From Geoalkalibacter subterraneus (lineage in GTDB: Bacteria; Desulfobacterota; Desulfuromonadia; Desulfuromonadales; Geoalkalibacteraceae), in assembly GCF_000827125.1 (NCBI RefSeq), contig NZ_CP010311.1, positions 2,418,001-2,482,000 on the forward strand: DNA of 64,000 nucleotides. Direction: 5' to 3'. Below, piece after piece: positions 1 through 64,000 of this stretch (position 1 is the first letter of the stretch; every line of letters begins with the position of its first letter). The position numbers and the translations under genes were made by a program. A model generated the notes under the pieces. The model was not told the DNA's origin. It was given only the letters and a program-made list of their open reading frames with translations, and ran no database searches.

Positions 1-50
1 AGACGGATCGGGTCGGATAATGCCTTGAAAATTTTCGCTTCGTGTTTCAT
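1..50 (-). CDS. ArsR-family repressor, N-terminal tip only (cut by window edge)
   Basis: Read on the minus strand from the ATG at 50-48, the frame gives MKHEAKIFKALSDPIRL and then leaves the window. This is the typical start of an ArsR/SmtB winged-helix repressor (the K-A-L-S-D-P-x-R-L helix before the HTH). Just upstream are a promoter (-35 TTGAAT, -10 TACATT) and a palindrome that is repeated in front of the ACR3 exporter, so the protein probably represses itself and that exporter. The family call rests on 17 residues. The metal-binding residues are outside the window. Confidence 0.7.
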   Translation of the reverse strand, partial: MKHEAKIFKALSDPIR

Positions 51-62
51 AATCGGAAATGT

Positions 63-78
63 ATCCGGATAAGCGGAT
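63..78 (-). promoter_or_regulatory. ArsR-type operator and promoter of the edge arsR gene
   Basis: ATCCGGATAAGCGGAT is an imperfect palindrome lying in the 17-bp spacer of a minus-strand promoter (TTGAAT at about 86-81, TACATT at 63-58). The same arrangement occurs at 6496-6511 before ACR3, including the flanking ATTCAAC on the plus strand. A repressor bound here would block RNA polymerase directly. The leader to the ATG would be very short. Confidence 0.7.
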
Positions 79-217
79 TTATTCAACTATAATTTTTCAG
101 TTTTTAAAAAAAGCACACCTTTGCAGCTCTCTCCAAACAAAAGACTGTCACCCAATAATCCGCAAGCCATCATCCGATCATCATGAAACATGCTTGCCAC
201 ATTTCAGATTGTGAGCT

Positions 218-1342
218 ATGACTTTCGTTATGCAGAATCCGCACAACGCTTTTGATCTCTGTCCGGATGTCACAGGAGTGATTCTCGCGGGGGGGCGCAG
301 TCGCCGCATGGGCCGCGACAAGGCGACCCTGGAGATTGGCGGTCAGACTCTTTTCGAGCGCACCCTGACAATGTTGCAGGGCATCTTCAGCCGGGTGCTG
401 ATTGCAGGAGATCGCCCAGACCTGGCCACGGCGCAGGTTCCCTGCGTGCCGGATATCTACCCTGGCAGCGCCCTCGGCGGGCTGCACGCCGCGCTCAAGG
501 CTGCGGCAACGCCCTGGGTGTTTGTCACCCCCTGCGATCTGCCTTATCCGGATGAACTCCTGATCCGCCTGATGCTGGACCATCGTGAAGGACATGAGGT
601 GGTCGTACCCCGCACCCCCCAGGGTCTTGAACCGGTTTTTGCGCTCTACCACAAAAACTGCCTCCCCCTGATGGAGGAGATGCTCCGGCAGGGCGATTAT
701 CGCATTTACGATTTTTATCCGCAGGTACGTGTCCATCACCTCGATGTTCAGATTCTTTCTGCCGACTGGCAGCGCGCCCTGCTTAATCTCAATACGCCGG
801 AAGACCTCCGGCGCCTGAAAAAGGAGTCTCTCATGTCGCCCCCCGTTGTTTCCATCGTGGCTAAAAGCGGTACCGGAAAAACGACCCTGCTGGAAAAACT
901 GATCACTGAGATGAAATCCCGCGGCTACCGTGTCGGTGCAGTCAAGCACGATGCTCACAGCTTCAGCATCGACCATGAGGGCAAGGACTCCTGGCGCATG
1001 ACCCAGGCCGGCGCTGACACCATGCTGATCACTTCGCCGGAAAAAATCGCCATGGTCAAGCAGAACAACCGGGCCGAAGAACCGCCGCTGACCGAAACCA
1101 TCCAGACCTATTTCAACGATGTCGACATTGTTTTGACCGAAGGGTTCAAACGCAGCGCCATGCCCAAAATCGAAGTCCATCGCAGAGAACGAAGTCCCCG
1201 CCTGCTGTGCCGCGGCGAAGAACACGATTCCACCCTCTTCGCCGTCGCCTCCGATGAACCGCTGGAACTCGACGTTCCGGTCTATGACATCAACGACGCC
1301 AAAGGGCTTTGCGATTTGATTACGGAGTGTTTTCTGTCATGA
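218..1342 (+). CDS. mobAB: MobA-MobB fusion, molybdenum cofactor guanylylation
   Basis: The N-terminal half (about residues 18-200) is MobA, the GTP:molybdopterin guanylyltransferase. It has the LAGGRSRRMGRDK nucleotide loop at 23-35 and NTPEDL at 191-196. The C-terminal half (about 206-374) is MobB, a P-loop GTP-binding adapter with AKSGTGKT at 214-221. Together they make the molybdopterin guanine dinucleotide cofactor for DMSO-reductase-family enzymes. The 374-residue length equals the sum of the two separate proteins. An ATG at 230 is an alternative start; neither has a strong ribosome site. The stop overlaps the next gene as ATGA, and molybdate uptake genes follow, so this is a molybdenum operon. 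Confidence 0.93.
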   Translation: MTFVMQNPHNAFDLCPDVTGVILAGGRSRRMGRDKATLEIGGQTLFERTLTMLQGIFSRVLIAGDRPDLATAQVPCVPDIYPGSALGGLHAALKAAATPWVFVTPCDLPYPDELLIRLMLDHREGHEVVVPRTPQGLEPVFALYHKNCLPLMEEMLRQGDYRIYDFYPQVRVHHLDVQILSADWQRALLNLNTPEDLRRLKKESLMSPPVVSIVAKSGTGKTTLLEKLITEMKSRGYRVGAVKHDAHSFSIDHEGKDSWRMTQAGADTMLITSPEKIAMVKQNNRAEEPPLTETIQTYFNDVDIVLTEGFKRSAMPKIEVHRRERSPRLLCRGEEHDSTLFAVASDEPLELDVPVYDINDAKGLCDLITECFLS

Positions 1343-1680
1343 AACCCCTGGAGGTGCGGTCCAAGATCTGGCTGGAAGTCGACGGCGCGCCTCTGCTCGG
1401 CGACGGCCGCGAGCGACTGCTGCGGCTCATCGACGAATTCGGCTCGATCAACGCCGCCGCCCGCCGGATGGACCTCAGTTACCGCCGGGCTCTGGGCTTT
1501 GTTCAGGCCATGGAGGAGAAACTTGAAATCCCGCTGGTGCTGCGGGAGAAAGGCGGGGCCGGGGGCGGCAGCTCTTCCCTGACCCCGGAAGCGCGCGTAC
1601 TGCTGGGAAAATTCGATCGTCTTCGCCAGGGAGTCAACCAGGCGATCGACGAAAAATTTTCCGCCATTTTTAACGAGTGA
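1339..1680 (+). CDS. ModE-type N-terminal winged-helix DNA-binding protein
   Basis: The 113-residue protein matches the DNA-binding half of ModE: an N-terminal strand, GRERLLRLIDEFGSINAAAR at about 25-44, and recognition helix residues YRRALGFVQAMEE. The GGAGGGSSSLT segment follows at about 77-87, and the protein ends at an arm helix. The C-terminal molybdate-binding Mop domains of full ModE (about 260 residues) are absent, so molybdate is either sensed elsewhere or not at all by this protein. The ATG at 1339 is chosen because it overlaps the mobAB stop (ATGA). Its likely role is regulation of the adjoining mod genes, inferred from position. Confidence 0.85.
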   Translation: MKPLEVRSKIWLEVDGAPLLGDGRERLLRLIDEFGSINAAARRMDLSYRRALGFVQAMEEKLEIPLVLREKGGAGGGSSSLTPEARVLLGKFDRLRQGVNQAIDEKFSAIFNE

Positions 1681-1696
1681 GCAACTCCCTACCCCT

Positions 1697-1799
1697 GGGG
1701 TCGCAGCTCCCTTGACAAGGGTGTCTGGCGCCAGGGATGGCGCCAGTCAAACGGCCATGGACGGCGAAAAGTGCCCCTTGTCAAGGGAGTTGCGACCTC
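1697..1799. repeat. Palindromic interspersed repeat, copy A
   Basis: About 103 bp with near-perfect terminal inverted repeats (left GGTCGCAGCTCCCTTGACA, right arm its complement with one change) around a GGCGCC-rich centre. It fills the gap between the ModE-like gene and modA. Related copies lie at 25037-25128 and, inverted, at 49105-49206. It has no coding capacity. The transcript would fold into a long hairpin between the two genes. Confidence 0.85.
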
Positions 1800-1817
1800 A
1801 AGCTAACCGTCACACGG

Positions 1818-2633
1818 ATGAAAGGACTGACCGTGCAACGCATTGTCTCCATCATCATAATCTTCTGCGCCTGCATCATGCTCACGTTTCCTGCAACTTC
1901 TGCCGCCCGGGCGCAGAGACCCGCAATCGCCGCCGCGGCAGACCTGCAGTTCGCCCTGCAGGAGATTGCCGCCCGTTTTCAGGAGGAGACGGGCCTGGAG
2001 GTCAGGTTATCCTTCGGATCCTCGGGGAACTTCACTCACCAGATCGCTCAGGGAGCCCCCTTTGAGCTGTTTCTGTCGGCAGACGAAAATTACATCTTTC
2101 ACTTGGCCCAGAAAGGGCTCACTGCCGATCAGGGCGCACTCTACGCGATCGGCCGTATCGTCCTGTTTGCGCCCCACGGCTCGCCACTTCGTGTCGATGA
2201 ATCATTGCAGGATCTGCGGGCCGCCATAACGGACGGCCGCATCAAACGGTTTGCCATCGCCAATCCGGAACACGCGCCCTATGGCCGCGCAGCACAAGCC
2301 GCGCTCGAGCATGAGACTCTGTGGAAGCCCCTTTCGCCTTTCCTGGTTTTCGGCGAAAACGCCAGCCAGGCCACGCAGTTCGCTGCGGCCGGCACTTCTC
2401 AGGGCGGCATCATTCCCCTGTCACTCTCCAAAGCTCCGCAGATCAGCCGACTCGGCAGCTTCGCCCTGATCCCCGCCGATTGGCATGCCGGCGAGCCTCT
2501 GCGCCAGCGAATGGTGCTGATGAAAACGGCGGGCGATACAGCTCGGAAATTCTACCACTACCTGCAGCAACCGACCGCTCGTGACATATTCGTTCGATTC
2601 GGTTTTCTACTGGCTGACGAGGACAATCATTGA
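1818..2633 (+). CDS. modA: Molybdate ABC transporter, periplasmic binding protein
   Basis: A 271-residue protein with an N-terminal signal segment (hydrophobic run IVSIIIIFCACIMLTF, then a probable cleavage near SAARA). It is followed by a type II binding-protein fold. IAAAADLQFALQEIA, SFGSSGNFTHQIAQGAPFELFLSAD and the later YGRAAQAALE segment are typical ModA features; the conserved Ser/Ala positions contact the oxyanion. It captures molybdate or tungstate in the periplasm for ModBC. The start at 1818 is preferred over upstream in-frame codons because those lie inside the palindromic repeat. The stop overlaps modB (TGATG). Confidence 0.93.
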   Translation: MKGLTVQRIVSIIIIFCACIMLTFPATSAARAQRPAIAAAADLQFALQEIAARFQEETGLEVRLSFGSSGNFTHQIAQGAPFELFLSADENYIFHLAQKGLTADQGALYAIGRIVLFAPHGSPLRVDESLQDLRAAITDGRIKRFAIANPEHAPYGRAAQAALEHETLWKPLSPFLVFGENASQATQFAAAGTSQGGIIPLSLSKAPQISRLGSFALIPADWHAGEPLRQRMVLMKTAGDTARKFYHYLQQPTARDIFVRFGFLLADEDNH

Positions 2634-3307
2634 TGGATTGGACCGCGATTAATCTCTCCGGCAAACTGGCACTGGTGACGCTTCTCTTCCTGATGCCCCC
2701 TGCCATCTTCACCGCCCGCTGGCTGGCAATGACATCCCTGCGCGGCAAACACTGGATCGAGGGCCTGCTGGCGCTGCCGCTGGTTCTGCCGCCCACCGTC
2801 GTCGGCTATTATCTGCTGGTGGCCATGGGAGGAAACGCCTTCCTCGGGGGCTGGTTCGAAGCCGTCACAGGCAGCACCCTGGCCTTCAGCTTTACCGGCC
2901 TGGTTGTGGCCTCGGTCATCTTCAATATTCCCTTTGCGGTGCAACCCGTGCAGCGCGCGTTTGAAGCGATCTCGCCGGAGATCCACGAAGCGGCCAAATG
3001 CTGTGGACTGACGTTCTGGCAGGCATTTTTCAGGATTGATCTGCCTCTGGCGTGGCCAGGGATTCTGTCAGCCTGCGTGATGACTTTTGCGCATACTTTG
3101 GGTGAGTTCGGCGTTGTGCTCATGGTGGGTGGCAACATCCCCGGAGAGACAAAAACCGTGGCCATCTCCATTTACGACAGGGTTCAGTCTTTCGATTTCG
3201 GTTCCGCCGGCGCCATGTCGCTTCTGCTTCTCGTCATCTCCCTGGCAACCATCGGGGTGAGCTATGGGCTGGTGGCCCGTCTTATGAAACGGCGGCATTC
3301 ACCATGA
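2633..3307 (+). CDS. modB: Molybdate ABC transporter, permease
   Basis: A 224-residue integral membrane protein with about five hydrophobic segments and the binding-protein-dependent permease EAA loop (EAAKCCGLTFWQAFFRIDLPLAWPGI, about residues 121-146). LVLPPTVVGYYLLVAMG and HTLGEFGVVLMVGGNIPGETKT are signatures of ModB/CysT permeases. It forms the membrane channel for molybdate and is energised by ModC. The ATG at 2633 shares its A with the modA stop. The last four bases overlap the modC start, so modABC is translationally coupled. Confidence 0.95.
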   Translation: MDWTAINLSGKLALVTLLFLMPPAIFTARWLAMTSLRGKHWIEGLLALPLVLPPTVVGYYLLVAMGGNAFLGGWFEAVTGSTLAFSFTGLVVASVIFNIPFAVQPVQRAFEAISPEIHEAAKCCGLTFWQAFFRIDLPLAWPGILSACVMTFAHTLGEFGVVLMVGGNIPGETKTVAISIYDRVQSFDFGSAGAMSLLLLVISLATIGVSYGLVARLMKRRHSP

Positions 3308-4416
3308 GCCTGTCCCTTGAACTCCACCATGACGCACCGCCCCTGGATTTCCAGGCGGAGATCCCCGAGGGGCGCATCACCGCCCTGGTCGGTCCTTCAG
3401 GCAGCGGAAAGACGTCGATTCTGCGAACCATTGCCGGCCTTCTGCGCATTCGGCACGCACGCATTTCTCTCGCCGATGAAATCTGGGACAATGCACCCAC
3501 ACACCGTTTGACGCGAGACCGTTCAATCGGGTTGGTATCACAGAACTACGGTTTATTCCCTCACCTGAGCGTTCAGGGCAATGTTGAAGCGGCGCTGACC
3601 CACCTCCCCCCTTCCCGGCGCAGGGAGCGCGCTCTCTCTTGCCTCAAGCTCGCCCACATTGCCGGGCTTGAAAAGCGCCGCCCCCATGAGCTCTCCGGGG
3701 GGCAGCGGCAAAGGGTCGCCCTGGCACGGGCCATCGCCCGTGAGCCCCGGGTGCTGCTGCTCGACGAACCTTTCTCCGCGGTCGACCGCAGCACGCGCAA
3801 GCGCCTGTACGTGGAGCTGCGCCGTATTCACCAGCAACTCGGCGCCACCATCCTGCTGGTGACTCACGATCTGGACGAAGCTGCACAGCTGGCATCGCAT
3901 CTGATCCTGATCAACCACGGACGTCTGCTCCAGGCCGGCCCCACCAACGAGGTTCTGACCCGTCCCACCAGCGAGCAGGCTGCACGCCTGCTCGATATCC
4001 CCAATATTTTTGAAGGGCTGATTGTGCCCGGATTGCAGGAGACGACTCAGCTCCGTTGGGGCCCCCATACTCTCAACACGGCCGGCGAGTTCCCGTCAAC
4101 GCCGGACGGCAGGGTGAAATTTGCCGTGCTGCCGCAAAACATTCTCATGGTCAAAGAGGGCAAGCCCTGGGGGCGTCATCTTGAGAACCCGATCCCGGTC
4201 ACCATTACAGAAGTTATCGCTCTCGGGGGGGAGATCGTTCTCTGGCTGAACCCCGAGGGGCTGCCGAAGGTCAACCTGCAGATGCGCCTGCCCGAAAGAG
4301 CCCTGCGGCGTTATCCAGTCACGCCCGGCACCCGGGTCACGGTCTGTCTGCGGCCAACGGAGGTGATTCCCCTGGCCGCACCTGAAGAGGGGCTACCTGA
4401 GGTGGCACAATCTTGA
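3304..4416 (+). CDS. modC: Molybdate ABC transporter, ATP-binding protein
   Basis: A 370-residue ABC ATPase with Walker A GPSGSGKT at 30-37, the Q-loop (SQNYGLFPHLSV), signature LSGGQRQRVALARA and Walker B LLLDEPFSAVD. The last hundred or so residues form a C-terminal regulatory (TOBE/Mop-like) domain, of the kind that binds oxyanion and can trans-inhibit transport in ModC. It powers molybdate import. It overlaps modB by four bases (ATGA) and is the last gene of the operon. No convincing terminator is visible before the converging usp gene. Confidence 0.93.
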   Translation: MSLSLELHHDAPPLDFQAEIPEGRITALVGPSGSGKTSILRTIAGLLRIRHARISLADEIWDNAPTHRLTRDRSIGLVSQNYGLFPHLSVQGNVEAALTHLPPSRRRERALSCLKLAHIAGLEKRRPHELSGGQRQRVALARAIAREPRVLLLDEPFSAVDRSTRKRLYVELRRIHQQLGATILLVTHDLDEAAQLASHLILINHGRLLQAGPTNEVLTRPTSEQAARLLDIPNIFEGLIVPGLQETTQLRWGPHTLNTAGEFPSTPDGRVKFAVLPQNILMVKEGKPWGRHLENPIPVTITEVIALGGEIVLWLNPEGLPKVNLQMRLPERALRRYPVTPGTRVTVCLRPTEVIPLAAPEEGLPEVAQS

Positions 4417-4488
4417 AACCGTTCAGCAACCTGGCCAAAAAGCAGCGCACTCCTGGTCATTGAAGAAATTTTCCCATGCCCTATCTGA

Positions 4489-5355
4489 TTATTTAAAAAG
4501 GGGAAGAAAGAGCACCGGCAACTCAGTCTGCCGCGACACCTCGTTGGCGACACTTCCAAGAAGCGCTTCCTGAAAAAACCCCCGCCCATGGCGACCCATG
4601 ACGACCAGCGAAAAACGGTCGCTGCGAGTTCGGTTGACAATTTCCTCCCAGGGGGTGCCCTCGGCCCACTCTGTTTCGACCTGGCCTCCTGCTTTCTCCA
4701 GCCGCTGTTTCAATTCATTCAGCTGGTTATCGACCTGCTTGCGGTGGTTTTCAGCCTCCTGTCCGGAAAGGTTTATTTCAACAAACTTGTCGTCGATGAC
4801 GTGCAGCAGGGTCAAGGAGGATTCGTATTTCTCAAGCAATTTTTCCAGATAGGCAATGATCTGGTCGCAGTTGGCGGAAAAATCCACGGGGACAAGGATA
4901 TTCTGAAACGAGTTGAAATACACCGACAGCTGGCAGCTATCCCCCTCTCCCGTCACCCGGACTGGCGCGAGAAAAACGGGGCGATCGGCGATCTGCAGCA
5001 TTTTAAAGGAGACACTGCCGAGCAATGACCGCCACAGGCCATGGCCACGGGAACCGATCACGATGGCGTCCACATCATGCTGCTGCGCAAGCATGTTAAG
5101 CTCCCGGGCGGGGATGCCGAGATGCACCTCAGTTGTGACATCCAGCCCTTCAGCACGCAAAAGATCCGCCTGCCGCTGTATTTCAGGCACATCCTCGGAC
5201 TTCATCCGATCCTCGAGCCCCGGGGCGTTGGCGACGTGAATGATATGGGCAAGCACCACATGCTCGAGGCCCAGGGCTTCGAATTCGCCAACACAGCGCA
5301 TCAGGCAATCCGACGCCGTGGAAAGGTCGGTGCCGATCAGAATCTTTTTGAACAT
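4489..5355 (-). CDS. Tandem universal stress protein
   Basis: A 288-residue protein of two UspA domains. The first starts FKKILIGTDLSTASDCL and ends with the nucleotide-loop motif VIGSRGHGLWRSLLGSVS. The second starts FQNILVPVDFSANCDQ and ends with VVMGRHGRGFFQEALLGSVANEVSRQTELPVL. Both keep the G-x2-G-x9-G-(S/T) ATP-binding pattern. The second ATG (5355) is preferred because AAGGAG lies 8 bases upstream; the first ATG (5361) is too close to it. It follows acr3 by 38 bp on the same strand, so it is probably co-transcribed as an accessory stress gene. The substrate or partner is unknown. Confidence 0.85.
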   Translation of the reverse strand: MFKKILIGTDLSTASDCLMRCVGEFEALGLEHVVLAHIIHVANAPGLEDRMKSEDVPEIQRQADLLRAEGLDVTTEVHLGIPARELNMLAQQHDVDAIVIGSRGHGLWRSLLGSVSFKMLQIADRPVFLAPVRVTGEGDSCQLSVYFNSFQNILVPVDFSANCDQIIAYLEKLLEKYESSLTLLHVIDDKFVEINLSGQEAENHRKQVDNQLNELKQRLEKAGGQVETEWAEGTPWEEIVNRTRSDRFSLVVMGRHGRGFFQEALLGSVANEVSRQTELPVLFLPLFK

Positions 5356-5393
5356 AATCATTTCTCCTTCCAGAGAGTTGGCGACAAATGAAC

Positions 5394-6440
5394 TCAGGAT
5401 ATGAAGTAGCGCCGCTGAAACCAGAAGGCGACATTCACCAGTGCGATCATCACCGGCACTTCCACCAGAGGTCCGATAACCGCCGCGAACGCCGCGCCGG
5501 AGTTGATCCCGAAAACGGCGATCGCCACCGCAATGGCAAGCTCAAAGTTGTTACTTGCGGCAGTGAAGGCAAGGGTGGTGGTCCTGCTGTAATCCGCTCC
5601 GACTTTTTTGCCCATATAAAAGGATAGCAGAAACATCAGTACAAAATAGATCAGCAGCGGGATGGCAATGCGCACCACGTCCATAGGGATCTGCACGATA
5701 AGATCGCCCTTGAGGCTGAACATCACCAGGATGGTAAACAGCAGAGCGATCAAAGTGATGGGGCTGATCCTGGGCACCACGACATCGTGATAACGCTTGC
5801 GTCCCATCATTTTAACGCCGATCAGACGGGTCAGAGCGCCGGCGAGGAAAGGGATGCCGAGGTAAATAAAGACGCTTTCAGCAATTTGACCAATCGTAAT
5901 GTCGATCACTGCCCCTTCCAACCCGAAGAACGGCGGCAGGACACTGATGAAAAACCAGGCGTAGACACTGAAAAAGATGACCTGAAAAATACTGTTGAAA
6001 GCGACCAGACCGGCGGCGTATTCAGTATTGCCCTCAGCCAGCTCATTCCAGACGATGACCATGGCGATGCAACGCGCCAGGCCGATCATGATCAGGCCGA
6101 TCATATATTCGGGGTAGCCGTGCAGAAAGACGATGGCGAGAATGAACATCAGAACCGGACCGATGACCCAGTTCTGAATCAGTGAAAGCCCGAGAATACG
6201 CTTGTTGCGAAAAACATCGGGCATCTCTTCGTAGCGCACCTTGGCAAATGGTGGATACATCATCAGGATCAAGCCAAGAGCGATCGGAATGTTGGTGGTG
6301 CCCACCGTGAAGAAATTGACGAATTCCTTCATCCCTGGAATGAGCCAGCCCGCTCCAACCCCGATCACCATGGCGGCGAATATCCAGAACGTGAGATAGC
6401 GGTCGAGAAAAGAGAGTTTTCTGGTAATGCCGGTAGACAT
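5394..6440 (-). CDS. acr3: ACR3-family arsenite efflux transporter
   Basis: A 348-residue membrane protein with about ten hydrophobic segments, the usual ACR3 length. The signature segment [13 protein letters not shown] contains Cys124, which corresponds to the essential cysteine that handles As(III) in ACR3 proteins. [20 protein letters not shown] and [13 protein letters not shown] near the C-terminus are also family hallmarks. It exports arsenite, and possibly antimonite, using the proton gradient. An AAGGAGG ribosome site precedes the ATG. The promoter carries an ArsR-type operator at 6496-6511 shared with the arsR gene at the left window edge. Confidence 0.93.
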
Positions 6441-6495
6441 GAAGGCCTCCTTTTAATATCCGGAAAATCTGTTGAAACACGACAAAAACCTTTAT

Positions 6496-6511
6496 ATCCG
6501 GATATCCGGAT
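6496..6511 (-). promoter_or_regulatory. Perfect 16-bp ArsR-type operator in the acr3 promoter
   Basis: ATCCGGATATCCGGAT is a perfect palindrome. On the minus strand it occupies the 17-bp spacer between TTGAAT (-35) and TATAAA (-10) of the acr3 promoter. It matches the site at 63-78 base for base except for the central two or three positions and has the same ATTCAAC flank. This links the edge ArsR protein to acr3 control. Confidence 0.75.
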
Positions 6512-6621
6512 TCATTCAACGTTTTTCTTGTATATTCCTGATAAATAGCTGAGAAGAAGAGGGTTTAACGAGAAGATTGGGAAAATAGCAGAACGGATCC
6601 AACCTGACTGAAGGAATCCAA

Positions 6622-6918
6622 TCACAGGGGCGCAGTATAAATCAGCCGAATTCCGCCGGCAATCACCAGGACACCGCAGATTTTTTTGAGCAATACAGCG
6701 CCCCTGGATCTTTCATTCCAGTCCAGATAGCGTTGAATCACTTCGGTGAAGGTGCCGGCCAGAACGATGACTGCACAGTGGCCGACAATCAAAGGGATGC
6801 TTGCCAGATGGCAGGGGGAGGGCACCACGCTCAACACGCCCCAGGCCAGAGCCGCCGACAGGGCCAAAAGCGGTGCCCCACTGACCGCCTCGGTGAGTGC
6901 GATAAACAACGATTCCAT
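6622..6918 (-). pseudogene. CcdA/DsbD-type thiol transporter, internally deleted in frame
   Basis: The 98-residue frame joins the N-terminal part of a CcdA-like membrane protein (ALAWGVLSVVPSPCHLASIPLIVG) to its C-terminal part (GHCAVIVLAGTFTEVIQRYLDWNE, KKICGVLVIAGG). Full-length relatives are roughly 220-240 residues with six membrane segments; the middle segments and the second conserved Cys-containing helix are missing. The fusion point is the IVG/GHC junction at about 6790-6800. The reading frame is intact, so a small two- or three-helix protein could still be made, but the electron-relay function should be lost. Complete versions sit beside mini-thioredoxins and would pass reductant across the membrane. 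Confidence 0.7.
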
Positions 6919-7011
6919 TTAAAACACCACGCAAATTCATAAACAGACCTCAAATCCTGTAGCGACCCTGTCAATCCCGCAATTCTGCCGCGCATTCAGA
7001 CAATGCCCGTT

Positions 7012-7248
7012 TCAACCCGCCAGCAGTTTGGCGATCTGCTCGGGCTTGAGCAGCTTGCCCTGTGAGACGACCTTGCCGTCGATGGCGAGTCCCGGCGTCG
7101 ACAACACGCCGAATTTGGTGATTTCGTTAAGGTCACTGACTTTTTCCAACTCGATCTCCTGTCCGACGGATTGAGCCGCAGCCTTGGCGTTGTCGGCGAG
7201 TTTGTTGCACTTGGCGCAACCGGTTCCAAGAATCTGAACTTTTTTCAT
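7012..7248 (-). CDS. Small redox-active disulfide protein (mini-thioredoxin)
   Basis: A 78-residue thioredoxin-fold protein with active site GTGCAKC (Cys11 and Cys14), cis-proline region LSTPGLAIDGKVV and C-terminal LKPEQIAKLLAG. This matches the MTH895/TM0996 family of small thioredoxins. AGGAGATGACAG precedes the ATG. It lies 45 bp downstream of the permease gene and upstream of the broken ccdA. In complete clusters such proteins probably exchange thiols with CcdA and support metalloid handling; that role is inferred from neighbours. Confidence 0.88.
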   Translation of the reverse strand: MKKVQILGTGCAKCNKLADNAKAAAQSVGQEIELEKVSDLNEITKFGVLSTPGLAIDGKVVSQGKLLKPEQIAKLLAG

Positions 7249-7293
7249 CTGTCATCTCCTTTAGTTGAATTGAAGCACTTGCCTGCCGTGCTT

Positions 7294-8619
7294 CTACAGG
7301 GTGAAAAGCGAACCGTAAATCAGACCGCTGATGGTGGCCATAATGATGACCAGCACCACAAAGACAACGGTTTTTTTGGTGCCGATGACGCTGCGGATCA
7401 CCAGCATGTTGGGCAGGCTCAGGGCCGGCCCCGCCAATAAAAGAGCCAACGCAGGCCCCTGTCCCATGCCGGAGCCGATCAGTCCCTGCAGAATCGGCAC
7501 TTCGGTCAGGGTGGCGAAATACATAAACGCGCCCACGACGGAAGCAAACAGGTTGGCCTGCAGCGAGTTGCCGCCCACCATCTGCGCGATCCACTCCGAG
7601 GGGATCAGCGCCTCATGACCGGGACGGCCGAGGAGCGCACCCGCGATCAGAACGCCCCAGAACAACAGCGGCAGGATCTTTTTGGCGAAATCCCAGGTGG
7701 TTTCGAACCATTCGGGCAATTCCCCGTCTTCGTCATCGGATGTCGCAGTCAGAACAGAGAGGCCGATGGCTCCTGCGACAAACGCCAGGGAAGGATACTG
7801 GGGGAAAACCAACGCCAACAGCAGCACCGGCAGGCCTGCCAGCAGCATGCGCCACTTGTTGACGTTGAACCAGGTCACCAGAATGACGGCCAGCGCAAGT
7901 GCCAGCGCCCCGCTGATCGGCCACTTCATCTGATAGATGAGATGCCACACGCCCGTCGGTTCGCTCGACTGCCCCCAGTTGGCAAAGACCAGGATCCCTA
8001 CCATGCTGGCGAAATAAAGCGCATTCTGCCACAGGGGACGGCTGACTTCCGGTTCCGGCATGGCGGCTGCCGCTTCACTCTTTTCCAGCTCCTCCCTGCG
8101 GAAGAAGAAGTGCATGCAGACGCCGATCACGATGGCGAAACTCACTGCGCCCACCGCGCGGGCGATCCCCATGGACGGCCCCAGCACCGCGCCGGTCAGG
8201 ACAATCGCCAGGATATTGATCGCCGGGCCTGAATAGAGAAAAGCACTGGCCGGTCCCAGCCCTGCGCCCATGCGGTAAATGCCGGCAAACAACGGCAGGA
8301 TGGTACAGGAGCAGACGGCAAGGATGCTGCCCGATACCGACGCCACGCCGTAGGCGAGAAACTTGTTGGCTTTGGGACCGAGGTATTTCATGACGGAGGC
8401 CTGGCTGACAAACACCCCCACCGCGCCGGCAATAAAAAAGGCCGGTATCAGGCACAGAATCACATGCTCCTGGGCGTACCACTTGACCAGGTACAGCGAT
8501 TCCCACAGGGCATTTTCCACCCGCGGCGCCTGCTGCAGCCACTCCACCGGCAGGTAATAACAGGCGATGAAAACCGCAATGATTGCGGCCAGGGGCTTCC
8601 ATTCTCTGGACCAATCCAT
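7294..8619 (-). CDS. Permease of the YraQ/ArsP-like (DUF318) family
   Basis: A 441-residue membrane protein with about ten hydrophobic segments in two halves linked by a charged loop (about residues 180-205). The family signature AVCSCTILPLFAGIYRMGAG contains Cys103 and Cys105, and FLYSGPAINILAIVLTG follows. The second half has a matching LTEVPILQGLIGSGMGQGPALALLLAGPALSLP block. Members export metalloids or metals (ArsP carries organoarsenicals; others are linked to Cu/Zn), so the substrate here is not certain. GGAG lies 8 bases before the ATG. An operator matching that of the adjoining arsR gene lies just upstream. Confidence 0.85.
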   Translation of the reverse strand: MDWSREWKPLAAIIAVFIACYYLPVEWLQQAPRVENALWESLYLVKWYAQEHVILCLIPAFFIAGAVGVFVSQASVMKYLGPKANKFLAYGVASVSGSILAVCSCTILPLFAGIYRMGAGLGPASAFLYSGPAINILAIVLTGAVLGPSMGIARAVGAVSFAIVIGVCMHFFFRREELEKSEAAAAMPEPEVSRPLWQNALYFASMVGILVFANWGQSSEPTGVWHLIYQMKWPISGALALALAVILVTWFNVNKWRMLLAGLPVLLLALVFPQYPSLAFVAGAIGLSVLTATSDDEDGELPEWFETTWDFAKKILPLLFWGVLIAGALLGRPGHEALIPSEWIAQMVGGNSLQANLFASVVGAFMYFATLTEVPILQGLIGSGMGQGPALALLLAGPALSLPNMLVIRSVIGTKKTVVFVVLVIIMATISGLIYGSLFTL

Positions 8620-8642
8620 TTCAACAACTCCGCGAATTATTC

Positions 8643-8664
8643 TTTTTGGTCAAATAGCCAAATA
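8643..8664 (-). promoter_or_regulatory. ArsR operator, permease promoter (TTTGG-N8-CCAAA)
   Basis: Hyphenated palindrome TTTGG-N8-CCAAA (arms at 8645-8649 and 8658-8662), 26-40 bp upstream of the permease ATG. The same arms and spacing occur at 9034-9055 before the arsR gene. A TTGGCT -35-like box lies inside the site on the minus strand. Confidence 0.7.
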
Positions 8665-8685
8665 TCAGAACAAAAAAAGGCAGAC

Positions 8686-9018
8686 TCAGCCCGCCTCGGG
8701 TTCAAGAAACACGGCATGCTCCCGTGCCCGGGATTTAAGCACCGATTCCACGCAATCAAAGAAATTGAGAATGCAGGGCACGCGCAAGCGGTAGAAAACC
8801 TGGTTGCCGCGCTTTTCAGCCGCGACCAGCGCCGCTTCCCGAAGAACGGTCAGATGCTTTGAAACCGTCGAGATATCCGCCCCGGCGGCATCGGTCAATT
8901 CACGCACGCAGCGCTCGGCGACGGACAACTCTTCGATAAGAAGCAGGCGGGTTGGGTGAGCCATGGCTTTGAGCACCTGCGCCCGTGCCTCGAGATGCGC
9001 TTTGCGATCTGGATTCAT
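8686..9018 (-). CDS. arsR: ArsR-family metal-responsive repressor
   Basis: A 110-residue winged-helix protein. KAMAHPTRLLLIEEL is helix 1-2, ERCVRELTDAAGADISTVSKHLTVLR the HTH, and GNQVFYRL the wing. Cysteines at 37 (first helix of the HTH), 82 and 89 (C-terminal helix) are candidate metalloid ligands; the arrangement differs from the classic ELCVCDL site. The ATG at 9018 is preferred over an upstream start because GAGGAGATC precedes it and the operator lies upstream. It is the first gene of the arsR-permease-thioredoxin-ccdA series and is probably autoregulated. Confidence 0.9.
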   Translation of the reverse strand: MNPDRKAHLEARAQVLKAMAHPTRLLLIEELSVAERCVRELTDAAGADISTVSKHLTVLREAALVAAEKRGNQVFYRLRVPCILNFFDCVESVLKSRAREHAVFLEPEAG

Positions 9019-9033
9019 TGGATCTCCTCTCAA

Positions 9034-9055
9034 TATTTGGCAATATAACCAAATA
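9034..9055 (-). promoter_or_regulatory. ArsR operator, autoregulatory (TATTTGG-N8-CCAAATA)
   Basis: Perfect 7-bp inverted arms, TATTTGG and CCAAATA, separated by 8 bp, 16-37 bp before the arsR ATG at 9018. A minus-strand promoter (TTGGCT, 17 bp, AATATT) overlaps it. It has the same architecture as the site at 8643-8664. Confidence 0.75.
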
Positions 9056-9090
9056 GCCAAACACGTGCAAGGGGGATTTTACATAAAATC

Positions 9091-9187
9091 AACTCCTCCC
9101 CCCAGCGGGGGGAGGTTGGGAGGGGGGAGCGCGCAATTTTACCGTATGCCCCCTCCCTAACCCTCCCCCGCTGGGAGGGAACCCCCT
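9091..9187. repeat. G/C-run inverted repeat element between hypF and arsR
   Basis: Two inverted copies of a block containing CTCCC(C)CCAGCGGGGG and a following GGGAGGGGG run face each other across an A/T-rich centre. A half-size relative is at 55822-55861 and shares the AGCGCG end. It is non-coding. It may act as a bidirectional transcription barrier for hypF and arsR, which is inferred. Confidence 0.7.
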
Positions 9188-9206
9188 TTCTGAGAATTGA
9201 CGCTCA

Positions 9207-11516
9207 TCAGGTTGATTTTTTCCCGAACCGTCGTCCCGCAATGACGGCCTGTCCGAGAGCCAAGCCTCCATCATTGGGCGGAACCTGCCGGTGAAGCAGG
9301 ACGTCGAATCCCCCCTCCGTCAGAATTCTGTTCGTTTTTTCCGTCAGGATACGGTTCTGAAAAACGCCCCCGGAAAGAACCACCCGCTCCAGCCCTGTCT
9401 GGAGTCGGATACGGCGACAGACCTCGGTGATGACTTGCGCCAGGCCGTTATGAAAGCGGATGCTGATCCATGCCGGACCGTGCCCGGCGCGAACATCCTC
9501 CACCACCTGGCGGATCAGCGGCGCAGGGTCGCAGACCAGAAGATCTCCGTCGTTACGAATCTCAAAACGGTAGGCAGCGGCCCCATCCCCCCTTTCGATG
9601 GCCTGCTCCAACTCAAGGGCCGCCTGCCCTTCGTAGCTGACGACCTGCCGTACACCGGCCAATGCCGCCACCGCGTCGAACAGCCGCCCACAGCTCGAAG
9701 TCAGCGGACTGTTGAGTTTTCTCGCCACCATCTGCTGCAGCAATCGGCGCTCCTGATCAGTGAAGCCGTCATCATGACTCAACTGTGGGATATCCTCTCC
9801 GTAAGCATGCAGCAAGGCGCTCAAAGCCATGCGACGCGGCTCGCGGGTTGCGGCGTCCCCGCCGGGCATGGGCAGGCAGGCCAGATGCCCGGCACGACGG
9901 AAATTTTCGAAATCACCCACCAGGAATTCGCCGCCCCAGATGGTCCCGTCGAGGCCAAGCCCGATGCCGTCGAAAATAACGCCGATCGCCGGCGCGTCCA
10001 CGCCGTTGTCGGCAAGACAGCTCGCCAGGTGGGCATGGTGGTGCTGCACCGCCACCCGCGGCAACTCGTCGCGCGCCTGGGCATAATGGGTGGAGAGATA
10101 ATCGGGATGCAGATCATGAGCGAGAACTGCAGGACGCGTCGCCAGGATCTCTTCCAGGTGCGCCGCACTCTGCTCCAGGGCACGATAGACCTCGTGGTTT
10201 TTCAGGTCGCCGATATGCTGACTCAAAAAGGCCCGGTCGCCCTGAGTCAGGCACAAGGTGTTCTTCAATTCTGCGCCCAGCGCGAGCACCGCAGGCCGGG
10301 GAGAAGACAAAGAGACTGCACGCGGGACATAGCCGCGCGAACGGCGCAGCATCATGGGGCGATCCGCCAGAACGCGGGCAATGGAGTCGTCGGTGCGGGT
10401 GTGGATGCGGCGGTCATGCACCAGGTAAGCATCGGCGATACCGCAAAGGCGTTGCGGGGCGTCGTCGTTGCGATAAACGATCGGTTCGTCACTGATATTG
10501 GCGCTGGTCATCACCAGGGCGCGAAAGTTCTCGTGCAGCAGCAGATGATGTAGCGGCGTATAGGGCAGCATCACTCCGAAGGATCTGTTGCGCGGAGCCA
10601 CCAGGGGGCTGAGGCCATGTTCGGGAACCTGATCGAGCAGGACAATCGGGCGAGCGGTGGAGGTGAGCAGGGCTTGTTCGGCGGCATCGATCCGGACCAA
10701 AGCCCGGGCAGCCTCCAGATCGCGGACCATCAGAGCGAAGGGCTTTTCGTCCCTGGCCTTGCGCCGGCGCAGCTCGGCCACCGCCTCCGAATGACCTGCA
10801 TCGACCGCCAGGTGAAATCCACCCAACCCCTTGATGGCCACAATCCGCCCCTGCCGCAACAGCTCGGCCGTTGCGGCAACAGGATCATCAATTTCGAGCA
10901 GCGGCTGCCCCTGCGCCGACAAAAGACGGACCTGGGGGCCGCAGTCCGGGCAGGCATTGGGTTGGGCGTGGAAGCGGCGGCTGGACGGATCTTCGTATTC
11001 CTCACGGCAGGCGTCGCACATGGCAAAGTCCACCATCGTCGACTTATCGCGATCGTAAGGAATTCCGGTCACAATGGAGAAGCGCGGCCCGCAGTGGGTG
11101 CAGTTGATAAAGGGGTAACGGTAGCGGCGATCGGCAGGATCGAACAATTCCCCCAGGCAGGCTTCACACACATGGGTATCCGGCGTGATACGGGCAGTTT
11201 TTCCCGCCGCCTCAACGCTCCCACGAATAACAAACTGCTTATCCCCCTGCAGGGGACAATCCGTAACATCAAACCGGGTAATCTCTGCCAGAGGGGGAAT
11301 CTTGTCTCTTAAATCAGACAGAAAAGAATCGAGGGACAAGGAAGCGCCCTCCGCTTCAATCATGACACCGCGGGAATCGTTGCACACCCAGCCGCGAACA
11401 CCATGGAGGCGTGCGATCTGATAAACAAAAGGGCGAAATCCAACCCCCTGCACAATCCCTTCGATTTCAATACGCTTGCGCTGCAACCCACAAAACCCTT
11501 TCAATCTACGCCTCAC
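9207..11516 (-). CDS. hypF: [NiFe]-hydrogenase maturation carbamoyltransferase HypF
   Basis: About 769 residues. It has an N-terminal acylphosphatase domain (GIVQGVGFRPFVYQIA), two zinc-finger blocks (CEACLGELFDPADRRYRYPFINCTHCGPRFSI and CDACREEYEDPSSRR with CPDCGP), a YrdC-like domain (KGLGGFHLAVDA) and a Kae1-like C-terminal domain (HHAHLASCLADNG, GVIFDGIGLG). It turns carbamoyl phosphate into thiocarbamate on HypE to make the CN ligands of NiFe hydrogenase. No other hyp or hydrogenase gene is in the window. The start is uncertain: GTG 11516 lies inside a 7-bp tandem repeat, and TTG codons just downstream would remove only the first dozen residues. Confidence 0.93.
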   Translation of the reverse strand: MRRRLKGFCGLQRKRIEIEGIVQGVGFRPFVYQIARLHGVRGWVCNDSRGVMIEAEGASLSLDSFLSDLRDKIPPLAEITRFDVTDCPLQGDKQFVIRGSVEAAGKTARITPDTHVCEACLGELFDPADRRYRYPFINCTHCGPRFSIVTGIPYDRDKSTMVDFAMCDACREEYEDPSSRRFHAQPNACPDCGPQVRLLSAQGQPLLEIDDPVAATAELLRQGRIVAIKGLGGFHLAVDAGHSEAVAELRRRKARDEKPFALMVRDLEAARALVRIDAAEQALLTSTARPIVLLDQVPEHGLSPLVAPRNRSFGVMLPYTPLHHLLLHENFRALVMTSANISDEPIVYRNDDAPQRLCGIADAYLVHDRRIHTRTDDSIARVLADRPMMLRRSRGYVPRAVSLSSPRPAVLALGAELKNTLCLTQGDRAFLSQHIGDLKNHEVYRALEQSAAHLEEILATRPAVLAHDLHPDYLSTHYAQARDELPRVAVQHHHAHLASCLADNGVDAPAIGVIFDGIGLGLDGTIWGGEFLVGDFENFRRAGHLACLPMPGGDAATREPRRMALSALLHAYGEDIPQLSHDDGFTDQERRLLQQMVARKLNSPLTSSCGRLFDAVAALAGVRQVVSYEGQAALELEQAIERGDGAAAYRFEIRNDGDLLVCDPAPLIRQVVEDVRAGHGPAWISIRFHNGLAQVITEVCRRIRLQTGLERVVLSGGVFQNRILTEKTNRILTEGGFDVLLHRQVPPNDGGLALGQAVIAGRRFGKKST

Positions 11517-11556
11517 GCCTCACGCCTCACGCCTCATGCATCACGCATCACGCATC
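11508..11556. repeat. Seven tandem 7-bp repeats at the hypF start
   Basis: Plus strand ACGCCTC four times, ATGCATC once and ACGCATC twice, without interruption. On the minus strand the units read GAGGCGT and GATGCGT and run into the first codon of the annotated hypF frame. Seven is not a multiple of three, so copy-number change would alter which upstream codons are in frame and the spacing of any ribosome site. Confidence 0.9.
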
Positions 11557-11629
11557 ACGCCCATAACGTTACCACCCCTCAAACAATCAAAGCAATGCGA
11601 GGCGGAACACACCGACGCCCCTGCCGGAT

Positions 11630-11697
11630 AAAAAAAATCCCCCGCTTTCGGAGGGGATGAAAGCGGGGGGATAAGGCCCGGGAGGGGACCGGGCCTT
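11630..11697 (-). terminator. Transcription terminator after the DASS transporter
   Basis: On the minus strand a CCCCCGCTTTC stem with its complement (11638-11671) is followed by eight T residues at 11637-11630, the usual intrinsic terminator. A second hairpin, GGCCCGG/CCGGGCC at 11675-11695, precedes it. It lies just downstream of the transporter stop at 11719. Confidence 0.85.
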
Positions 11698-11718
11698 TTG
11701 GAATGGGGAAGAATCAAG

Positions 11719-13464
11719 TTATTCGTGCACGGTCGCTGCCCAGTTTGGAATCTGGTCGAACACCACGTCGAAAACAGGAATGACCAGCAGGTAGGTCACC
11801 GCAACCGCAAAAACGATGCCGATGATGTTGAGCCCGAAGCCGCTGCGCGCCATCTGCGGAATCGTGACGTACCCCGAGCCGAAGACAATGGCGTTGGGAG
11901 GGGTCGCCACCGGCAGCATGAAGGCACAGGAGGCAGCGATGGCGGCAGGAACCACCAGCAGCAGGGGATTCTGACCGAGCCCCACTGCCACAGCCGACAG
12001 AATCGGCATAACCATAGCGGAAGTTGCCGTATTGGAGGTCATCTCAGTCAGGAAGATAATCAGCGCAGCGACCGCCAGCACCAGCACGATGATGGGTGCG
12101 TTTTCCAGCAAACCGACACGGGTTCCGATCCAGGTCGCAAGCCCCGTTTCCTTGAAGCCAGCCGCCAAAGCCAGGCCGCCGCCGAACAGAATCAGCACGC
12201 CCCAGGGCATCTTGACCGCCCAGTGCCAGTTCATGACAAACTCGTTTTTCTTCATGTTGATCGGAATCAGGAACAGAAGACAGGCACCGGTCATGGCAAT
12301 GGCCGCGTCGGTCACCAGAGCGGGATCCGGAAACAGAAACCCGAGTTGTTTGCGGAAAATCCAGGACAAAGCGGTCAGACCGAACACCAAAGCAGTCCAG
12401 CGCTCGCCGGTATTCATTGCCCCCATTTTTTTCAGCTCAGCGTTGATCAGATCGCGACCGCCGGGCACTTTTTTGAGTTTCATCGGGTTGGCCACCCGCG
12501 TCAACCACAGCCAGCACACAGGCAGCATGAACAGTACCAGCGGCACACCAACTTTCAGCCAGTCGGCAAAACTGATTTCAAAACCGTAGGTTTTCTGCAG
12601 GTAGCCGGCAAGAACCGTATTGGGCGGGGTGCCGATCAGGGTGGCGATGCCACCGATTGAGGCCGCATACGCGATCCCCAGCATCAGGTTGAGGCCGAAA
12701 GAAAATTTATCCGGGGAGAAATCGATTTCCTTGTCCAGCCCTTCTCTCTTCCCCTCTTCGACCACGTGAGCGATGATCGCCAGACCGATGGGCATCATCA
12801 TAACGGTGGTGGCGGTGTTGGAGACAAAGGCCGAGAGGGCCGCAGTCGCCACCATAAACCCGAAAATCAGGCGTGCTGGGGAGAATCCGACCGTTTTAAC
12901 GATGTTCATGGCGATGCGACGGTGCAGATCCCAGCGCTGCATGGACAGCGCAATGATAAAGCCACCCATGAACAAAAAGATCAGATGGCTGGCATAGGGC
13001 GCGGTCGCCTGCTTGGTATGCATGATACCTAGCAGGGGAAACAGCGCGATGGGCAGAAGACTCGTAGCTGGAATCGGAATCGACTCGCACATCCACCAGG
13101 CGGCCATCAGCAGCGCCACAGCGGCCATTTTCTGAGCGGCAGGCTCCATTTCAGTCGGCGTAGGCAGCAGCAGCATCAGCACAAAAAGAACCGGCCCCAA
13201 GATAAGACCGAAAAGCTGGCGCCGAGTGTATTCGCTGGGATCACCTTCTTCGACCCCGCCGGGTCCGGACTTCAACCGCCCGACATGCTCCGCCGGGGCT
13301 TCTTCAATTTCATCGGCCAGATCGACGTCGCTCTCCCGACGACCATTGCTGAATGCCAGGTGATCCTCTTTGAAACGCCGCAAAAGCGCCTGAGGCCGCA
13401 CCAGGCAGAGGGCCTTGGTTTCGTCGTGCATACGCCAGAGGCGATCCCACATGGTTGAAAGCAT
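11719..13464 (-). CDS. DASS/SLC13-family sodium:carboxylate (or sulfate) symporter
   Basis: 581 residues. A charged N-terminal extension of about 85 residues precedes about eleven hydrophobic segments. Family motifs are FVSNTATTVMMMPIG (first SNT substrate/sodium site), IGGIATLIGTPPNTVL, and in the second half LTEMTSNTATSAMVMPILSAVA (second SNT site) with MLPVATPPNAIVFGSG. It imports dicarboxylates or related anions with Na+. The ATG at 13464 follows AAGGAGAAGG. A sigma-54 promoter and two palindromes lie upstream, and an NtrC-type regulator with sensor kinase is encoded next door, the standard layout for C4-dicarboxylate uptake control. Confidence 0.88.
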   Translation of the reverse strand: MLSTMWDRLWRMHDETKALCLVRPQALLRRFKEDHLAFSNGRRESDVDLADEIEEAPAEHVGRLKSGPGGVEEGDPSEYTRRQLFGLILGPVLFVLMLLLPTPTEMEPAAQKMAAVALLMAAWWMCESIPIPATSLLPIALFPLLGIMHTKQATAPYASHLIFLFMGGFIIALSMQRWDLHRRIAMNIVKTVGFSPARLIFGFMVATAALSAFVSNTATTVMMMPIGLAIIAHVVEEGKREGLDKEIDFSPDKFSFGLNLMLGIAYAASIGGIATLIGTPPNTVLAGYLQKTYGFEISFADWLKVGVPLVLFMLPVCWLWLTRVANPMKLKKVPGGRDLINAELKKMGAMNTGERWTALVFGLTALSWIFRKQLGFLFPDPALVTDAAIAMTGACLLFLIPINMKKNEFVMNWHWAVKMPWGVLILFGGGLALAAGFKETGLATWIGTRVGLLENAPIIVLVLAVAALIIFLTEMTSNTATSAMVMPILSAVAVGLGQNPLLLVVPAAIAASCAFMLPVATPPNAIVFGSGYVTIPQMARSGFGLNIIGIVFAVAVTYLLVIPVFDVVFDQIPNWAATVHE

Positions 13465-13587
13465 CTTTCCTTCTCCTTCCAAGCAAATTGATAAAAATGC
13501 AGCACCTGAATTCTTGTGCCCCGTGGGGCTGTCCTGTCAAAAAACAACACGGAACACCAGGCGACAAAAAGACCGGTTTTGATTTTT

Positions 13588-13604
13588 AGCAATGCAGGTG
13601 CCAA
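13588..13604 (-). promoter_or_regulatory. Sigma-54 promoter of the DASS transporter
   Basis: Minus strand TTGGCACCTGCATTGCT matches the -24/-12 consensus TGGCAC-N5-TTGCW exactly, with GG and GC 12 bp apart. The predicted start is near 13577, about 110 bp before the ATG at 13464. Confidence 0.9.
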
Positions 13605-13748
13605 AAACTCCGCGATATATCAAAGGCCACATGCCATATCCGGTAAAACCCTGTTTTCATACTACTTTAAGGATCACAAAAAGATTATTTTCTAAAATAT
13701 CGTTATAAAATTCTTGAACATAAGTCACGACATCTTTCCTGTCAGCAA

Positions 13749-13813
13749 GGCTGATTTCAGCCTCTTCTGTTGATCTCCCCTCAAAGTTCTACCCGTTATT
13801 GCTGTAAACAGCA
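13749..13813. promoter_or_regulatory. Paired upstream activator sites (GCTG-N4-CAGC)
   Basis: Two palindromes of identical design: GGCTGATTTCAGCC at 13749-13762 and TGCTGTAAACAGCA at 13800-13813. They are 51 bp apart centre to centre and about 150-210 bp upstream of the sigma-54 promoter of the transporter. This fits binding sites of the NtrC-type regulator encoded at 13879-15270. Confidence 0.7.
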
Positions 13814-13814
13814 T

Positions 13815-13845
13815 AAAAAAACCCCTGGCTGATTTTCGCCAGGGG
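13815..13845 (-). terminator. Intrinsic terminator after the NtrC-type regulator
   Basis: Minus strand CCCCTGGC stem, 8-base loop, GCCAGGGG, then seven T residues (13821-13815). It lies 34 bp past the regulator stop. Confidence 0.9.
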
Positions 13846-13878
13846 TGTTGTGCAGGCCCTTGTTGCAGATCTTGAAGA

Positions 13879-15270
13879 TCAGTCTTCCTGCTCCGCCAAC
13901 TGGTATTTTTCCAGCTTGTATCTCAGGGTTCCCCGCGGAAGGTTAAGCAGGCGCGACGTTTTGGCCACATTGCCGCCTGTGATCGCAAGCGCCTTGGAAA
14001 TCAAATCTTTTTCGACCTGGTTGATGATCTCCTCGACCACGATCCCTTCCGGTGGGATCTCAAAGGAGAAAGGCACTTCACGGCGGGGCGGTCCGCCCCA
14101 GATCTCGCGGGGTAGCATTTCGGGAGTGATCACTTCCGCATTGTGCATGATGCAGATTCTTTCAACGACGTTACGAAGCTCGCGTACGTTGCCAGGCCAG
14201 TGGTAGCGCATCAGCAGATCGATGGCCGGCCGGGAAACATCACGTATCGCCTTGTTGAACTCCCGGCTGAAGCGTTTAAAGAAGTGGTCGAGCAACTGAG
14301 GGATATCCTCCCTTCGCTCTCTTAAGGGCGGCATATGGATCGGGAACACATTGAGTCGATAGTAAAGGTCTTCGCGAAATTCACGGTCGTCGATCGCCTG
14401 CTTCAGATCGCGGTTGGTTGCGGCAATGACACGTACATCGATATCGATGTTGCGCACCCCACCGAGGCGGCGGATCTTGCGATCTTCAAGCACGCGCAAA
14501 AGCTTGACCTGCAGGTTGAGGCCCATCTCGCCGATCTCATCGAGGAAAACCGTGCCTCCGTTGGATTCCTCGATCAAACCGATCTTTCGGTTCTTGGCAT
14601 CGGTAAAAGCGCCGCGCTCATGACCGAAAAGCTCTGTTTCCAGCAAGTTGAAGGGTAGAGATCCGCAATTGATTTCGACAAAGGGACGCTCCTTGCGGGA
14701 CGACAACTGGTGGATGGCGCGAGCGACAAGCTCCTTGCCGGTGCCGCTTTCCCCGGTAATCAGCACGGTGGCGTGTTCATGTTTTGCCACCTCCTGGATC
14801 TGGTGAAAAACCTGCAGCAACTGGGGGCTGGAGCCGATCATGTCGGTCTCGCCGAATTGAGCACTGCCCTCACGCTTGAGATGCCGCACCTCGCGACGCA
14901 GATTCTGGGTTTCCAATGCCAGCTTGACGATCAGATGAATGGCGTCGGCCTTGAACGGTTTTTTAATGTAGTCGTAGGCTCCAAGCTTCAGCGCCTCGAC
15001 GGCACTCTCTACCGTCCCATAGCCGGTGATGATGATGACCAGAACCTCCGGATCAACCTCCCGCAGTTCCCGCAGGACATCCAGGCCGCTGCGGTGACCG
15101 AGATTGAGATCGAGCAGCACCAGGTCGATCTCCTCTTCACTCACCCGGCGCACCGCTTCCTCGCTGCTGTCCGTGGAAAAAGGGCGGTAACCATCATCTG
15201 CAAGAATACGTTCCAGGTTCTCGCGGATAAACGCTTCATCATCGACAATCAGGATTTTTTCCATGGGCAT
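13879..15270 (-). CDS. NtrC/DctD-type sigma-54-dependent response regulator
   Basis: 463 residues. It has a receiver domain (VDDEAF, phospho-acceptor in LVLLDLNLG, Lys in YIKKPF), a sigma-54 AAA+ domain from about residue 140 (Walker A GESGTGKE, Walker B GTVFLDEIGEM) and a C-terminal Fis-type HTH (GGNVAKTSRLLNLPRGTLRYKLEKY). The sigma-54 contact loop reads GAFTDA rather than the usual GAFTGA. It probably activates the DASS transporter under control of the kinase at 15399-17894; both assignments come from position and the paired palindromes. ATG 15270 or ATG 15264 could be the start. Confidence 0.9.
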   Translation of the reverse strand: MPMEKILIVDDEAFIRENLERILADDGYRPFSTDSSEEAVRRVSEEEIDLVLLDLNLGHRSGLDVLRELREVDPEVLVIIITGYGTVESAVEALKLGAYDYIKKPFKADAIHLIVKLALETQNLRREVRHLKREGSAQFGETDMIGSSPQLLQVFHQIQEVAKHEHATVLITGESGTGKELVARAIHQLSSRKERPFVEINCGSLPFNLLETELFGHERGAFTDAKNRKIGLIEESNGGTVFLDEIGEMGLNLQVKLLRVLEDRKIRRLGGVRNIDIDVRVIAATNRDLKQAIDDREFREDLYYRLNVFPIHMPPLRERREDIPQLLDHFFKRFSREFNKAIRDVSRPAIDLLMRYHWPGNVRELRNVVERICIMHNAEVITPEMLPREIWGGPPRREVPFSFEIPPEGIVVEEIINQVEKDLISKALAITGGNVAKTSRLLNLPRGTLRYKLEKYQLAEQED

Positions 15271-15398
15271 TTATCCTTCTCAGCTGCCCTGCCTTTTCGG
15301 GGCAGTTCTCAGCAGAAAACAACGTAAAATATGAATAACACTGATGCTATTGATTCTGGAAGGTATTGGCAACAGAAAAATGGTGGATTTTCGCCACA

Positions 15399-17894
15399 TC
15401 ACCCCAACGGGAACCAGAGAACGAACTCAGTGCCTCCTCCCGGCTGGCTGTTGACCTCAATACGGCCGCCATGATCGGAGATAATATTGTGAGTAATCGA
15501 GAGTCCAAGCCCGGTGCCCTCCCCCTTGCTGGTGTAGAAAGGCTCAAAAATCAACGGCAGGCGATCCGGCGCAATCCCTTCTCCGGTATCCGAAATTTTC
15601 ACGCAGACATGATCATCAACCCGGGCGGCGGCGACCTCGAGCCTGCCCCCTTGCGGCATGGCATCGATGGCGTTGGTCAACAAGTTGAGGAAAGCCTGCT
15701 TGAGCTTGGCGGCGTCAAGCGCAAAGCGAGGCAAGGACTCCTGGATATTTTCTTCCAGCATGATATTCGCGCGCTCGCACTGCTTCTGCACCAGAAACAG
15801 AATATCACGCAACACTGGGGCCACATCCCCCGGCTGCAAAGAGGATTGAGCCGTGGTGGCAAAGGTGAGCAGTTCGTTGACCAGGCCTTCAAGGCGCTCC
15901 ATTTCGCACAGGGCACGCTGAATCAGTGCCTGGTCTTCAGGATTACGCAGCAGGCGGTCATGCAGGTCATCGAGCATGATGCTGATGCCGGTCAGGGGAT
16001 TGCGAATCTCGTGGGCGATGCCGGCACTGAGGCGCCCCAGGGAAGCCAACCGCTCCATGCGCCCGAGATGTTCACGCAGGTTGACCCGCTCGGTTAAATC
16101 CTCCACCGTCAGGATGCGCCCGGACGAGCGAGGCGCCAACAACGGCAGAAATGCAATCCGCAGGGTAATCCGCTTGCCGTTTCGTTCAACCTGCAGATAC
16201 TGACTCCACCGCCGACTGACATCCTGCTCCAAGGCGGGACGCAAGACCTCCAGCATCTCCGGCCACTCCTGCAGGTAATTAAAGAGGTCCAGACTTTCAT
16301 CGCAGGCCGCGAGACCGAGAATAGATCGTGCAGGACCATTGACCGAAGTGACGCGGTGGTGACCATCGAGGGTCAGAATGCCCGTTTCGATATTTTCGAA
16401 AACCGTTTGTTTGAAATTGCGTTCGCGAATAATCTCCTTGCGTGAACGGCGCAATGCTTTCAACGTCTTCATCAGACGTTCACGGCGATGGTTCAATTCG
16501 CCGGCCATGGCATTGAATGCCTGGGCAAGCCGCCCCACCTCGTCATCACCCTTAACTGCAACTTCGGTTCTAAGGTTGCCGCGGGCCATCGCGCGGGTTC
16601 CATCCATCAATCTTTCCAAAGGGCCGGTAATACTGCGCGAAAGCCACCAGGCAGCCAGGAAGACGACCGCCATCGTAAACCCGACCAGCAACCATGAGCG
16701 GTGCATGAAGCGGGTCACTTCCCGTTGGATGACAGATGAGGTCTCGATAGCCGGCTGATGAAACTGCCGCAATTCAGCTCCGATAGTAACGCCTCCCCAA
16801 ACCTCGCCGGAAACCCCACTTTCAACATCGTACAACACGGGCGCATAGGCCATGATTTTACGGGATCCCCCGACATTGGTGACATCGACAACACCCGAGT
16901 TACCCTCCAGAACATCCCGGGCGACGACGGGATAGTTGGGATGGATAAAACCCGCATGCAGAAGGTTGTATGGAATGGCACCACGCGCGACCGCTTCGGG
17001 CGAGGAGCGGGTCGTGTATGGCGGAACCAACCGCCCACTGGAATCGAGCCCGCGAATATCCCAGAATTTCGGGTGGGTGATGATCCACCCTTCATGATCG
17101 AACATGAAGGCGTAATTGCCGCTTTCATAAGAGGGGAAAACGACGTACTTCTCCTCCGTCGGCGTGATGTGCTGAGTAAATTCCATCAAATGGCGATGAT
17201 CGAGAGAGAGAACCACCACGGCCTGCAGAGTGCCGTCCGATGCATGCAGCGGAGCGGCAAAACGAACAACCCCCCGGTATTTCCTGCCTTCCACCGCATC
17301 TTCGGGACGCCTCTCCCCTGCCAACTGCTCCCGCTTGTCGACATGCCACCCCGTCACAGGCGAAACATAGACGCCGCCAGCGGGCAGACGCCTGGCCTGC
17401 AGAAAGTAATCTTCGGTCAGGTAGGTTGTATTGGCAGGGTCGGAGACATCGCGCAGATCAGCCGAAACCTCGCCCTCCTCAATCCGCAGCATCTCCCGGC
17501 CATCGGGATGTATGAAGGCGATCTCCCGATAAAGAGGAATGGATTCACGAACCTCGACAGGCTGCTGATTGGTTCCGGCCCGATACCAGACTGAGCGGCG
17601 GTGCTGATTGTAGAAACTCAGATACGCCTCTGCGTCGGGTTCAAGCAAAGCAAGGTCAAACAGATCCGCCTCGACCCGCCTCAAAAAATCAGCAGTCGAC
17701 TCTGCGACCATCTCCGCGCGCAGCACAAGTGCGCGCGAAGCCTGAGAATCGAGAGCTTCAGTCGCACTGCGCCGCAGGTAGTCCTCCACCAGCCAGAGAT
17801 TATTGGCGGAATATACGGCGAGAAATCCGAGGGGAAGCAGCGCAAGCAGCAGAAAAGCAAACAGAACTTTTTTATGAAGAGTCAAACGCGGCAT
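15399..17894 (-). CDS. Sensor histidine kinase (dCache, HAMP, PAS, HisKA, HATPase)
   Basis: 831 residues. A membrane segment at about 10-30 is followed by a periplasmic region of some 370 residues with dual-Cache features (YFLQARRLPAGGVYVSPVTGWHVD, YVVFPSYESGNYAFMFDHEGWIITHP). Then come a second membrane segment (LLVGFTMAVVFLAAWWLS), HAMP, a PAS domain, the phospho-acceptor box AGIAHEIRNPLTG and the ATPase boxes NLLTNAIDAM, DTGEGI and GTGLGLSI. Dual-Cache domains often bind small carboxylates, fitting control of the nearby DASS transporter through the regulator at 13879-15270. An alternative GTG start 8 codons upstream exists. Confidence 0.9.
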   Translation of the reverse strand: MPRLTLHKKVLFAFLLLALLPLGFLAVYSANNLWLVEDYLRRSATEALDSQASRALVLRAEMVAESTADFLRRVEADLFDLALLEPDAEAYLSFYNQHRRSVWYRAGTNQQPVEVRESIPLYREIAFIHPDGREMLRIEEGEVSADLRDVSDPANTTYLTEDYFLQARRLPAGGVYVSPVTGWHVDKREQLAGERRPEDAVEGRKYRGVVRFAAPLHASDGTLQAVVVLSLDHRHLMEFTQHITPTEEKYVVFPSYESGNYAFMFDHEGWIITHPKFWDIRGLDSSGRLVPPYTTRSSPEAVARGAIPYNLLHAGFIHPNYPVVARDVLEGNSGVVDVTNVGGSRKIMAYAPVLYDVESGVSGEVWGGVTIGAELRQFHQPAIETSSVIQREVTRFMHRSWLLVGFTMAVVFLAAWWLSRSITGPLERLMDGTRAMARGNLRTEVAVKGDDEVGRLAQAFNAMAGELNHRRERLMKTLKALRRSRKEIIRERNFKQTVFENIETGILTLDGHHRVTSVNGPARSILGLAACDESLDLFNYLQEWPEMLEVLRPALEQDVSRRWSQYLQVERNGKRITLRIAFLPLLAPRSSGRILTVEDLTERVNLREHLGRMERLASLGRLSAGIAHEIRNPLTGISIMLDDLHDRLLRNPEDQALIQRALCEMERLEGLVNELLTFATTAQSSLQPGDVAPVLRDILFLVQKQCERANIMLEENIQESLPRFALDAAKLKQAFLNLLTNAIDAMPQGGRLEVAAARVDDHVCVKISDTGEGIAPDRLPLIFEPFYTSKGEGTGLGLSITHNIISDHGGRIEVNSQPGGGTEFVLWFPLG

Positions 17895-17987
17895 GGCGTG
17901 ATTATACCTGAACCACACCCGTAAATAGAAGAGGCATTGGATAAAAGAACGATATGGAGAGCGTGAAGGAGGGCCTCTTTGTCAGAC

Positions 17988-18254
17988 TCAGGAGTGGCAG
18001 CGATGCGGTTCCTGATCCTGAGACATGGGGGGCCGGCCGGCATTGATCAATCGGGTATCGAGCGCCAGCGGCAGAAGACGCAGATGCTTTTTCATGACTT
18101 CTTCCAGACAGCGTCCGTCATGAATGATGACGTCATTGGGAGCGATCTCCGTCAGGGCCAGAAGAGATCCGTTCGGCCGGAGAAAAATCTGAACTTCGTA
18201 GTCTTTGTGGTTGAAGGTCAGGGTCTGACTGTGGATGAGTGTTGCATTTTCCAT
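17988..18254 (-). CDS. Small protein of unknown function
   Basis: An 88-residue protein beginning MENATLIHSQTLTFNHKDYEV, preceded by GGGAGGCCTCA, a good ribosome site; the frame continues upstream but without a better start. It reads as a small mixed strand/helix protein (VQIFLRPNGSLLALTEI, NDVIIHDGRCLEEVMKKHLRLLPLAL) with a basic, His-rich tail. No membrane segment or known motif is visible. It stands alone between the kinase gene and the polyprenyl synthase. The function is unknown. Confidence 0.6.
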   Translation of the reverse strand: MENATLIHSQTLTFNHKDYEVQIFLRPNGSLLALTEIAPNDVIIHDGRCLEEVMKKHLRLLPLALDTRLINAGRPPMSQDQEPHRCHS

Positions 18255-18383
18255 TGAGGCCTCCCGCATGCGGCTGTGTCGAACCGAAAAAAAATAATGC
18301 TCTCCAATTAGCAATGAGTGCGCCAACGGAAGATTTTCCAATTAAAATCAAAAGAAACTATTTTTATTCAATAGGTTGCACAT

Positions 18384-18413
18384 AAAAAAGCCTGACGCAC
18401 AGCAGCGTCAGGC
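18384..18413 (-). terminator. Intrinsic terminator after polyprenyl synthase
   Basis: Minus strand GCCTGACGC stem with GCGTCAGGC (18390-18413) followed by six T residues at 18389-18384. It is about 65 bp downstream of the synthase stop. Confidence 0.88.
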
Positions 18414-18479
18414 CTGGGTGAAAACTCCCAAAATGGGTGATATGGCGATAAAAGGGTTGTGCTGAATCGTTACAAAAGG

Positions 18480-19448
18480 TTATTTGCGCCGGGCGACGAC
18501 ATAATCGGATAATTCAAAAAGGGCCTGCCGGGCCGGAGAATCCGCAAAGCACTGCAAACGCCCCTTGGCCTGCTCAACCAGTTCGCGTGCCCTCATCCGG
18601 GTGTGGTCAATTCCGCCGTAATGTTCGATCAGATCGCAGACATAGTTCAAATCTTCGGCGGGGAGCTCATCCTGCTCAACGATCTCCTCCACCCTGCTGC
18701 GCTCCTGCTCGTTGCATTCGCGCAGGGCGTGGATCAGGGGCAGGGTCATTTTACCCTCCTGCAGGTCGTGCCCGCGCGCTTTGCCAAACTCCGCCTCTTC
18801 AGCCACATAATCGAGCGCATCATCCATGAACTGGAAGGCGATACCCAGGTCCATGCCGAAATCCTTGAGCGCCATGCGCTTCTGCTCATCAACACCGCCG
18901 AGAATCCCGCCCGCTTCGCAGGCAGCGGAGATCAGCACCGCCGTTTTGCTGCGGACCACATCGAGATAGCGGGGTTCGTCCATCTCCAGGTCACAGGTCC
19001 CGACCAGCTGCATGATTTCACCCTCAGCCATGCTGGTGGTTGCATCTGAAAGAACCTGCAGCACATCGAGGCTTCCGCCGCGCACCATAATGGAGAAGGA
19101 TTTGGCAAACAGGAAGTCTCCGACCAGAACCGATGCCTGATTGCCCCACAGGGAATTGGCTGAAGCACTGCCGCGACGCAATACGGCGTCATCGACCACA
19201 TCATCGTGGAGGAGGGTTGCGGTATGAAGAAACTCAACGACCGCCGCCAATCCCACATGCTGGTCACCGTCATACTCTGCCAGCCTGGCGCTGAGAAGCA
19301 GCAGCATGGGGCGCATGCGCTTGCCGCCGCTGGCAATGACGTAGTCACCAACCTTGCGGATCAGGTAAACGTCGGAATTGAGAAATTCCTTGAAAAGACC
19401 TTCCACCTGCGTCAGGTCATCGGAGAGAAGTTTTAGAGCATTTTCCAT
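18480..19448 (-). CDS. ispB: All-trans polyprenyl diphosphate synthase
   Basis: A 322-residue isoprenyl synthase with both aspartate-rich motifs: LLHDDVVDDA (first, in the DDxxD position) and FQFMDDALDY (second). GGKRMRPMLLLL is the allylic substrate-binding Lys/Arg segment. It condenses isopentenyl diphosphate units to the long side chain of menaquinone or ubiquinone; product length cannot be read here. Start MENALKLL (19448) fits relatives, but an in-frame ATG at 19487 is possible. It follows a histidine kinase gene by 63 bp. Confidence 0.88.
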   Translation of the reverse strand: MENALKLLSDDLTQVEGLFKEFLNSDVYLIRKVGDYVIASGGKRMRPMLLLLSARLAEYDGDQHVGLAAVVEFLHTATLLHDDVVDDAVLRRGSASANSLWGNQASVLVGDFLFAKSFSIMVRGGSLDVLQVLSDATTSMAEGEIMQLVGTCDLEMDEPRYLDVVRSKTAVLISAACEAGGILGGVDEQKRMALKDFGMDLGIAFQFMDDALDYVAEEAEFGKARGHDLQEGKMTLPLIHALRECNEQERSRVEEIVEQDELPAEDLNYVCDLIEHYGGIDHTRMRARELVEQAKGRLQCFADSPARQALFELSDYVVARRK

Positions 19449-19511
19449 GATGGGCAAGTTATCCTCGAACCGTAAAAGTTCTGCCATCCTAGTGAATTAT
19501 AAGGTGCCATG

Positions 19512-21023
19512 TCAAAGTTTTTTTCCTGCCGGGAAGGCAGGCAGAAAGATCGTGAAGCGCGCCCCGCCACCGTCGTGCCGACCGGCATGAATGCGCCCCC
19601 CGTGCTCCTCCACTAATTTGCGGGACACTGCGAGCCCCAGCCCGGTTCCTTCACCGCGTTCCTTGGTGGAATAGAAAGGATCGAAAATCCGCTCCAGGTT
19701 CACATTCTCAATGCCCGGGCCGTCATCGTCCACCTGCAGCGTCCATCCTTGCTCAACTTCACGCAGGGAAATTTCAAGGAGTCCTTTTCCTTCCATGGCC
19801 TGGGCCGCATTCAGAACCAGGTTGACCAGAACCTGCCGCAGCTGATCCTCATCGCCGCAAACAACGACCGGTGTTCTGGGCAGGTCAAATGACCATTGAA
19901 TTTCGGCAAAAGTTTTCTGGACTCCGAGAGAACGACCAACCTCGCCAATAACCGCGCTGAGATCAACAGGCGCCATGCGACTGGACCCGCTGCGCGCCAA
20001 CCCGAGCAAACTGCCTGTGATACGCCGGCAGCGCCGGGATTCGGCTATAATCGTCTCCACATCCTCAATCCGCGGATCATCCGGCGTCATATCCTCGCGC
20101 AACAACTGGGCGTGCCCCAGGATGATCCCTACCGGGTTATCGATCTCGTGGGAAATACCTGCCGCAACCTGGCCGACCGCTGCTAGTTTCTCTGCCCGCA
20201 CCAGACTTTCCTGGGCCCGGTTCAGTTCGCGATTGGATTGTTCCAGGGCCAAATTTTTGGCAACCAGTTCGCGCTGTTTCTCAGAGAGCGACGCAGCCAT
20301 ATCGTTAAACGCGCCGGCCAGCGTGCCAAGTTCATCCCGGTTGGAGATGGCCAAACGAAAAGACAAATCCCCGCGGGCAATGGTGCGGGCGCCATGAATC
20401 AAACGCCTCAGCGGTCGACTGATCCAGCGGGCAGCCAGGGCAGCAAGCAGCAGGGAGGTGAGGATTGAAACCAGGGCGATACGGACGAAATGCGAACGTG
20501 TTGCCTGCTGCAATGCCGCTATTCCATCGTAAGAGATCAGAAAACGAACCGAGAGAACATGCTCACCCGTCGGACCGAGAGCTGGATGGACCAGATCGAC
20601 AAATTTCCCCTCTTGCGGCAGCGTCAGGCTTTCCAGGGTCATCTCCAGGTTCCCGACGACACGGCGCTCAACTTCCGCGGCGGAGAGCGGTTTCAGGGGC
20701 AGAATCTCATCACCCAGTGGAGGGGATTCGTACAGAAGGCGGCCTCCCGCCGAATAGAGAGAGAAATGAACCAGATCGGGATTAAAGGCAAGAATTTCAC
20801 GCAGCTTGCCATCTTCCAGGCGGCGGGACGGAGAAAAGGACCCACGAAAGAATTTAAGCAGTTCAGGAGTCGCAAGGCGCGCAAAAGACCTGCTTCGCGC
20901 ATGCAGGTGATCTTCCCACTGCCGCACCTGTTGACGCTCCAGAACCGTCAGAGTTGCGGCCAGGACCACAATCAGCAGGATCGCGGTGAAAAAAAAGAAC
21001 TTCTTTCCTATGGTCACTTGCAC
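19512..21023 (-). CDS. Membrane sensor histidine kinase
   Basis: 503 residues. An N-terminal membrane segment (FFFFTAILLIVVLAATLTVL), a short periplasmic region of about 140 residues, a second membrane segment near residue 180, and HAMP (WISRPLRRLIHGARTIARGDLSFRL) lead to HisKA (AAGISHEIDNPVGIILGH) and HATPase (NLVLNAAQAM, DDDGPGIENV, GTGLGLAVS). All catalytic boxes are intact. No response regulator is adjacent, so its partner is unknown. The neighbouring C-run at 21035-21045 lies just before the gene. Confidence 0.88.
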   Translation of the reverse strand: MQVTIGKKFFFFTAILLIVVLAATLTVLERQQVRQWEDHLHARSRSFARLATPELLKFFRGSFSPSRRLEDGKLREILAFNPDLVHFSLYSAGGRLLYESPPLGDEILPLKPLSAAEVERRVVGNLEMTLESLTLPQEGKFVDLVHPALGPTGEHVLSVRFLISYDGIAALQQATRSHFVRIALVSILTSLLLAALAARWISRPLRRLIHGARTIARGDLSFRLAISNRDELGTLAGAFNDMAASLSEKQRELVAKNLALEQSNRELNRAQESLVRAEKLAAVGQVAAGISHEIDNPVGIILGHAQLLREDMTPDDPRIEDVETIIAESRRCRRITGSLLGLARSGSSRMAPVDLSAVIGEVGRSLGVQKTFAEIQWSFDLPRTPVVVCGDEDQLRQVLVNLVLNAAQAMEGKGLLEISLREVEQGWTLQVDDDGPGIENVNLERIFDPFYSTKERGEGTGLGLAVSRKLVEEHGGRIHAGRHDGGGARFTIFLPAFPAGKKL

Positions 21024-21088
21024 GGACTCACCGCCCCCCCCCCGGGAGTGCAGCAGCTAAAACCATGCGCCGGAGGAGCGTGCATTTT

Positions 21089-22066
21089 TCAAGGTTGAGA
21101 ATTTTCAAGGGGGGCAGGTTCTTCGGCAGCAGGCGGCTTATGCGGAACGAAAACCCGCTCGTCTTCATCCCATCGATAGCCACCGGCATCCCAGATCGCT
21201 TCCAGGGCATCCCAGTCCATGTGCACACCCTCCATTTCATCGACCGTATCAGACGCCTCAAGCATCTCACCATCATCGACAATGCCGTCACCATTGAGGT
21301 CCGCCCACAGCACATGGTCCACTTTGACGACGGCATCCCCATCGAGTGAAACCGAAAGATTGCGCCCATTGGGATTGACGATAATTTCCCCGGAGAAATC
21401 GGCAGTGGATTGGATTTTATCCACATTTTCACTGACACGGAGACGATAGACTACCCGGGTGCGTTCATCTCCCGGTTTGACAATCCACCGCGCGACACCC
21501 TCCTCATTGTTCAAGCTGGTGGGCGGGGGAGCCGCTTCCACCAACTGCCACCCCTTCGGGAAACTCTCTCGCAGGATATACCCCTTGACCGTATCATCGG
21601 TTTCCAAGCGGATATGAACCGGGATCACATCCCCGGGCGCGGCATAGGGAGGCAGGAAACGATACCCTTCAAACCGGCCGACCAGCGTGTCCTGACGCTG
21701 CATCACCCAGTAAAAGATAACACCCGCAACAACAAGCAGGGCCGGCAACAGAAGCAACCATGTCCTGCTGCCCTTTGATTCCTGCGGCGGCAACGTCTCC
21801 GCAGGCTCCGCTTCTTCGTCGACACCTTCAGCGTCCCTCTCGCTTTTTTCGAGGATTTCCTCAACATCGACCTCAAGGGCTTCCGCCAGGCGAACGGCGT
21901 TTTCACGTTTTATGGAAGGGTAGCGGTTATTCTCCCAGCGTGACACCGTATCGGTGGTCACCCCGACCACCTTGGCCACGTAGAGCTGGGTGAGCTTTTT
22001 TTCCTCACGAATGCGACGAATCGCATCGCTGTCTAGATTTACCGTGGGCCGCAGGATAGAAGTCAT
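21089..22066 (-). CDS. Membrane-anchored XRE-type HTH protein with EF-hand loop
   Basis: 325 residues. An N-terminal XRE HTH domain (IRRIREEKKLTQLYVAKVVGVTTDTVSRWENNRYP, about 15-50), an acidic linker, and one membrane segment (WLLLLPALLVVAGVIFYWV, near 100-120) precede a beta-rich extracytoplasmic domain resembling cohesin or Ig-like folds. The latter ends in a calcium-type loop DLNGDGIVDDGE. The topology resembles RodZ (cytoplasmic HTH, periplasmic beta domain), but the C-terminal domain is different. GAGAG lies before ATG 22066. The function is unknown. Confidence 0.75.
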   Translation of the reverse strand: MTSILRPTVNLDSDAIRRIREEKKLTQLYVAKVVGVTTDTVSRWENNRYPSIKRENAVRLAEALEVDVEEILEKSERDAEGVDEEAEPAETLPPQESKGSRTWLLLLPALLVVAGVIFYWVMQRQDTLVGRFEGYRFLPPYAAPGDVIPVHIRLETDDTVKGYILRESFPKGWQLVEAAPPPTSLNNEEGVARWIVKPGDERTRVVYRLRVSENVDKIQSTADFSGEIIVNPNGRNLSVSLDGDAVVKVDHVLWADLNGDGIVDDGEMLEASDTVDEMEGVHMDWDALEAIWDAGGYRWDEDERVFVPHKPPAAEEPAPLENSQP

Positions 22067-22125
22067 AGGTCTCTCGGATGGCAAAATTACGTCATCCTAG
22101 CAAAAAGAAGATCAAGGCGTAAACA

Positions 22126-24048
22126 TCAAACAGGTTCGGCTCCCTGCCCCTGGGCATCAAATGGACAGATATCCTTGAGCGAGAAGCCGGCTTCGAGCAG
22201 CTCCTGAAATTTTTCGGGGGCCAGGGGGCGCCCAAAATAGTATCCCTGTAATTCATCGCAATGACGCGCACGTAGAAACTCGAGCTGCTGGCGTGTTTCG
22301 ACTCCTTCGGCGATCACCTTGATGTTGAGGCTATGAGCCACCGCGATAACCGCATCGACAATCGCCGCGTTATCCGGGTCGGCCGTCACATCACGGACAA
22401 AGGACTGGGCAATTTTAAGGCGGTCGAAGGGAAAGTGCTTCAGATAGCTCAGCGACGAATAACCGGTTCCGAAATCATCGATGGCCAGGTTGAGGCCACG
22501 TACCTTGATATCCGTGAGCGTCATGATTGTGACTTCGGCATTTTCCATGATGGTACTTTCGGTCAATTCCAGTTCAAGCTGGGCAGGATCAAAACCGGTA
22601 CTCTCCAGAATGTGATCGACCATATCGATAAAACAGGGGTGATTGAACTGACGTCCCGAAATGTTGACCGCCAACCGCAGAGCGGAGTATCCCATATCCT
22701 TCCAGATGTTCACCTGCCGACAGGCCGCATCGAGAACCCATTCTCCGATTTGGAGGATAAGGCCGGTCTCCTCTGCTACGGGGATGAACTTCTCAGGGGT
22801 CAAAAGCCCCAGGCCGGGATGGTTCCATCGCAGCAGCGCCTCCATGCCGACCAGCCGACCGCTGACAAGGTCGAGCTGGGGCTGAAAAAGCAGAAAAAGT
22901 TCGTCACGTTCCAGCGCGTAGCGCAGACTCGTTTCGAGAGTGAGGCGTTCCTGAACGCGTGCGTTCATTTCGTGAGAAAAAAACTGGTAGGTATTTTTGC
23001 CCCGTTCCTTGGCCTGGTACATGGCGATGTCTGCATGCCGCAGCAGGGTCTGGCTGGTGTCTCCATCGCCGGGGAACACAGCGATGCCGATGCTGACGGT
23101 GGTCGTAATCTCATGATCCCCGAGCATCACCGGACGAGCCAGATTTTCCAGGATCTTGTGCGCAACACCTGCCAGACCGTCCTCCTGGTCGAAATCCGAC
23201 AGAACGACTACAAATTCATCCCCGCCGAGGCGTGCAACCGTATCGCTGCGGCGAACGCTATCGGCAAGGCGGCGCGCCGTGACTTTAAGCAACTCGTCGC
23301 CGCAGGAGTGCCCCAGCGTATCATTGACCGACTTGAATCGATCCAGGTCGAGAAACATCACCCCTGCCTCACACTGCTCACGGCGGGCACGCGAAATCAC
23401 CTGTTCGATCCGGTCGGCCAGTAGAGTACGATTGGGCAGGCCGGTCAGCACATCGAAATAGGCCAGATGCTGGATTTCCAGGTCCGCATGACGTTGAGCC
23501 ACCGCGACGGCCAGCAGGTTTGCCAGTGATTGGAGAAAAACCAGATCATCCCGGTCAAAGTGCCCCTTGCTCCGGGAATAAACCGCCAGTACCCCGTGGG
23601 GGCTCGCCTTTCCAGGGATGGCAATGCCTGCGGCGCTCAGAACACCAGGAGATGAATCGAACCAAGCGGGGGCCATTATGGGCGTCTGATTTTCGAAATC
23701 ACCGATCAGGACGGGATGCGTTCCCTCCATCAGGACATGCTCTTCGAAACAGATTGAGCCGCCGTCGTGAAACAGGCGCGGCGCTTCGACGGCATCCTTC
23801 CCGTACCAGGCCCGTGGTCGCAGACAGCGCATTTCAGGCAGAAGTTCAAGGATCTGGCTACAGTCGGCGTCCAGACAGGACGCTATCGCGGAAACAGCCT
23901 TCTCCATAAGGCGGTCCAACTCAACGCCCCACAGAATATCACGCCCCAACTCAGCGAAGAGTTGATGGCAATCTTTCTGACGGTTCAACGTCTGCTGCAC
24001 ATCAGAATGAGGCACGGTCGATTTTCCACCAGGAAAATTTTGTTGCAT
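22126..24048 (-). CDS. Cyclic-di-GMP protein: GAF-GGDEF-EAL
   Basis: About 640 residues. A GAF sensor domain (about 20-185) precedes a GGDEF domain (FDVLTGLPNRTLL, LDLDRFKSVNDTLGH, LGGDEF intact) and an EAL domain (MEALLRW, ELTESTIM, IDDFGTGYSSLSYL, VIAEGVET, YYFGRP). Both catalytic motifs look active, so it could make or break cyclic-di-GMP. It has no membrane segment and is cytosolic. The start is uncertain; ATG 24048 (MQQNFPGG) is placed after AAGGA at long spacing, and a longer frame reaches 24126. It stands alone between the XRE gene and a HAD gene. Confidence 0.87.
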   Translation of the reverse strand: MQQNFPGGKSTVPHSDVQQTLNRQKDCHQLFAELGRDILWGVELDRLMEKAVSAIASCLDADCSQILELLPEMRCLRPRAWYGKDAVEAPRLFHDGGSICFEEHVLMEGTHPVLIGDFENQTPIMAPAWFDSSPGVLSAAGIAIPGKASPHGVLAVYSRSKGHFDRDDLVFLQSLANLLAVAVAQRHADLEIQHLAYFDVLTGLPNRTLLADRIEQVISRARREQCEAGVMFLDLDRFKSVNDTLGHSCGDELLKVTARRLADSVRRSDTVARLGGDEFVVVLSDFDQEDGLAGVAHKILENLARPVMLGDHEITTTVSIGIAVFPGDGDTSQTLLRHADIAMYQAKERGKNTYQFFSHEMNARVQERLTLETSLRYALERDELFLLFQPQLDLVSGRLVGMEALLRWNHPGLGLLTPEKFIPVAEETGLILQIGEWVLDAACRQVNIWKDMGYSALRLAVNISGRQFNHPCFIDMVDHILESTGFDPAQLELELTESTIMENAEVTIMTLTDIKVRGLNLAIDDFGTGYSSLSYLKHFPFDRLKIAQSFVRDVTADPDNAAIVDAVIAVAHSLNIKVIAEGVETRQQLEFLRARHCDELQGYYFGRPLAPEKFQELLEAGFSLKDICPFDAQGQGAEPV

Positions 24049-24331
24049 ATAAACAGCAATTCCTTCGCCGATTGCTTTCCGGCCGCCAGAACACATAGAA
24101 TCAGCCCTGAAAGGCGGCAAGGCCATTGCCGGGTTGAAGACTCAACTTAAAATTTGCCGCATCAAACAGAAACGATCCTAATAGAATAAACCAGATCAAA
24201 CAAGGAATAAACAAATAATATCGCACAACTAAGGAGAGCTTGGCCTTACAGAATATTTTAGTTAGAATGTCGTCATTACTTTCATCGGAAAATCTACCCA
24301 ATTCTGTATTTATGAGCATAAAGGTTGACTC

Positions 24332-24973
24332 ATGATCAAAGCGATTTTCTGGGACAACGACGGCATTCTTGTCGACACTGAGCCCCTTTATTTTCAGGCG
24401 ACGCGTGAAGTTCTGACTCGTCATAACGTTGAGCTTACAAGAGAAGAATTTATCCGCATCTCTCTTCAGCAAGGGCAAAGCGCCTTCGATCTGGCCAGGG
24501 ATCAGGGATATGAGCCTGCAGAACTTGAACAGATGAGACAGCAGCGAAACAGGCGCTACACCCAACTTCTCGAGGAAGGTGCCGAAGCACTGCCGCATGT
24601 CGAGGAAACACTGAAAGTTCTCTACGGACACTTCCGCATGGGAATCGTGACCAGCTCGCTGACGGAACACTTTAATGCCATCCATTCGCAAACCGGGCTT
24701 CTGCCGTTTTTTGAATTTACCCTGACCCGCGAGCAGTACGCGCAGACTAAACCCCACCCGGAGCCTTACCTCACTGCACTTTTGCGCTGCGATCTCTCAC
24801 CGCAGGAATGCATTGTCATCGAGGACAGTGAACGTGGTCTTGCCGCGGCCGTGGCCGCAGGGCTGCGTTGCATTGCAATCCCCACCGAACTCACCCGTGA
24901 TGGAGATTTTTCAAAGGCTTTTGCAGTTCTTGAAGACGTGCGTGATGTCCCATCCCTGTTAAACCGAATTTGA
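24332..24973 (+). CDS. HAD-superfamily phosphatase (phosphoglycolate phosphatase-like)
   Basis: A 213-residue HAD subclass IA enzyme. Motif I is DNDGILVDTEP (nucleophile Asp8; the second Asp is Asp10), motif II is VTSS, and motif III Lys and motif IV lie in KPHPEPYLTALLRC...VIEDSERGLAAAVAAG. The cap domain (about 16-95) is of the phosphoglucomutase/phosphoglycolate type. It probably dephosphorylates a small sugar phosphate; the substrate cannot be read. AAAGG lies 7 bases before the ATG. It is a single gene. Confidence 0.82.
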   Translation: MIKAIFWDNDGILVDTEPLYFQATREVLTRHNVELTREEFIRISLQQGQSAFDLARDQGYEPAELEQMRQQRNRRYTQLLEEGAEALPHVEETLKVLYGHFRMGIVTSSLTEHFNAIHSQTGLLPFFEFTLTREQYAQTKPHPEPYLTALLRCDLSPQECIVIEDSERGLAAAVAAGLRCIAIPTELTRDGDFSKAFAVLEDVRDVPSLLNRI

Positions 24974-25036
24974 CCTTCTGCTCCCTAAACACGGCATATA
25001 TTCTGCATTAAAATTCTATACACCGATACACCTCGT

Positions 25037-25128
25037 GGGGATGCAGCTCCCACGAACAAGGGTGTCTGGCGCCAATCAAACGACCAGGGACAGCGAAAAG
25101 TGTCCCTTGACAAGGGAGTTGTAACCCC
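25037..25128. repeat. Palindromic interspersed repeat, copy B
   Basis: A 92-bp relative of copy A (1697-1799): it shares GATGCAGCTCCC, ACAAGGGTGTCTGGCGCCA and the right arm CCCTTGACAAGGGAGTTG. The left arm carries substitutions that break part of the stem, and one GGCGCC block is missing, so this copy appears to be decaying. It lies between the HAD and transglycosylase genes. Confidence 0.83.
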
Positions 25129-25239
25129 ATGCTATGCCGTTACATAAAATTTTAAACTTTTCGGCTTTCGTCGACGATAAAGAGTCAACACTTCTCCTTT
25201 TGCGTTTTAGGCCTACTTCTTTTTTCCCAGGGTTTTGCC

Positions 25240-26031
25240 ATGGCTTTCAAACCGGTCAGCGTATTTACCGAGTTTTTCACACCACCTGATCACTCAAAGA
25301 TCACCCGTGCGGGACAATCCACGAAAAGTTTTGAAAAACTTTTTGAAGAAACTGCGAGCCGCTCAGATATCACCCCGGCCCAGCAGGCCCGGGTGCTGGC
25401 TGAAACAGCAAGGCTGCGCATGATGGCAGGACTTTTCACCGACGATCCCAACGGATCAACCCAGCCTTTTATCCCGAATCTTGAAAATCTGCCCTCCGCA
25501 GCTGCTCACCATTACCGTGCTCGTGCTCAAGAGTATAAATCCGCGCACGCAGCCAACCCTGCAGTCGTAATCGCTTCGCGGGAGAAGGCCGCCGCGTTCT
25601 CGTCGCTGCCAGAGCACGAGATCAAACCGAACTCTGAGGAAATCGAGTCGTACATCAATAAAGCCTCCGCGCAATTCGGAGTCTCACCGCATTTGATCAA
25701 GGCCGTTATTCAGGCAGAAAGCAGCTTCGATCATCAGGCCGTTTCCCCGGCCGGCGCACAGGGGTTGATGCAGCTGATGCCTGCCACGGCAAGGGAACTG
25801 GGGGTCGACAACCCTTTTGATCCGGAACAGAACGTTATGGGCGGCACACGTTATCTCAAATCACTGCTCGACCGCTATGAGGGCGATCTGGACAAAGCCC
25901 TGGCCGCCTATAACTGGGGGATGGGCAACCTCGAACGAAATCCGGACGGTCTCCCCGCAGAAACCCGGAATTACCAATCCAAAGTAAAAACCTTTCTGGC
26001 CCAGGTGACTGAAAACAATCGCCGCGCCTGA
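25240..26031 (+). CDS. Lytic transglycosylase (SLT family)
   Basis: 263 residues. An N-terminal low-complexity region of about 130 residues without an obvious signal peptide is followed by a goose-type/Slt lysozyme domain. The catalytic Glu is in FGVSPHLIKAVIQAESSFDHQAVSPAGAQGLMQLMPATA, and NPFDPEQNVMGGTRYLKSLLDRYEGDLDKALAAYNWGMGN is the rest of the active cleft. It cleaves peptidoglycan to anhydromuramyl products. Absence of a signal peptide and the order N-terminal region plus SLT recall flagellar or secretion-apparatus muramidases, but no such genes are nearby. Confidence 0.85.
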   Translation: MAFKPVSVFTEFFTPPDHSKITRAGQSTKSFEKLFEETASRSDITPAQQARVLAETARLRMMAGLFTDDPNGSTQPFIPNLENLPSAAAHHYRARAQEYKSAHAANPAVVIASREKAAAFSSLPEHEIKPNSEEIESYINKASAQFGVSPHLIKAVIQAESSFDHQAVSPAGAQGLMQLMPATARELGVDNPFDPEQNVMGGTRYLKSLLDRYEGDLDKALAAYNWGMGNLERNPDGLPAETRNYQSKVKTFLAQVTENNRRA

Positions 26032-26142
26032 TCGCCAGTCACAACAGTTTGCTCCCCCCCTTTTTGCGTAAACATAATATTTTTAAGCTGTTATTAAAAA
26101 AAATTGGTTGCCAAAATCGCTTCGGTGAATTAGTATTGCGCC

Positions 26143-26212
26143 ATGTTTCCCGATCGGCATATCCGGTCGGGTTTTGCCCCGTGATTCCCCCTCCTTCACG
26201 GGGCATTTTTTT
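26143..26212 (+). ncRNA. Probable small RNA 1, C-rich terminator loop
   Basis: The promoter is TTGCCA (26108-26113), 17 bp, TAGTAT (26131-26136). The predicted transcript of about 70 nt has a first hairpin CCCGATCGG/CCGGTCGGG (26149-26171, one G-U pair, 5-base loop). The terminator hairpin is TGCCCCGTG/CACGGGGCA (26175-26205) plus seven T residues. The 13-base terminator loop ATTCCCCCTCCTT is complementary to Shine-Dalgarno sequence. There is no open frame with a start. Compare small RNA 2 just downstream. Confidence 0.6.
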
Positions 26213-26343
26213 ATCCTTCGCCACTCCTCCCAATTAAATTTCCCGCATTTTTCTACAACACTCTGAATACACAAACAACAATATCTATAGTTTTTAGCGA
26301 CTTTCGCCTTGACACTTCACGATCAAACCATTATTCTTAATTT

Positions 26344-26441
26344 CAACAAATTAAAGACCTCCGTTGTCAACCCATGGTTTCTTAAGAAATCATGCGGTTT
26401 TTTTGCCCCGTGTATCTCCTCCCTGGCACGGGGCGTTTTTT
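26344..26441 (+). ncRNA. Probable small RNA 2, CUCCUCCC terminator loop
   Basis: The promoter is TTGACA (26309-26314), 17 bp, TATTCT (26332-26337). The transcript is about 98 nt. Hairpin 1 is CATGGTTTC/GAAATCATG with loop TTAA (26373-26394). The terminator stem is GCCCCGTG/CACGGGGC (26405-26434) followed by T residues to 26441. The 14-base loop TATCTCCTCCCTGG contains CTCCTCCC. The stem is the same as in small RNA 1, so the two look like tandem paralogues. Such loops are known to bind ribosome sites in C-rich-loop sRNAs of other bacteria. Confidence 0.62.
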
Positions 26442-26572
26442 CGATCTCCAGATCAAGCCCGGCATAAAACCTGCTTAAAACTTAAATTATGCAACCTGAA
26501 GGTCAATCGTTCGACACTTTTGGTCAAAGAATTGAAAAACGACTCTTTTCCTGCGTGGGAGTAAATTTGGCG

Positions 26573-28498
26573 ATGTACAGTTTTTCCATTCGGACAAAAA
26601 TTCTGGCGCTCGGCATCATATTGCCATTGGTATTGGTTTCTCTGCTGTTTGGTCTTTTCTATTTTCATTCGGAAAGCACGGCCCTGGACGCTTTTATCGA
26701 CAAGGCACGCGCGATTTGCCTGACAGCCGAATCCACCCGTGAGGAGATGGAAGACAAGTGGGCCCAGGGGCTTTTCTCCCGCGAACAGTTGCGACAATGG
26801 ATGCAGAACGGAGAACAGCAGAAAATCATTGCCGCAGTTCCGGTTGTCTCGGCATGGCAGGCTGCCATGAAAAAATCGGAAGAAGGTGAGTACACGTTCC
26901 GTACCCCTAAATTCCAGCCGCGCAATCCTGCCAACCAGCCTGATCCTATGGAAGCTCGCGCACTGGAAGCGTTTCAACAGGGAGTCACCGAGTATTACGA
27001 AATCGATGAAACGCAGAATGCCGTGCGCTACTTCCGCCCGGTCGTCTTATCGCAGCCCTGCATGAACTGTCACGGCGATCCGGCCGACTCGCAAAAATAC
27101 TGGGGCAACGACAAGGGACTCGACCCCACCGGCGCGCGCATGGAGGGCTGGAAGGTCGGCGAAGTACACGGTGCATTCGAGGTGATCCAATCCCTGGACT
27201 CCGCTCAGGCCATGGTGGCCGGGGCCATGTTCAAAGGAGGGATGACAGTGCTGGCAGGGATGGCGGTCTATATCCTGCTGTTCGTCTTTTTCATCAGCCG
27301 CACTTTCATTCAACCGCTCAACCGTACTGTCGCCATGATTTCAGGTCTCGAAAGTGGAGATCTCGACCATCGCCTGAAAATGGCGCGCGAGGATGAAATC
27401 GGTACCCTCGCCGACAGCCTCGACCGGTTTGCCGACAACCTCAAGCATGAGGTTTTGACCGCTTTCCAGCGCCTGGCCGACGGAGATTTCACCTTTAAGG
27501 CCCAGGGGTTGATCGCCGAGCCGCTGGCCCGCGCCAATACCAGCCTGAATCAACTGGTCTCCGAACTTCAGCAGGTGGGGGAGCGCATCAACGGCCGCTC
27601 TGCAGAAGTTGCCGATTCAAGCCAGGCTTTATCGCAGGGAGCAACCGAACAGGCGGCATCCCTTGAAGAAATCAGTGCCTCCCTGCATGAATTGACGTCA
27701 CAAACCAAGAAAAATGCCGACAATGCCGGTCTCGCGGATCGACTGACCGGGCAGGTGCAAGGATCGGCGGAAAACGGCAATCAGCAGATGCAGCAGATGG
27801 TCGACGCCATGACCGATATCAATAATTCCGGGCAGAATATTTCGAAAATCATCAAAGTCATCGACGAGATCGCATTCCAGACCAACCTGCTGGCCCTCAA
27901 TGCCGCGGTGGAGGCTGCGCGTGCCGGCGTGCATGGTAAAGGGTTTGCTGTCGTAGCGGAAGAGGTGCGCAATCTCGCCGGCCGCAGCGCCAAGGCGGCA
28001 CGGGAAACAGCTGAATTAATTGAAGGCTCCCTCGCCAAGGCAAAGAACGGCGCAGAGATCGCTGAACATACAGCGGAGGCCTTGAAAGAGATCGTCCAGG
28101 GAATCGGCAAAATCACCGATCTCGCCGGCGAAATCGCCACAGCCAGCAACGAGCAGGCGGAAGGGATCGACCAGATCAATATCGGCATTTCGCAGATCGA
28201 TCAGGTGACGCAGCAGAATACGGCCACGGCCGAAGAAAGTGCCGCGGCGGCAGAAGATCTTTCCGGACAGGCTGTGCGTCTGCACACCATGCTGTCACGC
28301 TTCAAGCTCGATAGCGCCCGGCCCCTTGCTCCGCAGCACACCGCAACACCGGCCCGGCGGCCATCCCATCCACCGGAGACAAGTGCCGCGCCCCAAAAGG
28401 GCGAAACGGTAAAAAAGGAGGAATGGGGGAGATCGGGCACATCATGCAGTCCCCCGGAAATGATTGCCCTGGATGATGATGAATTTGGCCGCTATTAA
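26573..28498 (+). CDS. Heme-c methyl-accepting chemotaxis protein (DUF3365 sensor)
   Basis: 641 residues. Membrane segment 1 is at about 8-30, then a periplasmic DUF3365/Tll0287-like domain with one c-type heme motif CMNCH (163-167), membrane segment 2 ([17 protein letters not shown], near 220-245), HAMP, and a cytoplasmic signalling coiled coil with the conserved tip [23 protein letters not shown]. The C-terminus has a Pro/Ala-rich tail and no obvious methylation-enzyme tether. It probably senses redox potential or a small ligand at the heme and steers motility. The start at 26573 follows GGAG. Its sensor type matches that of the kinase at 29897-31480. Confidence 0.88.
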
Positions 28499-28559
28499 AA
28501 GAGAAGCCTCTCGTGGAGTTGCGGCCCTACGCTGGACCTCTGTAAAAATGAGCCGGAAA

Positions 28560-29897
28560 TCAGAGTCCGTAGAGCTTCATCTTCTCCCACAGGTTTTTGC
28601 GGCTGATTCCGAGCAGGGCGGCGGATTCGGTCTTGTTGCCGGCGGTCTTTACCAGGGCCCGTTGAATGCATTTTCGCTCAGCCGCAGCAACGGCTTCCGC
28701 CAGGGTATCGCAGGCATACTCCACAGCGTCGGATTGCGTGTCGCGAATCTCTGGGGGCAGATCCCACAGCTGGATTCTGGGTGCTGGAGCGAGTACTGAA
28801 ACCCGCTCCAGAATATTGCGCAGCTCCCGGACATTGCCGGGGAATTGGTAACTCTCCAGCGCGCTCCTTGCTTCGGATGAAAGCTCAAAGGTCAGTCCGC
28901 GCTCTCGGCCGAATTCCTCCAGAAAAAATTCCGCCAGCTCCAGGATGTCATCTCCGCGTTCCCGCAGGGGCGGAATTTCGAGGGGAATGACCTGCAGTCG
29001 GTAGAAAAGATCCCGCCTGAAATTGCCTTTGCGAACCTCTTCTTCCAGATTTTTTGCGGTCGCACAGATGACACGCACATCCACCGGCAGAGGGGCCTTG
29101 CCCCCTACCCGCTCAACCTCGCGCTCCTGAAGCACCCGCAGCAGCTTGACCTGAAGATCAAGAGGCATATCGCCGATCTCATCCAGAAGAATGGTCCCTT
29201 GATCGGCCAGCTCGAACTTGCCGACCGCTGTTTTATCGGCCCCGGTAAACGCCCCCTTTTCATGCCCGAAAAGTTCGGATTCCATCAGGCCGGACGGAAT
29301 CGCTGCGCAATTGAGGCGGACATAAGGTTTTTCCGCACGCCGGCTTTCATAATGAATCGCCGCGGCAACCAGCTCTTTGCCGGTCCCGCTCTCACCCTGC
29401 AGCAGAACCGTTGAATCCACCGCGGCAACCTGGCTGATCATGCGCAACATTTTCTGCATGGCGGGGCTTGAACCGATAATCGGACGGCGACTGCCGCAGC
29501 AATGCTCCAGCGACACACACCGCGCCTTGACCGCCTGCATTTCCAGCAGACGGGAGATGCGCAAACTCAGATCATCCAGGTCGAAAGGCTTCAGGATGTA
29601 ATCGGCCGCCCCCTTTTTCAGGCAGGCGACCGCATTATCACTGCTGCCGTAGGCGGTCATCATCACGACTTCGGTTCTGGGTGCCTGGTTTTTAATTCTT
29701 TCAAGCAGCTGCTCCCCGTCGAGCCCAGGCATACGGATATCGGACAGAACAAGGTCGTAGCGGTTGCTGCCGAGTTTCTCGACGGCCTCAGTGCCCGTGG
29801 CAGCCGCATCGACCAACCAGCCCTGATCGCGCAGGTGGTCGATCACCGTGATACGCATAATTTCTTCGTCTTCAGCCACAAGGATACGCGGGACCAT
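28560..29897 (-). CDS. NtrC-type sigma-54 response regulator, likely activator of nrfHA
   Basis: 445 residues. It has a receiver (AEDEEI, phospho-Asp in LVLSDIRMPG, Lys in YILKPF), a sigma-54 AAA+ domain (GESGTGKE, canonical GAFTGA, Walker B GTILLDEIGDM) and a Fis-type HTH (GNKTESAALLGISRKNLWEKMK). Its ATG shares one base with the stop of the kinase gene (TGATG), so the two are translated together. The divergent nrfHA operon has a sigma-54 promoter with two palindromes, the most likely target. Confidence 0.9.
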   Translation of the reverse strand: MVPRILVAEDEEIMRITVIDHLRDQGWLVDAAATGTEAVEKLGSNRYDLVLSDIRMPGLDGEQLLERIKNQAPRTEVVMMTAYGSSDNAVACLKKGAADYILKPFDLDDLSLRISRLLEMQAVKARCVSLEHCCGSRRPIIGSSPAMQKMLRMISQVAAVDSTVLLQGESGTGKELVAAAIHYESRRAEKPYVRLNCAAIPSGLMESELFGHEKGAFTGADKTAVGKFELADQGTILLDEIGDMPLDLQVKLLRVLQEREVERVGGKAPLPVDVRVICATAKNLEEEVRKGNFRRDLFYRLQVIPLEIPPLRERGDDILELAEFFLEEFGRERGLTFELSSEARSALESYQFPGNVRELRNILERVSVLAPAPRIQLWDLPPEIRDTQSDAVEYACDTLAEAVAAAERKCIQRALVKTAGNKTESAALLGISRKNLWEKMKLYGL

Positions 29898-31480
29898 CAG
29901 CTTATTCCTCCTTCTCCCGTTTCATGTCGTGAATCCGTCAGGGGCACACGCAGGGTGAACACCGCCCCACTGGGCTCTGCATTGCGGGCGCTCAACTCTC
30001 CCCCCATGCGCCGGATGAGGGAATAGGAGACGGAGAGCCCAAGACCGGTGCCCTCTCCCACTTCTTTGGTGGTGAAAAAGGGTTCAAAAATTTTGTCCAT
30101 GTGTTCGGGCGCAATTCCCGGCCCGCTGTCCCCGACCTCAACCACCAGGTCCGAACCGGAGACGCGGCTGGAGACTTTGAGGACACCCCCCTTCTCACCC
30201 ATGGCCTGTACAGCGTTACCCGCCAGATTGAGCATGACCTGGCGCAGTGCTTCCATCCAAACCCATACCGGTTTCTGAACACCGAGATTGAGTTCCAGAG
30301 CAATAGTGCGCCGGCCGAGACAGGTCAATTCAAGGCAGTCCCGGATCATGGAGTCCACGTCCCCGCATTTTATTTCCAGCGGTTCCTTGCGGCCGATGTT
30401 GAGCAACTGCCGCACGGTCGAACGGATACGCTCCACCCCCTGTGCCAGAAGTTCCAGATATCGTTCCTGCAATTCGGGGTTGTCTGTGTTTTTCTTCATG
30501 GTCTGGATGCAGTTGTGCATCCCTCCCAACGGGTTGTTAATTTCATGGGATATGCCCGCAACCAGTCGTCCCAACGCCGCAAGTTTTTCACTCTGGAACA
30601 TCTGCTCGCGCGTCTCATCCAACTCCCTGCGGGATCGCTCGAGACGACTGCACAAATTCTCAAAATGACGGGAAAGGGTGCCAATCTCGTCGTTTTCGTC
30701 CTCCATCGCAGAAAACCTGGTCGACAAACTTCCCTGCGGATAGCGGTCCATCGCCCCGGCCAGAAGTTTCAGGCGCCTGGCGACCAAAAGATCAAACAGA
30801 ACATATATGGTCAAGGAGACAATCAGAATGGTCGCTACGGCGATGTTGAGAAGCATGCGGTTATTGGTTCTGATCTCGGCGAAAGCAGGGCCCATGGGAA
30901 TCGTGACGTTCATTCCGCCGCGTATGTCGCCGACCTCGTAGCCCTGGCCGGAGTGACAGCTCAGGCACTGCTGCTCGACCTCCAGAGGGGCCATGTAGCG
31001 CAGTCGGTAAGAACCGGCGATTTTTTCAATGGCGACGGTTTCGGGTGTCCCCTGGGAGAAATTTTCCAGGGCGCGCCGCTCAAAATCATCCGGTGCATTG
31101 AGGGGATTGATCGGCTGCAGGCTGGTCACATTGAACTGTCCCATCCCTTCCCGGGCGGCATAAACGGAAAGCTCCCGGGTCACCATGGCCGGATTGCGTT
31201 TGACCAGCCAGTTGCCTCGCTCGTCGCGGATGGCCCCCTCCTTGAGAAAAGGGTTATTCTCAACCCCGGGCTGTTTTACAAAGAAGAGCCCGTTGTGATC
31301 AGCAACCCATTGACGCGTCAGGCGAATCTGATGAAACAGCATCTTGGCCTGGCGCGTCGCCTGCTCAACCACAAGGTCTTCCTGAAAACTCGAGGTTCGG
31401 TAAAAAGTCACCCCGTACGAGCAAAAGGTGACCAATCCCACCATCAGAACAAATTTGGTTTTCAGCTGCATGATTCTCAT
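29897..31480 (-). CDS. Heme-c sensor histidine kinase (DUF3365)
   Basis: About 527 residues. A membrane segment (FVLMVGLVTFCSYGVTF), a periplasmic DUF3365 domain with heme motif CLSCH (172-176), a second membrane segment (NIAVATILIVSLTIYVLFDLLVA), HAMP, HisKA (AGISHEINNPLGGMHN) and HATPase (NLAGNAVQAM, DSGPGI, GTGLGLSV) are all intact. A covalently bound heme in the periplasm suggests sensing of redox state, nitrite or NO. It is paired with the sigma-54 regulator at 28560-29897. The start is taken at ATG 31480; ATG 31471 is possible. The longer frame upstream crosses the operator region and is unlikely to be coding. Confidence 0.88.
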   Translation of the reverse strand: MRIMQLKTKFVLMVGLVTFCSYGVTFYRTSSFQEDLVVEQATRQAKMLFHQIRLTRQWVADHNGLFFVKQPGVENNPFLKEGAIRDERGNWLVKRNPAMVTRELSVYAAREGMGQFNVTSLQPINPLNAPDDFERRALENFSQGTPETVAIEKIAGSYRLRYMAPLEVEQQCLSCHSGQGYEVGDIRGGMNVTIPMGPAFAEIRTNNRMLLNIAVATILIVSLTIYVLFDLLVARRLKLLAGAMDRYPQGSLSTRFSAMEDENDEIGTLSRHFENLCSRLERSRRELDETREQMFQSEKLAALGRLVAGISHEINNPLGGMHNCIQTMKKNTDNPELQERYLELLAQGVERIRSTVRQLLNIGRKEPLEIKCGDVDSMIRDCLELTCLGRRTIALELNLGVQKPVWVWMEALRQVMLNLAGNAVQAMGEKGGVLKVSSRVSGSDLVVEVGDSGPGIAPEHMDKIFEPFFTTKEVGEGTGLGLSVSYSLIRRMGGELSARNAEPSGAVFTLRVPLTDSRHETGEGGIS

Positions 31481-31508
31481 CCGCCTTTCCAGCGCTAAAT
31501 CCCTACAC

Positions 31509-31557
31509 GTTACCGGAAAGTAACACATGTTCCGCACAGACGCTACCCGGAGGTAAC
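31509..31557. promoter_or_regulatory. Two 16-bp upstream activator palindromes for nrfHA
   Basis: GTTACCGGAAAGTAAC at 31509-31524 and GCTACCCGGAGGTAAC at 31542-31557 share the form G(T/C)TAC-N6-GTAAC-like arms. They are 33 bp apart centre to centre (about three helical turns). They lie about 80-127 bp upstream of the predicted nrfH transcription start, the usual place for NtrC-type activators. Confidence 0.75.
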
Positions 31558-31609
31558 ACACCCATACACTCAATCCTCACAACATACTGTTTTAAAACAC
31601 TTTTTAAGG

Positions 31610-31625
31610 TGGCACACCCGTTGCT
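31610..31625 (+). promoter_or_regulatory. Sigma-54 promoter of nrfHA
   Basis: TGGCACACCCGTTGCT matches TGGCAC-N5-TTGCW, with GG (31611-31612) and GC (31623-31624) 12 bp apart. The predicted start is near 31636, leaving a leader of about 110 nt. In the leader, AAGGTT and AACCTT (about 31700-31726) could pair as a hairpin. Confidence 0.9.
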
Positions 31626-31746
31626 ACCATTATTTAGTGAAGCATGATTGAAGCCGAAAAATGTGCTGGTAAACTGAACGTAATATTTTCGGCAGGCAAA
31701 TAAGGTTGATTGTGAACCGTTAACCTTCTCTACTCAAAGGCGGCTT

Positions 31747-32274
31747 ATGCGAAACGACAACTTCATGAAGTACGTGGCCATCTGCAGCGTGGTGGCGGTA
31801 ATCGGGTTGTTCGTCTATGTGGTGTATGAATCGAAGGCGCTTTCCTACCTCTCAAGCGACCCCAAGGTTTGTATCAACTGCCACACCATGAACACCCATT
31901 ACGCGACCTGGCAGCACAGTTCCCATCGTGAGAGGGCAACCTGTGTGGACTGCCATCTTCCGCGCGATTCATTCGTAAGCAAAATGATCGCCAAATCCAA
32001 GGATGGATTCAACCACTCCCTCGCCATGACGCTGGGCAATTACGGCTACAACCTGCGCGTCACCCAGGACGCCGCCCAGCGTATCCAGACCAACTGCATT
32101 TCCTGTCATGAGGAGATCGTTTCCCAGATGCAGGAAAATGCGGAAAACTATCAAATCGTTCAGGACAACGTCCCCATGGGGCGCCAGTGCTGGGATTGCC
32201 ATCGCGGCCTGCCTCACGGCCTGACCAGAAATCTGACCACCACGCAAAACAATCTTGGCGTCAAAGAACTCTAA
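31747..32274 (+). CDS. nrfH: NrfH, tetraheme quinol dehydrogenase subunit
   Basis: A 175-residue NapC/NirT-family protein. One N-terminal membrane anchor (VAICSVVAVIGLFVYVVY, about 10-27) is followed by four CxxCH heme motifs: 42-46, 66-70, 117-121 and 148-152. HTMNTHYATW after heme 1 carries the Met that ligates that heme in NrfH. It takes electrons from menaquinol in the membrane and passes them to NrfA. The NrfA gene follows by 24 bp. The sigma-54 promoter and activator sites upstream tie its expression to the divergent kinase/regulator pair. Confidence 0.96.
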   Translation: MRNDNFMKYVAICSVVAVIGLFVYVVYESKALSYLSSDPKVCINCHTMNTHYATWQHSSHRERATCVDCHLPRDSFVSKMIAKSKDGFNHSLAMTLGNYGYNLRVTQDAAQRIQTNCISCHEEIVSQMQENAENYQIVQDNVPMGRQCWDCHRGLPHGLTRNLTTTQNNLGVKEL

Positions 32275-32298
32275 AAAATCGAACCAGGAGAATCATCG

Positions 32299-33801
32299 AT
32301 GAAAAAATCATGGATCATCACAATCGTCTCGTTGGTCATCATGGTCCCTCTGCTGCTGCTGTTGGTTTCCATCAAGGAGAACAAGGCTGAACAGCAGGCT
32401 ATCAATGCAGTTCCCGACATTAAAAAACTCGACCCGCGCAGTTCAGAGTGGGGCAAATACTTCCCCCGCCAGTATGATTCATACATCCAGACCCGCAAAA
32501 GCGACGAGATCAAAGATATCCTCAAAGATGATCCCAACCTGGTCGTGCTCTGGGCCGGCTATGGTTTCTCCAAGGACTACAACGCGCCGCGCGGTCACTT
32601 CTACGCCCTGGAAGACAATATCAATACACTGCGCACCGGCGCCCCGGTGGATGAAAAGACCGGACCCATGCCGACCGCCTGCTGGACCTGCAAATCCCCC
32701 GATGTCCCGCGCCTGATTGACGAAATCGGCGAGCACGACTACTTTACCGGCGCCTGGGCCCGATTTGGCGGCGAAATCGTCAACTCTATTGGCTGCGCCG
32801 ATTGTCACAACAACGAAACCATGCAGCTCAACGTGACGCGTGACTATCTCAAGCGTGCCCTTGACGCTGAAGGCAGCCTGAAGTTCAGCGACGCAACCCA
32901 CCAGGACTTGCGCAGCCTCGTCTGCGCCCAGTGCCACGTCGAGTATTATTTCAAACCGACGAAATGGACCGATGAGAACGGCCAGGAACAAACCGCAAAG
33001 GTTGTCACCCTGCCCTGGAACAACGGCTTTGCCGCCGAGGACATGGAAGAATACTACGATGAAAGGGATTTTTCCGACTGGACTCATAAGCTGAGCAAAA
33101 CCCCGATGCTCAAGGCCCAGCATCCCGGCTATGAAACCTTTATTACAGGCGCTCATGGGCAGAACGGGCTGGCCTGTGCCGACTGCCACATGCCTTATGT
33201 TCGCGAAGGGGGCGTGAAGTACTCCAACCACAAGGTGGGCAGCCCCCTGGACGATATCGCCAACACCTGCCTGAACTGTCATCAGGGAACGGAAAAGGAA
33301 TTCAAGGCCAAAATCGACCGCAAGCTGGAGCGTAAGAACGAACTGGCCCGCGAAGCCACGGACATTCTTGCCAAAGCTCACCTTGAAGCCGCACGGGCCT
33401 GGGAACTTGGAGCCACCGAAGAGGACATGAAAGCGGCACTGCAGGATATTCGTCATGGCCAGTGGCGCTGGGATTATGCCGTGGCCGCCCACGGTGCATT
33501 TTTCCATGCCCCTGAAGAAATCCTGCGCGTGCTGGGCGGAGCCATTAACAAAGCTCATGACGCTCGCCTGAAATTGCGCGTTATTCTTGCGGAACTGGGT
33601 GATACCAACTATGAAGCCCCTGCCTACGCCAGCAAGGAAGAAGCTCAGGAGCTTGTCGGCCTTCCCATGGATGAACTTGTTGAAGAGAAGAAGGAATTCA
33701 TCAACGGCCTCAAGCAGGAATGGTTCGAGATGGGTAAGGAAAAAGGCATTTATGATCCCAAACTGCGTGAAGGCATGAAGCTTAAAACATCCTTTAACTG
33801 A
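32299..33801 (+). CDS. nrfA: NrfA, pentaheme ammonia-forming nitrite reductase
   Basis: 500 residues with an N-terminal signal/anchor (about 5-25). It has the diagnostic catalytic heme CWTCK (128-132) with Lys as axial ligand, plus four CxxCH hemes at 166-170, 209-213, 293-297 and 324-328. The K-A-Q-H segment at 272-275 keeps the Lys and Gln calcium ligands and the active-site His. EYYF follows heme 3. It reduces nitrite to ammonium with six electrons in the periplasm. AGGAG precedes the ATG. It is followed by a strong two-way terminator. Confidence 0.97.
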   Translation: MKKSWIITIVSLVIMVPLLLLLVSIKENKAEQQAINAVPDIKKLDPRSSEWGKYFPRQYDSYIQTRKSDEIKDILKDDPNLVVLWAGYGFSKDYNAPRGHFYALEDNINTLRTGAPVDEKTGPMPTACWTCKSPDVPRLIDEIGEHDYFTGAWARFGGEIVNSIGCADCHNNETMQLNVTRDYLKRALDAEGSLKFSDATHQDLRSLVCAQCHVEYYFKPTKWTDENGQEQTAKVVTLPWNNGFAAEDMEEYYDERDFSDWTHKLSKTPMLKAQHPGYETFITGAHGQNGLACADCHMPYVREGGVKYSNHKVGSPLDDIANTCLNCHQGTEKEFKAKIDRKLERKNELAREATDILAKAHLEAARAWELGATEEDMKAALQDIRHGQWRWDYAVAAHGAFFHAPEEILRVLGGAINKAHDARLKLRVILAELGDTNYEAPAYASKEEAQELVGLPMDELVEEKKEFINGLKQEWFEMGKEKGIYDPKLREGMKLKTSFN

Positions 33802-33823
33802 TCCCGAAGATCAAAAACCATAA

Positions 33824-33868
33824 CAAAAAAAACGGCCCTGTCCTTGTTCCGGACAGGGCCGTTTTTTT
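33824..33868. terminator. Bidirectional intrinsic terminator, nrfA / decarboxylase
   Basis: Perfect 12-bp stem ACGGCCCTGTCC (33832-33843) with GGACAGGGCCGT (33851-33862) and a 7-base loop, flanked by eight A on the left and seven T on the right. It therefore serves both converging genes. Confidence 0.95.
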
Positions 33869-33887
33869 GTTACATAAAAGAAGCCTG

Positions 33888-35531
33888 TCAGGCCGCGGCC
33901 GTCATCTCCTGCAACTGATCGAGCAGCGGGGAGACCTCCGGATGACGAGCCCATTCACACTGCTCTTCAAGCACCGAGGCCAGAATGTCCTCGGTGGTCA
34001 GTGGATTGGCCAGCACCACCCGAAACACGATGATGGTCTGGCCGCGATAACGCTCGGGCGTAAGGCTGGTTCGGGAAACAAAGGTTTTTCCGGCCTCACG
34101 CTGCCGCTTCTGAATCCGCTTGGTCATTTTATCCAGCAGTTCGTTGACTTCACGAACCGTCTCCGCGTCAGCATGTGCCAAAGCCTCCTGCACAGAGGCT
34201 GGATTATAGCGGTAAGTTAAAATATTGAGTTCCGGTGCCGTCACCAGTTCGAAGTCCGGATGTTCTTGAACCATCTCGGCAAAACGGCGTGCCCGTTCAA
34301 TCCCCTGGTCGATCAACAGTTCATAACCTTTGCGTCCGATAATGGACAGCCCCGCATGAACCAGCATGGCTTTGCCGGGACGCGAACCCTCCAGGGTATG
34401 GCTGCCCAGGTCTTTTGAACCGTGCCGGATGATATAAGCGGCATGATGTTCGATGGATGAAAGGGCGGCAGGATCTTTAAACAGCACCATCCCCGCCCCC
34501 ATCGGCACATAGAGTTGTTTGTGTGCATCGATGGTCACCGAATCGGCCCGCTCGATCCCCTTCAGAAGACTGCGATATTTCTCTGAGAACAGTGTCGGGC
34601 CGCCCCAGGCGGCGTCCACATGAAAATGGCAGCCGATTTCCTCGGCCAGGTCCGCCATCTCTTCAAGAGGGTCCACGTTGCCGGTCTCAGTTGTTCCGGC
34701 AATGCCGATCAGACTCAAAGGCCGGATCCCCTTGTCCTGAATGCGTCGGCACTGTTCGCGTAAGGCAGCCATATTGATCCGGTTTCGATCATCCGTTTCG
34801 ACCAGAACCAGGTTCTCGCGGCCGATCCCAAGCAGATCCGCAGCCTTGCCCAGCGAATAATGCCTTCGCCTGGAGACCAACACAGCGAGCCCCTGGCATC
34901 CAAGGTGCTGCATCGCCCGAAAGAATCCTTCATTGGTGATACCGCGGAAATTTCCGGAGGGGCTGCACAGTTGATTGCGCGCGGCCCACAGAGCTGTGAT
35001 ATTGGCGATTGTCCCCCCCGAACAGAACGCACCCAGCGCGTAACGGCTGTCATGAATCCAGCGATGGTAAAATGCGTCCGACTCGGAATAGATCAGGCGG
35101 TGCAGCATGGCCAGCACCTGCCGTTCCATGGGGGTAAATGCCTTGGAAGTTTCAACCTTCACCAGGTTCTGGTTGAGCGCGATCATGATGCGTGACAGCG
35201 GCAGCATGAAATAAGGCAAGGCTGAAGTCATATGGCCGATAAACCCGGGCGCCGCGGTGTGGACCGACTGAGCCACCAGCTTCTCTTTGATGAACTCGGT
35301 ATAGTCGGATACGAAGGTCGGCTCTTCGGGTATTTTCGGATCATCGAAAGATTTCTCGATGTCGGTGATGCTGTTTTCCAAAGCGACAATATGCTTCTGG
35401 AGAAAACCGGTCACATTGTCGGATATGGCCTGGTCGATGCGCCCCAGGGTGGAATCCGGTGCTTCAGGAACAGTGAAAATCCGATAGAGGTTCTCCAGAT
35501 TAGCGCGTGCTGACTCTTTTGATCTGGGCAT
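33888..35531 (-). CDS. PLP-dependent decarboxylase, PanP-like aspartate 1-decarboxylase
   Basis: 547 residues, group II amino-acid decarboxylase fold. The PLP lysine lies in SVTIDAHKQLYVPMGAG, and HVDAAWGG holds the Asp that contacts the PLP ring nitrogen. The length and the N-terminal part (NLENLYRIFTVPE, GFIGHMTSALPYFMLPLS) agree with the PanP type, which makes beta-alanine for pantothenate in bacteria lacking pyruvoyl PanD; that substrate is inferred from resemblance. Glutamate or another amino acid is possible. ATG 35531 is chosen; the TTG at 35570 would add 13 residues. The pyrophosphatase gene lies 41 bp upstream. Confidence 0.75.
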   Translation of the reverse strand: MPRSKESARANLENLYRIFTVPEAPDSTLGRIDQAISDNVTGFLQKHIVALENSITDIEKSFDDPKIPEEPTFVSDYTEFIKEKLVAQSVHTAAPGFIGHMTSALPYFMLPLSRIMIALNQNLVKVETSKAFTPMERQVLAMLHRLIYSESDAFYHRWIHDSRYALGAFCSGGTIANITALWAARNQLCSPSGNFRGITNEGFFRAMQHLGCQGLAVLVSRRRHYSLGKAADLLGIGRENLVLVETDDRNRINMAALREQCRRIQDKGIRPLSLIGIAGTTETGNVDPLEEMADLAEEIGCHFHVDAAWGGPTLFSEKYRSLLKGIERADSVTIDAHKQLYVPMGAGMVLFKDPAALSSIEHHAAYIIRHGSKDLGSHTLEGSRPGKAMLVHAGLSIIGRKGYELLIDQGIERARRFAEMVQEHPDFELVTAPELNILTYRYNPASVQEALAHADAETVREVNELLDKMTKRIQKRQREAGKTFVSRTSLTPERYRGQTIIVFRVVLANPLTTEDILASVLEEQCEWARHPEVSPLLDQLQEMTAAA

Positions 35532-35572
35532 GGGACTCGGCTCTGCTCTTCTGTACGGGGTTGACTGCAACG

Positions 35573-37219
35573 TCAGGCTTTGAGCACCTTCAACAGATGG
35601 GGAACAAGCTGTTTTTTACGCGACAGAACGCCTTTGAGTTCATAAAGGTCGTCTTCCACGCGCGGATAGCCGATCAGGTAGGGCAGCTCTTTTCCGCCAA
35701 GGGCAAGCAAAAGACTGGTTTCCTGAACGATATCCGTGACCAGCAACCCCGCCAGGTCGAGGTTACGCTCCTTTTTAATCTGATGCAAGGCTTCAACGAT
35801 GGATGATCGCATCTGATGGAATTCTTCGAAGTTGACAACCTCCACCTGCCCGATACCGAATTTCTGCCCGCTGTCGTACTCTTTGAAATCGGCAAGAACC
35901 AGCTGCCGTGGTGAAGAATAGGCGGCCAGAGCACTGCCGGCGGCAAAAATGCGACGGCCGAACTCCTCGATATCAAACCCGGAAAGATCGCTGAGCCAAT
36001 CGGCCAGGTCCCGGTCGGTATCGGTGGTTGTCGGCGATTTTAAAATCACGGTATCGGACAGAAGCCCGGCCAGCATCAGCCCTGCAGTGACCCGGTCCGG
36101 AGTGATCCCAGCCTCGCGGTACAGGGCGGCGACCACCGAACAGGTGCTGCCCAGCGGTTGGTTGATAAAGCGAATCGGATGGTCAGTGTGGAAATTCCCC
36201 AGCCGATGGTGATCAACGACTTCGAGAATTTCGACTTTTTCGGCGCCATTGACCGCCTGGGAAAGTTCATTGTGATCAACCAGAATGAGCTTCACGGGAG
36301 AAGGGCGCAGCAGGTTGGTTTTGGTCGCCACCCCGCACACTCGCCCGTCACCGTCGAGAACCACGACGCCGGGCTCGTTGCTGTGCATCAGGCGCAGGCG
36401 CAGATCCTCGAGACGATCCATCTCCGCGACCGCAGGGAAATCCTCGCTGACCAGGAAATCCACCGGGGTTGACAGGCGGGTGAGCCAACTGGTGGTCGCT
36501 GTGTCAAAAGGCGTGGATATAATAGTGACATCCTTTTCGCGGCCACGTTCGATAATTTCCGCGGGAATCGGCAGGTTGCCGGTCACGATCAGGATGCGCA
36601 CGCCGATCTCCACCGCCTCCTGCAATATTTTGAGGCGATCTCCTGTCACGAGAACCATCTGCCGCGCGTCCAGCCCTTCCATCCGGGTGCGGAAAGTAGA
36701 GGAGTCCATGGCAGCGACATACATGTTCAGATCTTCGACCTGATCCTCATCCACCAGGTTGTGCGAAGTCGCCTTGAGGCATTTCATAATAGAGGAGGCG
36801 CTGGCCTGCACCCGGCGGATCTCCTTTTCCTGGCGCGGCACCAGGAAGCGCTCAGACACCCGCTTGAGGAAAAGAATCCCTTTGGGCCGATTTTCCTGAT
36901 CGACCACCGGCAGCATGCGCACATTGTGCAGGTGAAACAACTCCAGCGCCCGCGACAAAGGCGTATTGTGCTTGACGGTCACCACATGCTCACCGAGTAC
37001 ATCGCGCACCCGCGGGTCGACATCGGCCAGCAGCGGCGGCGTCGGCAGGGCCAACTCTTCGAGCACGAACTCTGTCTGACGATTGATATTGCCCGCGCGG
37101 GCAGCCTCGATCCCCTCAAGCCCCTGATGAGAACGCAGACGGGCATAGGCCATGGCGCTGCAGATAGAATCGGTATCGGGGTTCTTATGCCCGATCACGT
37201 ATATTCTGGATTGCGGCAT
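35573..37219 (-). CDS. Manganese-dependent inorganic pyrophosphatase with CBS/DRTGG insert
   Basis: A 548-residue family II (DHH) pyrophosphatase. Catalytic blocks are GHKNPDTDSICSAMAYA (about 8-24), LVDHNE and EVVDHHRLGNF, with C-terminal DHHA2 domain motifs (SPTTTDTDRDLADWL). Between residues 65 and 300 sit a CBS pair (VTVKHNTPLSRALELFHLHNVRMLPVVD and VVVLDGDGRVCGVATKTNLL) split by a DRTGG-type domain. In CBS pyrophosphatases these bind adenine nucleotides and set the activity. It hydrolyses PPi to phosphate. GGAG lies 9 bases before ATG 37219. Confidence 0.92.
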   Translation of the reverse strand: MPQSRIYVIGHKNPDTDSICSAMAYARLRSHQGLEGIEAARAGNINRQTEFVLEELALPTPPLLADVDPRVRDVLGEHVVTVKHNTPLSRALELFHLHNVRMLPVVDQENRPKGILFLKRVSERFLVPRQEKEIRRVQASASSIMKCLKATSHNLVDEDQVEDLNMYVAAMDSSTFRTRMEGLDARQMVLVTGDRLKILQEAVEIGVRILIVTGNLPIPAEIIERGREKDVTIISTPFDTATTSWLTRLSTPVDFLVSEDFPAVAEMDRLEDLRLRLMHSNEPGVVVLDGDGRVCGVATKTNLLRPSPVKLILVDHNELSQAVNGAEKVEILEVVDHHRLGNFHTDHPIRFINQPLGSTCSVVAALYREAGITPDRVTAGLMLAGLLSDTVILKSPTTTDTDRDLADWLSDLSGFDIEEFGRRIFAAGSALAAYSSPRQLVLADFKEYDSGQKFGIGQVEVVNFEEFHQMRSSIVEALHQIKKERNLDLAGLLVTDIVQETSLLLALGGKELPYLIGYPRVEDDLYELKGVLSRKKQLVPHLLKVLKA

Positions 37220-37234
37220 CGTTTTAATCTCCAA

Positions 37235-38068
37235 TCAATTGCGCAGGGTACCGCGCACATCCCCCAGTCCCAGAACCTTCTCCACCACGCCTGAGGCGGG
37301 TCGAGCCTGTTCGTCAATCCACAGATAAATACGGCCATCACCGGTTTTGAATATCTCTTTGTCGACATGCACCCGGCAGACCAATCCCTCCGCGGGAAAA
37401 CGCGGGTCTCCAACACGTTCCTCCGCAGTCAGAACATCAACCGTCATAGAGGCCGGCCCTTTGCGGCTGAACGTCGGGATATCGAAATGGGCCCCGGGCT
37501 CGACTGCGCCGAAATAGCCCATGCGAAAAGTAAAGAAAGCGGTCAGGACATCGTTGACGAAATCCCTGTTCTGCAGTTCATAGGTGTCGCGCTTGAATTT
37601 TTTCCCGGTGCGTACCTGCTCCCGATAAACCTTGTCGTTCTCATAATCGAAAATATAACGCCGAACCCGGTCCTCACGACTGCTGCCGCGTCCTTTACTG
37701 GTCGTCGACTCAAATTCAAGCGATCGCAATCCACCATTTGAAGTGAGTTCCATCAGGCTGACGTGCCGCTCGCGTCTATCACGAGTGAAAAAAGCCGCGA
37801 CGCCAAGCGTTTTTGCCTCCAGAACAGCCCGGTACTGCCCATCCTGATCAGCCTCTTCAAACCGCAGAGAACCTTCAGCCAGTCGATCGAACCACAGGAA
37901 GGCGATATCATAGGAAAAAGTTTCACCCACCATCGCACCGGGGGAATCGATCCGGGTGACGGGAGCCGCTGTCGAAAGCTCAGAAACCTGATCCGCAGCC
38001 GCAGCCTGAAACGAGCAGCCAATGACGAGCAAAAGCAGAACAGACACGCAGCGAAAAAAGCTCATCAT
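37235..38068 (-). CDS. DUF3108 family exported protein
   Basis: 277 residues with a signal peptide (FRCVSVLLLLVIGCSFQAAA, cleavage near AAA-DQ). The rest is beta-rich: GETFSYDIAFLWFDRLAEGSLRFEEA, then the middle part YEVENDK-like YIFDYENDKVYREQV, and LVCRVHVDKEIFKTGDGRIYLWIDE near the end. This matches the DUF3108 family of periplasmic proteins, some of which resemble beta-barrel/LolA-like lipid binders; the function is not established. Its start overlaps the antiporter stop by four bases, and it is 15 bp from the pyrophosphatase start, so the three are probably one operon. Confidence 0.75.
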   Translation of the reverse strand: MMSFFRCVSVLLLLVIGCSFQAAAADQVSELSTAAPVTRIDSPGAMVGETFSYDIAFLWFDRLAEGSLRFEEADQDGQYRAVLEAKTLGVAAFFTRDRRERHVSLMELTSNGGLRSLEFESTTSKGRGSSREDRVRRYIFDYENDKVYREQVRTGKKFKRDTYELQNRDFVNDVLTAFFTFRMGYFGAVEPGAHFDIPTFSRKGPASMTVDVLTAEERVGDPRFPAEGLVCRVHVDKEIFKTGDGRIYLWIDEQARPASGVVEKVLGLGDVRGTLRN

Positions 38069-39000
38069 AAGAACAATACTCCGATAAAAGCCAGGTACCC
38101 TGTAAGCAGAAGAGCGCCGCGAGGACGATTAAGCCGATAGCCGGGGACCAGCAACGGAATCAACGCCACGCTGAAAAGAATCATCACCGGCAGCTCCAGG
38201 CGCAGCAGCGAAGGATCCACGGCAATAGGGCGAATCATAGGGCAGATCCCCAGAACAAAAAGCAGATTGAAAATATTGCTGCCGATCACATTGCCGACGC
38301 TGATATCCATCTGCCCTTTCAATGCACTGACCACCGATGCCGCCAGTTCCGGCAGACTTGTTCCCAACGCGACCACGGTCAGGCCGATAATCACCTCTGA
38401 AACGCCCAGGGTCGTCGCAATATCGACTGCCGAGCGTACCATCAGTTCGGCCCCCGTTCCCAACCCCACCATGCCGACAACGGATTTGAAGCTGTCCCGG
38501 GCACGGGTCGCGGAAAACTCGTCGATCAGACTCGAAACACTTTCATTCACCGCCCCCCGAGCGGTGCGGAGACAGTAGAAAAGAAAGACCAGCAGGAAAA
38601 AGAAAAGGACGGCACCGTTGAAAAACCCGAGCCGGCCATCGAGGCTAAAAAGGAAAAACAGGACCGACGCGCCTATCATGAATGGAATTTCACGGCGCAG
38701 GGTTGTTTTGGCGACAGCCATCGGCATGATCAGGGACGCACACCCCAGAATCAGGCCGATATTTGCAATATTGGAGCCCACGATATTGCCGGCCGCGATA
38801 TCAGACGACCCCTTGAGGGCGGCAAGAAGCGACACCATCATCTCGGGCATGCTGGTCGCAAAGGCGACAACCGTCATTCCCGTAACCAGTGGGCGTACGC
38901 CGAACGACATCGCCAGACGGGATGAGCCGTCTACCAGGTATTCGGCCCCATAGTACAGAATTAGAAGCCCGAGAACGAAAAGCACAATGGAAAGAAACAC
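38065..39000 (-). CDS. Calcium/sodium antiporter, CaxA/YrbG type
   Basis: A 311-residue membrane protein with ten hydrophobic segments in two inverted halves. The alpha repeats are VVAFATSMPEMMVSLLAALKGSSDIAAGNIVGSNIANIGLIL and VVALGTSLPELAASVVSALKGQMDISVGNVIGSNIFNLLFVL; both keep the G-T/A-S-x-P-E ion-coordinating Glu. It exchanges Na+ for Ca2+ (or K+) across the inner membrane. It is the first gene of the antiporter-DUF3108-pyrophosphatase-decarboxylase series. Confidence 0.9.
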   Translation of the reverse strand: MFLSIVLFVLGLLILYYGAEYLVDGSSRLAMSFGVRPLVTGMTVVAFATSMPEMMVSLLAALKGSSDIAAGNIVGSNIANIGLILGCASLIMPMAVAKTTLRREIPFMIGASVLFFLFSLDGRLGFFNGAVLFFFLLVFLFYCLRTARGAVNESVSSLIDEFSATRARDSFKSVVGMVGLGTGAELMVRSAVDIATTLGVSEVIIGLTVVALGTSLPELAASVVSALKGQMDISVGNVIGSNIFNLLFVLGICPMIRPIAVDPSLLRLELPVMILFSVALIPLLVPGYRLNRPRGALLLTGYLAFIGVLFL

Positions 39001-39319
39001 GGTATTTCGGTCCTTGATTTGAAGCGAGGAAAACTTTCAACACGCCCGCTCCTGCGCACAACTGTGAAGAACCTGTTGCGGTACGCTGGAAATCAGCCGG
39101 GGAAAACAGGAGCCAAGATTATGCGATCATAGGGAAATCTGCAAGAAGGCAAGCGTAAAAGGTCGTTTTTTTGGGTTAATTTTTGTGTGTAGCTTTGAGT
39201 GAGGCATGACAGGGCAATGCAACTTGACATAGCAGATTTACAATAATAAGATACCCGCATTCAATGACCTCTAACCACTCAAATCTCCTACAAACCTTCC
39301 GGGGGGCGCGAATCGGACT
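39001..39319. other. Divergent intergenic region caxA / arsR
   Basis: A 319-bp gap. It contains a strong plus-strand promoter, TTGACA (39224-39229), 17 bp, TAAGAT (39247-39252), giving a transcript start near 39259 for the ArsR gene at 39320. No clear palindromic operator was found near it. No gene is visible in the gap. Confidence 0.7.
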
Positions 39320-39613
39320 ATGGAATTCGATAAAATGCAGACATTCGAGCGGGAAGCTGAAATCCTCAAGGTTCTCGGCCACCCCGTTCGGCTCAAAATC
39401 GTAGCCGGACTGATGTCCAACTCCTGCAACGTCAAAAAAATATGGGAATGCCTCGGGTTGCCCCAGGCCACCGTTTCCCAGCATCTCGCACTGCTCAAGA
39501 ACAAGCAGATCATTCAAGGGCGCCGTGACGGGGTAGAGGTCTTTTATCAGGTGGTCTGCCCGGAAGCCCGGCGAATCGTGGGCGCCCTTTTCGAGCAAAT
39601 CTCCTGCCAGTGA
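39320..39613 (+). CDS. ArsR-family transcriptional regulator
   Basis: A 97-residue winged helix: EAEILKVLGHPVRLKIVAGL, recognition part GLPQATVSQHLALLKNKQII, and wing RRDGVEVFYQVV. Cysteines at 36, 44, 80 and 96 are spaced as C-x7-C in the second-third helices and at the C-terminus; they could bind a metal or act as a thiol switch, but they do not match the classic ArsR motif. No obvious target is adjacent. ATG 39335 (MQTFERE) is an alternative start; neither has a strong ribosome site. A consensus promoter lies upstream. Confidence 0.85.
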   Translation: MEFDKMQTFEREAEILKVLGHPVRLKIVAGLMSNSCNVKKIWECLGLPQATVSQHLALLKNKQIIQGRRDGVEVFYQVVCPEARRIVGALFEQISCQ

Positions 39614-39695
39614 TTTTTCTGTAATAACTCTCTCTGCCCGCATTTCAGCGTGCGGAGTAGAAACGCCCCTGAGCCCCCGCACCTGGACGCCCGTA

Positions 39696-40499
39696 CTACA
39701 AGCGGGTCGCCAACCCGAAAATGACTTTATAAGTCGCGGGAACCCCCTGCGCGGTTCCGAATTTTTCCCGGTATACTTCATTCATTCGCAGCATCACCTG
39801 ACGTGATGCCAGCCCGCGCGGACGCTTGACATGGGCGTTCTGCGCGCCTATTTTTTTCAGGCTTCGCAAAAGCGCGCCGGGCTCGGCATGCCACTCGATT
39901 TCCGTTTCACACCACAAATCCTCGATTTGCAAACCGGCCGCCAACAGGGCCTCCCGACTGTCCGCCACGGAAGGAAAGCGCTGAAAGTAGGATTTTTCCT
40001 CGCACCCCGCCTCGCGCAGAGCGGCGAGATGGGACTGGTGCAATTCAGACAGCGTCCCTTCACCATAAAAAGCAAAAGCGAACAGGCCGCCGGGGCGCAG
40101 AATCCGCGCAGACTCGCGAAAGGCCGCTTCGAGATCGTTCATCCACTGGTAAACTGAAGCCGAGGCCACCAGGCCGAAAACTCCGTCGCGAAAAGGAAGG
40201 CTCTGGGCATCGGCATCCGCTGCCAGCGCCCCGGGTATTCGAGACACGGCATAGCGGGTCATGCCGGGGGCGATATCGCAGAGCACCAATGGCTGATCCG
40301 GGCTGGTCCGGCGCAGACAGCAGGCAAGCTCACCCGTTCCGGTGCCCACATCTAATGCAGCCCCTGGCGGGAGTCTTCCTTCGATTGAAGATGCCAGGCG
40401 CGCCGCCACCCGTTTCTGCACGCGGGCAAAGCGGTCGTAATCACAGGCCTGGCTGGAAAAGCGCGCCCGAACCAATCGCGAAGAGAGTACCGCGCTCAT
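39696..40499 (-). CDS. bioC: Malonyl-ACP O-methyltransferase BioC
   Basis: A 267-residue SAM methyltransferase. Motif I is ALDVGTGTGELACCL, motif II DAQSLPF, and ASASVYQWMNDLEAAFRESARILRPGGLFAFAFYGEGTLSEL is the BioC-type segment. It methylates malonyl-ACP so that fatty-acid enzymes can build pimeloyl-ACP methyl ester for biotin. Start ATG 40499 overlaps the bioH stop by four bases. It is the last gene of the bioW-F-H-C operon. The N-terminal VRARFSSQACDYDRFARVQ segment is typical of BioC. Confidence 0.88.
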   Translation of the reverse strand: MSAVLSSRLVRARFSSQACDYDRFARVQKRVAARLASSIEGRLPPGAALDVGTGTGELACCLRRTSPDQPLVLCDIAPGMTRYAVSRIPGALAADADAQSLPFRDGVFGLVASASVYQWMNDLEAAFRESARILRPGGLFAFAFYGEGTLSELHQSHLAALREAGCEEKSYFQRFPSVADSREALLAAGLQIEDLWCETEIEWHAEPGALLRSLKKIGAQNAHVKRPRGLASRQVMLRMNEVYREKFGTAQGVPATYKVIFGLATRL

Positions 40500-41299
40500 T
40501 GCAGAAACTCCCTCAAGACCGCAAGCACAGTGTGCGGACGGCTTAAAAACGGGGCATGTCCCACCGATTCCACTTCCCACAGCCGTCCGTGCGGCAGATG
40601 CTCTGCAAGATAACGTCCTGCAGCCAGCGGCGTCACGAGATCCTCGCTTCCATGAATCACCAGGGTGGGCAGATCGATATTCCTGACCAGGAGGCGAAGG
40701 TCCTCCGTTTTAAGAGTCTCCAGGGCCTCCAGCGCAGCCTCCGGGTGGGGAGTACACTCCTGCGGCTGGGCAAAGGCGGCAATCTCCTCCAGACAACCGG
40801 AATCGAGTTCCCCGGCAATAAATTGTTCCTCGAAAAAAGTCTGCAGCGTTTGTTCGTACTGCCGGCTGAGTTTACGGGCCATGCCGCGCACCTGGATTTC
40901 GGAGAGGCCCCCCTCCCAATCGGAGCCGCTGATAAAACGGGGGGTGGTCGATATCAGCACAAGTCGAGTCCAGAAGGATGGGATCTCATGTGCCAGGCGA
41001 AGAGCCACCTGCCCGCCGAGCGACCAGCCCAGAAGCGCGGCCGACTTTATCGATAAAAGATCCAGGGCTTCCCTTATATCCGCAGAGAAATCAGCCAACT
41101 CATACCCCTCCCCCGGAGAGGAGCAGCCATGGCCGCGCAGGTCAAATGCCAGAACACGGAAATCCCGCGCAAGGCCTGCCGCCAATTCATCGAAGACGGC
41201 TGAACTCAGTGACCAGCCGTGCAGCAGAACCACTGGCAGCCCCTGCCCGGCCTCACGATAGGCCATTGTGCGTCCGTCCGAAAGCATCAGCGTCTTCAT
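40496..41299 (-). CDS. bioH: Pimeloyl-ACP methyl ester carboxylesterase BioH
   Basis: A 267-residue alpha/beta hydrolase. It has the oxyanion region LLHGWSLSSAVFDEL, the nucleophile Ser in LLGWSLGGQVALRLA, the acid in HGSEDLVTPL and the catalytic His in VGHAPFLSRP. Together with its place between bioF and bioC this identifies BioH, which removes the methyl group from pimeloyl-ACP methyl ester. It overlaps both neighbours by four bases (ATGA). Confidence 0.88.
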   Translation of the reverse strand: MKTLMLSDGRTMAYREAGQGLPVVLLHGWSLSSAVFDELAAGLARDFRVLAFDLRGHGCSSPGEGYELADFSADIREALDLLSIKSAALLGWSLGGQVALRLAHEIPSFWTRLVLISTTPRFISGSDWEGGLSEIQVRGMARKLSRQYEQTLQTFFEEQFIAGELDSGCLEEIAAFAQPQECTPHPEAALEALETLKTEDLRLLVRNIDLPTLVIHGSEDLVTPLAAGRYLAEHLPHGRLWEVESVGHAPFLSRPHTVLAVLREFLQ

Positions 41300-42468
41300 C
41301 GAGATTCCCCGAGCAATTCCATGAGGGTCGCCGCCGCGTGCGAAATATCCTGTGGGTCATGATCGCTCATCAGGGTGGCCCGCAGGCGGCACTTGCCTTC
41401 CGGGACAGTCGGCGGTCGAATGCCTTGAAGAAAAATGCCGGCTTCGAGCAGGCGAGAGGTCGCTTCCATGGTCGGGCCGGGCTCTCCGGTCAGAACCGGC
41501 ACGATCTGGGTCACACTTCCGCACAGATCAAAACCGGCTTCGCGCAGGGGCCCGGCAAATAATTCGCGAAGGCTCCACAGGTCCTGACGGCGGCGGCGCC
41601 CTTCATCGCTCTCAATCACCGCAAGAGCTTCAAGGCCGGCGGCGACAACGCCCGGAGGCAGGCTGGTGGAAAAAATAAGCGACCTTGCACGGTTGATCAG
41701 CAGATCCACCACCGCTCGCGAGGATGCCAGGTAGGCGCCGAAGCCGCCCAGGGCTTTGCCCAACGTTCCCATGTGGAGGTCGATATCCGGCAGGCAGCCG
41801 AAGTGTTCGCCGCTGCCGCGCCCGCTGTCTCCCAGAACACCGGTGCCATGGGCATCGTCGACCATCAGCAGGGCGTCGTACTGTTTTTTCAGCGCCACCA
41901 GCTCGGGCAACGGTGCCAGGTCGCCGTCCATACTGAAGACCCCGTCGGTCACGATAAACCAATGGCCTTTGCGGTCGGGTCGCTCCCGCTGCATGAGGTC
42001 TTCAAGAGCCTGAACGTCAGTGTGAGGATAAACCAGAACACGGGCGGCGCTCAGGCGGCAGCCGTCGATAATGGAGGCGTGATTGAGAGCATCGGAGAAA
42101 ATAACATCGCCGGGGCCGGCCAGCCCCTGCAGAATGCCGATATTGGCAGCATACCCCGAGTTGAACAGCAGTCCAGCTTCCGTGCCTTTGAAGTCGGCCA
42201 GACGCTGCTCGAACTCATCGTGAATGCGCATGGAGCCTGAAACCAGCCTGCTGGCGCCGCTGCTGGTACCGAGATCCCGTGTCGCGCGAGCCGCCGCCTC
42301 GACCAGGTGCGGGTGATTGGCCAGCCCAAGATAGTTATTGGAGCACAGCACCAGCACATCCCGCCCGTCCATCTTCATGCGCGGCCCCTGAGCGCCATCC
42401 AGCGTACGTGGGAAACGCCGCATACCCCGCTGCTCGAGTTCTTCCAGAAGGTCTGAAAAATCGTTCAT
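41296..42468 (-). CDS. bioF: 8-amino-7-oxononanoate synthase BioF
   Basis: A 390-residue alpha-oxoamine synthase. SNNYLGLANHP near the N-terminus, DALNHASIIDGCRLS, VDDAHGTGVLG and the PLP Lys in MGTLGKALGGFGAYL are all present. It condenses pimeloyl-CoA or pimeloyl-ACP with alanine, giving KAPA and CO2. It sits between bioW (overlap 4 bp) and bioH (overlap 4 bp). Confidence 0.95.
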   Translation of the reverse strand: MNDFSDLLEELEQRGMRRFPRTLDGAQGPRMKMDGRDVLVLCSNNYLGLANHPHLVEAAARATRDLGTSSGASRLVSGSMRIHDEFEQRLADFKGTEAGLLFNSGYAANIGILQGLAGPGDVIFSDALNHASIIDGCRLSAARVLVYPHTDVQALEDLMQRERPDRKGHWFIVTDGVFSMDGDLAPLPELVALKKQYDALLMVDDAHGTGVLGDSGRGSGEHFGCLPDIDLHMGTLGKALGGFGAYLASSRAVVDLLINRARSLIFSTSLPPGVVAAGLEALAVIESDEGRRRRQDLWSLRELFAGPLREAGFDLCGSVTQIVPVLTGEPGPTMEATSRLLEAGIFLQGIRPPTVPEGKCRLRATLMSDHDPQDISHAAATLMELLGESR

Positions 42469-43283
42469 TGCTTGAACCTTTCCGGGGGGAAGATGCGACC
42501 GATGCTGTCAGCCACAAATACCGCATGCCGCAGATAACGCAATAGCGCCTCAGGCTGCCGGCGATCCTCATCGATAAAAAAAGCACGCCCGCCGCGCTCG
42601 TCTCCCCGGGTTTTGAGAGGTGCGATGCGGTTGTATCCCAACTGCGGAGCGGCAACGTAACCGGTGGTATAATCGGGGTCATCGGACCAGCACAATTCCG
42701 CCAGCACGCCGGGTGCCGCCATGACCTTGGCTGCGAGAACCAGAGCGTCCCGCAGACGATCGCCGCCGATTCCCTGATCACACAGGGCAGCGTCAAGTTC
42801 GGCCCGACCTTTCGGGGAATAATCCATGTGACGCGCCCGAACCCCTTTTGCGCGGTCGGGCTCAAAGCGTGCGCCGCTGCGATGACCGATCAGCATGGCT
42901 CCACGCATGTTGCCGCCGCCAGGGGCGGCACCGGCTACAAGGTTCTCCATGGCGCTGCGAACCGCATCTTCACTGACTCCCGCAAGCAGAAGAAGCTGAA
43001 GAGCTTTTTTTCGCGCCGACTCGACATCAGGCGCATCAAAAGTATGCACATCGGGCAAACAGCCGAAATGAACCTGGTCCGGGTCGACGAGATCGACGCT
43101 GAGACGAATCGATTCGGCAGATCCCTGGGCATGATCCAGGGCTCGGCGCACAAGGCTTGCAGCCGCCTCTTCCACCCCTTCTTTTCCGACCAGGCGCTCG
43201 GCACCGGAGATGTGGCGATTCTCGAGAGAAGCATGCATGCGGACACTGTAAAGATGCGCTTTCATGGGATCGAAAGCTAGCAT
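42465..43283 (-). CDS. bioW: 6-carboxyhexanoate-CoA ligase (pimeloyl-CoA synthetase) BioW
   Basis: A 272-residue protein with the BioW signature YSVRMHASLENRHISGAERLV, then GGGNMRGAMLI, RAKGVRARHMDYSP, CWSDDPDYTTGYVA and GGRAFFIDE. It activates free pimelate to pimeloyl-CoA with ATP and proof-reads the adenylate. The start may be ATG 43283 or ATG 43265 (MKAHLYSVR). It is the first gene of the operon, just downstream of a BirA-type operator. Its presence with BioC and BioH gives the cell two possible routes to the pimelate precursor. Confidence 0.92.
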   Translation of the reverse strand: MLAFDPMKAHLYSVRMHASLENRHISGAERLVGKEGVEEAAASLVRRALDHAQGSAESIRLSVDLVDPDQVHFGCLPDVHTFDAPDVESARKKALQLLLLAGVSEDAVRSAMENLVAGAAPGGGNMRGAMLIGHRSGARFEPDRAKGVRARHMDYSPKGRAELDAALCDQGIGGDRLRDALVLAAKVMAAPGVLAELCWSDDPDYTTGYVAAPQLGYNRIAPLKTRGDERGGRAFFIDEDRRQPEALLRYLRHAVFVADSIGRIFPPERFKQ

Positions 43284-43295
43284 GACCCCCGCTAC

Positions 43296-43327
43296 TTGTC
43301 AACCAGATCAACAGCGATGGTTGACAA
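43296..43327 (-). promoter_or_regulatory. BirA-type biotin operator
   Basis: TTGTCAACC (43296-43304), 14 bp, GGTTGACAA (43319-43327). The 9-bp arms are perfect and the spacing fits the known BirA operator form TTGTnAACC-N14-16-GGTTnACAA. It lies 13 bp upstream of the bioW ATG and about 100 bp before the divergent ccsA-like gene. Confidence 0.92.
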
Positions 43328-43428
43328 CAATTTCTTTGCCTGAAAAGAAGGCTGTGATACTCTTGCCGACCATCGAATAAAGAGAATCAGACGACGATAG
43401 AACAAACCCGATTCAGGAAAGGCTGCCC

Positions 43429-44190
43429 GTGACAATCTGGCTACCCAATGCTGCCCTGTTTGCCCACCTGCTGGCTGCGGCCCTGCAGGTCACCACACTT
43501 TTCAGCGACCGACGCACTCTGCGTTTTTCTGCCATCCTCTGCGTCGGGTTCGGTTTCGGTGCCCAGACCCTTTTCTTTGGACAGGCCACCTGGCAAGCCG
43601 GTTACCTGCCGGTGACCAACCTGTTCTCGACCCTGTTTTTCTTCAGCTGGGCGCTGGCCGGCAGTTACCTGTATTTTGAGCTGCGCTACCGTATCGGTGC
43701 CGTCGGCCTGTTTGCCCTCAGCGTTGTTGCGCTGCTGTTGTTCGGGGCGCTGCGCCAGGAACCGACTCTTCCGCCGCTCATCCCCGCCCTCGACACACCG
43801 CTGTTCACGCTGCACGTGGCCTGCTCTTTTATCGGCTACGCCATGTTTGCGCTGGCTTTTTCGGCCGGAGTCGCATACCTGGTCCCGGCAGGTTTACGCC
43901 CGCAACGGTTCCCCGGACGCGAACCGCTGCGGCGGCTCAATGAAGAAGCGGTCTTTCTCGGTTTTATCTTCTTCAGCCTGTGCATGATCAGCGGCAGTTT
44001 CTGGGCCGCAATGGCCTGGGGCTTCTGGTTTTCCTGGAACATCAAGGGCGTGTGGTCCTTCATCGTATGGCTGTTCTACGCCGGCATGTGTCACGCCAAA
44101 TTTATCCGCCGCTGGCAGGGCACGGGCTACGCCCTGCTCTCCATTGCCGGTTTCGCCATCGTGCTACATAGCACCGACGTCAGAAAATGA
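43429..44190 (+). CDS. CcsA/HemX-like cytochrome c assembly membrane protein
   Basis: 253 residues with eight hydrophobic segments. The family part is WAAMAWGFWFSWNIKGVWSFIVWLFYAGMCHAKF near residue 190. In true CcsA the tryptophan-rich heme motif reads about W-G-x-Y-W-x-W-D-P-K-E; here Asp, Pro and Glu are replaced (WFSWNIKGVW), which is closer to HemX-type relatives. The likely role is heme handling in cytochrome c maturation or control of tetrapyrrole synthesis. GTG at 43429 follows AGGAAAGG. No other ccm/ccs gene is nearby. Confidence 0.75.
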   Translation: MTIWLPNAALFAHLLAAALQVTTLFSDRRTLRFSAILCVGFGFGAQTLFFGQATWQAGYLPVTNLFSTLFFFSWALAGSYLYFELRYRIGAVGLFALSVVALLLFGALRQEPTLPPLIPALDTPLFTLHVACSFIGYAMFALAFSAGVAYLVPAGLRPQRFPGREPLRRLNEEAVFLGFIFFSLCMISGSFWAAMAWGFWFSWNIKGVWSFIVWLFYAGMCHAKFIRRWQGTGYALLSIAGFAIVLHSTDVRK

Positions 44191-44306
44191 CCCTTCCATG
44201 GATAACCCTGGATTCTCCAGATGACTTCTGCTATACTCCCAAATCTTTAATGAAGTTTTTGATCTTTTTGGTGCAGGATGTCGTTCATCGGCCCGGGAGT
44301 CAGACT

Positions 44307-44762
44307 ATGAGTGCCAGAATTCTGTGCGTAGAAGACGATAATGAAATCCTTGATTTGGAGATGAATATCCTGCGCCGTCTGGGTTATCATCCCCTGGCAG
44401 CACGCGATGGGCTTCTGGCCCTTGAGATCATCCTGGAGCAGCAACCTGACGCCGTCATCCTCGACATTATGCTGCCGGGCTGCGATGGATTGGAGCTGGC
44501 ACGAAGAATCCGGCGCACCAGGGCCGTATGCGACACTCCCATTGCCTTCGTCACAGCTAAAGGTGAAAGTTTCGATTTCCGGCGCGGGTTTCAAAATGGC
44601 GGCCAGATCTACCTGGCAAAGCCCTTTACAATTTCAGCACTCCAGGTCGCCGTTGAAAGTCTGCTGGGCAACAAGGCCCGCCCAATGCCTACCGCAAAAA
44701 ACCGCCCCTCCCCTCCCCGTAAAAGCGGGTCACGCTTTGCCTCCCTGTTTTCCACCAGCTGA
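44307..44762 (+). CDS. Single-domain response regulator (receiver)
   Basis: A 151-residue receiver: acidic pair VEDDNE, phospho-Asp in AVILDIMLPGCDG, Thr in FVTAKGES and Lys in YLAKPFTIS. After residue 125 comes a basic Pro/Ser-rich tail. GGGAGTC precedes ATG 44307. The stop TGA at 44760 is in the same reading frame as the GGDEF gene that starts at 44808, so the two could be halves of one REC-GGDEF protein (PleD/WspR-like) split by a stop codon. Confidence 0.85.
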   Translation: MSARILCVEDDNEILDLEMNILRRLGYHPLAARDGLLALEIILEQQPDAVILDIMLPGCDGLELARRIRRTRAVCDTPIAFVTAKGESFDFRRGFQNGGQIYLAKPFTISALQVAVESLLGNKARPMPTAKNRPSPPRKSGSRFASLFSTS

Positions 44763-44807
44763 AATACGGACCAATTCCTGCATAAATGGAGACGGAACAG
44801 GAGCAAT

Positions 44808-45308
44808 TTGACCTACACCAGTCGCAAAACAACGGCCTCCACAGTCGATGAAGTCCTCAAAAGTGAACATGAACGCTTCAAGCGCTACGGCGATCCTTTT
44901 TCAGTCATCCTGTTTGATCTCGATCATTTCAAGGTGATCAACGACACACACGGGCACCTGGTCGGCGACAGAGTTCTCAAAGAGATTGCCCAGTTAACAC
45001 GGGGTATGATGCGGGCCACCGATGTTCCAGGGCGCTGGGGTGGAGAGGAATTTCTCATTGTTTCTCCCCACAGCGACCTGGAAGGAGCCAGGCAGCTGGC
45101 AGAGAAACTGCGCCTCGCCATCGCCGAGCATGATTTCAAAAAAGCCGGGCGCATCACCGCCAGCTTCGGCGTTGCGACGGTCGATGCGAGTACAACTTCC
45201 GATTCCCTGCTCAAGGCTGTGGATGACGCTCTCTATCATGCCAAGGAAAATGGGCGCAACCGGGTCAGCGTCACTCCGCGTGCGGGCGCTACCTCCCGGG
45301 AGAGCTGA
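44808..45308 (+). CDS. Diguanylate cyclase GGDEF domain, separate or split from the receiver
   Basis: A 166-residue GGDEF domain: FDLDHFKVINDTHGHLVGD, active loop GRWGGEEFLI and, just before it, RATD, an I-site RxxD for product inhibition. The usual entry motif DxLTGLxNR is poorly kept (LTYTSRKT), so the domain edge is worn. TTG 44808 follows AGGAG at 4-5 bases. The frame is continuous with the receiver gene except for the TGA at 44760-44762. It probably makes cyclic-di-GMP, if it folds. Confidence 0.82.
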   Translation: MTYTSRKTTASTVDEVLKSEHERFKRYGDPFSVILFDLDHFKVINDTHGHLVGDRVLKEIAQLTRGMMRATDVPGRWGGEEFLIVSPHSDLEGARQLAEKLRLAIAEHDFKKAGRITASFGVATVDASTTSDSLLKAVDDALYHAKENGRNRVSVTPRAGATSRES

Positions 45309-45309
45309 T

Positions 45310-46230
45310 TCAGAGATTGATCGGGCAGTTGTCGAGCAAGGAAAGGACAGGGGAGAAATCCGGAGGTGGCGGGCATTCCAGCATCAACGGTTCACCTGTA
45401 CGCGGGTGCTGAAATCTCAACCGGTACGCATGCAGCAGATGACGGGGGATCGCCAGGTGGCTCCGCACCGTTTTGAAAAACAGGGCGCCGCCGTAAAGAG
45501 CGTCACCCAGAAGAGGGAAACCCTGCGCGGCGAGGTGGACGCGGATCTGGTGAGTACGTCCGGTGCGGGGTCGCGCCTCCACCAGCGCAGCACCGCTGCC
45601 GTAAGCAAGGGTGGCAAAATCGGTATGCGCGTCCTGGCCACCTGAATCCACCACCGTGCGTCCGCATACCCCGCTTTTGAGGCAACCGTCGGCAGAAAAA
45701 GAAGCCGGCGGCCGCCCCTCGACCAGGGCCAGGTAGCTCTTTTCCACACGGCGTTCGAAGAACTGCCGATAGAGAGACTGGTTGCTCTCTTCATGCAGGG
45801 CAAAAAGCAGAAGCCCGCTGGTGTCGCGATCCAGGCGATGCAGTAGAACCGGCGAAGCCCCGCTGCCATCAAGCAAGGCGCAGACCTGGCCCAGGGCACT
45901 GTCCTGGCCGGGATGGGCCGGATGAGAGGCAAGCCCTGCCGGCTTGGCCACCGCCAGCAGGTCCGCATCGCGAAAAACCCAGGAGACCTGCGGAGACGGC
46001 AGGGGTTCGCTGAGCAAAAGGGTTCCCTCTATGCGCTCCCCACCGTGCAGGATCTGCCCGGCACGCCGCGCGACCTGCCCTTCGACAAATATCCGCCCGC
46101 CGTCGAGAGCCTGTTTGATTTTCTTGCGCGAAACGCCCTCAAGGCTGGCCGCCAGAAACCGGTCCAGACGCTCTCCTGTTCCGTGTGCCACGCGCCGGAA
46201 ATTGAATTCGAAGCCGGCAGGTCTGCTCAC
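45310..46230 (-). CDS. RluA-family 23S rRNA/tRNA pseudouridine synthase
   Basis: 306 residues. An N-terminal S4-like RNA-binding domain (ERLDRFLAASLEGVSRKKIKQALDGGRIFVEG) precedes the catalytic domain with HRLDRDTSGLLLFA (catalytic Asp), then RTGRTHQIRVHLAAQGFPLLGDALYGG. It isomerises specific uridines in RNA; RluA, RluC and RluD specificities cannot be told apart from this alone. GTG 46230 is chosen because it overlaps the mtaB stop (GTGA). It is the last gene of the sulfur/tRNA series and converges on the GGDEF gene with one base between the stops. Confidence 0.88.
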   Translation of the reverse strand: MSRPAGFEFNFRRVAHGTGERLDRFLAASLEGVSRKKIKQALDGGRIFVEGQVARRAGQILHGGERIEGTLLLSEPLPSPQVSWVFRDADLLAVAKPAGLASHPAHPGQDSALGQVCALLDGSGASPVLLHRLDRDTSGLLLFALHEESNQSLYRQFFERRVEKSYLALVEGRPPASFSADGCLKSGVCGRTVVDSGGQDAHTDFATLAYGSGAALVEARPRTGRTHQIRVHLAAQGFPLLGDALYGGALFFKTVRSHLAIPRHLLHAYRLRFQHPRTGEPLMLECPPPPDFSPVLSLLDNCPINL

Positions 46231-47525
46231 TCGATCAACTCCCCTTCCAGCCCACGGTCGCTCAAGCGCAACACACGGACCCAAACGCAGTGCCCTGCCT
46301 GCTCTTCGGGACTCTTGAAGAAAGCGGGGAGGTAATGGCGCGTCAAACCTTTGCGCCAGCCGCTGGGCTGACCGCTTTCTTCCACCACCTCCACCTCCTG
46401 GCCGATGAATTGTTCCGAATAGGCCCGGGTCTTTCTCTCACCCAAGGCCCTCAACCTGGCCGCGCGCTCTTTGGCGACGGCGCCGGAGACCTGGTCCGAG
46501 TAGGTGGCGGCAGGGGTGCCCGGGCGACGGCTGAAGGGGAAGACGTGCAGATGAGTCACCGGCAATTCTTCAATGAAACGGAAGGTTTCATCAAATTCAT
46601 CCTCTGTTTCCCCAGGAAAGCCAACAATGACATCAAGCCCGATGGCGGCGGTGGGCATTCGATGATGAATCCCCTCCACCACCCGGCGGAAAAAAACCGT
46701 ATCGTAGGAGCGGTTCATGCGCTCAAGGACGGTATCGCTACCGGACTGCAGGGGGATATGAAAATGCGGACAGATGACCTTTGAGCGCGCGACACGATCC
46801 ACCAGCGTGGTCGTGATCTCAGTCGGTTCAACAGATCCGATGCGCAACCGGCGGACATCGGTCTGTTCTTCCAGTAAAACCACCAGATCCTGCAGGGATG
46901 TGGCAGGAGTCAGGTCGGCACCGTACCCGCCGATGTGGATGCCGGTCAGCACAATTTCAGGGTATCCCGCCTGAACCAGCTCACGCACCTGGCTCACAAC
47001 CTGTGCAGGGGGCAGCGAGCGGCTGCGGCCGCGGGCGTAGGGAATGATGCAATAACTGCAGAAAGCGTTGCAGCCATTCTGAATCTGCACGAAGGCGCGG
47101 CTGCGGTCGGGGAAACGGGACAAAGGCAGGGCCACCGCGTCACGGGCCTCGCGCATGTCGCCCACTTTGATGCGGGGAGTATCGGCGATGTCCCCCAGCA
47201 GTTCAAGAAACTCCTTCTTCTCTGCGTTTCCGATCACCAACGCCACACCGGGCAGATTAATCAGCTTCTCCGGTGCAACCTGGGCGTAGCAGCCGGTCAC
47301 CACCACCCGCGCCTCCGGATTCAGCCGCCGGGCGCGCCGGATCAGATTGCGGGACTGACTGTCTGTCGCCGCCGTGACGGTGCAGGTGTTGACGATCACC
47401 AGTTCTGCCCCCGCGTCGAATGACACGACCTCATAGCCGGCAGTTTCAAGCCGCTCGGCAATGGCGGCCGATTCATACTGATTGGTCTTGCACCCCAGGG
47501 TGGCAATGGACACGCGGTGTTTCAT
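46227..47525 (-). CDS. mtaB: tRNA t6A37 methylthiotransferase MtaB
   Basis: A 432-residue MiaB-type radical SAM enzyme. The N-terminal UPF0004 domain has [17 protein letters not shown] and TGCYAQV cysteines. The radical SAM cluster is CNAFCSYC, followed by [13 protein letters not shown]-terminal TRAM-like region is present. The NQYES and PYARG details fit MtaB, which turns t6A into ms2t6A at tRNA position 37 using sulfur and two Fe-S clusters. ATG 47525 overlaps the mnmA stop (ATGA). Confidence 0.9.
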
Positions 47526-48607
47526 TCGATCCATCCTCCGCCGAGAACCCGGTCGCCGTCATAAAACACAGCGGCCTGCCCCGGGGTTATCCCCTGTTGG
47601 GGCTGGCTGAACACGACTTCGGCACGGTTATCCGGCAAAGTGCGAATCTGCGCCGGCACTTCCCGATGACGATAACGGATACGGCAGGCCGCCTGCAGCG
47701 GCTGCTCGGGCGGATCGATTTGCCAGTTGCATTCCCGTACTGTCAGCCGGTCACGATGCAGATGGGACTTCTCACCGACAATCACCTGTCTTTCCTCAAC
47801 ATCGATACCGGTCACAAAGAGAGGTTCAGACCACGCGATGCCAAGCCCCCGTCGCTGACCGATCGTGTAGCGATAGGTCCCGCGGTGACGCCCGAGAACC
47901 TTCCCGGAGACATGGACGATCTCCCCATCGAGTTTCCCCGCGCCCCGTTCCTCCTCGAGAAAGCGCACATAATCCCCGTCAGGGACGAAGCAGATATCCT
48001 GACTCTCGGCTTTTTCCGCCACGCGCAGATCGAAACGGGCCGCGTGTTCACGCACCTCTTCCTTGGTCATGCCACCCAGGGGAAACATCACGCGGGTCAT
48101 CTGCTCCGGCGTCAGGGTGAACAGAAAGTAGCTCTGATCCTTGCCCTGGTCGCGCCCCTTGCGCAGCATAAAGCGACCGTCGGCATCCGGTTCGATAATG
48201 GCGTAATGACCGGTCGCCAGCGCATCGGCTTCAAGTTCACGCGCCCGGCGCAGCAGCAGATCGAATTTGAGGCGCTGATTGCACATGACACAGGGATTGG
48301 GCGTCCGCCCGGAAAAATATTCATCGCAGAAGTGGTCGATGACCTGGCGCTGGAAGGCTTCTTCAAAATTAATGACGTAGAATGGGATATCGAGCCCCTC
48401 GGCCACCCGGCGGGCGTCATGCACATCATCGAGGGAACAGCAGGTTCCGAAGGTTTCGCCGTCGGGAGCCGCGAACCGGCTGTAGTCCCATATCTGCATG
48501 GTCATGCCGATGACTTCATGCCCCTGCTCCTTGAGCAGAGCCGCGGTGACGGAGGAATCCACGCCTCCGCTCATGGCGACGACAATGCGTTTTCTGGTGG
48601 TGTTCAT
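47522..48607 (-). CDS. mnmA: tRNA-uridine 2-sulfurtransferase MnmA
   Basis: 361 residues. It has the ATP pyrophosphatase loop [17 protein letters not shown], catalytic Cys pair region [14 protein letters not shown] and the second Cys in [13 protein letters not shown], and C-terminal domains [23 protein letters not shown]. It thiolates U34 of Lys, Glu and Gln tRNAs, using sulfur that comes from the cysteine desulfurase. The start at 48607 has no strong ribosome site. A terminator-like hairpin (48627-48662) separates it from iscU. Confidence 0.95.
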
Positions 48608-48626
48608 GGGGGAGTTGTCCGTTGTC

Positions 48627-48662
48627 CTAAAAAACAAGGCCGCCGGAAAATCGCAGCGGCCT
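48627..48662 (-). terminator. Terminator/attenuator between iscU and mnmA
   Basis: Minus strand GGCCGC (48661-48656), 12-base loop, GCGGCC (48643-48638), then TTG and a T-run (48636-48629). It would end part of the transcripts from the isc genes before mnmA. Confidence 0.7.
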
Positions 48663-48693
48663 CCTTAGTTGCAGAATTTATCAGCTATTTAAT

Positions 48694-49062
48694 TCAAGAG
48701 TGATTTTCCCTGTAATTCTTGATCGCTTCGTGGAGAGCGTCGGCCGCCAGGTTGCTGCAGTGCATCTTGTTGGCCGGCAGCCCGTCGAGAGCTTCGGCGA
48801 CGGCAGCATTGGTCAACTCCATGGCTTCATCCAGGGTTTTGCCAATCGCCATTTCCGTCACCATCGACGAAGTGGCGATGGCGGCGCCGCACCCGAAGGT
48901 CTTGAATTTAATGTCCTTGATGACATTGTCTTCAACCTTGAGAAAGATCTTCATGATATCGCCGCAGGACGCATTGCCGACCTCACCCACCCCATCGGCA
49001 TTCTCGATTTCACCCACGTTGCGGGGGTTGCTGAAGTGGTCCATGACTTTTTCGGTGTACAT
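48694..49062 (-). CDS. iscU: Fe-S cluster scaffold IscU/NifU-N
   Basis: 122 residues with the three cluster cysteines: NASCGDIMKIFLKV, KTFGCGAAIATSSM and MHCSNLAADALHEAI. It holds a newly made [2Fe-2S] or [4Fe-4S] cluster before transfer to target proteins. This is the NifU N-terminal domain alone; the Nfu domain is lacking. GAG lies before the ATG. It follows iscS after a 186-bp gap that contains repeat copy C. Confidence 0.93.
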   Translation of the reverse strand: MYTEKVMDHFSNPRNVGEIENADGVGEVGNASCGDIMKIFLKVEDNVIKDIKFKTFGCGAAIATSSMVTEMAIGKTLDEAMELTNAAVAEALDGLPANKMHCSNLAADALHEAIKNYRENHS

Positions 49063-49104
49063 ATCGATTCTCCTGTAGCTTTCTTACCAGCAACTGTTCA
49101 GCAT

Positions 49105-49206
49105 GGGGTCGTCACTCCCATGACAAGGGACACTTTTCGCCATCCCTGGCCGTTTGATTGGCGCCCTCCCTGGCGCCAAACACCCTTGACATGGGAGTGA
49201 CGACCC
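49105..49206. repeat. Palindromic interspersed repeat, copy C (inverted)
   Basis: 102 bp, nearly perfect foldback: GGGGTCGTCACTCCCATGACA at the left pairs with the right end apart from one base. Changes from copy A in one arm are matched in the other. Reverse orientation compared with copies A and B. It lies inside the isc operon, between iscS and iscU. Confidence 0.88.
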
Positions 49207-49248
49207 CGCGAGGTAAATAAATAAATAGATACTCTTGCTATAGCTTTC

Positions 49249-50415
49249 TTATTTATTGCCGGGATAAAGAGGACTCATTTCCCGCAATCTTTGAATAATG
49301 GGCGGCAGAATTTCCAGGATATAGTCGACATCCTCTTCGGTACTGTCAGGCCCCAGGCTGAAACGGGTGCTGGAATGGGCCAGGGCGACATCCACCCCCA
49401 TGGCGCCCATAACGTGCGAAGGTTCCAGCGACCCCGAAGTGCAGGCAGACCCGGAAGAGGCCGCTACGCCCTTCATATCAAAATTGAGCAGCAGCGATTC
49501 CCCCTCGATGTAGGCAAAGCTGACATTAAGGGTGTTGGGCAGCCGCTGCGTGCGGTGACCGTTGACCTTGACATCGGGAATCTGGTTGAGGATACCCTGT
49601 TCGAGCTTGTCACGCAGGTGCGCCATACGCTCGGCATTCTGCTCCAGGTTCTGCCCCGCCAGTTCACAGGCCATTCCCAGGCCGACAATCCCCGCGACAT
49701 TGTGTGTGCCTGCGCGACGGTTACGCTCCTGGTGGCCGCCGTGAATCAGCGGCGTCATGCGTGTACCGCGGCGGATGTAGATCGCCCCGACCCCTTTGGG
49801 CGCGCCGATCTTGTGGCCGGAAAGCACCAGCAGGTCGGCACCGGCTTTCTGCACATCAACGGGAATCTTTCCCACCGCCTGTACCGCGTCGGTATGAAAA
49901 CGTACCTTGTGCTTGCGCGCAATCCGCCCGATCTCCTCCACCGGGAACAGGGTTCCGGTTTCATTGTTTCCCCACATGGCTGAGATCAGGATGGTTTTCT
50001 CGGTGATGGCATCTTCAAGCTGCCTGAGATCAACCATGCCGTCGCTGTCGACCGTCAGAAAAGTCACATCGCAGCCGTTTTTTTCAAGATAATGGCAGGT
50101 CTCCAAAACGGCGGGATGCTCAACACCAGTGGTAATGATATGATTACCCTTGTCTCGAAGAGCGGCCACGGTCCCTTTAAGGGCCATGTTGTCGCCCTCG
50201 CTGCCGCAGGAGGTAAAAACAACCTCTGCAGGAGAGCAGTTGATCAGCTTGGCGACCTGCTCGCGCGCCTTTTCCACCGCGCCGCTCACAGCACGCCCCG
50301 CCCAGTGCACACTGGAGGGATTGCCGAACTCTTCACGATAAAAAGGCAATATGGCATCCAGCACCTCCGGCCGCACCGGAGTTGTGGCGTTGTAATCCAT
50401 GTAGATTTTCTTCAC
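49249..50415 (-). CDS. iscS: Cysteine desulfurase NifS/IscS
   Basis: 388 residues, class V aminotransferase. YMDYNATTPVRPEVLDAML-like start, GVEHPAVLETCHYLE, HTDAVQAVGKIPVDV, PLP Lys in LSGHKIGAPKGVGA, and the catalytic Cys loop ASSGSACTSGSLEPSHV. It removes sulfur from cysteine for IscU and MnmA. GTG 50415 is chosen because GGAGGAG sits 8 bases upstream; a longer frame adds 16 residues with no support. It follows the iscR gene on the same strand. Confidence 0.94.
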   Translation of the reverse strand: MKKIYMDYNATTPVRPEVLDAILPFYREEFGNPSSVHWAGRAVSGAVEKAREQVAKLINCSPAEVVFTSCGSEGDNMALKGTVAALRDKGNHIITTGVEHPAVLETCHYLEKNGCDVTFLTVDSDGMVDLRQLEDAITEKTILISAMWGNNETGTLFPVEEIGRIARKHKVRFHTDAVQAVGKIPVDVQKAGADLLVLSGHKIGAPKGVGAIYIRRGTRMTPLIHGGHQERNRRAGTHNVAGIVGLGMACELAGQNLEQNAERMAHLRDKLEQGILNQIPDVKVNGHRTQRLPNTLNVSFAYIEGESLLLNFDMKGVAASSGSACTSGSLEPSHVMGAMGVDVALAHSSTRFSLGPDSTEEDVDYILEILPPIIQRLREMSPLYPGNK

Positions 50416-50545
50416 AGTCTTGCTCCTCCATCTCCTATTTCGAAATATCAGGTCTGTCATCATATAACAAGGAAACCGTCATAACCATACGCGCTAAGAC
50501 CGCAGGGCCCAGCCGAACATTGCAATACGGGCCCAGTGTCCCGTT

Positions 50546-50980
50546 TCAGCGTGCTTCACGGGATGTCATTCTTTCACGGGCCTCACGGGTCAGATCTTCC
50601 AGGGTAATCGACCCGAGAAAGGTCCGGATCTTTTCTCCGAGCCCCTGCCAGACCGTATGGGTCACACACTGGTCGTCGCAGGCGCAGCGGCCATTTTGCT
50701 CCATGCAGGAGACCGGCACAAGGGTTTCTTCGACACTGTCGATAATCTGGTCCACCTGAATCGAATGTGCCGGTCGCGCCAGGACATAGCCGCCCCCGGG
50801 TCCACGCACACTCTCAACGATCCGCCCCCGCCTCAGCTTGACGAACAGCTGCTCCAGGTAGGTCGAGGAAATATCTTCGCGGGCGGCGATATCCTTGATC
50901 GAAGTCGGCGTTCCATCACTGTGCAGGTGCAGGCTCACCATCGCTCGCACTGCGTATTGTGCTTTAGTCGAAAGTCTCAT
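50546..50980 (-). CDS. iscR: IscR-type Rrf2 regulator
   Basis: 144 residues. An N-terminal winged helix, MRLSTKAQYAVRAMVSLH..IKDIAAREDISSTYLEQLFVKLRRGRIVESVRGPGGGYVLAR, and the cluster loop SCMEQNGRCACDDQC, with cysteines suited to bind an Fe-S cluster. It adjusts isc gene expression to Fe-S demand. It lies 17 bp after cysE and 130 bp before the iscS start; that gap includes a promoter-like TATGAT. Confidence 0.92.
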   Translation of the reverse strand: MRLSTKAQYAVRAMVSLHLHSDGTPTSIKDIAAREDISSTYLEQLFVKLRRGRIVESVRGPGGGYVLARPAHSIQVDQIIDSVEETLVPVSCMEQNGRCACDDQCVTHTVWQGLGEKIRTFLGSITLEDLTREARERMTSREAR

Positions 50981-50997
50981 AATGGTTGCACTGCCGC

Positions 50998-51717
50998 TCA
51001 GGCTTCGGCTTTCTTCCGTTTATCGGCGTTCTCAGCCGCCTCCTCGCTCGCGCAGGAGGACCGCACTTCGTTCAGCTGGTCGCTCAGGTCCTTGACCTTG
51101 CGCTCAAGGGCCCGGATCTGGTCGAACAGACAGGAGATCGCCTTGGCTTCCGGGTCGGGCAGCTTGTCATGACTCAAATCAAGCTTTTCCTCGACTTTCT
51201 TGCCTTCGGAAATCACCATGCGACCCGGAACGCCAACTACGGTACTGTTGGGCGGCACCTCTTTGACGACGACCGAATTAGAGCCGATCTTGCTACCCGA
51301 ACCCACGGTAAAAGGCCCCAACACCTTTGCGCCGGAACCGATAATGACATTATCCCCCAGAGTGGGATGGCGTTTTTCCTTCGCCCAGGACGTCCCACCA
51401 AGGGTCACGCCGTGATAAAGGGTGCAGTTTTCGCCGATTTCGGCGGTTTCGCCGATCACAACTCCCATGCCGTGATCGATAAAAAAACCCTTGCCGATAC
51501 GGGCTCCCGGATGAATCTCGATGCCGGTCAAAAAGCGGCCGATATGCGAAATAAAGCGGCCGAAGAAATAGAGCTTTCGCGTCCACAGTGCATGAGCCAG
51601 CCGATAAAACAGCAAGGCATGAAACCCAGGGTAACAGAAGAGGACCTCGGCCACGCTGCGCACGGCAGGGTCTCGATCGTAAACCGCTTTGATATCCTGC
51701 TTGAAGGTGTCGAACAT
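50998..51717 (-). CDS. cysE: Serine O-acetyltransferase CysE (EpsC type)
   Basis: 239 residues. A short helical N-terminus and a left-handed beta-helix with [40 protein letters not shown] precede [25 protein letters not shown]. The His and Asp of DHGMG act in acetyl transfer. The C-terminus is an unusual 60-residue coiled coil ([24 protein letters not shown]) with an acidic/basic tail. It makes O-acetylserine for cysteine. As first gene of the cysE-iscR-iscS-iscU set it couples cysteine supply to sulfur use. Confidence 0.93.
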
Positions 51718-51910
51718 CGTCTCTGATACTCCTTTTTCCGGCTTCCGGGAAAAACCGCCTGCCGCCCCTGTTTTAAGAGGTGCAACAGCTGCGGCCCGCT
51801 CCGCTTTCTCATCAATTCAATTCTGCTCTTGTCTATAGCATACCTGAGCAAAACCGTCAATTATTTGCCCGAAAAAAGAAAATTCAAATGTTTCGAGCGT
51901 TATTCTCCCA

Positions 51911-53461
51911 TCAATTCAATGGCTGGGGTTTCCGCAGAAAAAGCTGAGTCAGCCGCCTACCACCTTCCCCATGGCTCACATCCAGACGGCCCTGGTGGGC
52001 TTCCATGATGGCGCGATAGAGAGCCAGATGCAGATCTCCGTTCTCATCGTCTGCCGATTCTCCATGATCTTCGATAAACACGCCGATGTATTCATTCCCG
52101 TCTTCGACCTGCACATAAAGGGTGCTGCCCAGAGGAGCCCGCTCAATAGCATCCTCCAGCAGGCCACAAAGAATCTGCTGAATCCCCGCCGTCTCAAAAA
52201 GGGCATAACAGGGGGCGGTGGGCAGGTCCCACTGAAACAGCAATCCTCTGCGCAAAGCAGACGGCCAGGTTTTTTCATACACGCAACGCAACAGGATACC
52301 CAGATCGCGCGGAGCAACATCAAGGCAGTGTCGACCTGAAATCAACCGGGACAGATCGAGAATGTTGCACAGCAAACCATTCAATTCTCCGCAATGGGCA
52401 ATCACCTTTTCAAGATAGTCGCGCTGATCGCAATCCAGCTGACTGAGACAGCTCTCCCGCAGCAATGAACCAAAACCATGGATCGCCGCCACAGGCGCTC
52501 GCAGGGCGTGAAGAGCACTCGCTGTGAACTCCTCGCGATGCTGGTTGAAACGACCTCGGTCTCCGGCAACGCCCTCTGTTGCAGGAGCGAGTCCCTGATC
52601 CTCAACGACCGAGTCCAGCATCCGGGCAAACAGCATCGCCATCAGCCGACAAAGAAAGAAATCTTCTCCCGAGAGATCCGGCTCCGGCTCATGGAATCGT
52701 AAGACCATGGCACCGACAACACGCCCACGGGCAAGAACGGGGACCACTAACAGCGAACGGAACCCGGCGGAGTCAAGCCGCTTAACAACCGGCGCCATCA
52801 GCGGCGAAGTTCGAACATCGGAAACCACCAGCGGCGAGCCCGTCCTGGAGACCTCGATCAATTCGGGGTAATCGGCCAGGTCGAGGGACCATTGGGCCGA
52901 CGGCGGCGCGTCGCTTGAAGCAACGACATGAGCGGATTGACGCTCCTCCTCCAGCAACGCAATCGAACAACGCCCCAGATTCTTGAAACGGCTCAATTCG
53001 CTGAGAATCTCCTGCAAAGCAAAGCGAGCCTGCTTCATATTTTCAAGGCACCGATTATCGCGAGAGAAGTCCTGACAGAGAAAGCGCCGGCGCATGATTG
53101 CGGCTCTCAATCTTGCCGCGAACTCATCAGGCGAAATTGAGCGGGGCAGATAGTCATCAACACAGAGGGAAAAGGGGTCCAGATTGGAGGAGTCGGATGG
53201 CAGGGGGTCGGAGGCAATAAGAACCAGGGCGCTGCCATGCAGATGGTCCAGGGAACGCAGATGCGTCACAAGACCGGCAGGGTCGGAGCCCATCAGAGAA
53301 AAATCGAGCAGAACACAATCTGGGTCGCCTTTCCGAATTGCATCCGGCAACCCATCCAGGCATGCAGCAACCCGAACCCTGAATCCCTGTTGCCTGAGAA
53401 TTTCAGAGACAGGTGGATCCCCTTCGTCTGCCCCGACGACGATAACAGATGTGCTGTCCAT
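51911..53461 (-). CDS. REC-GAF protein with degenerate histidine-kinase module
   Basis: 516 residues. A receiver domain (CVLLDFSLMGSD) leads to GAF (about 140-275) and a HisKA-like helix pair with ALHALRAPVAAIHGFGSLL, where His is kept but the following Glu is Ala. The ATPase part is worn: the N-box reads GLLEDAIERAP (Asn lost), the G1 box EDHGES, and no GTGLGL G2 box exists. It is therefore probably not an active ATP kinase; it may act as a signal adaptor or a decaying gene. ATG 53461 has GGGGAGG upstream. No partner is adjacent. Confidence 0.8.
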   Translation of the reverse strand: MDSTSVIVVGADEGDPPVSEILRQQGFRVRVAACLDGLPDAIRKGDPDCVLLDFSLMGSDPAGLVTHLRSLDHLHGSALVLIASDPLPSDSSNLDPFSLCVDDYLPRSISPDEFAARLRAAIMRRRFLCQDFSRDNRCLENMKQARFALQEILSELSRFKNLGRCSIALLEEERQSAHVVASSDAPPSAQWSLDLADYPELIEVSRTGSPLVVSDVRTSPLMAPVVKRLDSAGFRSLLVVPVLARGRVVGAMVLRFHEPEPDLSGEDFFLCRLMAMLFARMLDSVVEDQGLAPATEGVAGDRGRFNQHREEFTASALHALRAPVAAIHGFGSLLRESCLSQLDCDQRDYLEKVIAHCGELNGLLCNILDLSRLISGRHCLDVAPRDLGILLRCVYEKTWPSALRRGLLFQWDLPTAPCYALFETAGIQQILCGLLEDAIERAPLGSTLYVQVEDGNEYIGVFIEDHGESADDENGDLHLALYRAIMEAHQGRLDVSHGEGGRRLTQLFLRKPQPLN

Positions 53462-53909
53462 AGCACCCTCCCCTAATTTCATCAATCGCAACAAAATACA
53501 AACAAGATCAATCCATTTCCGTTTGAACCGGAATTAAAAATAAACAAAAATCAATAAGGGAATAACTAAAGCAAGAAACATGCACAGTCGCCGCAACCAC
53601 TTTTGCCGAGCGAATAAGCAGAGTCTCCAGACTTCCGCAACCCATGAACTTCACAACAGGATCACCAGATTTTCCATCCATCTAATTTTTTGAAACTGTT
53701 CTCAAACATCAAACCATTTCGCTGACTGGTGCGTCAAATCACGCAGAAAAGCGTTCTCACTGCGTGTAATCACCATGCCAACCCTAAAAAACGGCACCCT
53801 CCCCTCTGCGCCTATAATGAAAAAAACCCTCTCCGTCGGAAAGGGTTATCTGCTTTGTCGATTTTTGGAGCCATGAATTAAATTGCATGGCATCTAACAC
53901 AGGGGCTGC
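53462..53909. other. Long gap before the REC-GAF gene
   Basis: 448 bp. It contains the terminator of the DUF2007 gene (53820-53846) and otherwise A/T-rich sequence with only short frames (longest about 37 codons from 53580, no ribosome site). Nothing further was recognised. Confidence 0.6.
53820..53846 (-). terminator. Intrinsic terminator after the DUF2007 gene
   Basis: Minus strand CCCTTTCC, a short loop and GGAGAGGG, followed by seven T residues. It lies about 65 bp past the stop of the gene at 53910. Confidence 0.82.
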
Positions 53910-54095
53910 TCAGCGACTGCGATTCATCTCATCAATCAGTTTCTGAGCCTGCGGAAGATCTTCTTCCGCCACCAGGATTTCCGAAGGGCCGTCACCGTTG
54001 TTCGATCTGAGGAAATACTCGATGCCGTTTTGGCGCAACAAACTCTCAATTTCTGCCTGTTCAGCGGCATCACCGGGATCGTAGAATTGAACCAT
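53910..54095 (-). CDS. DUF2007-like small signal-transducing protein
   Basis: 61 residues starting MVQFYDPGDAAEQAEIESLLRQNGIEYFLRSNN and ending EILVAEEDLPQAQKLIDEMN. The layout (strand, helix, strand, 'LVxxxDLxxAxxLI') is that of the DUF2007/DUF3343-type small domains related to ACT and PII folds. Its function is unknown. AAGGAGG sits 9 bases before ATG 54095, so the short form is preferred over an upstream extension. It is about 90 bp downstream of ilvA on the same strand. Confidence 0.75.
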   Translation of the reverse strand: MVQFYDPGDAAEQAEIESLLRQNGIEYFLRSNNGDGPSEILVAEEDLPQAQKLIDEMNRSR

Positions 54096-54186
54096 GCCTG
54101 AAACCTCCTTTCTTCTGATGATCTTTCTCAGAAAAAGATTAGCAGGATTCACAGAAAAATCGAATGACACCCAGGATCAGTAAGTT

Positions 54187-55695
54187 TTACAAAAAGAGCC
54201 GATAGGCCGGATTGTTCGTTTCCTGCTCAAAACGGTAGCCCAGCTGCTTGAGAAATCTCTGGAAATCGGTTTCCTGCGTCTCTGGGATTTCAAGACCGAT
54301 CAGAACCCGGCCGAAATCACCCCCCTGTGTCCGGTAATGGAACAGGGAGATATTCCAGGTCGCCCCCATGGCTTCCAGAAATTTCCCCAGCGCTCCGGGG
54401 CGTTCCGGAAACCAGAATCGATACAGCACCTCACGGCCGGTTTCGGGGGCGCGCCCTCCAACCATGTAGCGGACATGGGTTTTGGCAAGCTCGTTGTCGG
54501 TCAGGTCAAGATTTTCGAAACCGGCAGCGCGTAAACGGCAGCCGAAACTGTGACGTTCCTCCTCGTCTCGAATGGCAATGCCTACAAAGATGTGCGCCGC
54601 ATCTCGTCCGGAGAGGCGATAATTAAATTCGGTGATATTGCGCCCCTCCACATGATCCTGACAGAACCGCTTGAGGGCGCCGGGCTCTTCCGGGATGGTG
54701 ACGGCAAACAACGCCTCCTGTTTTTCGCCCACCAGGGTGCGTTCAGCCACGTAGCGCAAGCGATCGAAATTCATATTGGCGCCGGAGTTGACCGCCACCA
54801 GGGTCCGACCGGAGAGCTTTTCACGCCGCACATATTTTTTCAGTCCGGCCAGGGCCAATGCCCCCGCCGGTTCAACAATGGAACGGGTGGCCTGGTAGAC
54901 ACTCTTGATGGCGCTGCACAACTCATCGGTATCGACACGGATAATCTCATCGACGTAGCGCCGACAGAGATCAAAGGTCTGCTTGCCGACCTCGCGCACC
55001 GCGACCCCGTCGGCAAAGATCCCTACCGAATCGAGTTTCACGCGTCGACCGGCCTCCAGCGAACGTGCCATGGCATCGCTGTCCGCCGGCTCGACACCAA
55101 TAATTTTCACATCGGGGCGCAGAGCCTTGAGAAACACCGCCATGCCGCCGATAAGCCCGCCACCGCCTACCGGAACGAACACGGCATCGACGCGACCGGC
55201 GCTCTGCCGCAGTATTTCATCGGCGACAGTCCCCTGGCCGGCAATAACAAGTTCGTCATCAAAGGGATGAATGAACGTCATGCCCGACTTTTCGATCAGC
55301 TCGGCGCAACGGTCAGCCGCCTCCGAATAATTGTCGCCATGCAGAACGATATCGGCCCCCATGGCTGCGACGGCGTCAACCTTGATTCTCGGCGTGGTGG
55401 CGGGCATGACGATGGTCGCCCTGATGCCCAATTGGCGCGCTGAAAAAGCCACCCCCTGGGCATGATTGCCGGCCGAAGCGGCGATCACCCCGGCGGCGCG
55501 CTGCTCCTCGGGAAGGTTGGCGATCTTGTTGTAGGCGCCGCGCAACTTAAAGGAGAATACCGGCTGCAGATCCTCGCGTTTGAGCAGAATCCGGTTGCCG
55601 AGGCTGTGTGAAAGACCGGGCGCCTCCTCAAGGGGTGTCTCGATCGCCGCTTCATAAACACGGGAAGTCAGAATCAATTTGACGAAACGCTGCAT
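54187..55695 (-). CDS. ilvA: Threonine ammonia-lyase, biosynthetic
   Basis: 502 residues. PLP fold with Lys in KREDLQPVFSFKLRGAYNKIA and phosphate loop VGGGGLIGGMA. The C-terminal part (about 330-500) holds two ACT-like domains (FAVTIPEEPGALKRFCQ and RFWFPERPGALGKFLEAM) that bind isoleucine and valine. It deaminates threonine to 2-oxobutanoate, the first step to isoleucine. ATG 55695 is used because GGAG lies 9 bases upstream; ATG 55710 lacks one. Confidence 0.94.
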   Translation of the reverse strand: MQRFVKLILTSRVYEAAIETPLEEAPGLSHSLGNRILLKREDLQPVFSFKLRGAYNKIANLPEEQRAAGVIAASAGNHAQGVAFSARQLGIRATIVMPATTPRIKVDAVAAMGADIVLHGDNYSEAADRCAELIEKSGMTFIHPFDDELVIAGQGTVADEILRQSAGRVDAVFVPVGGGGLIGGMAVFLKALRPDVKIIGVEPADSDAMARSLEAGRRVKLDSVGIFADGVAVREVGKQTFDLCRRYVDEIIRVDTDELCSAIKSVYQATRSIVEPAGALALAGLKKYVRREKLSGRTLVAVNSGANMNFDRLRYVAERTLVGEKQEALFAVTIPEEPGALKRFCQDHVEGRNITEFNYRLSGRDAAHIFVGIAIRDEEERHSFGCRLRAAGFENLDLTDNELAKTHVRYMVGGRAPETGREVLYRFWFPERPGALGKFLEAMGATWNISLFHYRTQGGDFGRVLIGLEIPETQETDFQRFLKQLGYRFEQETNNPAYRLFL

Positions 55696-55821
55696 TTGTG
55701 AGTGCTCCATGGGAAAAACAAAAAGGCTTCTTCACCTGCGTAAATACCGAGAGAAATAAGGGAATAACACGAACCATGCTTTTTTGTCACGTGCGGGTGT
55801 TTTCCTGCTGCGTCTCGAGTA

Positions 55822-55861
55822 CCGCGCTCCCCCTCCCGCCCTCCCCCCGCTGGGGGGAGGT
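55822..55861. repeat. G/C-run element, second copy
   Basis: Complement reads CTCCCCCCAGCGGGGGGAGG, then GGGAGGGGGAGCGCG. The same run and AGCGCG tail occur at 9095-9132. It lies between ilvA and the fumarase promoter. Confidence 0.7.
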
Positions 55862-55901
55862 GATAATCTTCGGTCGGGTTCTGTATCAGGGAAACTAGCT
55901 G

Positions 55902-55931
55902 TCGACAAATCTGTATACAGTATTCTATAAT
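55902..55931 (+). promoter_or_regulatory. Fumarase promoter with internal CTGTATACAG palindrome
   Basis: -35 TCGACA (55902-55907), 18 bp, -10 TATAAT (55926-55931). The spacer contains the perfect palindrome CTGTATACAG (55911-55920), of the form used by some GntR-type regulators. A bound repressor would block the promoter. Confidence 0.65.
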
Positions 55932-56010
55932 GACGCGCGCCGGAGGTTACGTGGTCGCCCGTCCCGTGGGCGGGCGCGACTTTAATACCCATGAGCAAAG
56001 GAGAGAAGAC

Positions 56011-57630
56011 ATGCCTGAATTTGTGTACCAGGAACCTTTCCCACTGAGTCAGGATCAGACCAAGTACTACAAGATCCCCGATTCCGAAAAGTACGTATCG
56101 GTTGCCGAATTTGACGGCAAGCCGGTTCTCAAAGTCGATCCCGAGGCCCTGACGGTGCTTGCCAACCAGGCCATGAAGGATGTCTCTTTCCTGCTGCGTC
56201 CCGAGCACAACGAGCAGGTTGCCAAGATCCTCACCGACCCGGAGGCCTCCCCCAACGACCGCGGCGTCGCCATGGCGTTTCTGCGCAACGCCGAAATTTC
56301 TGCCAATTTCGAGCTGCCCCTGTGCCAGGATACCGGCACCGCGACCATTGTCGGCAAAAAAGGCCAGCAGGTCTGGACCGGCGTCAAGGATGAAGAATAC
56401 CTCTCCAAAGGGGTTTACAAGACCTACACAGAAGAGAACCTGCGCTACTCCCAGACCGTCGCTCTGGATATGTACAAAGAAAAGAATACCGGCACCAATC
56501 TGCCGGCCCAGATCGATGTCATGGCCACCGACGGAGACGCCTACAAGTTCCTTTTCATCGCCAAAGGCGGCGGCAGCGCCAACAAAACCATGCTCTACCA
56601 GGAAACTAAAGCGCTGCTGACCCCCGACAAGCTGTATAATTTTCTCGTTGAAAAAATGAAGACTCTGGGCACCGCAGCCTGCCCCCCCTATCATATTGCT
56701 TTCGTTGTGGGCGGTACCAGCGCCGACGCCGTTATGAAGACGGTGAAACTCGCCACCGCCAAAGAACTCGACAACCTGCCGACCGAAGGCAACGAGCACG
56801 GCCAGGCCTTCCGCGACATCGAGCTTGAGGACCGCCTGCTTAAAGCGGCTCAGGATCTAGGCATCGGCGCCCAGTTCGGCGGCAAGTACTTCGCACATGA
56901 TGTGCGTGTCATCCGCCTGCCCCGCCACGGCGCATCCTGCCCCGTCGGGATGGCTGTTTCCTGCTCGGCCGACCGCAACATCAAGGCCAAAATCACCAAG
57001 GACGGGCTTTTCGTCGAAGAAATGGACCGCAATCCCGGTCGCTTCATCCCCGAAAAGTATCGCGGCAAGCACGCTCACGGCACCAAGATCGACCTCAATC
57101 GCCCGATGAAAGAGATCCTGGCGGATCTCTCCAAGCTCAAAGTCGGCGATCCGCTACTGCTCGACGGAACTATTGTGGTCGGCCGCGACATCGCCCATTC
57201 CAAGTTCAAGGAGATTCTCGATTCCGGCAAGCCGTTGCCCGAATACCTGAAAAATCACCCGATCTACTATGCCGGACCGGCCAAAACCCCCAAGGGCAAA
57301 CCTTCAGGATCCTTCGGTCCCACCACCGCAGGCCGCATGGACAGCTATGTCGAGTTGCTTCAGGCTAACGGCGGTTCGATGGTCATGATCGCCAAGGGCA
57401 ATCGCAGCCAGCAGGTGACCGACGCCTGCAAGAAGCACGGAGGCTTCTACCTCGGCTCCATCGGCGGCCCCGCTGCGGTGCTGGCGGAAGAGAACATTAA
57501 GAAGGTCGAGTGCATCGACTTCCCCGAACTCGGCATGGAAGCGGTCTGGAAGATCGAAGTCGAAGACTTCCCCGCCTTCATCCTGGTGGATGACAAGGGC
57601 AACGACTTCTTCAAGCAGCTTGGTCTTTAA
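56011..57630 (+). CDS. fumA: Class I (Fe-S) fumarate hydratase
   Basis: 539 residues, the single-chain form. N-terminal alpha domain: [18 protein letters not shown] holds the first cluster Cys; [16 protein letters not shown] and [19 protein letters not shown] hold other active-site parts. The beta domain includes [17 protein letters not shown] and [30 protein letters not shown] [4Fe-4S] cluster binds fumarate and hydrates it to malate in the citric acid cycle. AAGGAGAGAAGAC precedes ATG 56011, so an upstream 27-codon extension is excluded. A terminator follows. Confidence 0.93.
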
Positions 57631-57648
57631 TCCAGAATTTTAAAGACA

Positions 57649-57683
57649 CAAAGCCCCGGAGCTTGATGCCCCGGGGCTTTTTT
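57649..57683 (+). terminator. Intrinsic terminator after fumarase
   Basis: AAGCCCCGG, loop AGCTTGATG-type, CCGGGGCTT, then T residues. It lies about 20 bp past the stop. Confidence 0.9.
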
Positions 57684-57714
57684 TAAACCTCGAACACAGC
57701 AGAGGGAATAACCG

Positions 57715-58221
57715 GTGTCCGATCATCCTGCGACAAGGCCTGAAATCTCTTCTCTAAACGAAAAATTCATGCGCCGCGCCATCGCGTTGAGCACGCAGGG
57801 TATAGAGGCTGGGGATGGTGGGCCTTTCGGCGCCGTGGTTGTCAAGGACGGAATCATCGTTGGAGAAGGATGGAATCGCGTCATCGCCACCAACGACCCC
57901 ACCGCCCACGGCGAAATCGTCGCCATTCGCGACGCCTGCAGCCGCCTCAACACCTTTGAGCTGGCCGATTGCGACATCTACACCACCGGCGAACCCTGCC
58001 CCATGTGTTTGACCGCCATCTACTGGGCGCGCATGCGGCGCATATTCTTCGGATTCACCATTGAAGACGCAGAGAGGATAGGCTTTGACGACAACTGCTT
58101 TTACCGGGAGATTAACAAGAGCAGGCAGGATAGAAGCATTCAGTCCATTCAACTTCTGAAAGACGAGTCCATGCAGGTGGCCCGGCGCTACATGCAAATG
58201 CCCGATCGCACTTTATACTGA
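57715..58221 (+). CDS. guaD: Guanine deaminase-type cytidine/deoxycytidylate deaminase-fold enzyme
   Basis: A 168-residue zinc deaminase. The HAE motif in DPTAHGEIVAIRDA has the zinc His and proton-shuttle Glu; EPCPMCLTAIYWARMRRIFFG holds two zinc Cys. The C-terminal tail IGFDDNCFYREIN fits bacterial guanine deaminase (GuaD) better than tRNA-specific TadA. It would convert guanine to xanthine. GTG 57715 follows GAGGG at about 7 bases. It stands alone between the fumarase and a hybrid kinase. Confidence 0.78.
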   Translation: MSDHPATRPEISSLNEKFMRRAIALSTQGIEAGDGGPFGAVVVKDGIIVGEGWNRVIATNDPTAHGEIVAIRDACSRLNTFELADCDIYTTGEPCPMCLTAIYWARMRRIFFGFTIEDAERIGFDDNCFYREINKSRQDRSIQSIQLLKDESMQVARRYMQMPDRTLY

Positions 58222-58288
58222 TTCCGCCAACGTCACTATCCAGCAGACATGCTCGACGAAAACCCGGGGCACGCCCCCTGCTCAACAG

Positions 58289-60463
58289 CTACCCGGCAAC
58301 AACCCTTCCCAGAACCCGGCTGACCTCGTTGAAATCCACCGGTTTGCTGAGATAATCGTCCATGCCCGCCTCCAGAAAAACCTCGCGGTCCCCCTTCATG
58401 GCATGAGCGGTCAAGGCGATAATGGGCACTTCTCTTTTGCCATCATCACGGGCACGGATAGCGCGCGCCGTCTCGAGACCGTCCATCTCCGGCATCTGGA
58501 TATCCATCAGGATCACGTCGAAAGAGCGCTCATCCAACACATCCAGGCAGGCCCGCCCGTTGGTGACACTGACCACGCGGTGTCCCTGAGCGACCAGGAA
58601 GCGTTCGAGAACCAGGCGATTGATACGGTCATCTTCTGCCACGAGTACATCAAAAGGCCTGTCATTCAGTGCTTTTTCCCCAGACTCCATCATCGTATGA
58701 CCTGTTTTCTTCTCGAGAACATCCTGCTCACCAGCACGGTTGACGTGGCAGGTAAAAGAGACCCGGGTGCCCTGGCCTGTCGCGCTTTCAATGCGTACCC
58801 GGCCGCCCATCAGCTCGACGAGCCGCTGCACAATCGCCAGGCCCAGCCCCGAACCGCCGTATTTGCGGGTGTGGCTGCCGTCGGCCTGGGTGAAGGGGGT
58901 AAACAGCTCCTGGATTTTAGTCTCCTCAATGCCGATGCCGGTATCCCTGACGGAAAAACGCAGAACAAGTGAATCCTGAGGTTGAGAAGAGGGTGCAACC
59001 TTTGTGCAAATTTCAACCTCGCCCTTCGCGGTAAATTTGACGGCATTGCCCACCAGGTTGAAAAGCACCTGCCGCAAACGCCCTTCGTCACCGACCACAA
59101 GAGGCACTTCAGGGTCGATTGTCCAGGTCAGATCAACCTGCTTTTCGCGGGCTCCAGCCTGAAAAATGCTGACAACTTCCTCGACCGTAGCCGCTGGATC
59201 GAAACACTCCCGCTCCAGCTGCAACCGCCCCGCCTCAATGCGTGACAGGTCGAGAATATCGTTAAGAATGCCCAGCAGGCGCTGCCCGGACCCCAGGGCG
59301 GTCTCGACGCACTCGGTCTGCTCCGGATTCAACCCCTGGCTGCGCAGATGCTGCAGAACCCCGAACAGTCCGTTGAGGGGGGTGCGGATTTCATGGCTCA
59401 TGTTGGCGAGAAACTCGCTTTTGGCGCGGGTGGCCTGTTCAGCCGCAGCCTTGGCTGCACGCAGCTCCTGCTCATCACGGATGCGTTCGGAAATGTCGCG
59501 CAGCAACACCTGCACCGCGGGTCGGCCATGCCAGGTGACGCCGCCGGCGGATACCTCCACATCAATAATGGAACCGTCAAAACATTGCCAGCGCTGATGA
59601 TCCGGAGGACTCTTTATTTTAAACTTCAGGACGCGCGCGATGCGCTCCCGAACCCGGTCATGCAACTCTTGATCGATGAAATCAAAAGGGGTGCGGCCAA
59701 TGATCGATTCCATATCCGGAGCACCGAGAAGTTCGCGCGCCGCCGCATTGGCATAGACAAACCGCCCTCCGGCATTGACAAGAATCGCATCGGGAGACAG
59801 ATCCGCCAGGGTGCGATAACGCTCCTCGCTCTCCTTTAAATCTTCCTGGGCCTGACGGCGGGCGCTGATTTCGCGCAGAGTCGCGATGAGGACCGCTTTG
59901 CCCTGCAGTTCCGCTCGCCGCATGTTGATTTCACTCCAGAACAGGGAACCGTCGCTGCGGCGAGATCGCCACTCAAAGCGCACGGACTGCCCTTCTGAGG
60001 CCCGTCTTATCAACGCGGCTGCATCCTGCTGAGTATATGGCGGCTGATTCTCACTGAGGTCGCCCACTGTCATTTCACGCAAGCGCTCGGACGGATAACC
60101 GAACATTTCCTCGGTTCGAGCATTGACGTCGAGAATCGCTCCCGTGTCAATATCATGCAGAAAAATCGCATCGTCAACGCCATCGAAAATGGCGCGAAAA
60201 CGGACTTCACTTTCGCGCGAAGTCCGTGCAGCCTTTTGCTGCTCGGCGAGAGCGCGATAGACCATCACATAAAAAAGCCCTGCCGTGAAAAGGATGAAAA
60301 ACCAGCCTTTAATCGTCTGTAAACGAGCTAGATGGCGTGTATCGACAGCAATCAGCGTAAGGAGTTGATCGGAAAAAAGAATCCAGAGCAGGCCAAAAAG
60401 GGCGTAAAGACTCGCTGCCTTGAGGGCTTGCGAACGGATTGATGCAGCGGATGTCTTGGACAT
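58289..60463 (-). CDS. Hybrid sensor histidine kinase (2 TM, PAS-PAS, HK, REC)
   Basis: 724 residues. Two membrane segments ([19 protein letters not shown] and [20 protein letters not shown]) hold a short loop. Two PAS domains follow ([20 protein letters not shown] and [18 protein letters not shown]), then HisKA ([19 protein letters not shown]), HATPase ([24 protein letters not shown]) and a C-terminal receiver ([28 protein letters not shown]). All boxes are intact. The partner is unknown. GGGGAG lies 4 bases before ATG 60463. Confidence 0.9.
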
Positions 60464-60645
60464 GTCGCTCCCCAAAACTGGAAGAAAAAAATTATCGGGA
60501 AATATACACGATAATATTATGTTTATTAAGCATTTTTTGCGCCAAAGACGACATAAACGCTCCGAAATAAGCGATCTTGCTCCTGAAACAAGTCGGGGTA
60601 TACTTGGCACAGACCTCTTTCAGATCTCAATTAAGGAGTTGCAAC

Positions 60646-62754
60646 ATGAAAGTCTGGCCCGGCCATCCCTATCCCCTCGGCGCCACTTACGACGGCTCCG
60701 GAACCAACTTTTCCCTGTTTTCGGAAATTGCCGAACGTGTCGAACTGTGCCTTTTCGACCCGGCGGATAACGAAACCCGTATCGAACTTCCGGAAGTGAC
60801 CGGATACTGCTGGCACGGCTATCTTCCGGAGGTCGAACCGGGGCAGCGCTATGGATTCCGCGTCCATGGCCCATGGAAGCCGGAGGAAGGGCACCGCTGC
60901 AATCCGGCCAAGCTGTTGCTCGACCCCTACGCCAAGGCCATAGAAGGAACGATCGAATGGGATGAGGCGGTGTTCCCCTACCAGTTCGAGGAAGGACCCG
61001 ATACTCCGAACGATCTGGACAGCGCGCCCTATGTCATGCGCAGCGTCGTCCACCAGCCGCATTTCGACTGGAACGGCGATCGCCGCCTGCAGATTCCCTG
61101 GCATGAATCCGTCATCTATGAAACGCATGTCAAAGGATTGACCGCGAGTCATCCCGACATTCCGGAGGATATCCGCGGCACCTACGCCGGCCTTGCCCAT
61201 CCGGTGGCAGTGGACTATCTTAAAAACCTCGGCGTCACGGCAGTGGAGCTGCTGCCGGTTCACCATTTCATTCACGATAAGCATCTGGTCGACAAGGGAT
61301 TGCGCAATTACTGGGGGTACAATTCCATCGGATATTTCGCGCCCCATAACGAATATGCCGCCGATAAGCGCCCCGGCGGCGTAGTGGCTGAGTTCAAGAA
61401 AATGGTGCGCGCCCTTCATCAGGCCGGTATCGAAGTGATCCTCGACGTCGTCTACAACCATACCTGCGAAGGCAACCACCTTGGACCGATGCTGTGCTTC
61501 AAGGGGATCGACAATGCCTACTATTACCGGACCATGGCCGATGATCCACGCTATTACATGGACTACACCGGCACCGGCAACAGCCTGAACATGCGTCACC
61601 CCCACGTGCTGCAGCTGCTGATGGATTCGCTGCGCTACTGGGTGCTTGAGATGCACGTCGACGGCTTCCGCTTCGACCTGGCTTCCACCCTGGCGCGGGA
61701 GCTGCACGACGTGGACAAACTCTCTGCCTTCTTCGACCTGATTCAGCAGGATCCGGTCATCAGCCAGGTGAAGCTCATCGCCGAGCCCTGGGATGTTGGC
61801 GAAGGCGGCTACCAGGTCGGCAATTTCCCCCCGGTGTGGAGCGAATGGAATGGCCGCTACCGCGACTGCGTGCGCGACTTCTGGCCGGGACGCGACGAAG
61901 CCCTGGGAGAGTTCGCCGCACGCTTCACGGGAAGCTCCGACCTCTACGAAAACACCAGTCGCCTGCCTTTTGCCTCCGTTAATTTCATCACCGCGCACGA
62001 CGGTTTCACGTTGCGCGACCTGGTGTCCTACAATGAAAAACACAATGAGGCCAACGGCGAGGACAATCAGGACGGCAGCGACGACAACCGCTCCTGGAAC
62101 TGCGGCGCAGAAGGGCCGACTGACGATCCCGATATTCAACGTATGCGCGCACGCCAGCAACGCAATTTCCTCGCCACCCTGCTGCTGTCGCAGGGGGTGC
62201 CGATGCTGCTGGGGGGCGATGAGATCGGCCGCACCCAGCAAGGCAACAACAACGCTTACTGCCAGGACAATGAGATCTCCTGGTACGACTGGGACAAGAT
62301 CGACGAAGACCTGCTTCAATTCTGCCGGGATCTGATCTCTTTTCGCGCCCATCACCCGGTATTCCGGCGGCGGCGGTGGTTTCAGGGGCGGGAGATTCAC
62401 GGCGCCGAGGTCACCGACATTGCCTGGTTCACCCTCGAGGGCGAGCAGATGGATGAGGAAAACTGGGGCGAAGGCTATGCCAAGACTTTAGGAGTCTATC
62501 TCAACGGCAAAGCCATCCCCAACCCGAACCCCAAAGGAGAGCCGGTCACCGATGACAGCTTCTACCTGATCTTCAACGCCCATCACGACTCCCTGGAATT
62601 TATTCTGCCCGCACAATCCTGGGGGCGGAACTGGGTCATTGAATTCGACACCTGCGACGGCTGCCATGAAACATCCCAATCGTATGAAGCCGGGAAAACG
62701 ATTAAAGTCGACGCACGTTCATTGACGGTGCTGCGCTGCACCGACGAGGACTGA
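60646..62754 (+). CDS. glgX: Glycogen debranching enzyme GlgX
   Basis: 702 residues, GH13 family. N-terminal CBM48 domain (PYPLGATYDGSGTNFSLFSEIAERVELCLFD). The barrel has VILDVVYNHTCEGNHLGP, nucleophile Asp in VDGFRFDLASTLARE, acid Glu in LIAEPWDVGEGGYQVGNFPPVW and the third acid in FITAHDGFTLRDLVSYNEKHNEANGEDN. It hydrolyses alpha-1,6 branches of glycogen limit dextrins. AAGGAGTTGCAAC precedes ATG 60646; a longer frame upstream lacks a ribosome site. No other glycogen gene is nearby. Confidence 0.94.
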   Translation: MKVWPGHPYPLGATYDGSGTNFSLFSEIAERVELCLFDPADNETRIELPEVTGYCWHGYLPEVEPGQRYGFRVHGPWKPEEGHRCNPAKLLLDPYAKAIEGTIEWDEAVFPYQFEEGPDTPNDLDSAPYVMRSVVHQPHFDWNGDRRLQIPWHESVIYETHVKGLTASHPDIPEDIRGTYAGLAHPVAVDYLKNLGVTAVELLPVHHFIHDKHLVDKGLRNYWGYNSIGYFAPHNEYAADKRPGGVVAEFKKMVRALHQAGIEVILDVVYNHTCEGNHLGPMLCFKGIDNAYYYRTMADDPRYYMDYTGTGNSLNMRHPHVLQLLMDSLRYWVLEMHVDGFRFDLASTLARELHDVDKLSAFFDLIQQDPVISQVKLIAEPWDVGEGGYQVGNFPPVWSEWNGRYRDCVRDFWPGRDEALGEFAARFTGSSDLYENTSRLPFASVNFITAHDGFTLRDLVSYNEKHNEANGEDNQDGSDDNRSWNCGAEGPTDDPDIQRMRARQQRNFLATLLLSQGVPMLLGGDEIGRTQQGNNNAYCQDNEISWYDWDKIDEDLLQFCRDLISFRAHHPVFRRRRWFQGREIHGAEVTDIAWFTLEGEQMDEENWGEGYAKTLGVYLNGKAIPNPNPKGEPVTDDSFYLIFNAHHDSLEFILPAQSWGRNWVIEFDTCDGCHETSQSYEAGKTIKVDARSLTVLRCTDED

Positions 62755-62812
62755 TCGCATGGGTTGGCTGTCTGAACGGTGGGAGGACCTGATATCACGA
62801 GGGGCCACTCAA

Positions 62813-63187
62813 GGGGACGCTGGTAACTTATGTAACTTTTTCCCCATCCGCAATTGCCCACATCTTCCGAATCGCTTTGATGACCGTAACGTACGTGCGG
62901 CCGCTCATTCTTCCCAACGCCATCAACGCCGACTCGAGTTCTTTATGCGCGCCTTCGAAAAGTTGCGCTTGGGCGGCATTCGGCCGCCTACTGCTACACG
63001 AGGCAAGAACATCGTGGACAAAACCGAGCCGATTGGTTTTACCAGGAAAGGTCTCGCACCCCTCGATGCCTCGAGCCATGACGTGATGGGATAAGCCCGG
63101 TGCCTGGATTCTCGGTTGCCGTGGCATGATTTCCCTCTAATTGCATCAAAACACGAAAAGTTACAAAAGTTACCTGCGTCCCTAACG
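62813..63187. mobile_element. Decayed REP-type transposase element with 26-bp inverted repeats
   Basis: Left end GGGGACGCTGGTAACTTATG with TAACTTTT following (62813-62840). The right end, read on the minus strand, is GGGACGCAGGTAACTTTTGT and continues TAACTTTT (63183-63157). The ends match at all but two or three positions. They enclose a broken TnpA_REP gene. Confidence 0.75.
62828..63127 (-). pseudogene. REP-associated tyrosine transposase (TnpA_REP) remnant
   Basis: The frame begins MPRQPRIQAPGLSHHVMARGIEG, the standard N-terminus of Y1/REP transposases, but the rest (after about residue 45) no longer matches; the HUH and catalytic Tyr parts (about residues 50-150 of a full 200-300-residue protein) are missing. 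The C-terminal residues (RTYVTVIKAIRKMWAIADGEKVT) recall the HTH end of such proteins. It is a deletion relic, unlikely to be active. Confidence 0.7.
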
Positions 63188-63208
63188 GTCTGGCCCATTT
63201 TTGCAGCA

Positions 63209-64000
63209 TCACTCGGCGCTGAAATCAAACCGTAGATTCGACCCGGTAGTGATGAGGTTGAGATTCGGGCCGCGCTTGAGGCGCGTGGGGCGGAAGTCCT
63301 TGACTTGGGCGTTGGCCAGGTTGATTTCGCCGTCGAGGGTGACGTTGTGCCAAAGAATATGGTTCCCTTTGAAATTTTCACCTTCAATTTGGTTGATTTC
63401 AGAATCCTGTATGATCATTTCTTCTGCTGAACCGTCCCAGAGAGAAAGGTAATGGATTCGGCTGTTAACAAGTGTGACATGAGGCATATTTGCTTCGCTG
63501 AGGCCGAAAACAAAAAATTCCGAGTCACGGGCAGAAACTTTTGGGATAACCGACCTTGCAAAGGACACTTTCATTCGACTATTGGAGATGCGGACATTGG
63601 CAGCCTGCACCGAGGCCAAGGAAACTCCACGTACCATGTCAACATCTTCAAAAGTAATGCTTTTGGCCGATGCCTGATTGAACCGTACAGGACTTTCACC
63701 TTGCTTGGCCCGGCGGAGGATAATGTCGGAGAAGTGACTGTAACCAAAGTTAACTTCTTCCAGCGTACCCCCTTCAATCACAAGTGATTGCAAGTTGTCT
63801 AGACCCATCATGTTTACGCCAGAAAGAATTGTGTTTTTGAATTTAAAGGGTATCCTGCTGTCGGTAAAAGAGGATCTCCTTGTAAAGTCAGATAATTCAA
63901 TAAATAGTTCATTTCCTTCCAAACCATCAAACTCACTCTCAATCGACTTGCTGTTAATAATTTTTACATTGATGACTATGCTTTGAAGAAAATTAGATTT
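63209..64000 (-). CDS. Pentapeptide-repeat-like beta-helix protein, partial
   Basis: The frame is open from the right window edge to a stop at 63209 (about 263 residues seen; the N-terminus is outside). Short irregular repeats of about five residues with Leu, Ile or Phe and polar neighbours (FKNTILSGVNMM, LEEVNFGYSHFSDIILRRA, ITFEDVDMVRGVSLASVQAANVRISNS) suggest a right-handed quadrilateral beta-helix. The base composition is less GC-rich than neighbours, hinting at acquisition. The function is unknown. Confidence 0.6.
   Translation of the reverse strand, partial: KSNFLQSIVINVKIINSKSIESEFDGLEGNELFIELSDFTRRSSFTDSRIPFKFKNTILSGVNMMGLDNLQSLVIEGGTLEEVNFGYSHFSDIILRRAKQGESPVRFNQASAKSITFEDVDMVRGVSLASVQAANVRISNSRMKVSFARSVIPKVSARDSEFFVFGLSEANMPHVTLVNSRIHYLSLWDGSAEEMIIQDSEINQIEGENFKGNHILWHNVTLDGEINLANAQVKDFRPTRLKRGPNLNLITTGSNLRFDFSAE

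Follow-up and report, generated by a model that had tools for sequence, protein, structure and literature searches.

The locus at 26108-26441 of the window comprises two tandem units which we read, with a probability of roughly 0.7 for the whole explanation, as sibling small RNAs, one of about 70 nt and the other of about 98 nt, each with its own transcript, that would occlude Shine-Dalgarno (SD) sequences by means of the terminator loop. Transcription is inferred. The window is the whole stretch of 64,000 nucleotides analysed here, from Geoalkalibacter subterraneus (contig NZ_CP010311.1, positions 2,418,001 to 2,482,000). Unit 1 would belong to a family spread over the order and unit 2 would be a sibling type found in the organism's own family. 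The elements are the following.

26108-26113 and 26131-26136, + strand: promoter-like boxes of unit 1, TTGCCA and TAGTAT, 17 bp apart, 9/12 of the consensus
26142-26212, + strand: unit 1 (type A), predicted small RNA of about 70 nt, the T-tract included, with a probable start at 26142
26149-26171, + strand: first hairpin (SL1) of unit 1, 9-bp stem
26175-26205, + strand: terminator hairpin of unit 1, 10 pairs, followed by T7 at 26206-26212
26188-26196, + strand: C-rich, anti-SD-like loop core of unit 1, CCCCTCCTT
26309-26314 and 26332-26337, + strand: promoter-like boxes of unit 2, TTGACA and TATTCT, 17 bp apart, 10/12 of the consensus
26344-26441, + strand: unit 2 (type B), predicted small RNA of about 98 nt, proposed from its fold and from type B in the family
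26357-26362, + strand: second anti-SD-like motif of unit 2, ACCTCC, close to the 5' end and within or next to a weak helix of 3 bp
26369-26399, + strand: first hairpin (SL1) of unit 2, from the fold
26405-26434, + strand: terminator hairpin of unit 2, T-tract at 26436-26441
26416-26426, + strand: C-rich, anti-SD-like loop of unit 2, CTCCTCCCTGG

The initial annotation had described here two units, each with boxes at 17-bp spacing, a first hairpin, a nearly identical terminator stem and a C-rich loop, and all these elements were recovered as quoted. When the 110 bases upstream of each unit were shuffled 60 times, the score of the unit 1 boxes was equalled once and that of unit 2 never, although such boxes alone are weak evidence, with 3 found against 1.0 expected in 1.1 kb. 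The starts of both units were inferred from the -10 boxes. The terminator stem GCCCCGTG/CACGGGGC, at 26176-26204 and 26405-26434, encloses large loops of 11-12 nt in both units. The pattern GCCCCGTG-N8-20-CACGGGGC was identified exactly twice in the window, at the two units, and in none of 100 dinucleotide shuffles, and CCCCGTG-N8-16-CACGGGG is present only at these two places in the whole 3.72-Mb genome. Folding gave -34.9 kcal/mol for unit 1 (z -6.6) and -32.6 kcal/mol for unit 2 (z -4.4), none of 200 shuffles being as stable in either case. Another CTCCTCCC lies at 26224-26231, just past the unit 1 terminator and outside the reported hairpins, possibly by chance.

Large C-rich terminator loops are uncommon, not unique, in this genome. 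The window and 20 sampled stretches (464 kb, both strands) contain 71 terminator-like hairpins, five of them with CCTCC, CTCCT or CTCCC in the loop, including units 1 and 2. Loops of at least 8 nt were identified in 29 of the 71, nine of these with at least five C.

The distribution of the type-A unit is centred on the order. A DNA search with a 351-bp stretch gave matches in 19 of 40 genomes, own genome counted. The search for relatives proposed in the initial annotation was carried out with model R1, built from 17 type-A units with base pairs given for the terminator only; its 79.6 bits on unit 1 follow by construction, this unit being itself in the model. At E <= 1e-7 type A was identified in 33 of 121 genomes of the order, belonging to 12 families, and 17 of the 33 had not been used for the model. 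The other 88 genomes had no type-A match at this threshold, including G003 of the same family as the window. A phylum-wide draw at E <= 1e-5 gave matches in 8 of 395 genomes, all in the order. At E <= 1e-3 the model matched 87 of 248 genomes of the class, a count which includes weak matches, some of them probably plain GC-rich terminators. Twenty stretches were read by script, and two of them, L140 and L152, had no CTCC in the terminator loop. Six named genomes, relatives fetched by the neighbouring chemotaxis gene, were also searched at E <= 0.001. Three were matched, strongly in Geothermobacter hydrogeniphilus and weakly in Desulfuromusa sp. BB21 and a Desulfuromonadales MAG (L047); Malonomonas rubra, another Desulfuromonadales MAG (L036) and Desulfonema magnum gave no match. 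Two stretches from the same class outside the order, L154 (G133) and L156 (G164), presented weak R1 matches with a similar hairpin and loops TAACCCTCCT and CGGTACCTCCCC, and by these the type-A family may reach beyond the order.

The relatives contain one to three tandem units of four loop types. Type A, the window's unit 1, has the loop CCCCTCCTT. Type B, the window's unit 2, has the loop CTCCTCCCTGG and was identified in all six genomes of family f1, with ATCTCCTCCCTGG identical in the six copies. Type C, whose loop is shorter and centred on CTCCC, occupies the position between A and B in 4 of the 6 f1 genomes. Type D has the loop CCCCCCCTCC; among the 34 genomes whose type-A unit was read, 15 have it upstream of that unit. 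The window contains only types A and B, and G003 gave C and B with no A. The pair of the initial annotation is therefore present in the window, but it is not a fixed pair, since relatives have one, two or three units of the four loop types. Its proposal of two small RNA genes gains support from this comparison, and the units in tandem are most likely sibling small RNAs.

Further hairpins were observed in two other settings. In family f8, which includes Desulfuromusa (G074), related hairpins are scattered, with as many as four sites in one genome (G069) and loops such as CCCCTCCT. An ACCTCC or ACCTCTC stretch precedes the terminator in 9 of 12 f8 stretches read, and most of the related hairpins in L140, L142-L145, L147, L149, L150 and L153 are preceded by GTTGTGGCAG. 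These are perhaps a dispersed sub-family with two anti-SD sites. In L024 (G016), from a genome with types A and D, a second and separate hairpin presented the loop CTCCCTCC.

Conservation was measured on 34 type-A copies from 34 genomes, 17 of them model units and 17 found with the model, a sample which is not unbiased. Per-column conservation is 94-96% in the terminator stem, 91% in the loop core and 53% in the 5' part. CCCCTCCTT is present in 33 of the 34 copies and CTCCTT in the terminator loop of all of them. The pairs of the terminator are kept in 99.7% of cells over 33 distinct sequences. Stem changes that pair, which the initial annotation had suggested looking for, were found as both-sided changes at 2 of the 9 pairs, while 6 of the 9 never vary and are hence uninformative on pairing. 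The pattern is the reverse of varying loops between conserved flanks: loop and terminator stem are conserved and the rest varies.

The first hairpin has unrelated sequences between families, its fold being kept in most. With 60 single-letter shuffles for each copy, z was -2 or lower in 26 of the 34 copies of type A, in all six of type B and in 10 of the 15 of type D. The type-A exceptions are L004, L005, L018, L128, L132, L133, L137 and L139, some of which are due to an automatic promoter choice that misplaced the stretch. No convincing first hairpin was identified in the five type-C copies (z -0.6, -2.0, -0.3, 0.9 and 0.5), so this element, missing or weak in type C, is not universal. Arm swaps, made for 22 type-A copies out of the 34, lowered the stability: the mean was -14.3 kcal/mol for native arms and -8.8 for arms joined across families, a loss of 5.5 kcal/mol. 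Even so, 8% of the swaps were as stable as the average native pair, and only 10 of the 22 copies folded best with their own partner arm. The distance from the end of the promoter-like boxes to the stem is 34-48 nt in 26 of the 34 copies of type A. Their score is at least 9/12 in 13 of 34 copies of type A, 5 of 15 of type D, 6 of 6 of type B and 5 of 5 of type C.

T-tracts were counted after the stem on each strand. The + strand has on average 7.4, 7.2 and 6.8 T of 9 in types A (34 copies), B (6) and D (12 of 15), and the - strand 1.8, 0.5 and 1.5 respectively, which assigns the RNA to the + strand. Together with the conservation pattern this looks like a + strand RNA gene, with selection on loop and terminator and not on flanks; the locus is conserved and probably encodes a functional RNA.

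Function on the opposite strand was considered and is very improbable. There the loops read AAGGAGGGGGAAT and CCAGGGAGGAGATA, with GGA exposed in hairpin loops as in CsrA-titrating RNAs. GGA in hairpin loops is the CsrA-binding motif, and the complement of any anti-SD loop necessarily contains it. Against this reading, the T-tracts of types A, B and D follow the stems on the + strand only, and SL1 is stabler on this strand in 20 of 34 type-A (a weak preference), 5 of 6 type-B and 11 of 12 type-D copies. Hardly credible is a leaderless micro-ORF starting at the ATG at 26143, near the start of unit 1, with a 13-codon frame ending in the terminator. Its TGA in the terminator stem is common to the window, L002, L003, L013, L014 and L120, but among the 34 copies of type A only these six share it; in 8 the ATG is lacking, and the frames of the others comprise 1 to 146 residues with differing ends.

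The units are located between a lytic transglycosylase gene (25240-26031) and a chemotaxis receptor gene, listed from 26489 and with a likelier start near 26574. Among 35 loci compared, the next gene downstream is DUF255-like in 15 (one checked with Pfam), and in 5 the gene directly upstream is a HAD hydrolase gene like the one at 24332-24973 of the window (one checked with Pfam). In family f18 the unit is at a different genomic place. The arrangement points to vertical inheritance of an old locus that has been rearranged locally. The neighbouring genes are no direct clue to the function of the units. Cobalamin riboswitches were observed a few hundred bases from the type-A unit in two f18 genomes (L019:1181-1362, - strand, and L128:1764-1955, + strand).

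The same surroundings bear on a further alternative, that the hairpins are ordinary intrinsic terminators of the flanking genes, ending the transglycosylase transcript or stopping transcripts that run on towards the chemotaxis gene, and that they produce no RNA themselves. In favour of this, both hairpins end in T-tracts, and in the five type-A genomes of f1 the unit 1 stem lies 125-153 bp past the upstream reading frame. It fits poorly, however, with a second terminator 200 bp from the first and with the promoter-like boxes and additional hairpin that accompany each of them. In other families the type-A unit recurs beside unrelated genes and in either orientation. Terminator loops are normally without sequence constraint, whereas the loop core here is conserved over 12 families, and we consider plain terminators quite unlikely. 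The leaderless peptide, the minus-strand CsrA sponge and the plain terminator were rejected on frames, T-tracts, neighbours and loop conservation.

For the two sibling small RNAs the following mechanism is proposed. The first hairpin is probably a stabiliser or a spacer, and the large loop of the intrinsic terminator would expose CCCCTCCTT or CTCCTCCCTGG and double as a seed, pairing with the purine-rich SD of putative target mRNAs. Such pairing would cover the ribosome-binding site (RBS), block 30S binding and lower translation, perhaps speeding up decay, and the differing loops of the siblings would lead to overlapping, non-identical sets of targets. A chaperone may take part, and an Hfq gene is encoded in the genome. 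The type-A loop contains CCTCCTT, which we take to be the core of the 16S 3' tail (CCUCCUU); a search for the genome's own 16S returned no match, and the assumed tail was used in the loop-energy comparison. The type-B loop contains CTCCTCC, and both loops are complementary to SD sequences.

Exact 9- or 10-nt loop complements followed by ATG 3-12 bases on were counted in six genomes of the family. AGGGAGGAG..ATG was found 44 times (two places counted twice) against 10 for the reversed-pattern control, and GAAGGAGGGG..ATG 16 times against 2. This excess of 4 to 8 times is partly trivial, being expected of SDs for any anti-SD-like string. Energies were compared at 306 sampled start regions, whose start choice used SD strength. 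The unit 1 loop was no better there than its own shuffles (-9.15 against a mean of -9.06), the unit 2 loop was modestly better (-11.05 against -10.04, sd 0.43), and the energies of the two loops correlate at 0.74.

Unit 1 could also be a global translation damper, its loop being so close to the 16S tail core that it would pair with SDs at large and have no regulon. Such a damper is unlikely: the presumed identity of loop core and tail core agrees with it, as does the finding for unit 1 of no sequence specificity beyond C-richness, but the extra conserved C residues and the differing sibling loops suggest discrimination, and a very high copy number would be needed.

Candidate targets of the sibling RNAs were screened for recurrence. 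The 60 pattern matches (44 and 16) correspond to 46 loci, with loci for only 30 of the 44; two double-counted loci were dropped, and the 44 screened gave 29 proteins of at least 35 residues. Only two orthologue pairs recurred in these 44 loci, both between the close genomes G004 and G005. Among the genes with a perfect match are those for a cytochrome b561-type subunit, an iron-sulfur subunit, an MFS transporter and two proteins resembling multi-haem cytochromes. They might hint at respiration, but such genes are probably abundant in these genomes. The best unit 2 match among the 306 sampled starts is the cytochrome b561-type gene. At its site, CAGGGAGG(AG), the match extends over 10 nt in G000, 9 in G003 and 8 in G004; G001 has AGGGAGGA there, and G002 has lost the match, which is thereby largely retained in G001, G003 and G004. 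The partial copy of G005 was left out, and second copies are mixed. As read here, the site runs into the 3' end of the preceding reading frame, and coding constraint may explain its retention.

Rfam at curated cut-offs identified nothing in the window, and no family reaches its gathering score at the units. The best matches below threshold are ar14, anti-hemB and RF02278, small RNAs of like mechanism or architecture, and the lower ones on the units are unrelated cis-elements (atoC, PyrR).

NfeR1 / alpha-r14 (RF02344), from Rhizobiales, is described as carrying the anti-SD motif CCUCCUCCC in unpaired loops of divergent stems and as silencing mRNAs by RBS pairing (PMC10746234, PMC3927594). The motif in unpaired loops is shared, and unit 2 aligns with its loop AUCUCCUCCC on ACCUCCUCCC. 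The alpha-r14 RNA has three hairpins, all with the motif, whereas the units have two main hairpins and the motif in the terminator loop only, plus the 5' ACCTCC in unit 2. Scores are 27.0 bits for unit 2 and 19.0 for unit 1, the gathering score being 58.8.

The cuckoo RNAs CcsR1-4 of Rhodobacter, to which the initial annotation had likened the units, share with them the organization as a cluster of homologous small RNAs. The hairpin loops of CcsR are CU-rich; in the units the CU-rich loop is located in the terminator hairpin and not in the first hairpins. CcsR1-4 are cut by RNase E from one RpoH-driven transcript that includes a DUF1127 gene (PMC10253847), whereas each unit has its own sigma-70-like promoter-like boxes. 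DUF1127 (PF06568) gave 0 matches in the own genome, the control having matched in 1 of 14 genomes. The likeness holds for the proposed mechanism only, and does not extend to the DUF1127 partner, a CU-rich loop in the first hairpin or the Rfam cut-off.

The Burkholderia family RF02278 (ncS03/05/27/62) is described as short two-hairpin RNAs with several homologues per genome and CU-rich unpaired stretches complementary to the RBS (PMC5688073). Two hairpins, the second one a terminator, are shared by both units and by most A, B and D relatives, with the exception of type C. The RF02278 consensus has its CU-rich stretch in the 5' end and the first hairpin, and the units have it in the terminator loop; the score is 23.7 bits, below the gathering score of 50. 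RF02278 RNAs are also classed as toxic, inhibiting growth when overexpressed. In Neisseria, NmsRA/NmsRB and NgncR_162/163 are tandem homologous small RNAs with CU-rich unpaired stretches against the RBS (PMC5688073, PMC5362039, PMC9973317). They share the tandem pair and the CU-rich stretches, belong to a different phylum and are likened by description only. C-rich hairpin loops acting on G-rich motifs near starts are described for sX13 (RF02232), which is Hfq-independent (PMC3771888), and for the actinobacterial 6C/B11 (B11: PMC10470900). There are three such loops in sX13 and two in B11, and in the units it is the terminator loop; sX13 scores 16.7 bits on unit 1 and 14.2 on unit 2, with a gathering score of 50.

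Anti-hemB (RF02837, Burkholderia RNA 7) reached 23.9 bits in the window and 36.2 in the best relative, below the cut-off of 49.5. In 14 loci of relatives (12 with type A) it was identified on nine, at the type-A unit in eight and at a C/B stretch in L002; the rest of the Rfam matches at E <= 0.1 in these loci comprised a tRNA, one stray match and two cobalamin riboswitches. Anti-hemB and the units have in common a CCCG-type terminator stem and two hairpins of about the same size, but the consensus terminator loop of anti-hemB is U-rich and that of the units C-rich. From the alignment, the match thus rests on the two-hairpin architecture and the stem, not on the loop.

The units fall below the Rfam cut-offs and differ in several of the features checked, and for these reasons they are filed as a new family of the CU-rich anti-SD kind and not as a member of a named one. 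Small RNAs (PMC6013743) and riboswitch candidates (PMC11109978) are reported from Geobacter, neither source describing the present RNA in the passages available. The literature matches listed, from open-licence papers and few searches naming this group, include no description of these units. Precedents for the proposed mechanism are sX13 (PMC3771888) and NfeR1 (PMC10746234), examined with loop or seed mutants, and the Burkholderia double-hairpin RNAs, examined by overexpression and silencing (PMC5688073). By analogy, the anti-SD mechanism of the units is plausible.

Other C-rich hairpins were observed in the same genome. On the - strand of the window, 11629-11704 comprises two adjacent hairpins with the C-rich loops TCCCCTC and ATCCCCTCC, ending in T8, just downstream of a transporter-like gene (ORF 11719-13482, - strand, identity by reading). 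Its fold has a z of -6.1, R1 gives 22.6 bits, and the Rfam matches below threshold are suhB/mmgR, sX13 and anti-hemB. This is a possible 3'UTR-type anti-SD double-hairpin RNA, in some ways nearer to the cuckoo design than the pair. At L173:677-740 (own genome, C1 about 2730677-2730740, + strand) there is a terminator with the loop CACCTCCT and a 13-bp stem.

The kind of mechanism is known, and the family, its spread over the order, the conservation centred on the loop and the sibling loop types appear to be new. A wider reading, rather unlikely, is that of a widespread sibling array at one old locus (HAD gene, units, DUF255 gene in many relatives) with the terminator loop as seed, where at least four SD-reading loops (CCCCTCCTT, CTCCTCCCTGG, ACCTCCCTG and CCCCCCCTCCG) would form an RBS code tuning respiration genes. 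If true, the type-A loop would be a near copy of the 16S tail and mRNAs would be ranked by the exact letters of their SD. The CU-rich anti-SD small RNAs known so far are mainly those of actinobacteria, Gram-positives and the alpha-, beta- and gammaproteobacteria. If the order with Geothermobacter and Desulfuromusa has a conserved family of them that Rfam lacks, this would mean a wider origin or persistence of the same solution. The natural loop variants of the family would be a ready set to ask how an SD-reading RNA gains specificity.
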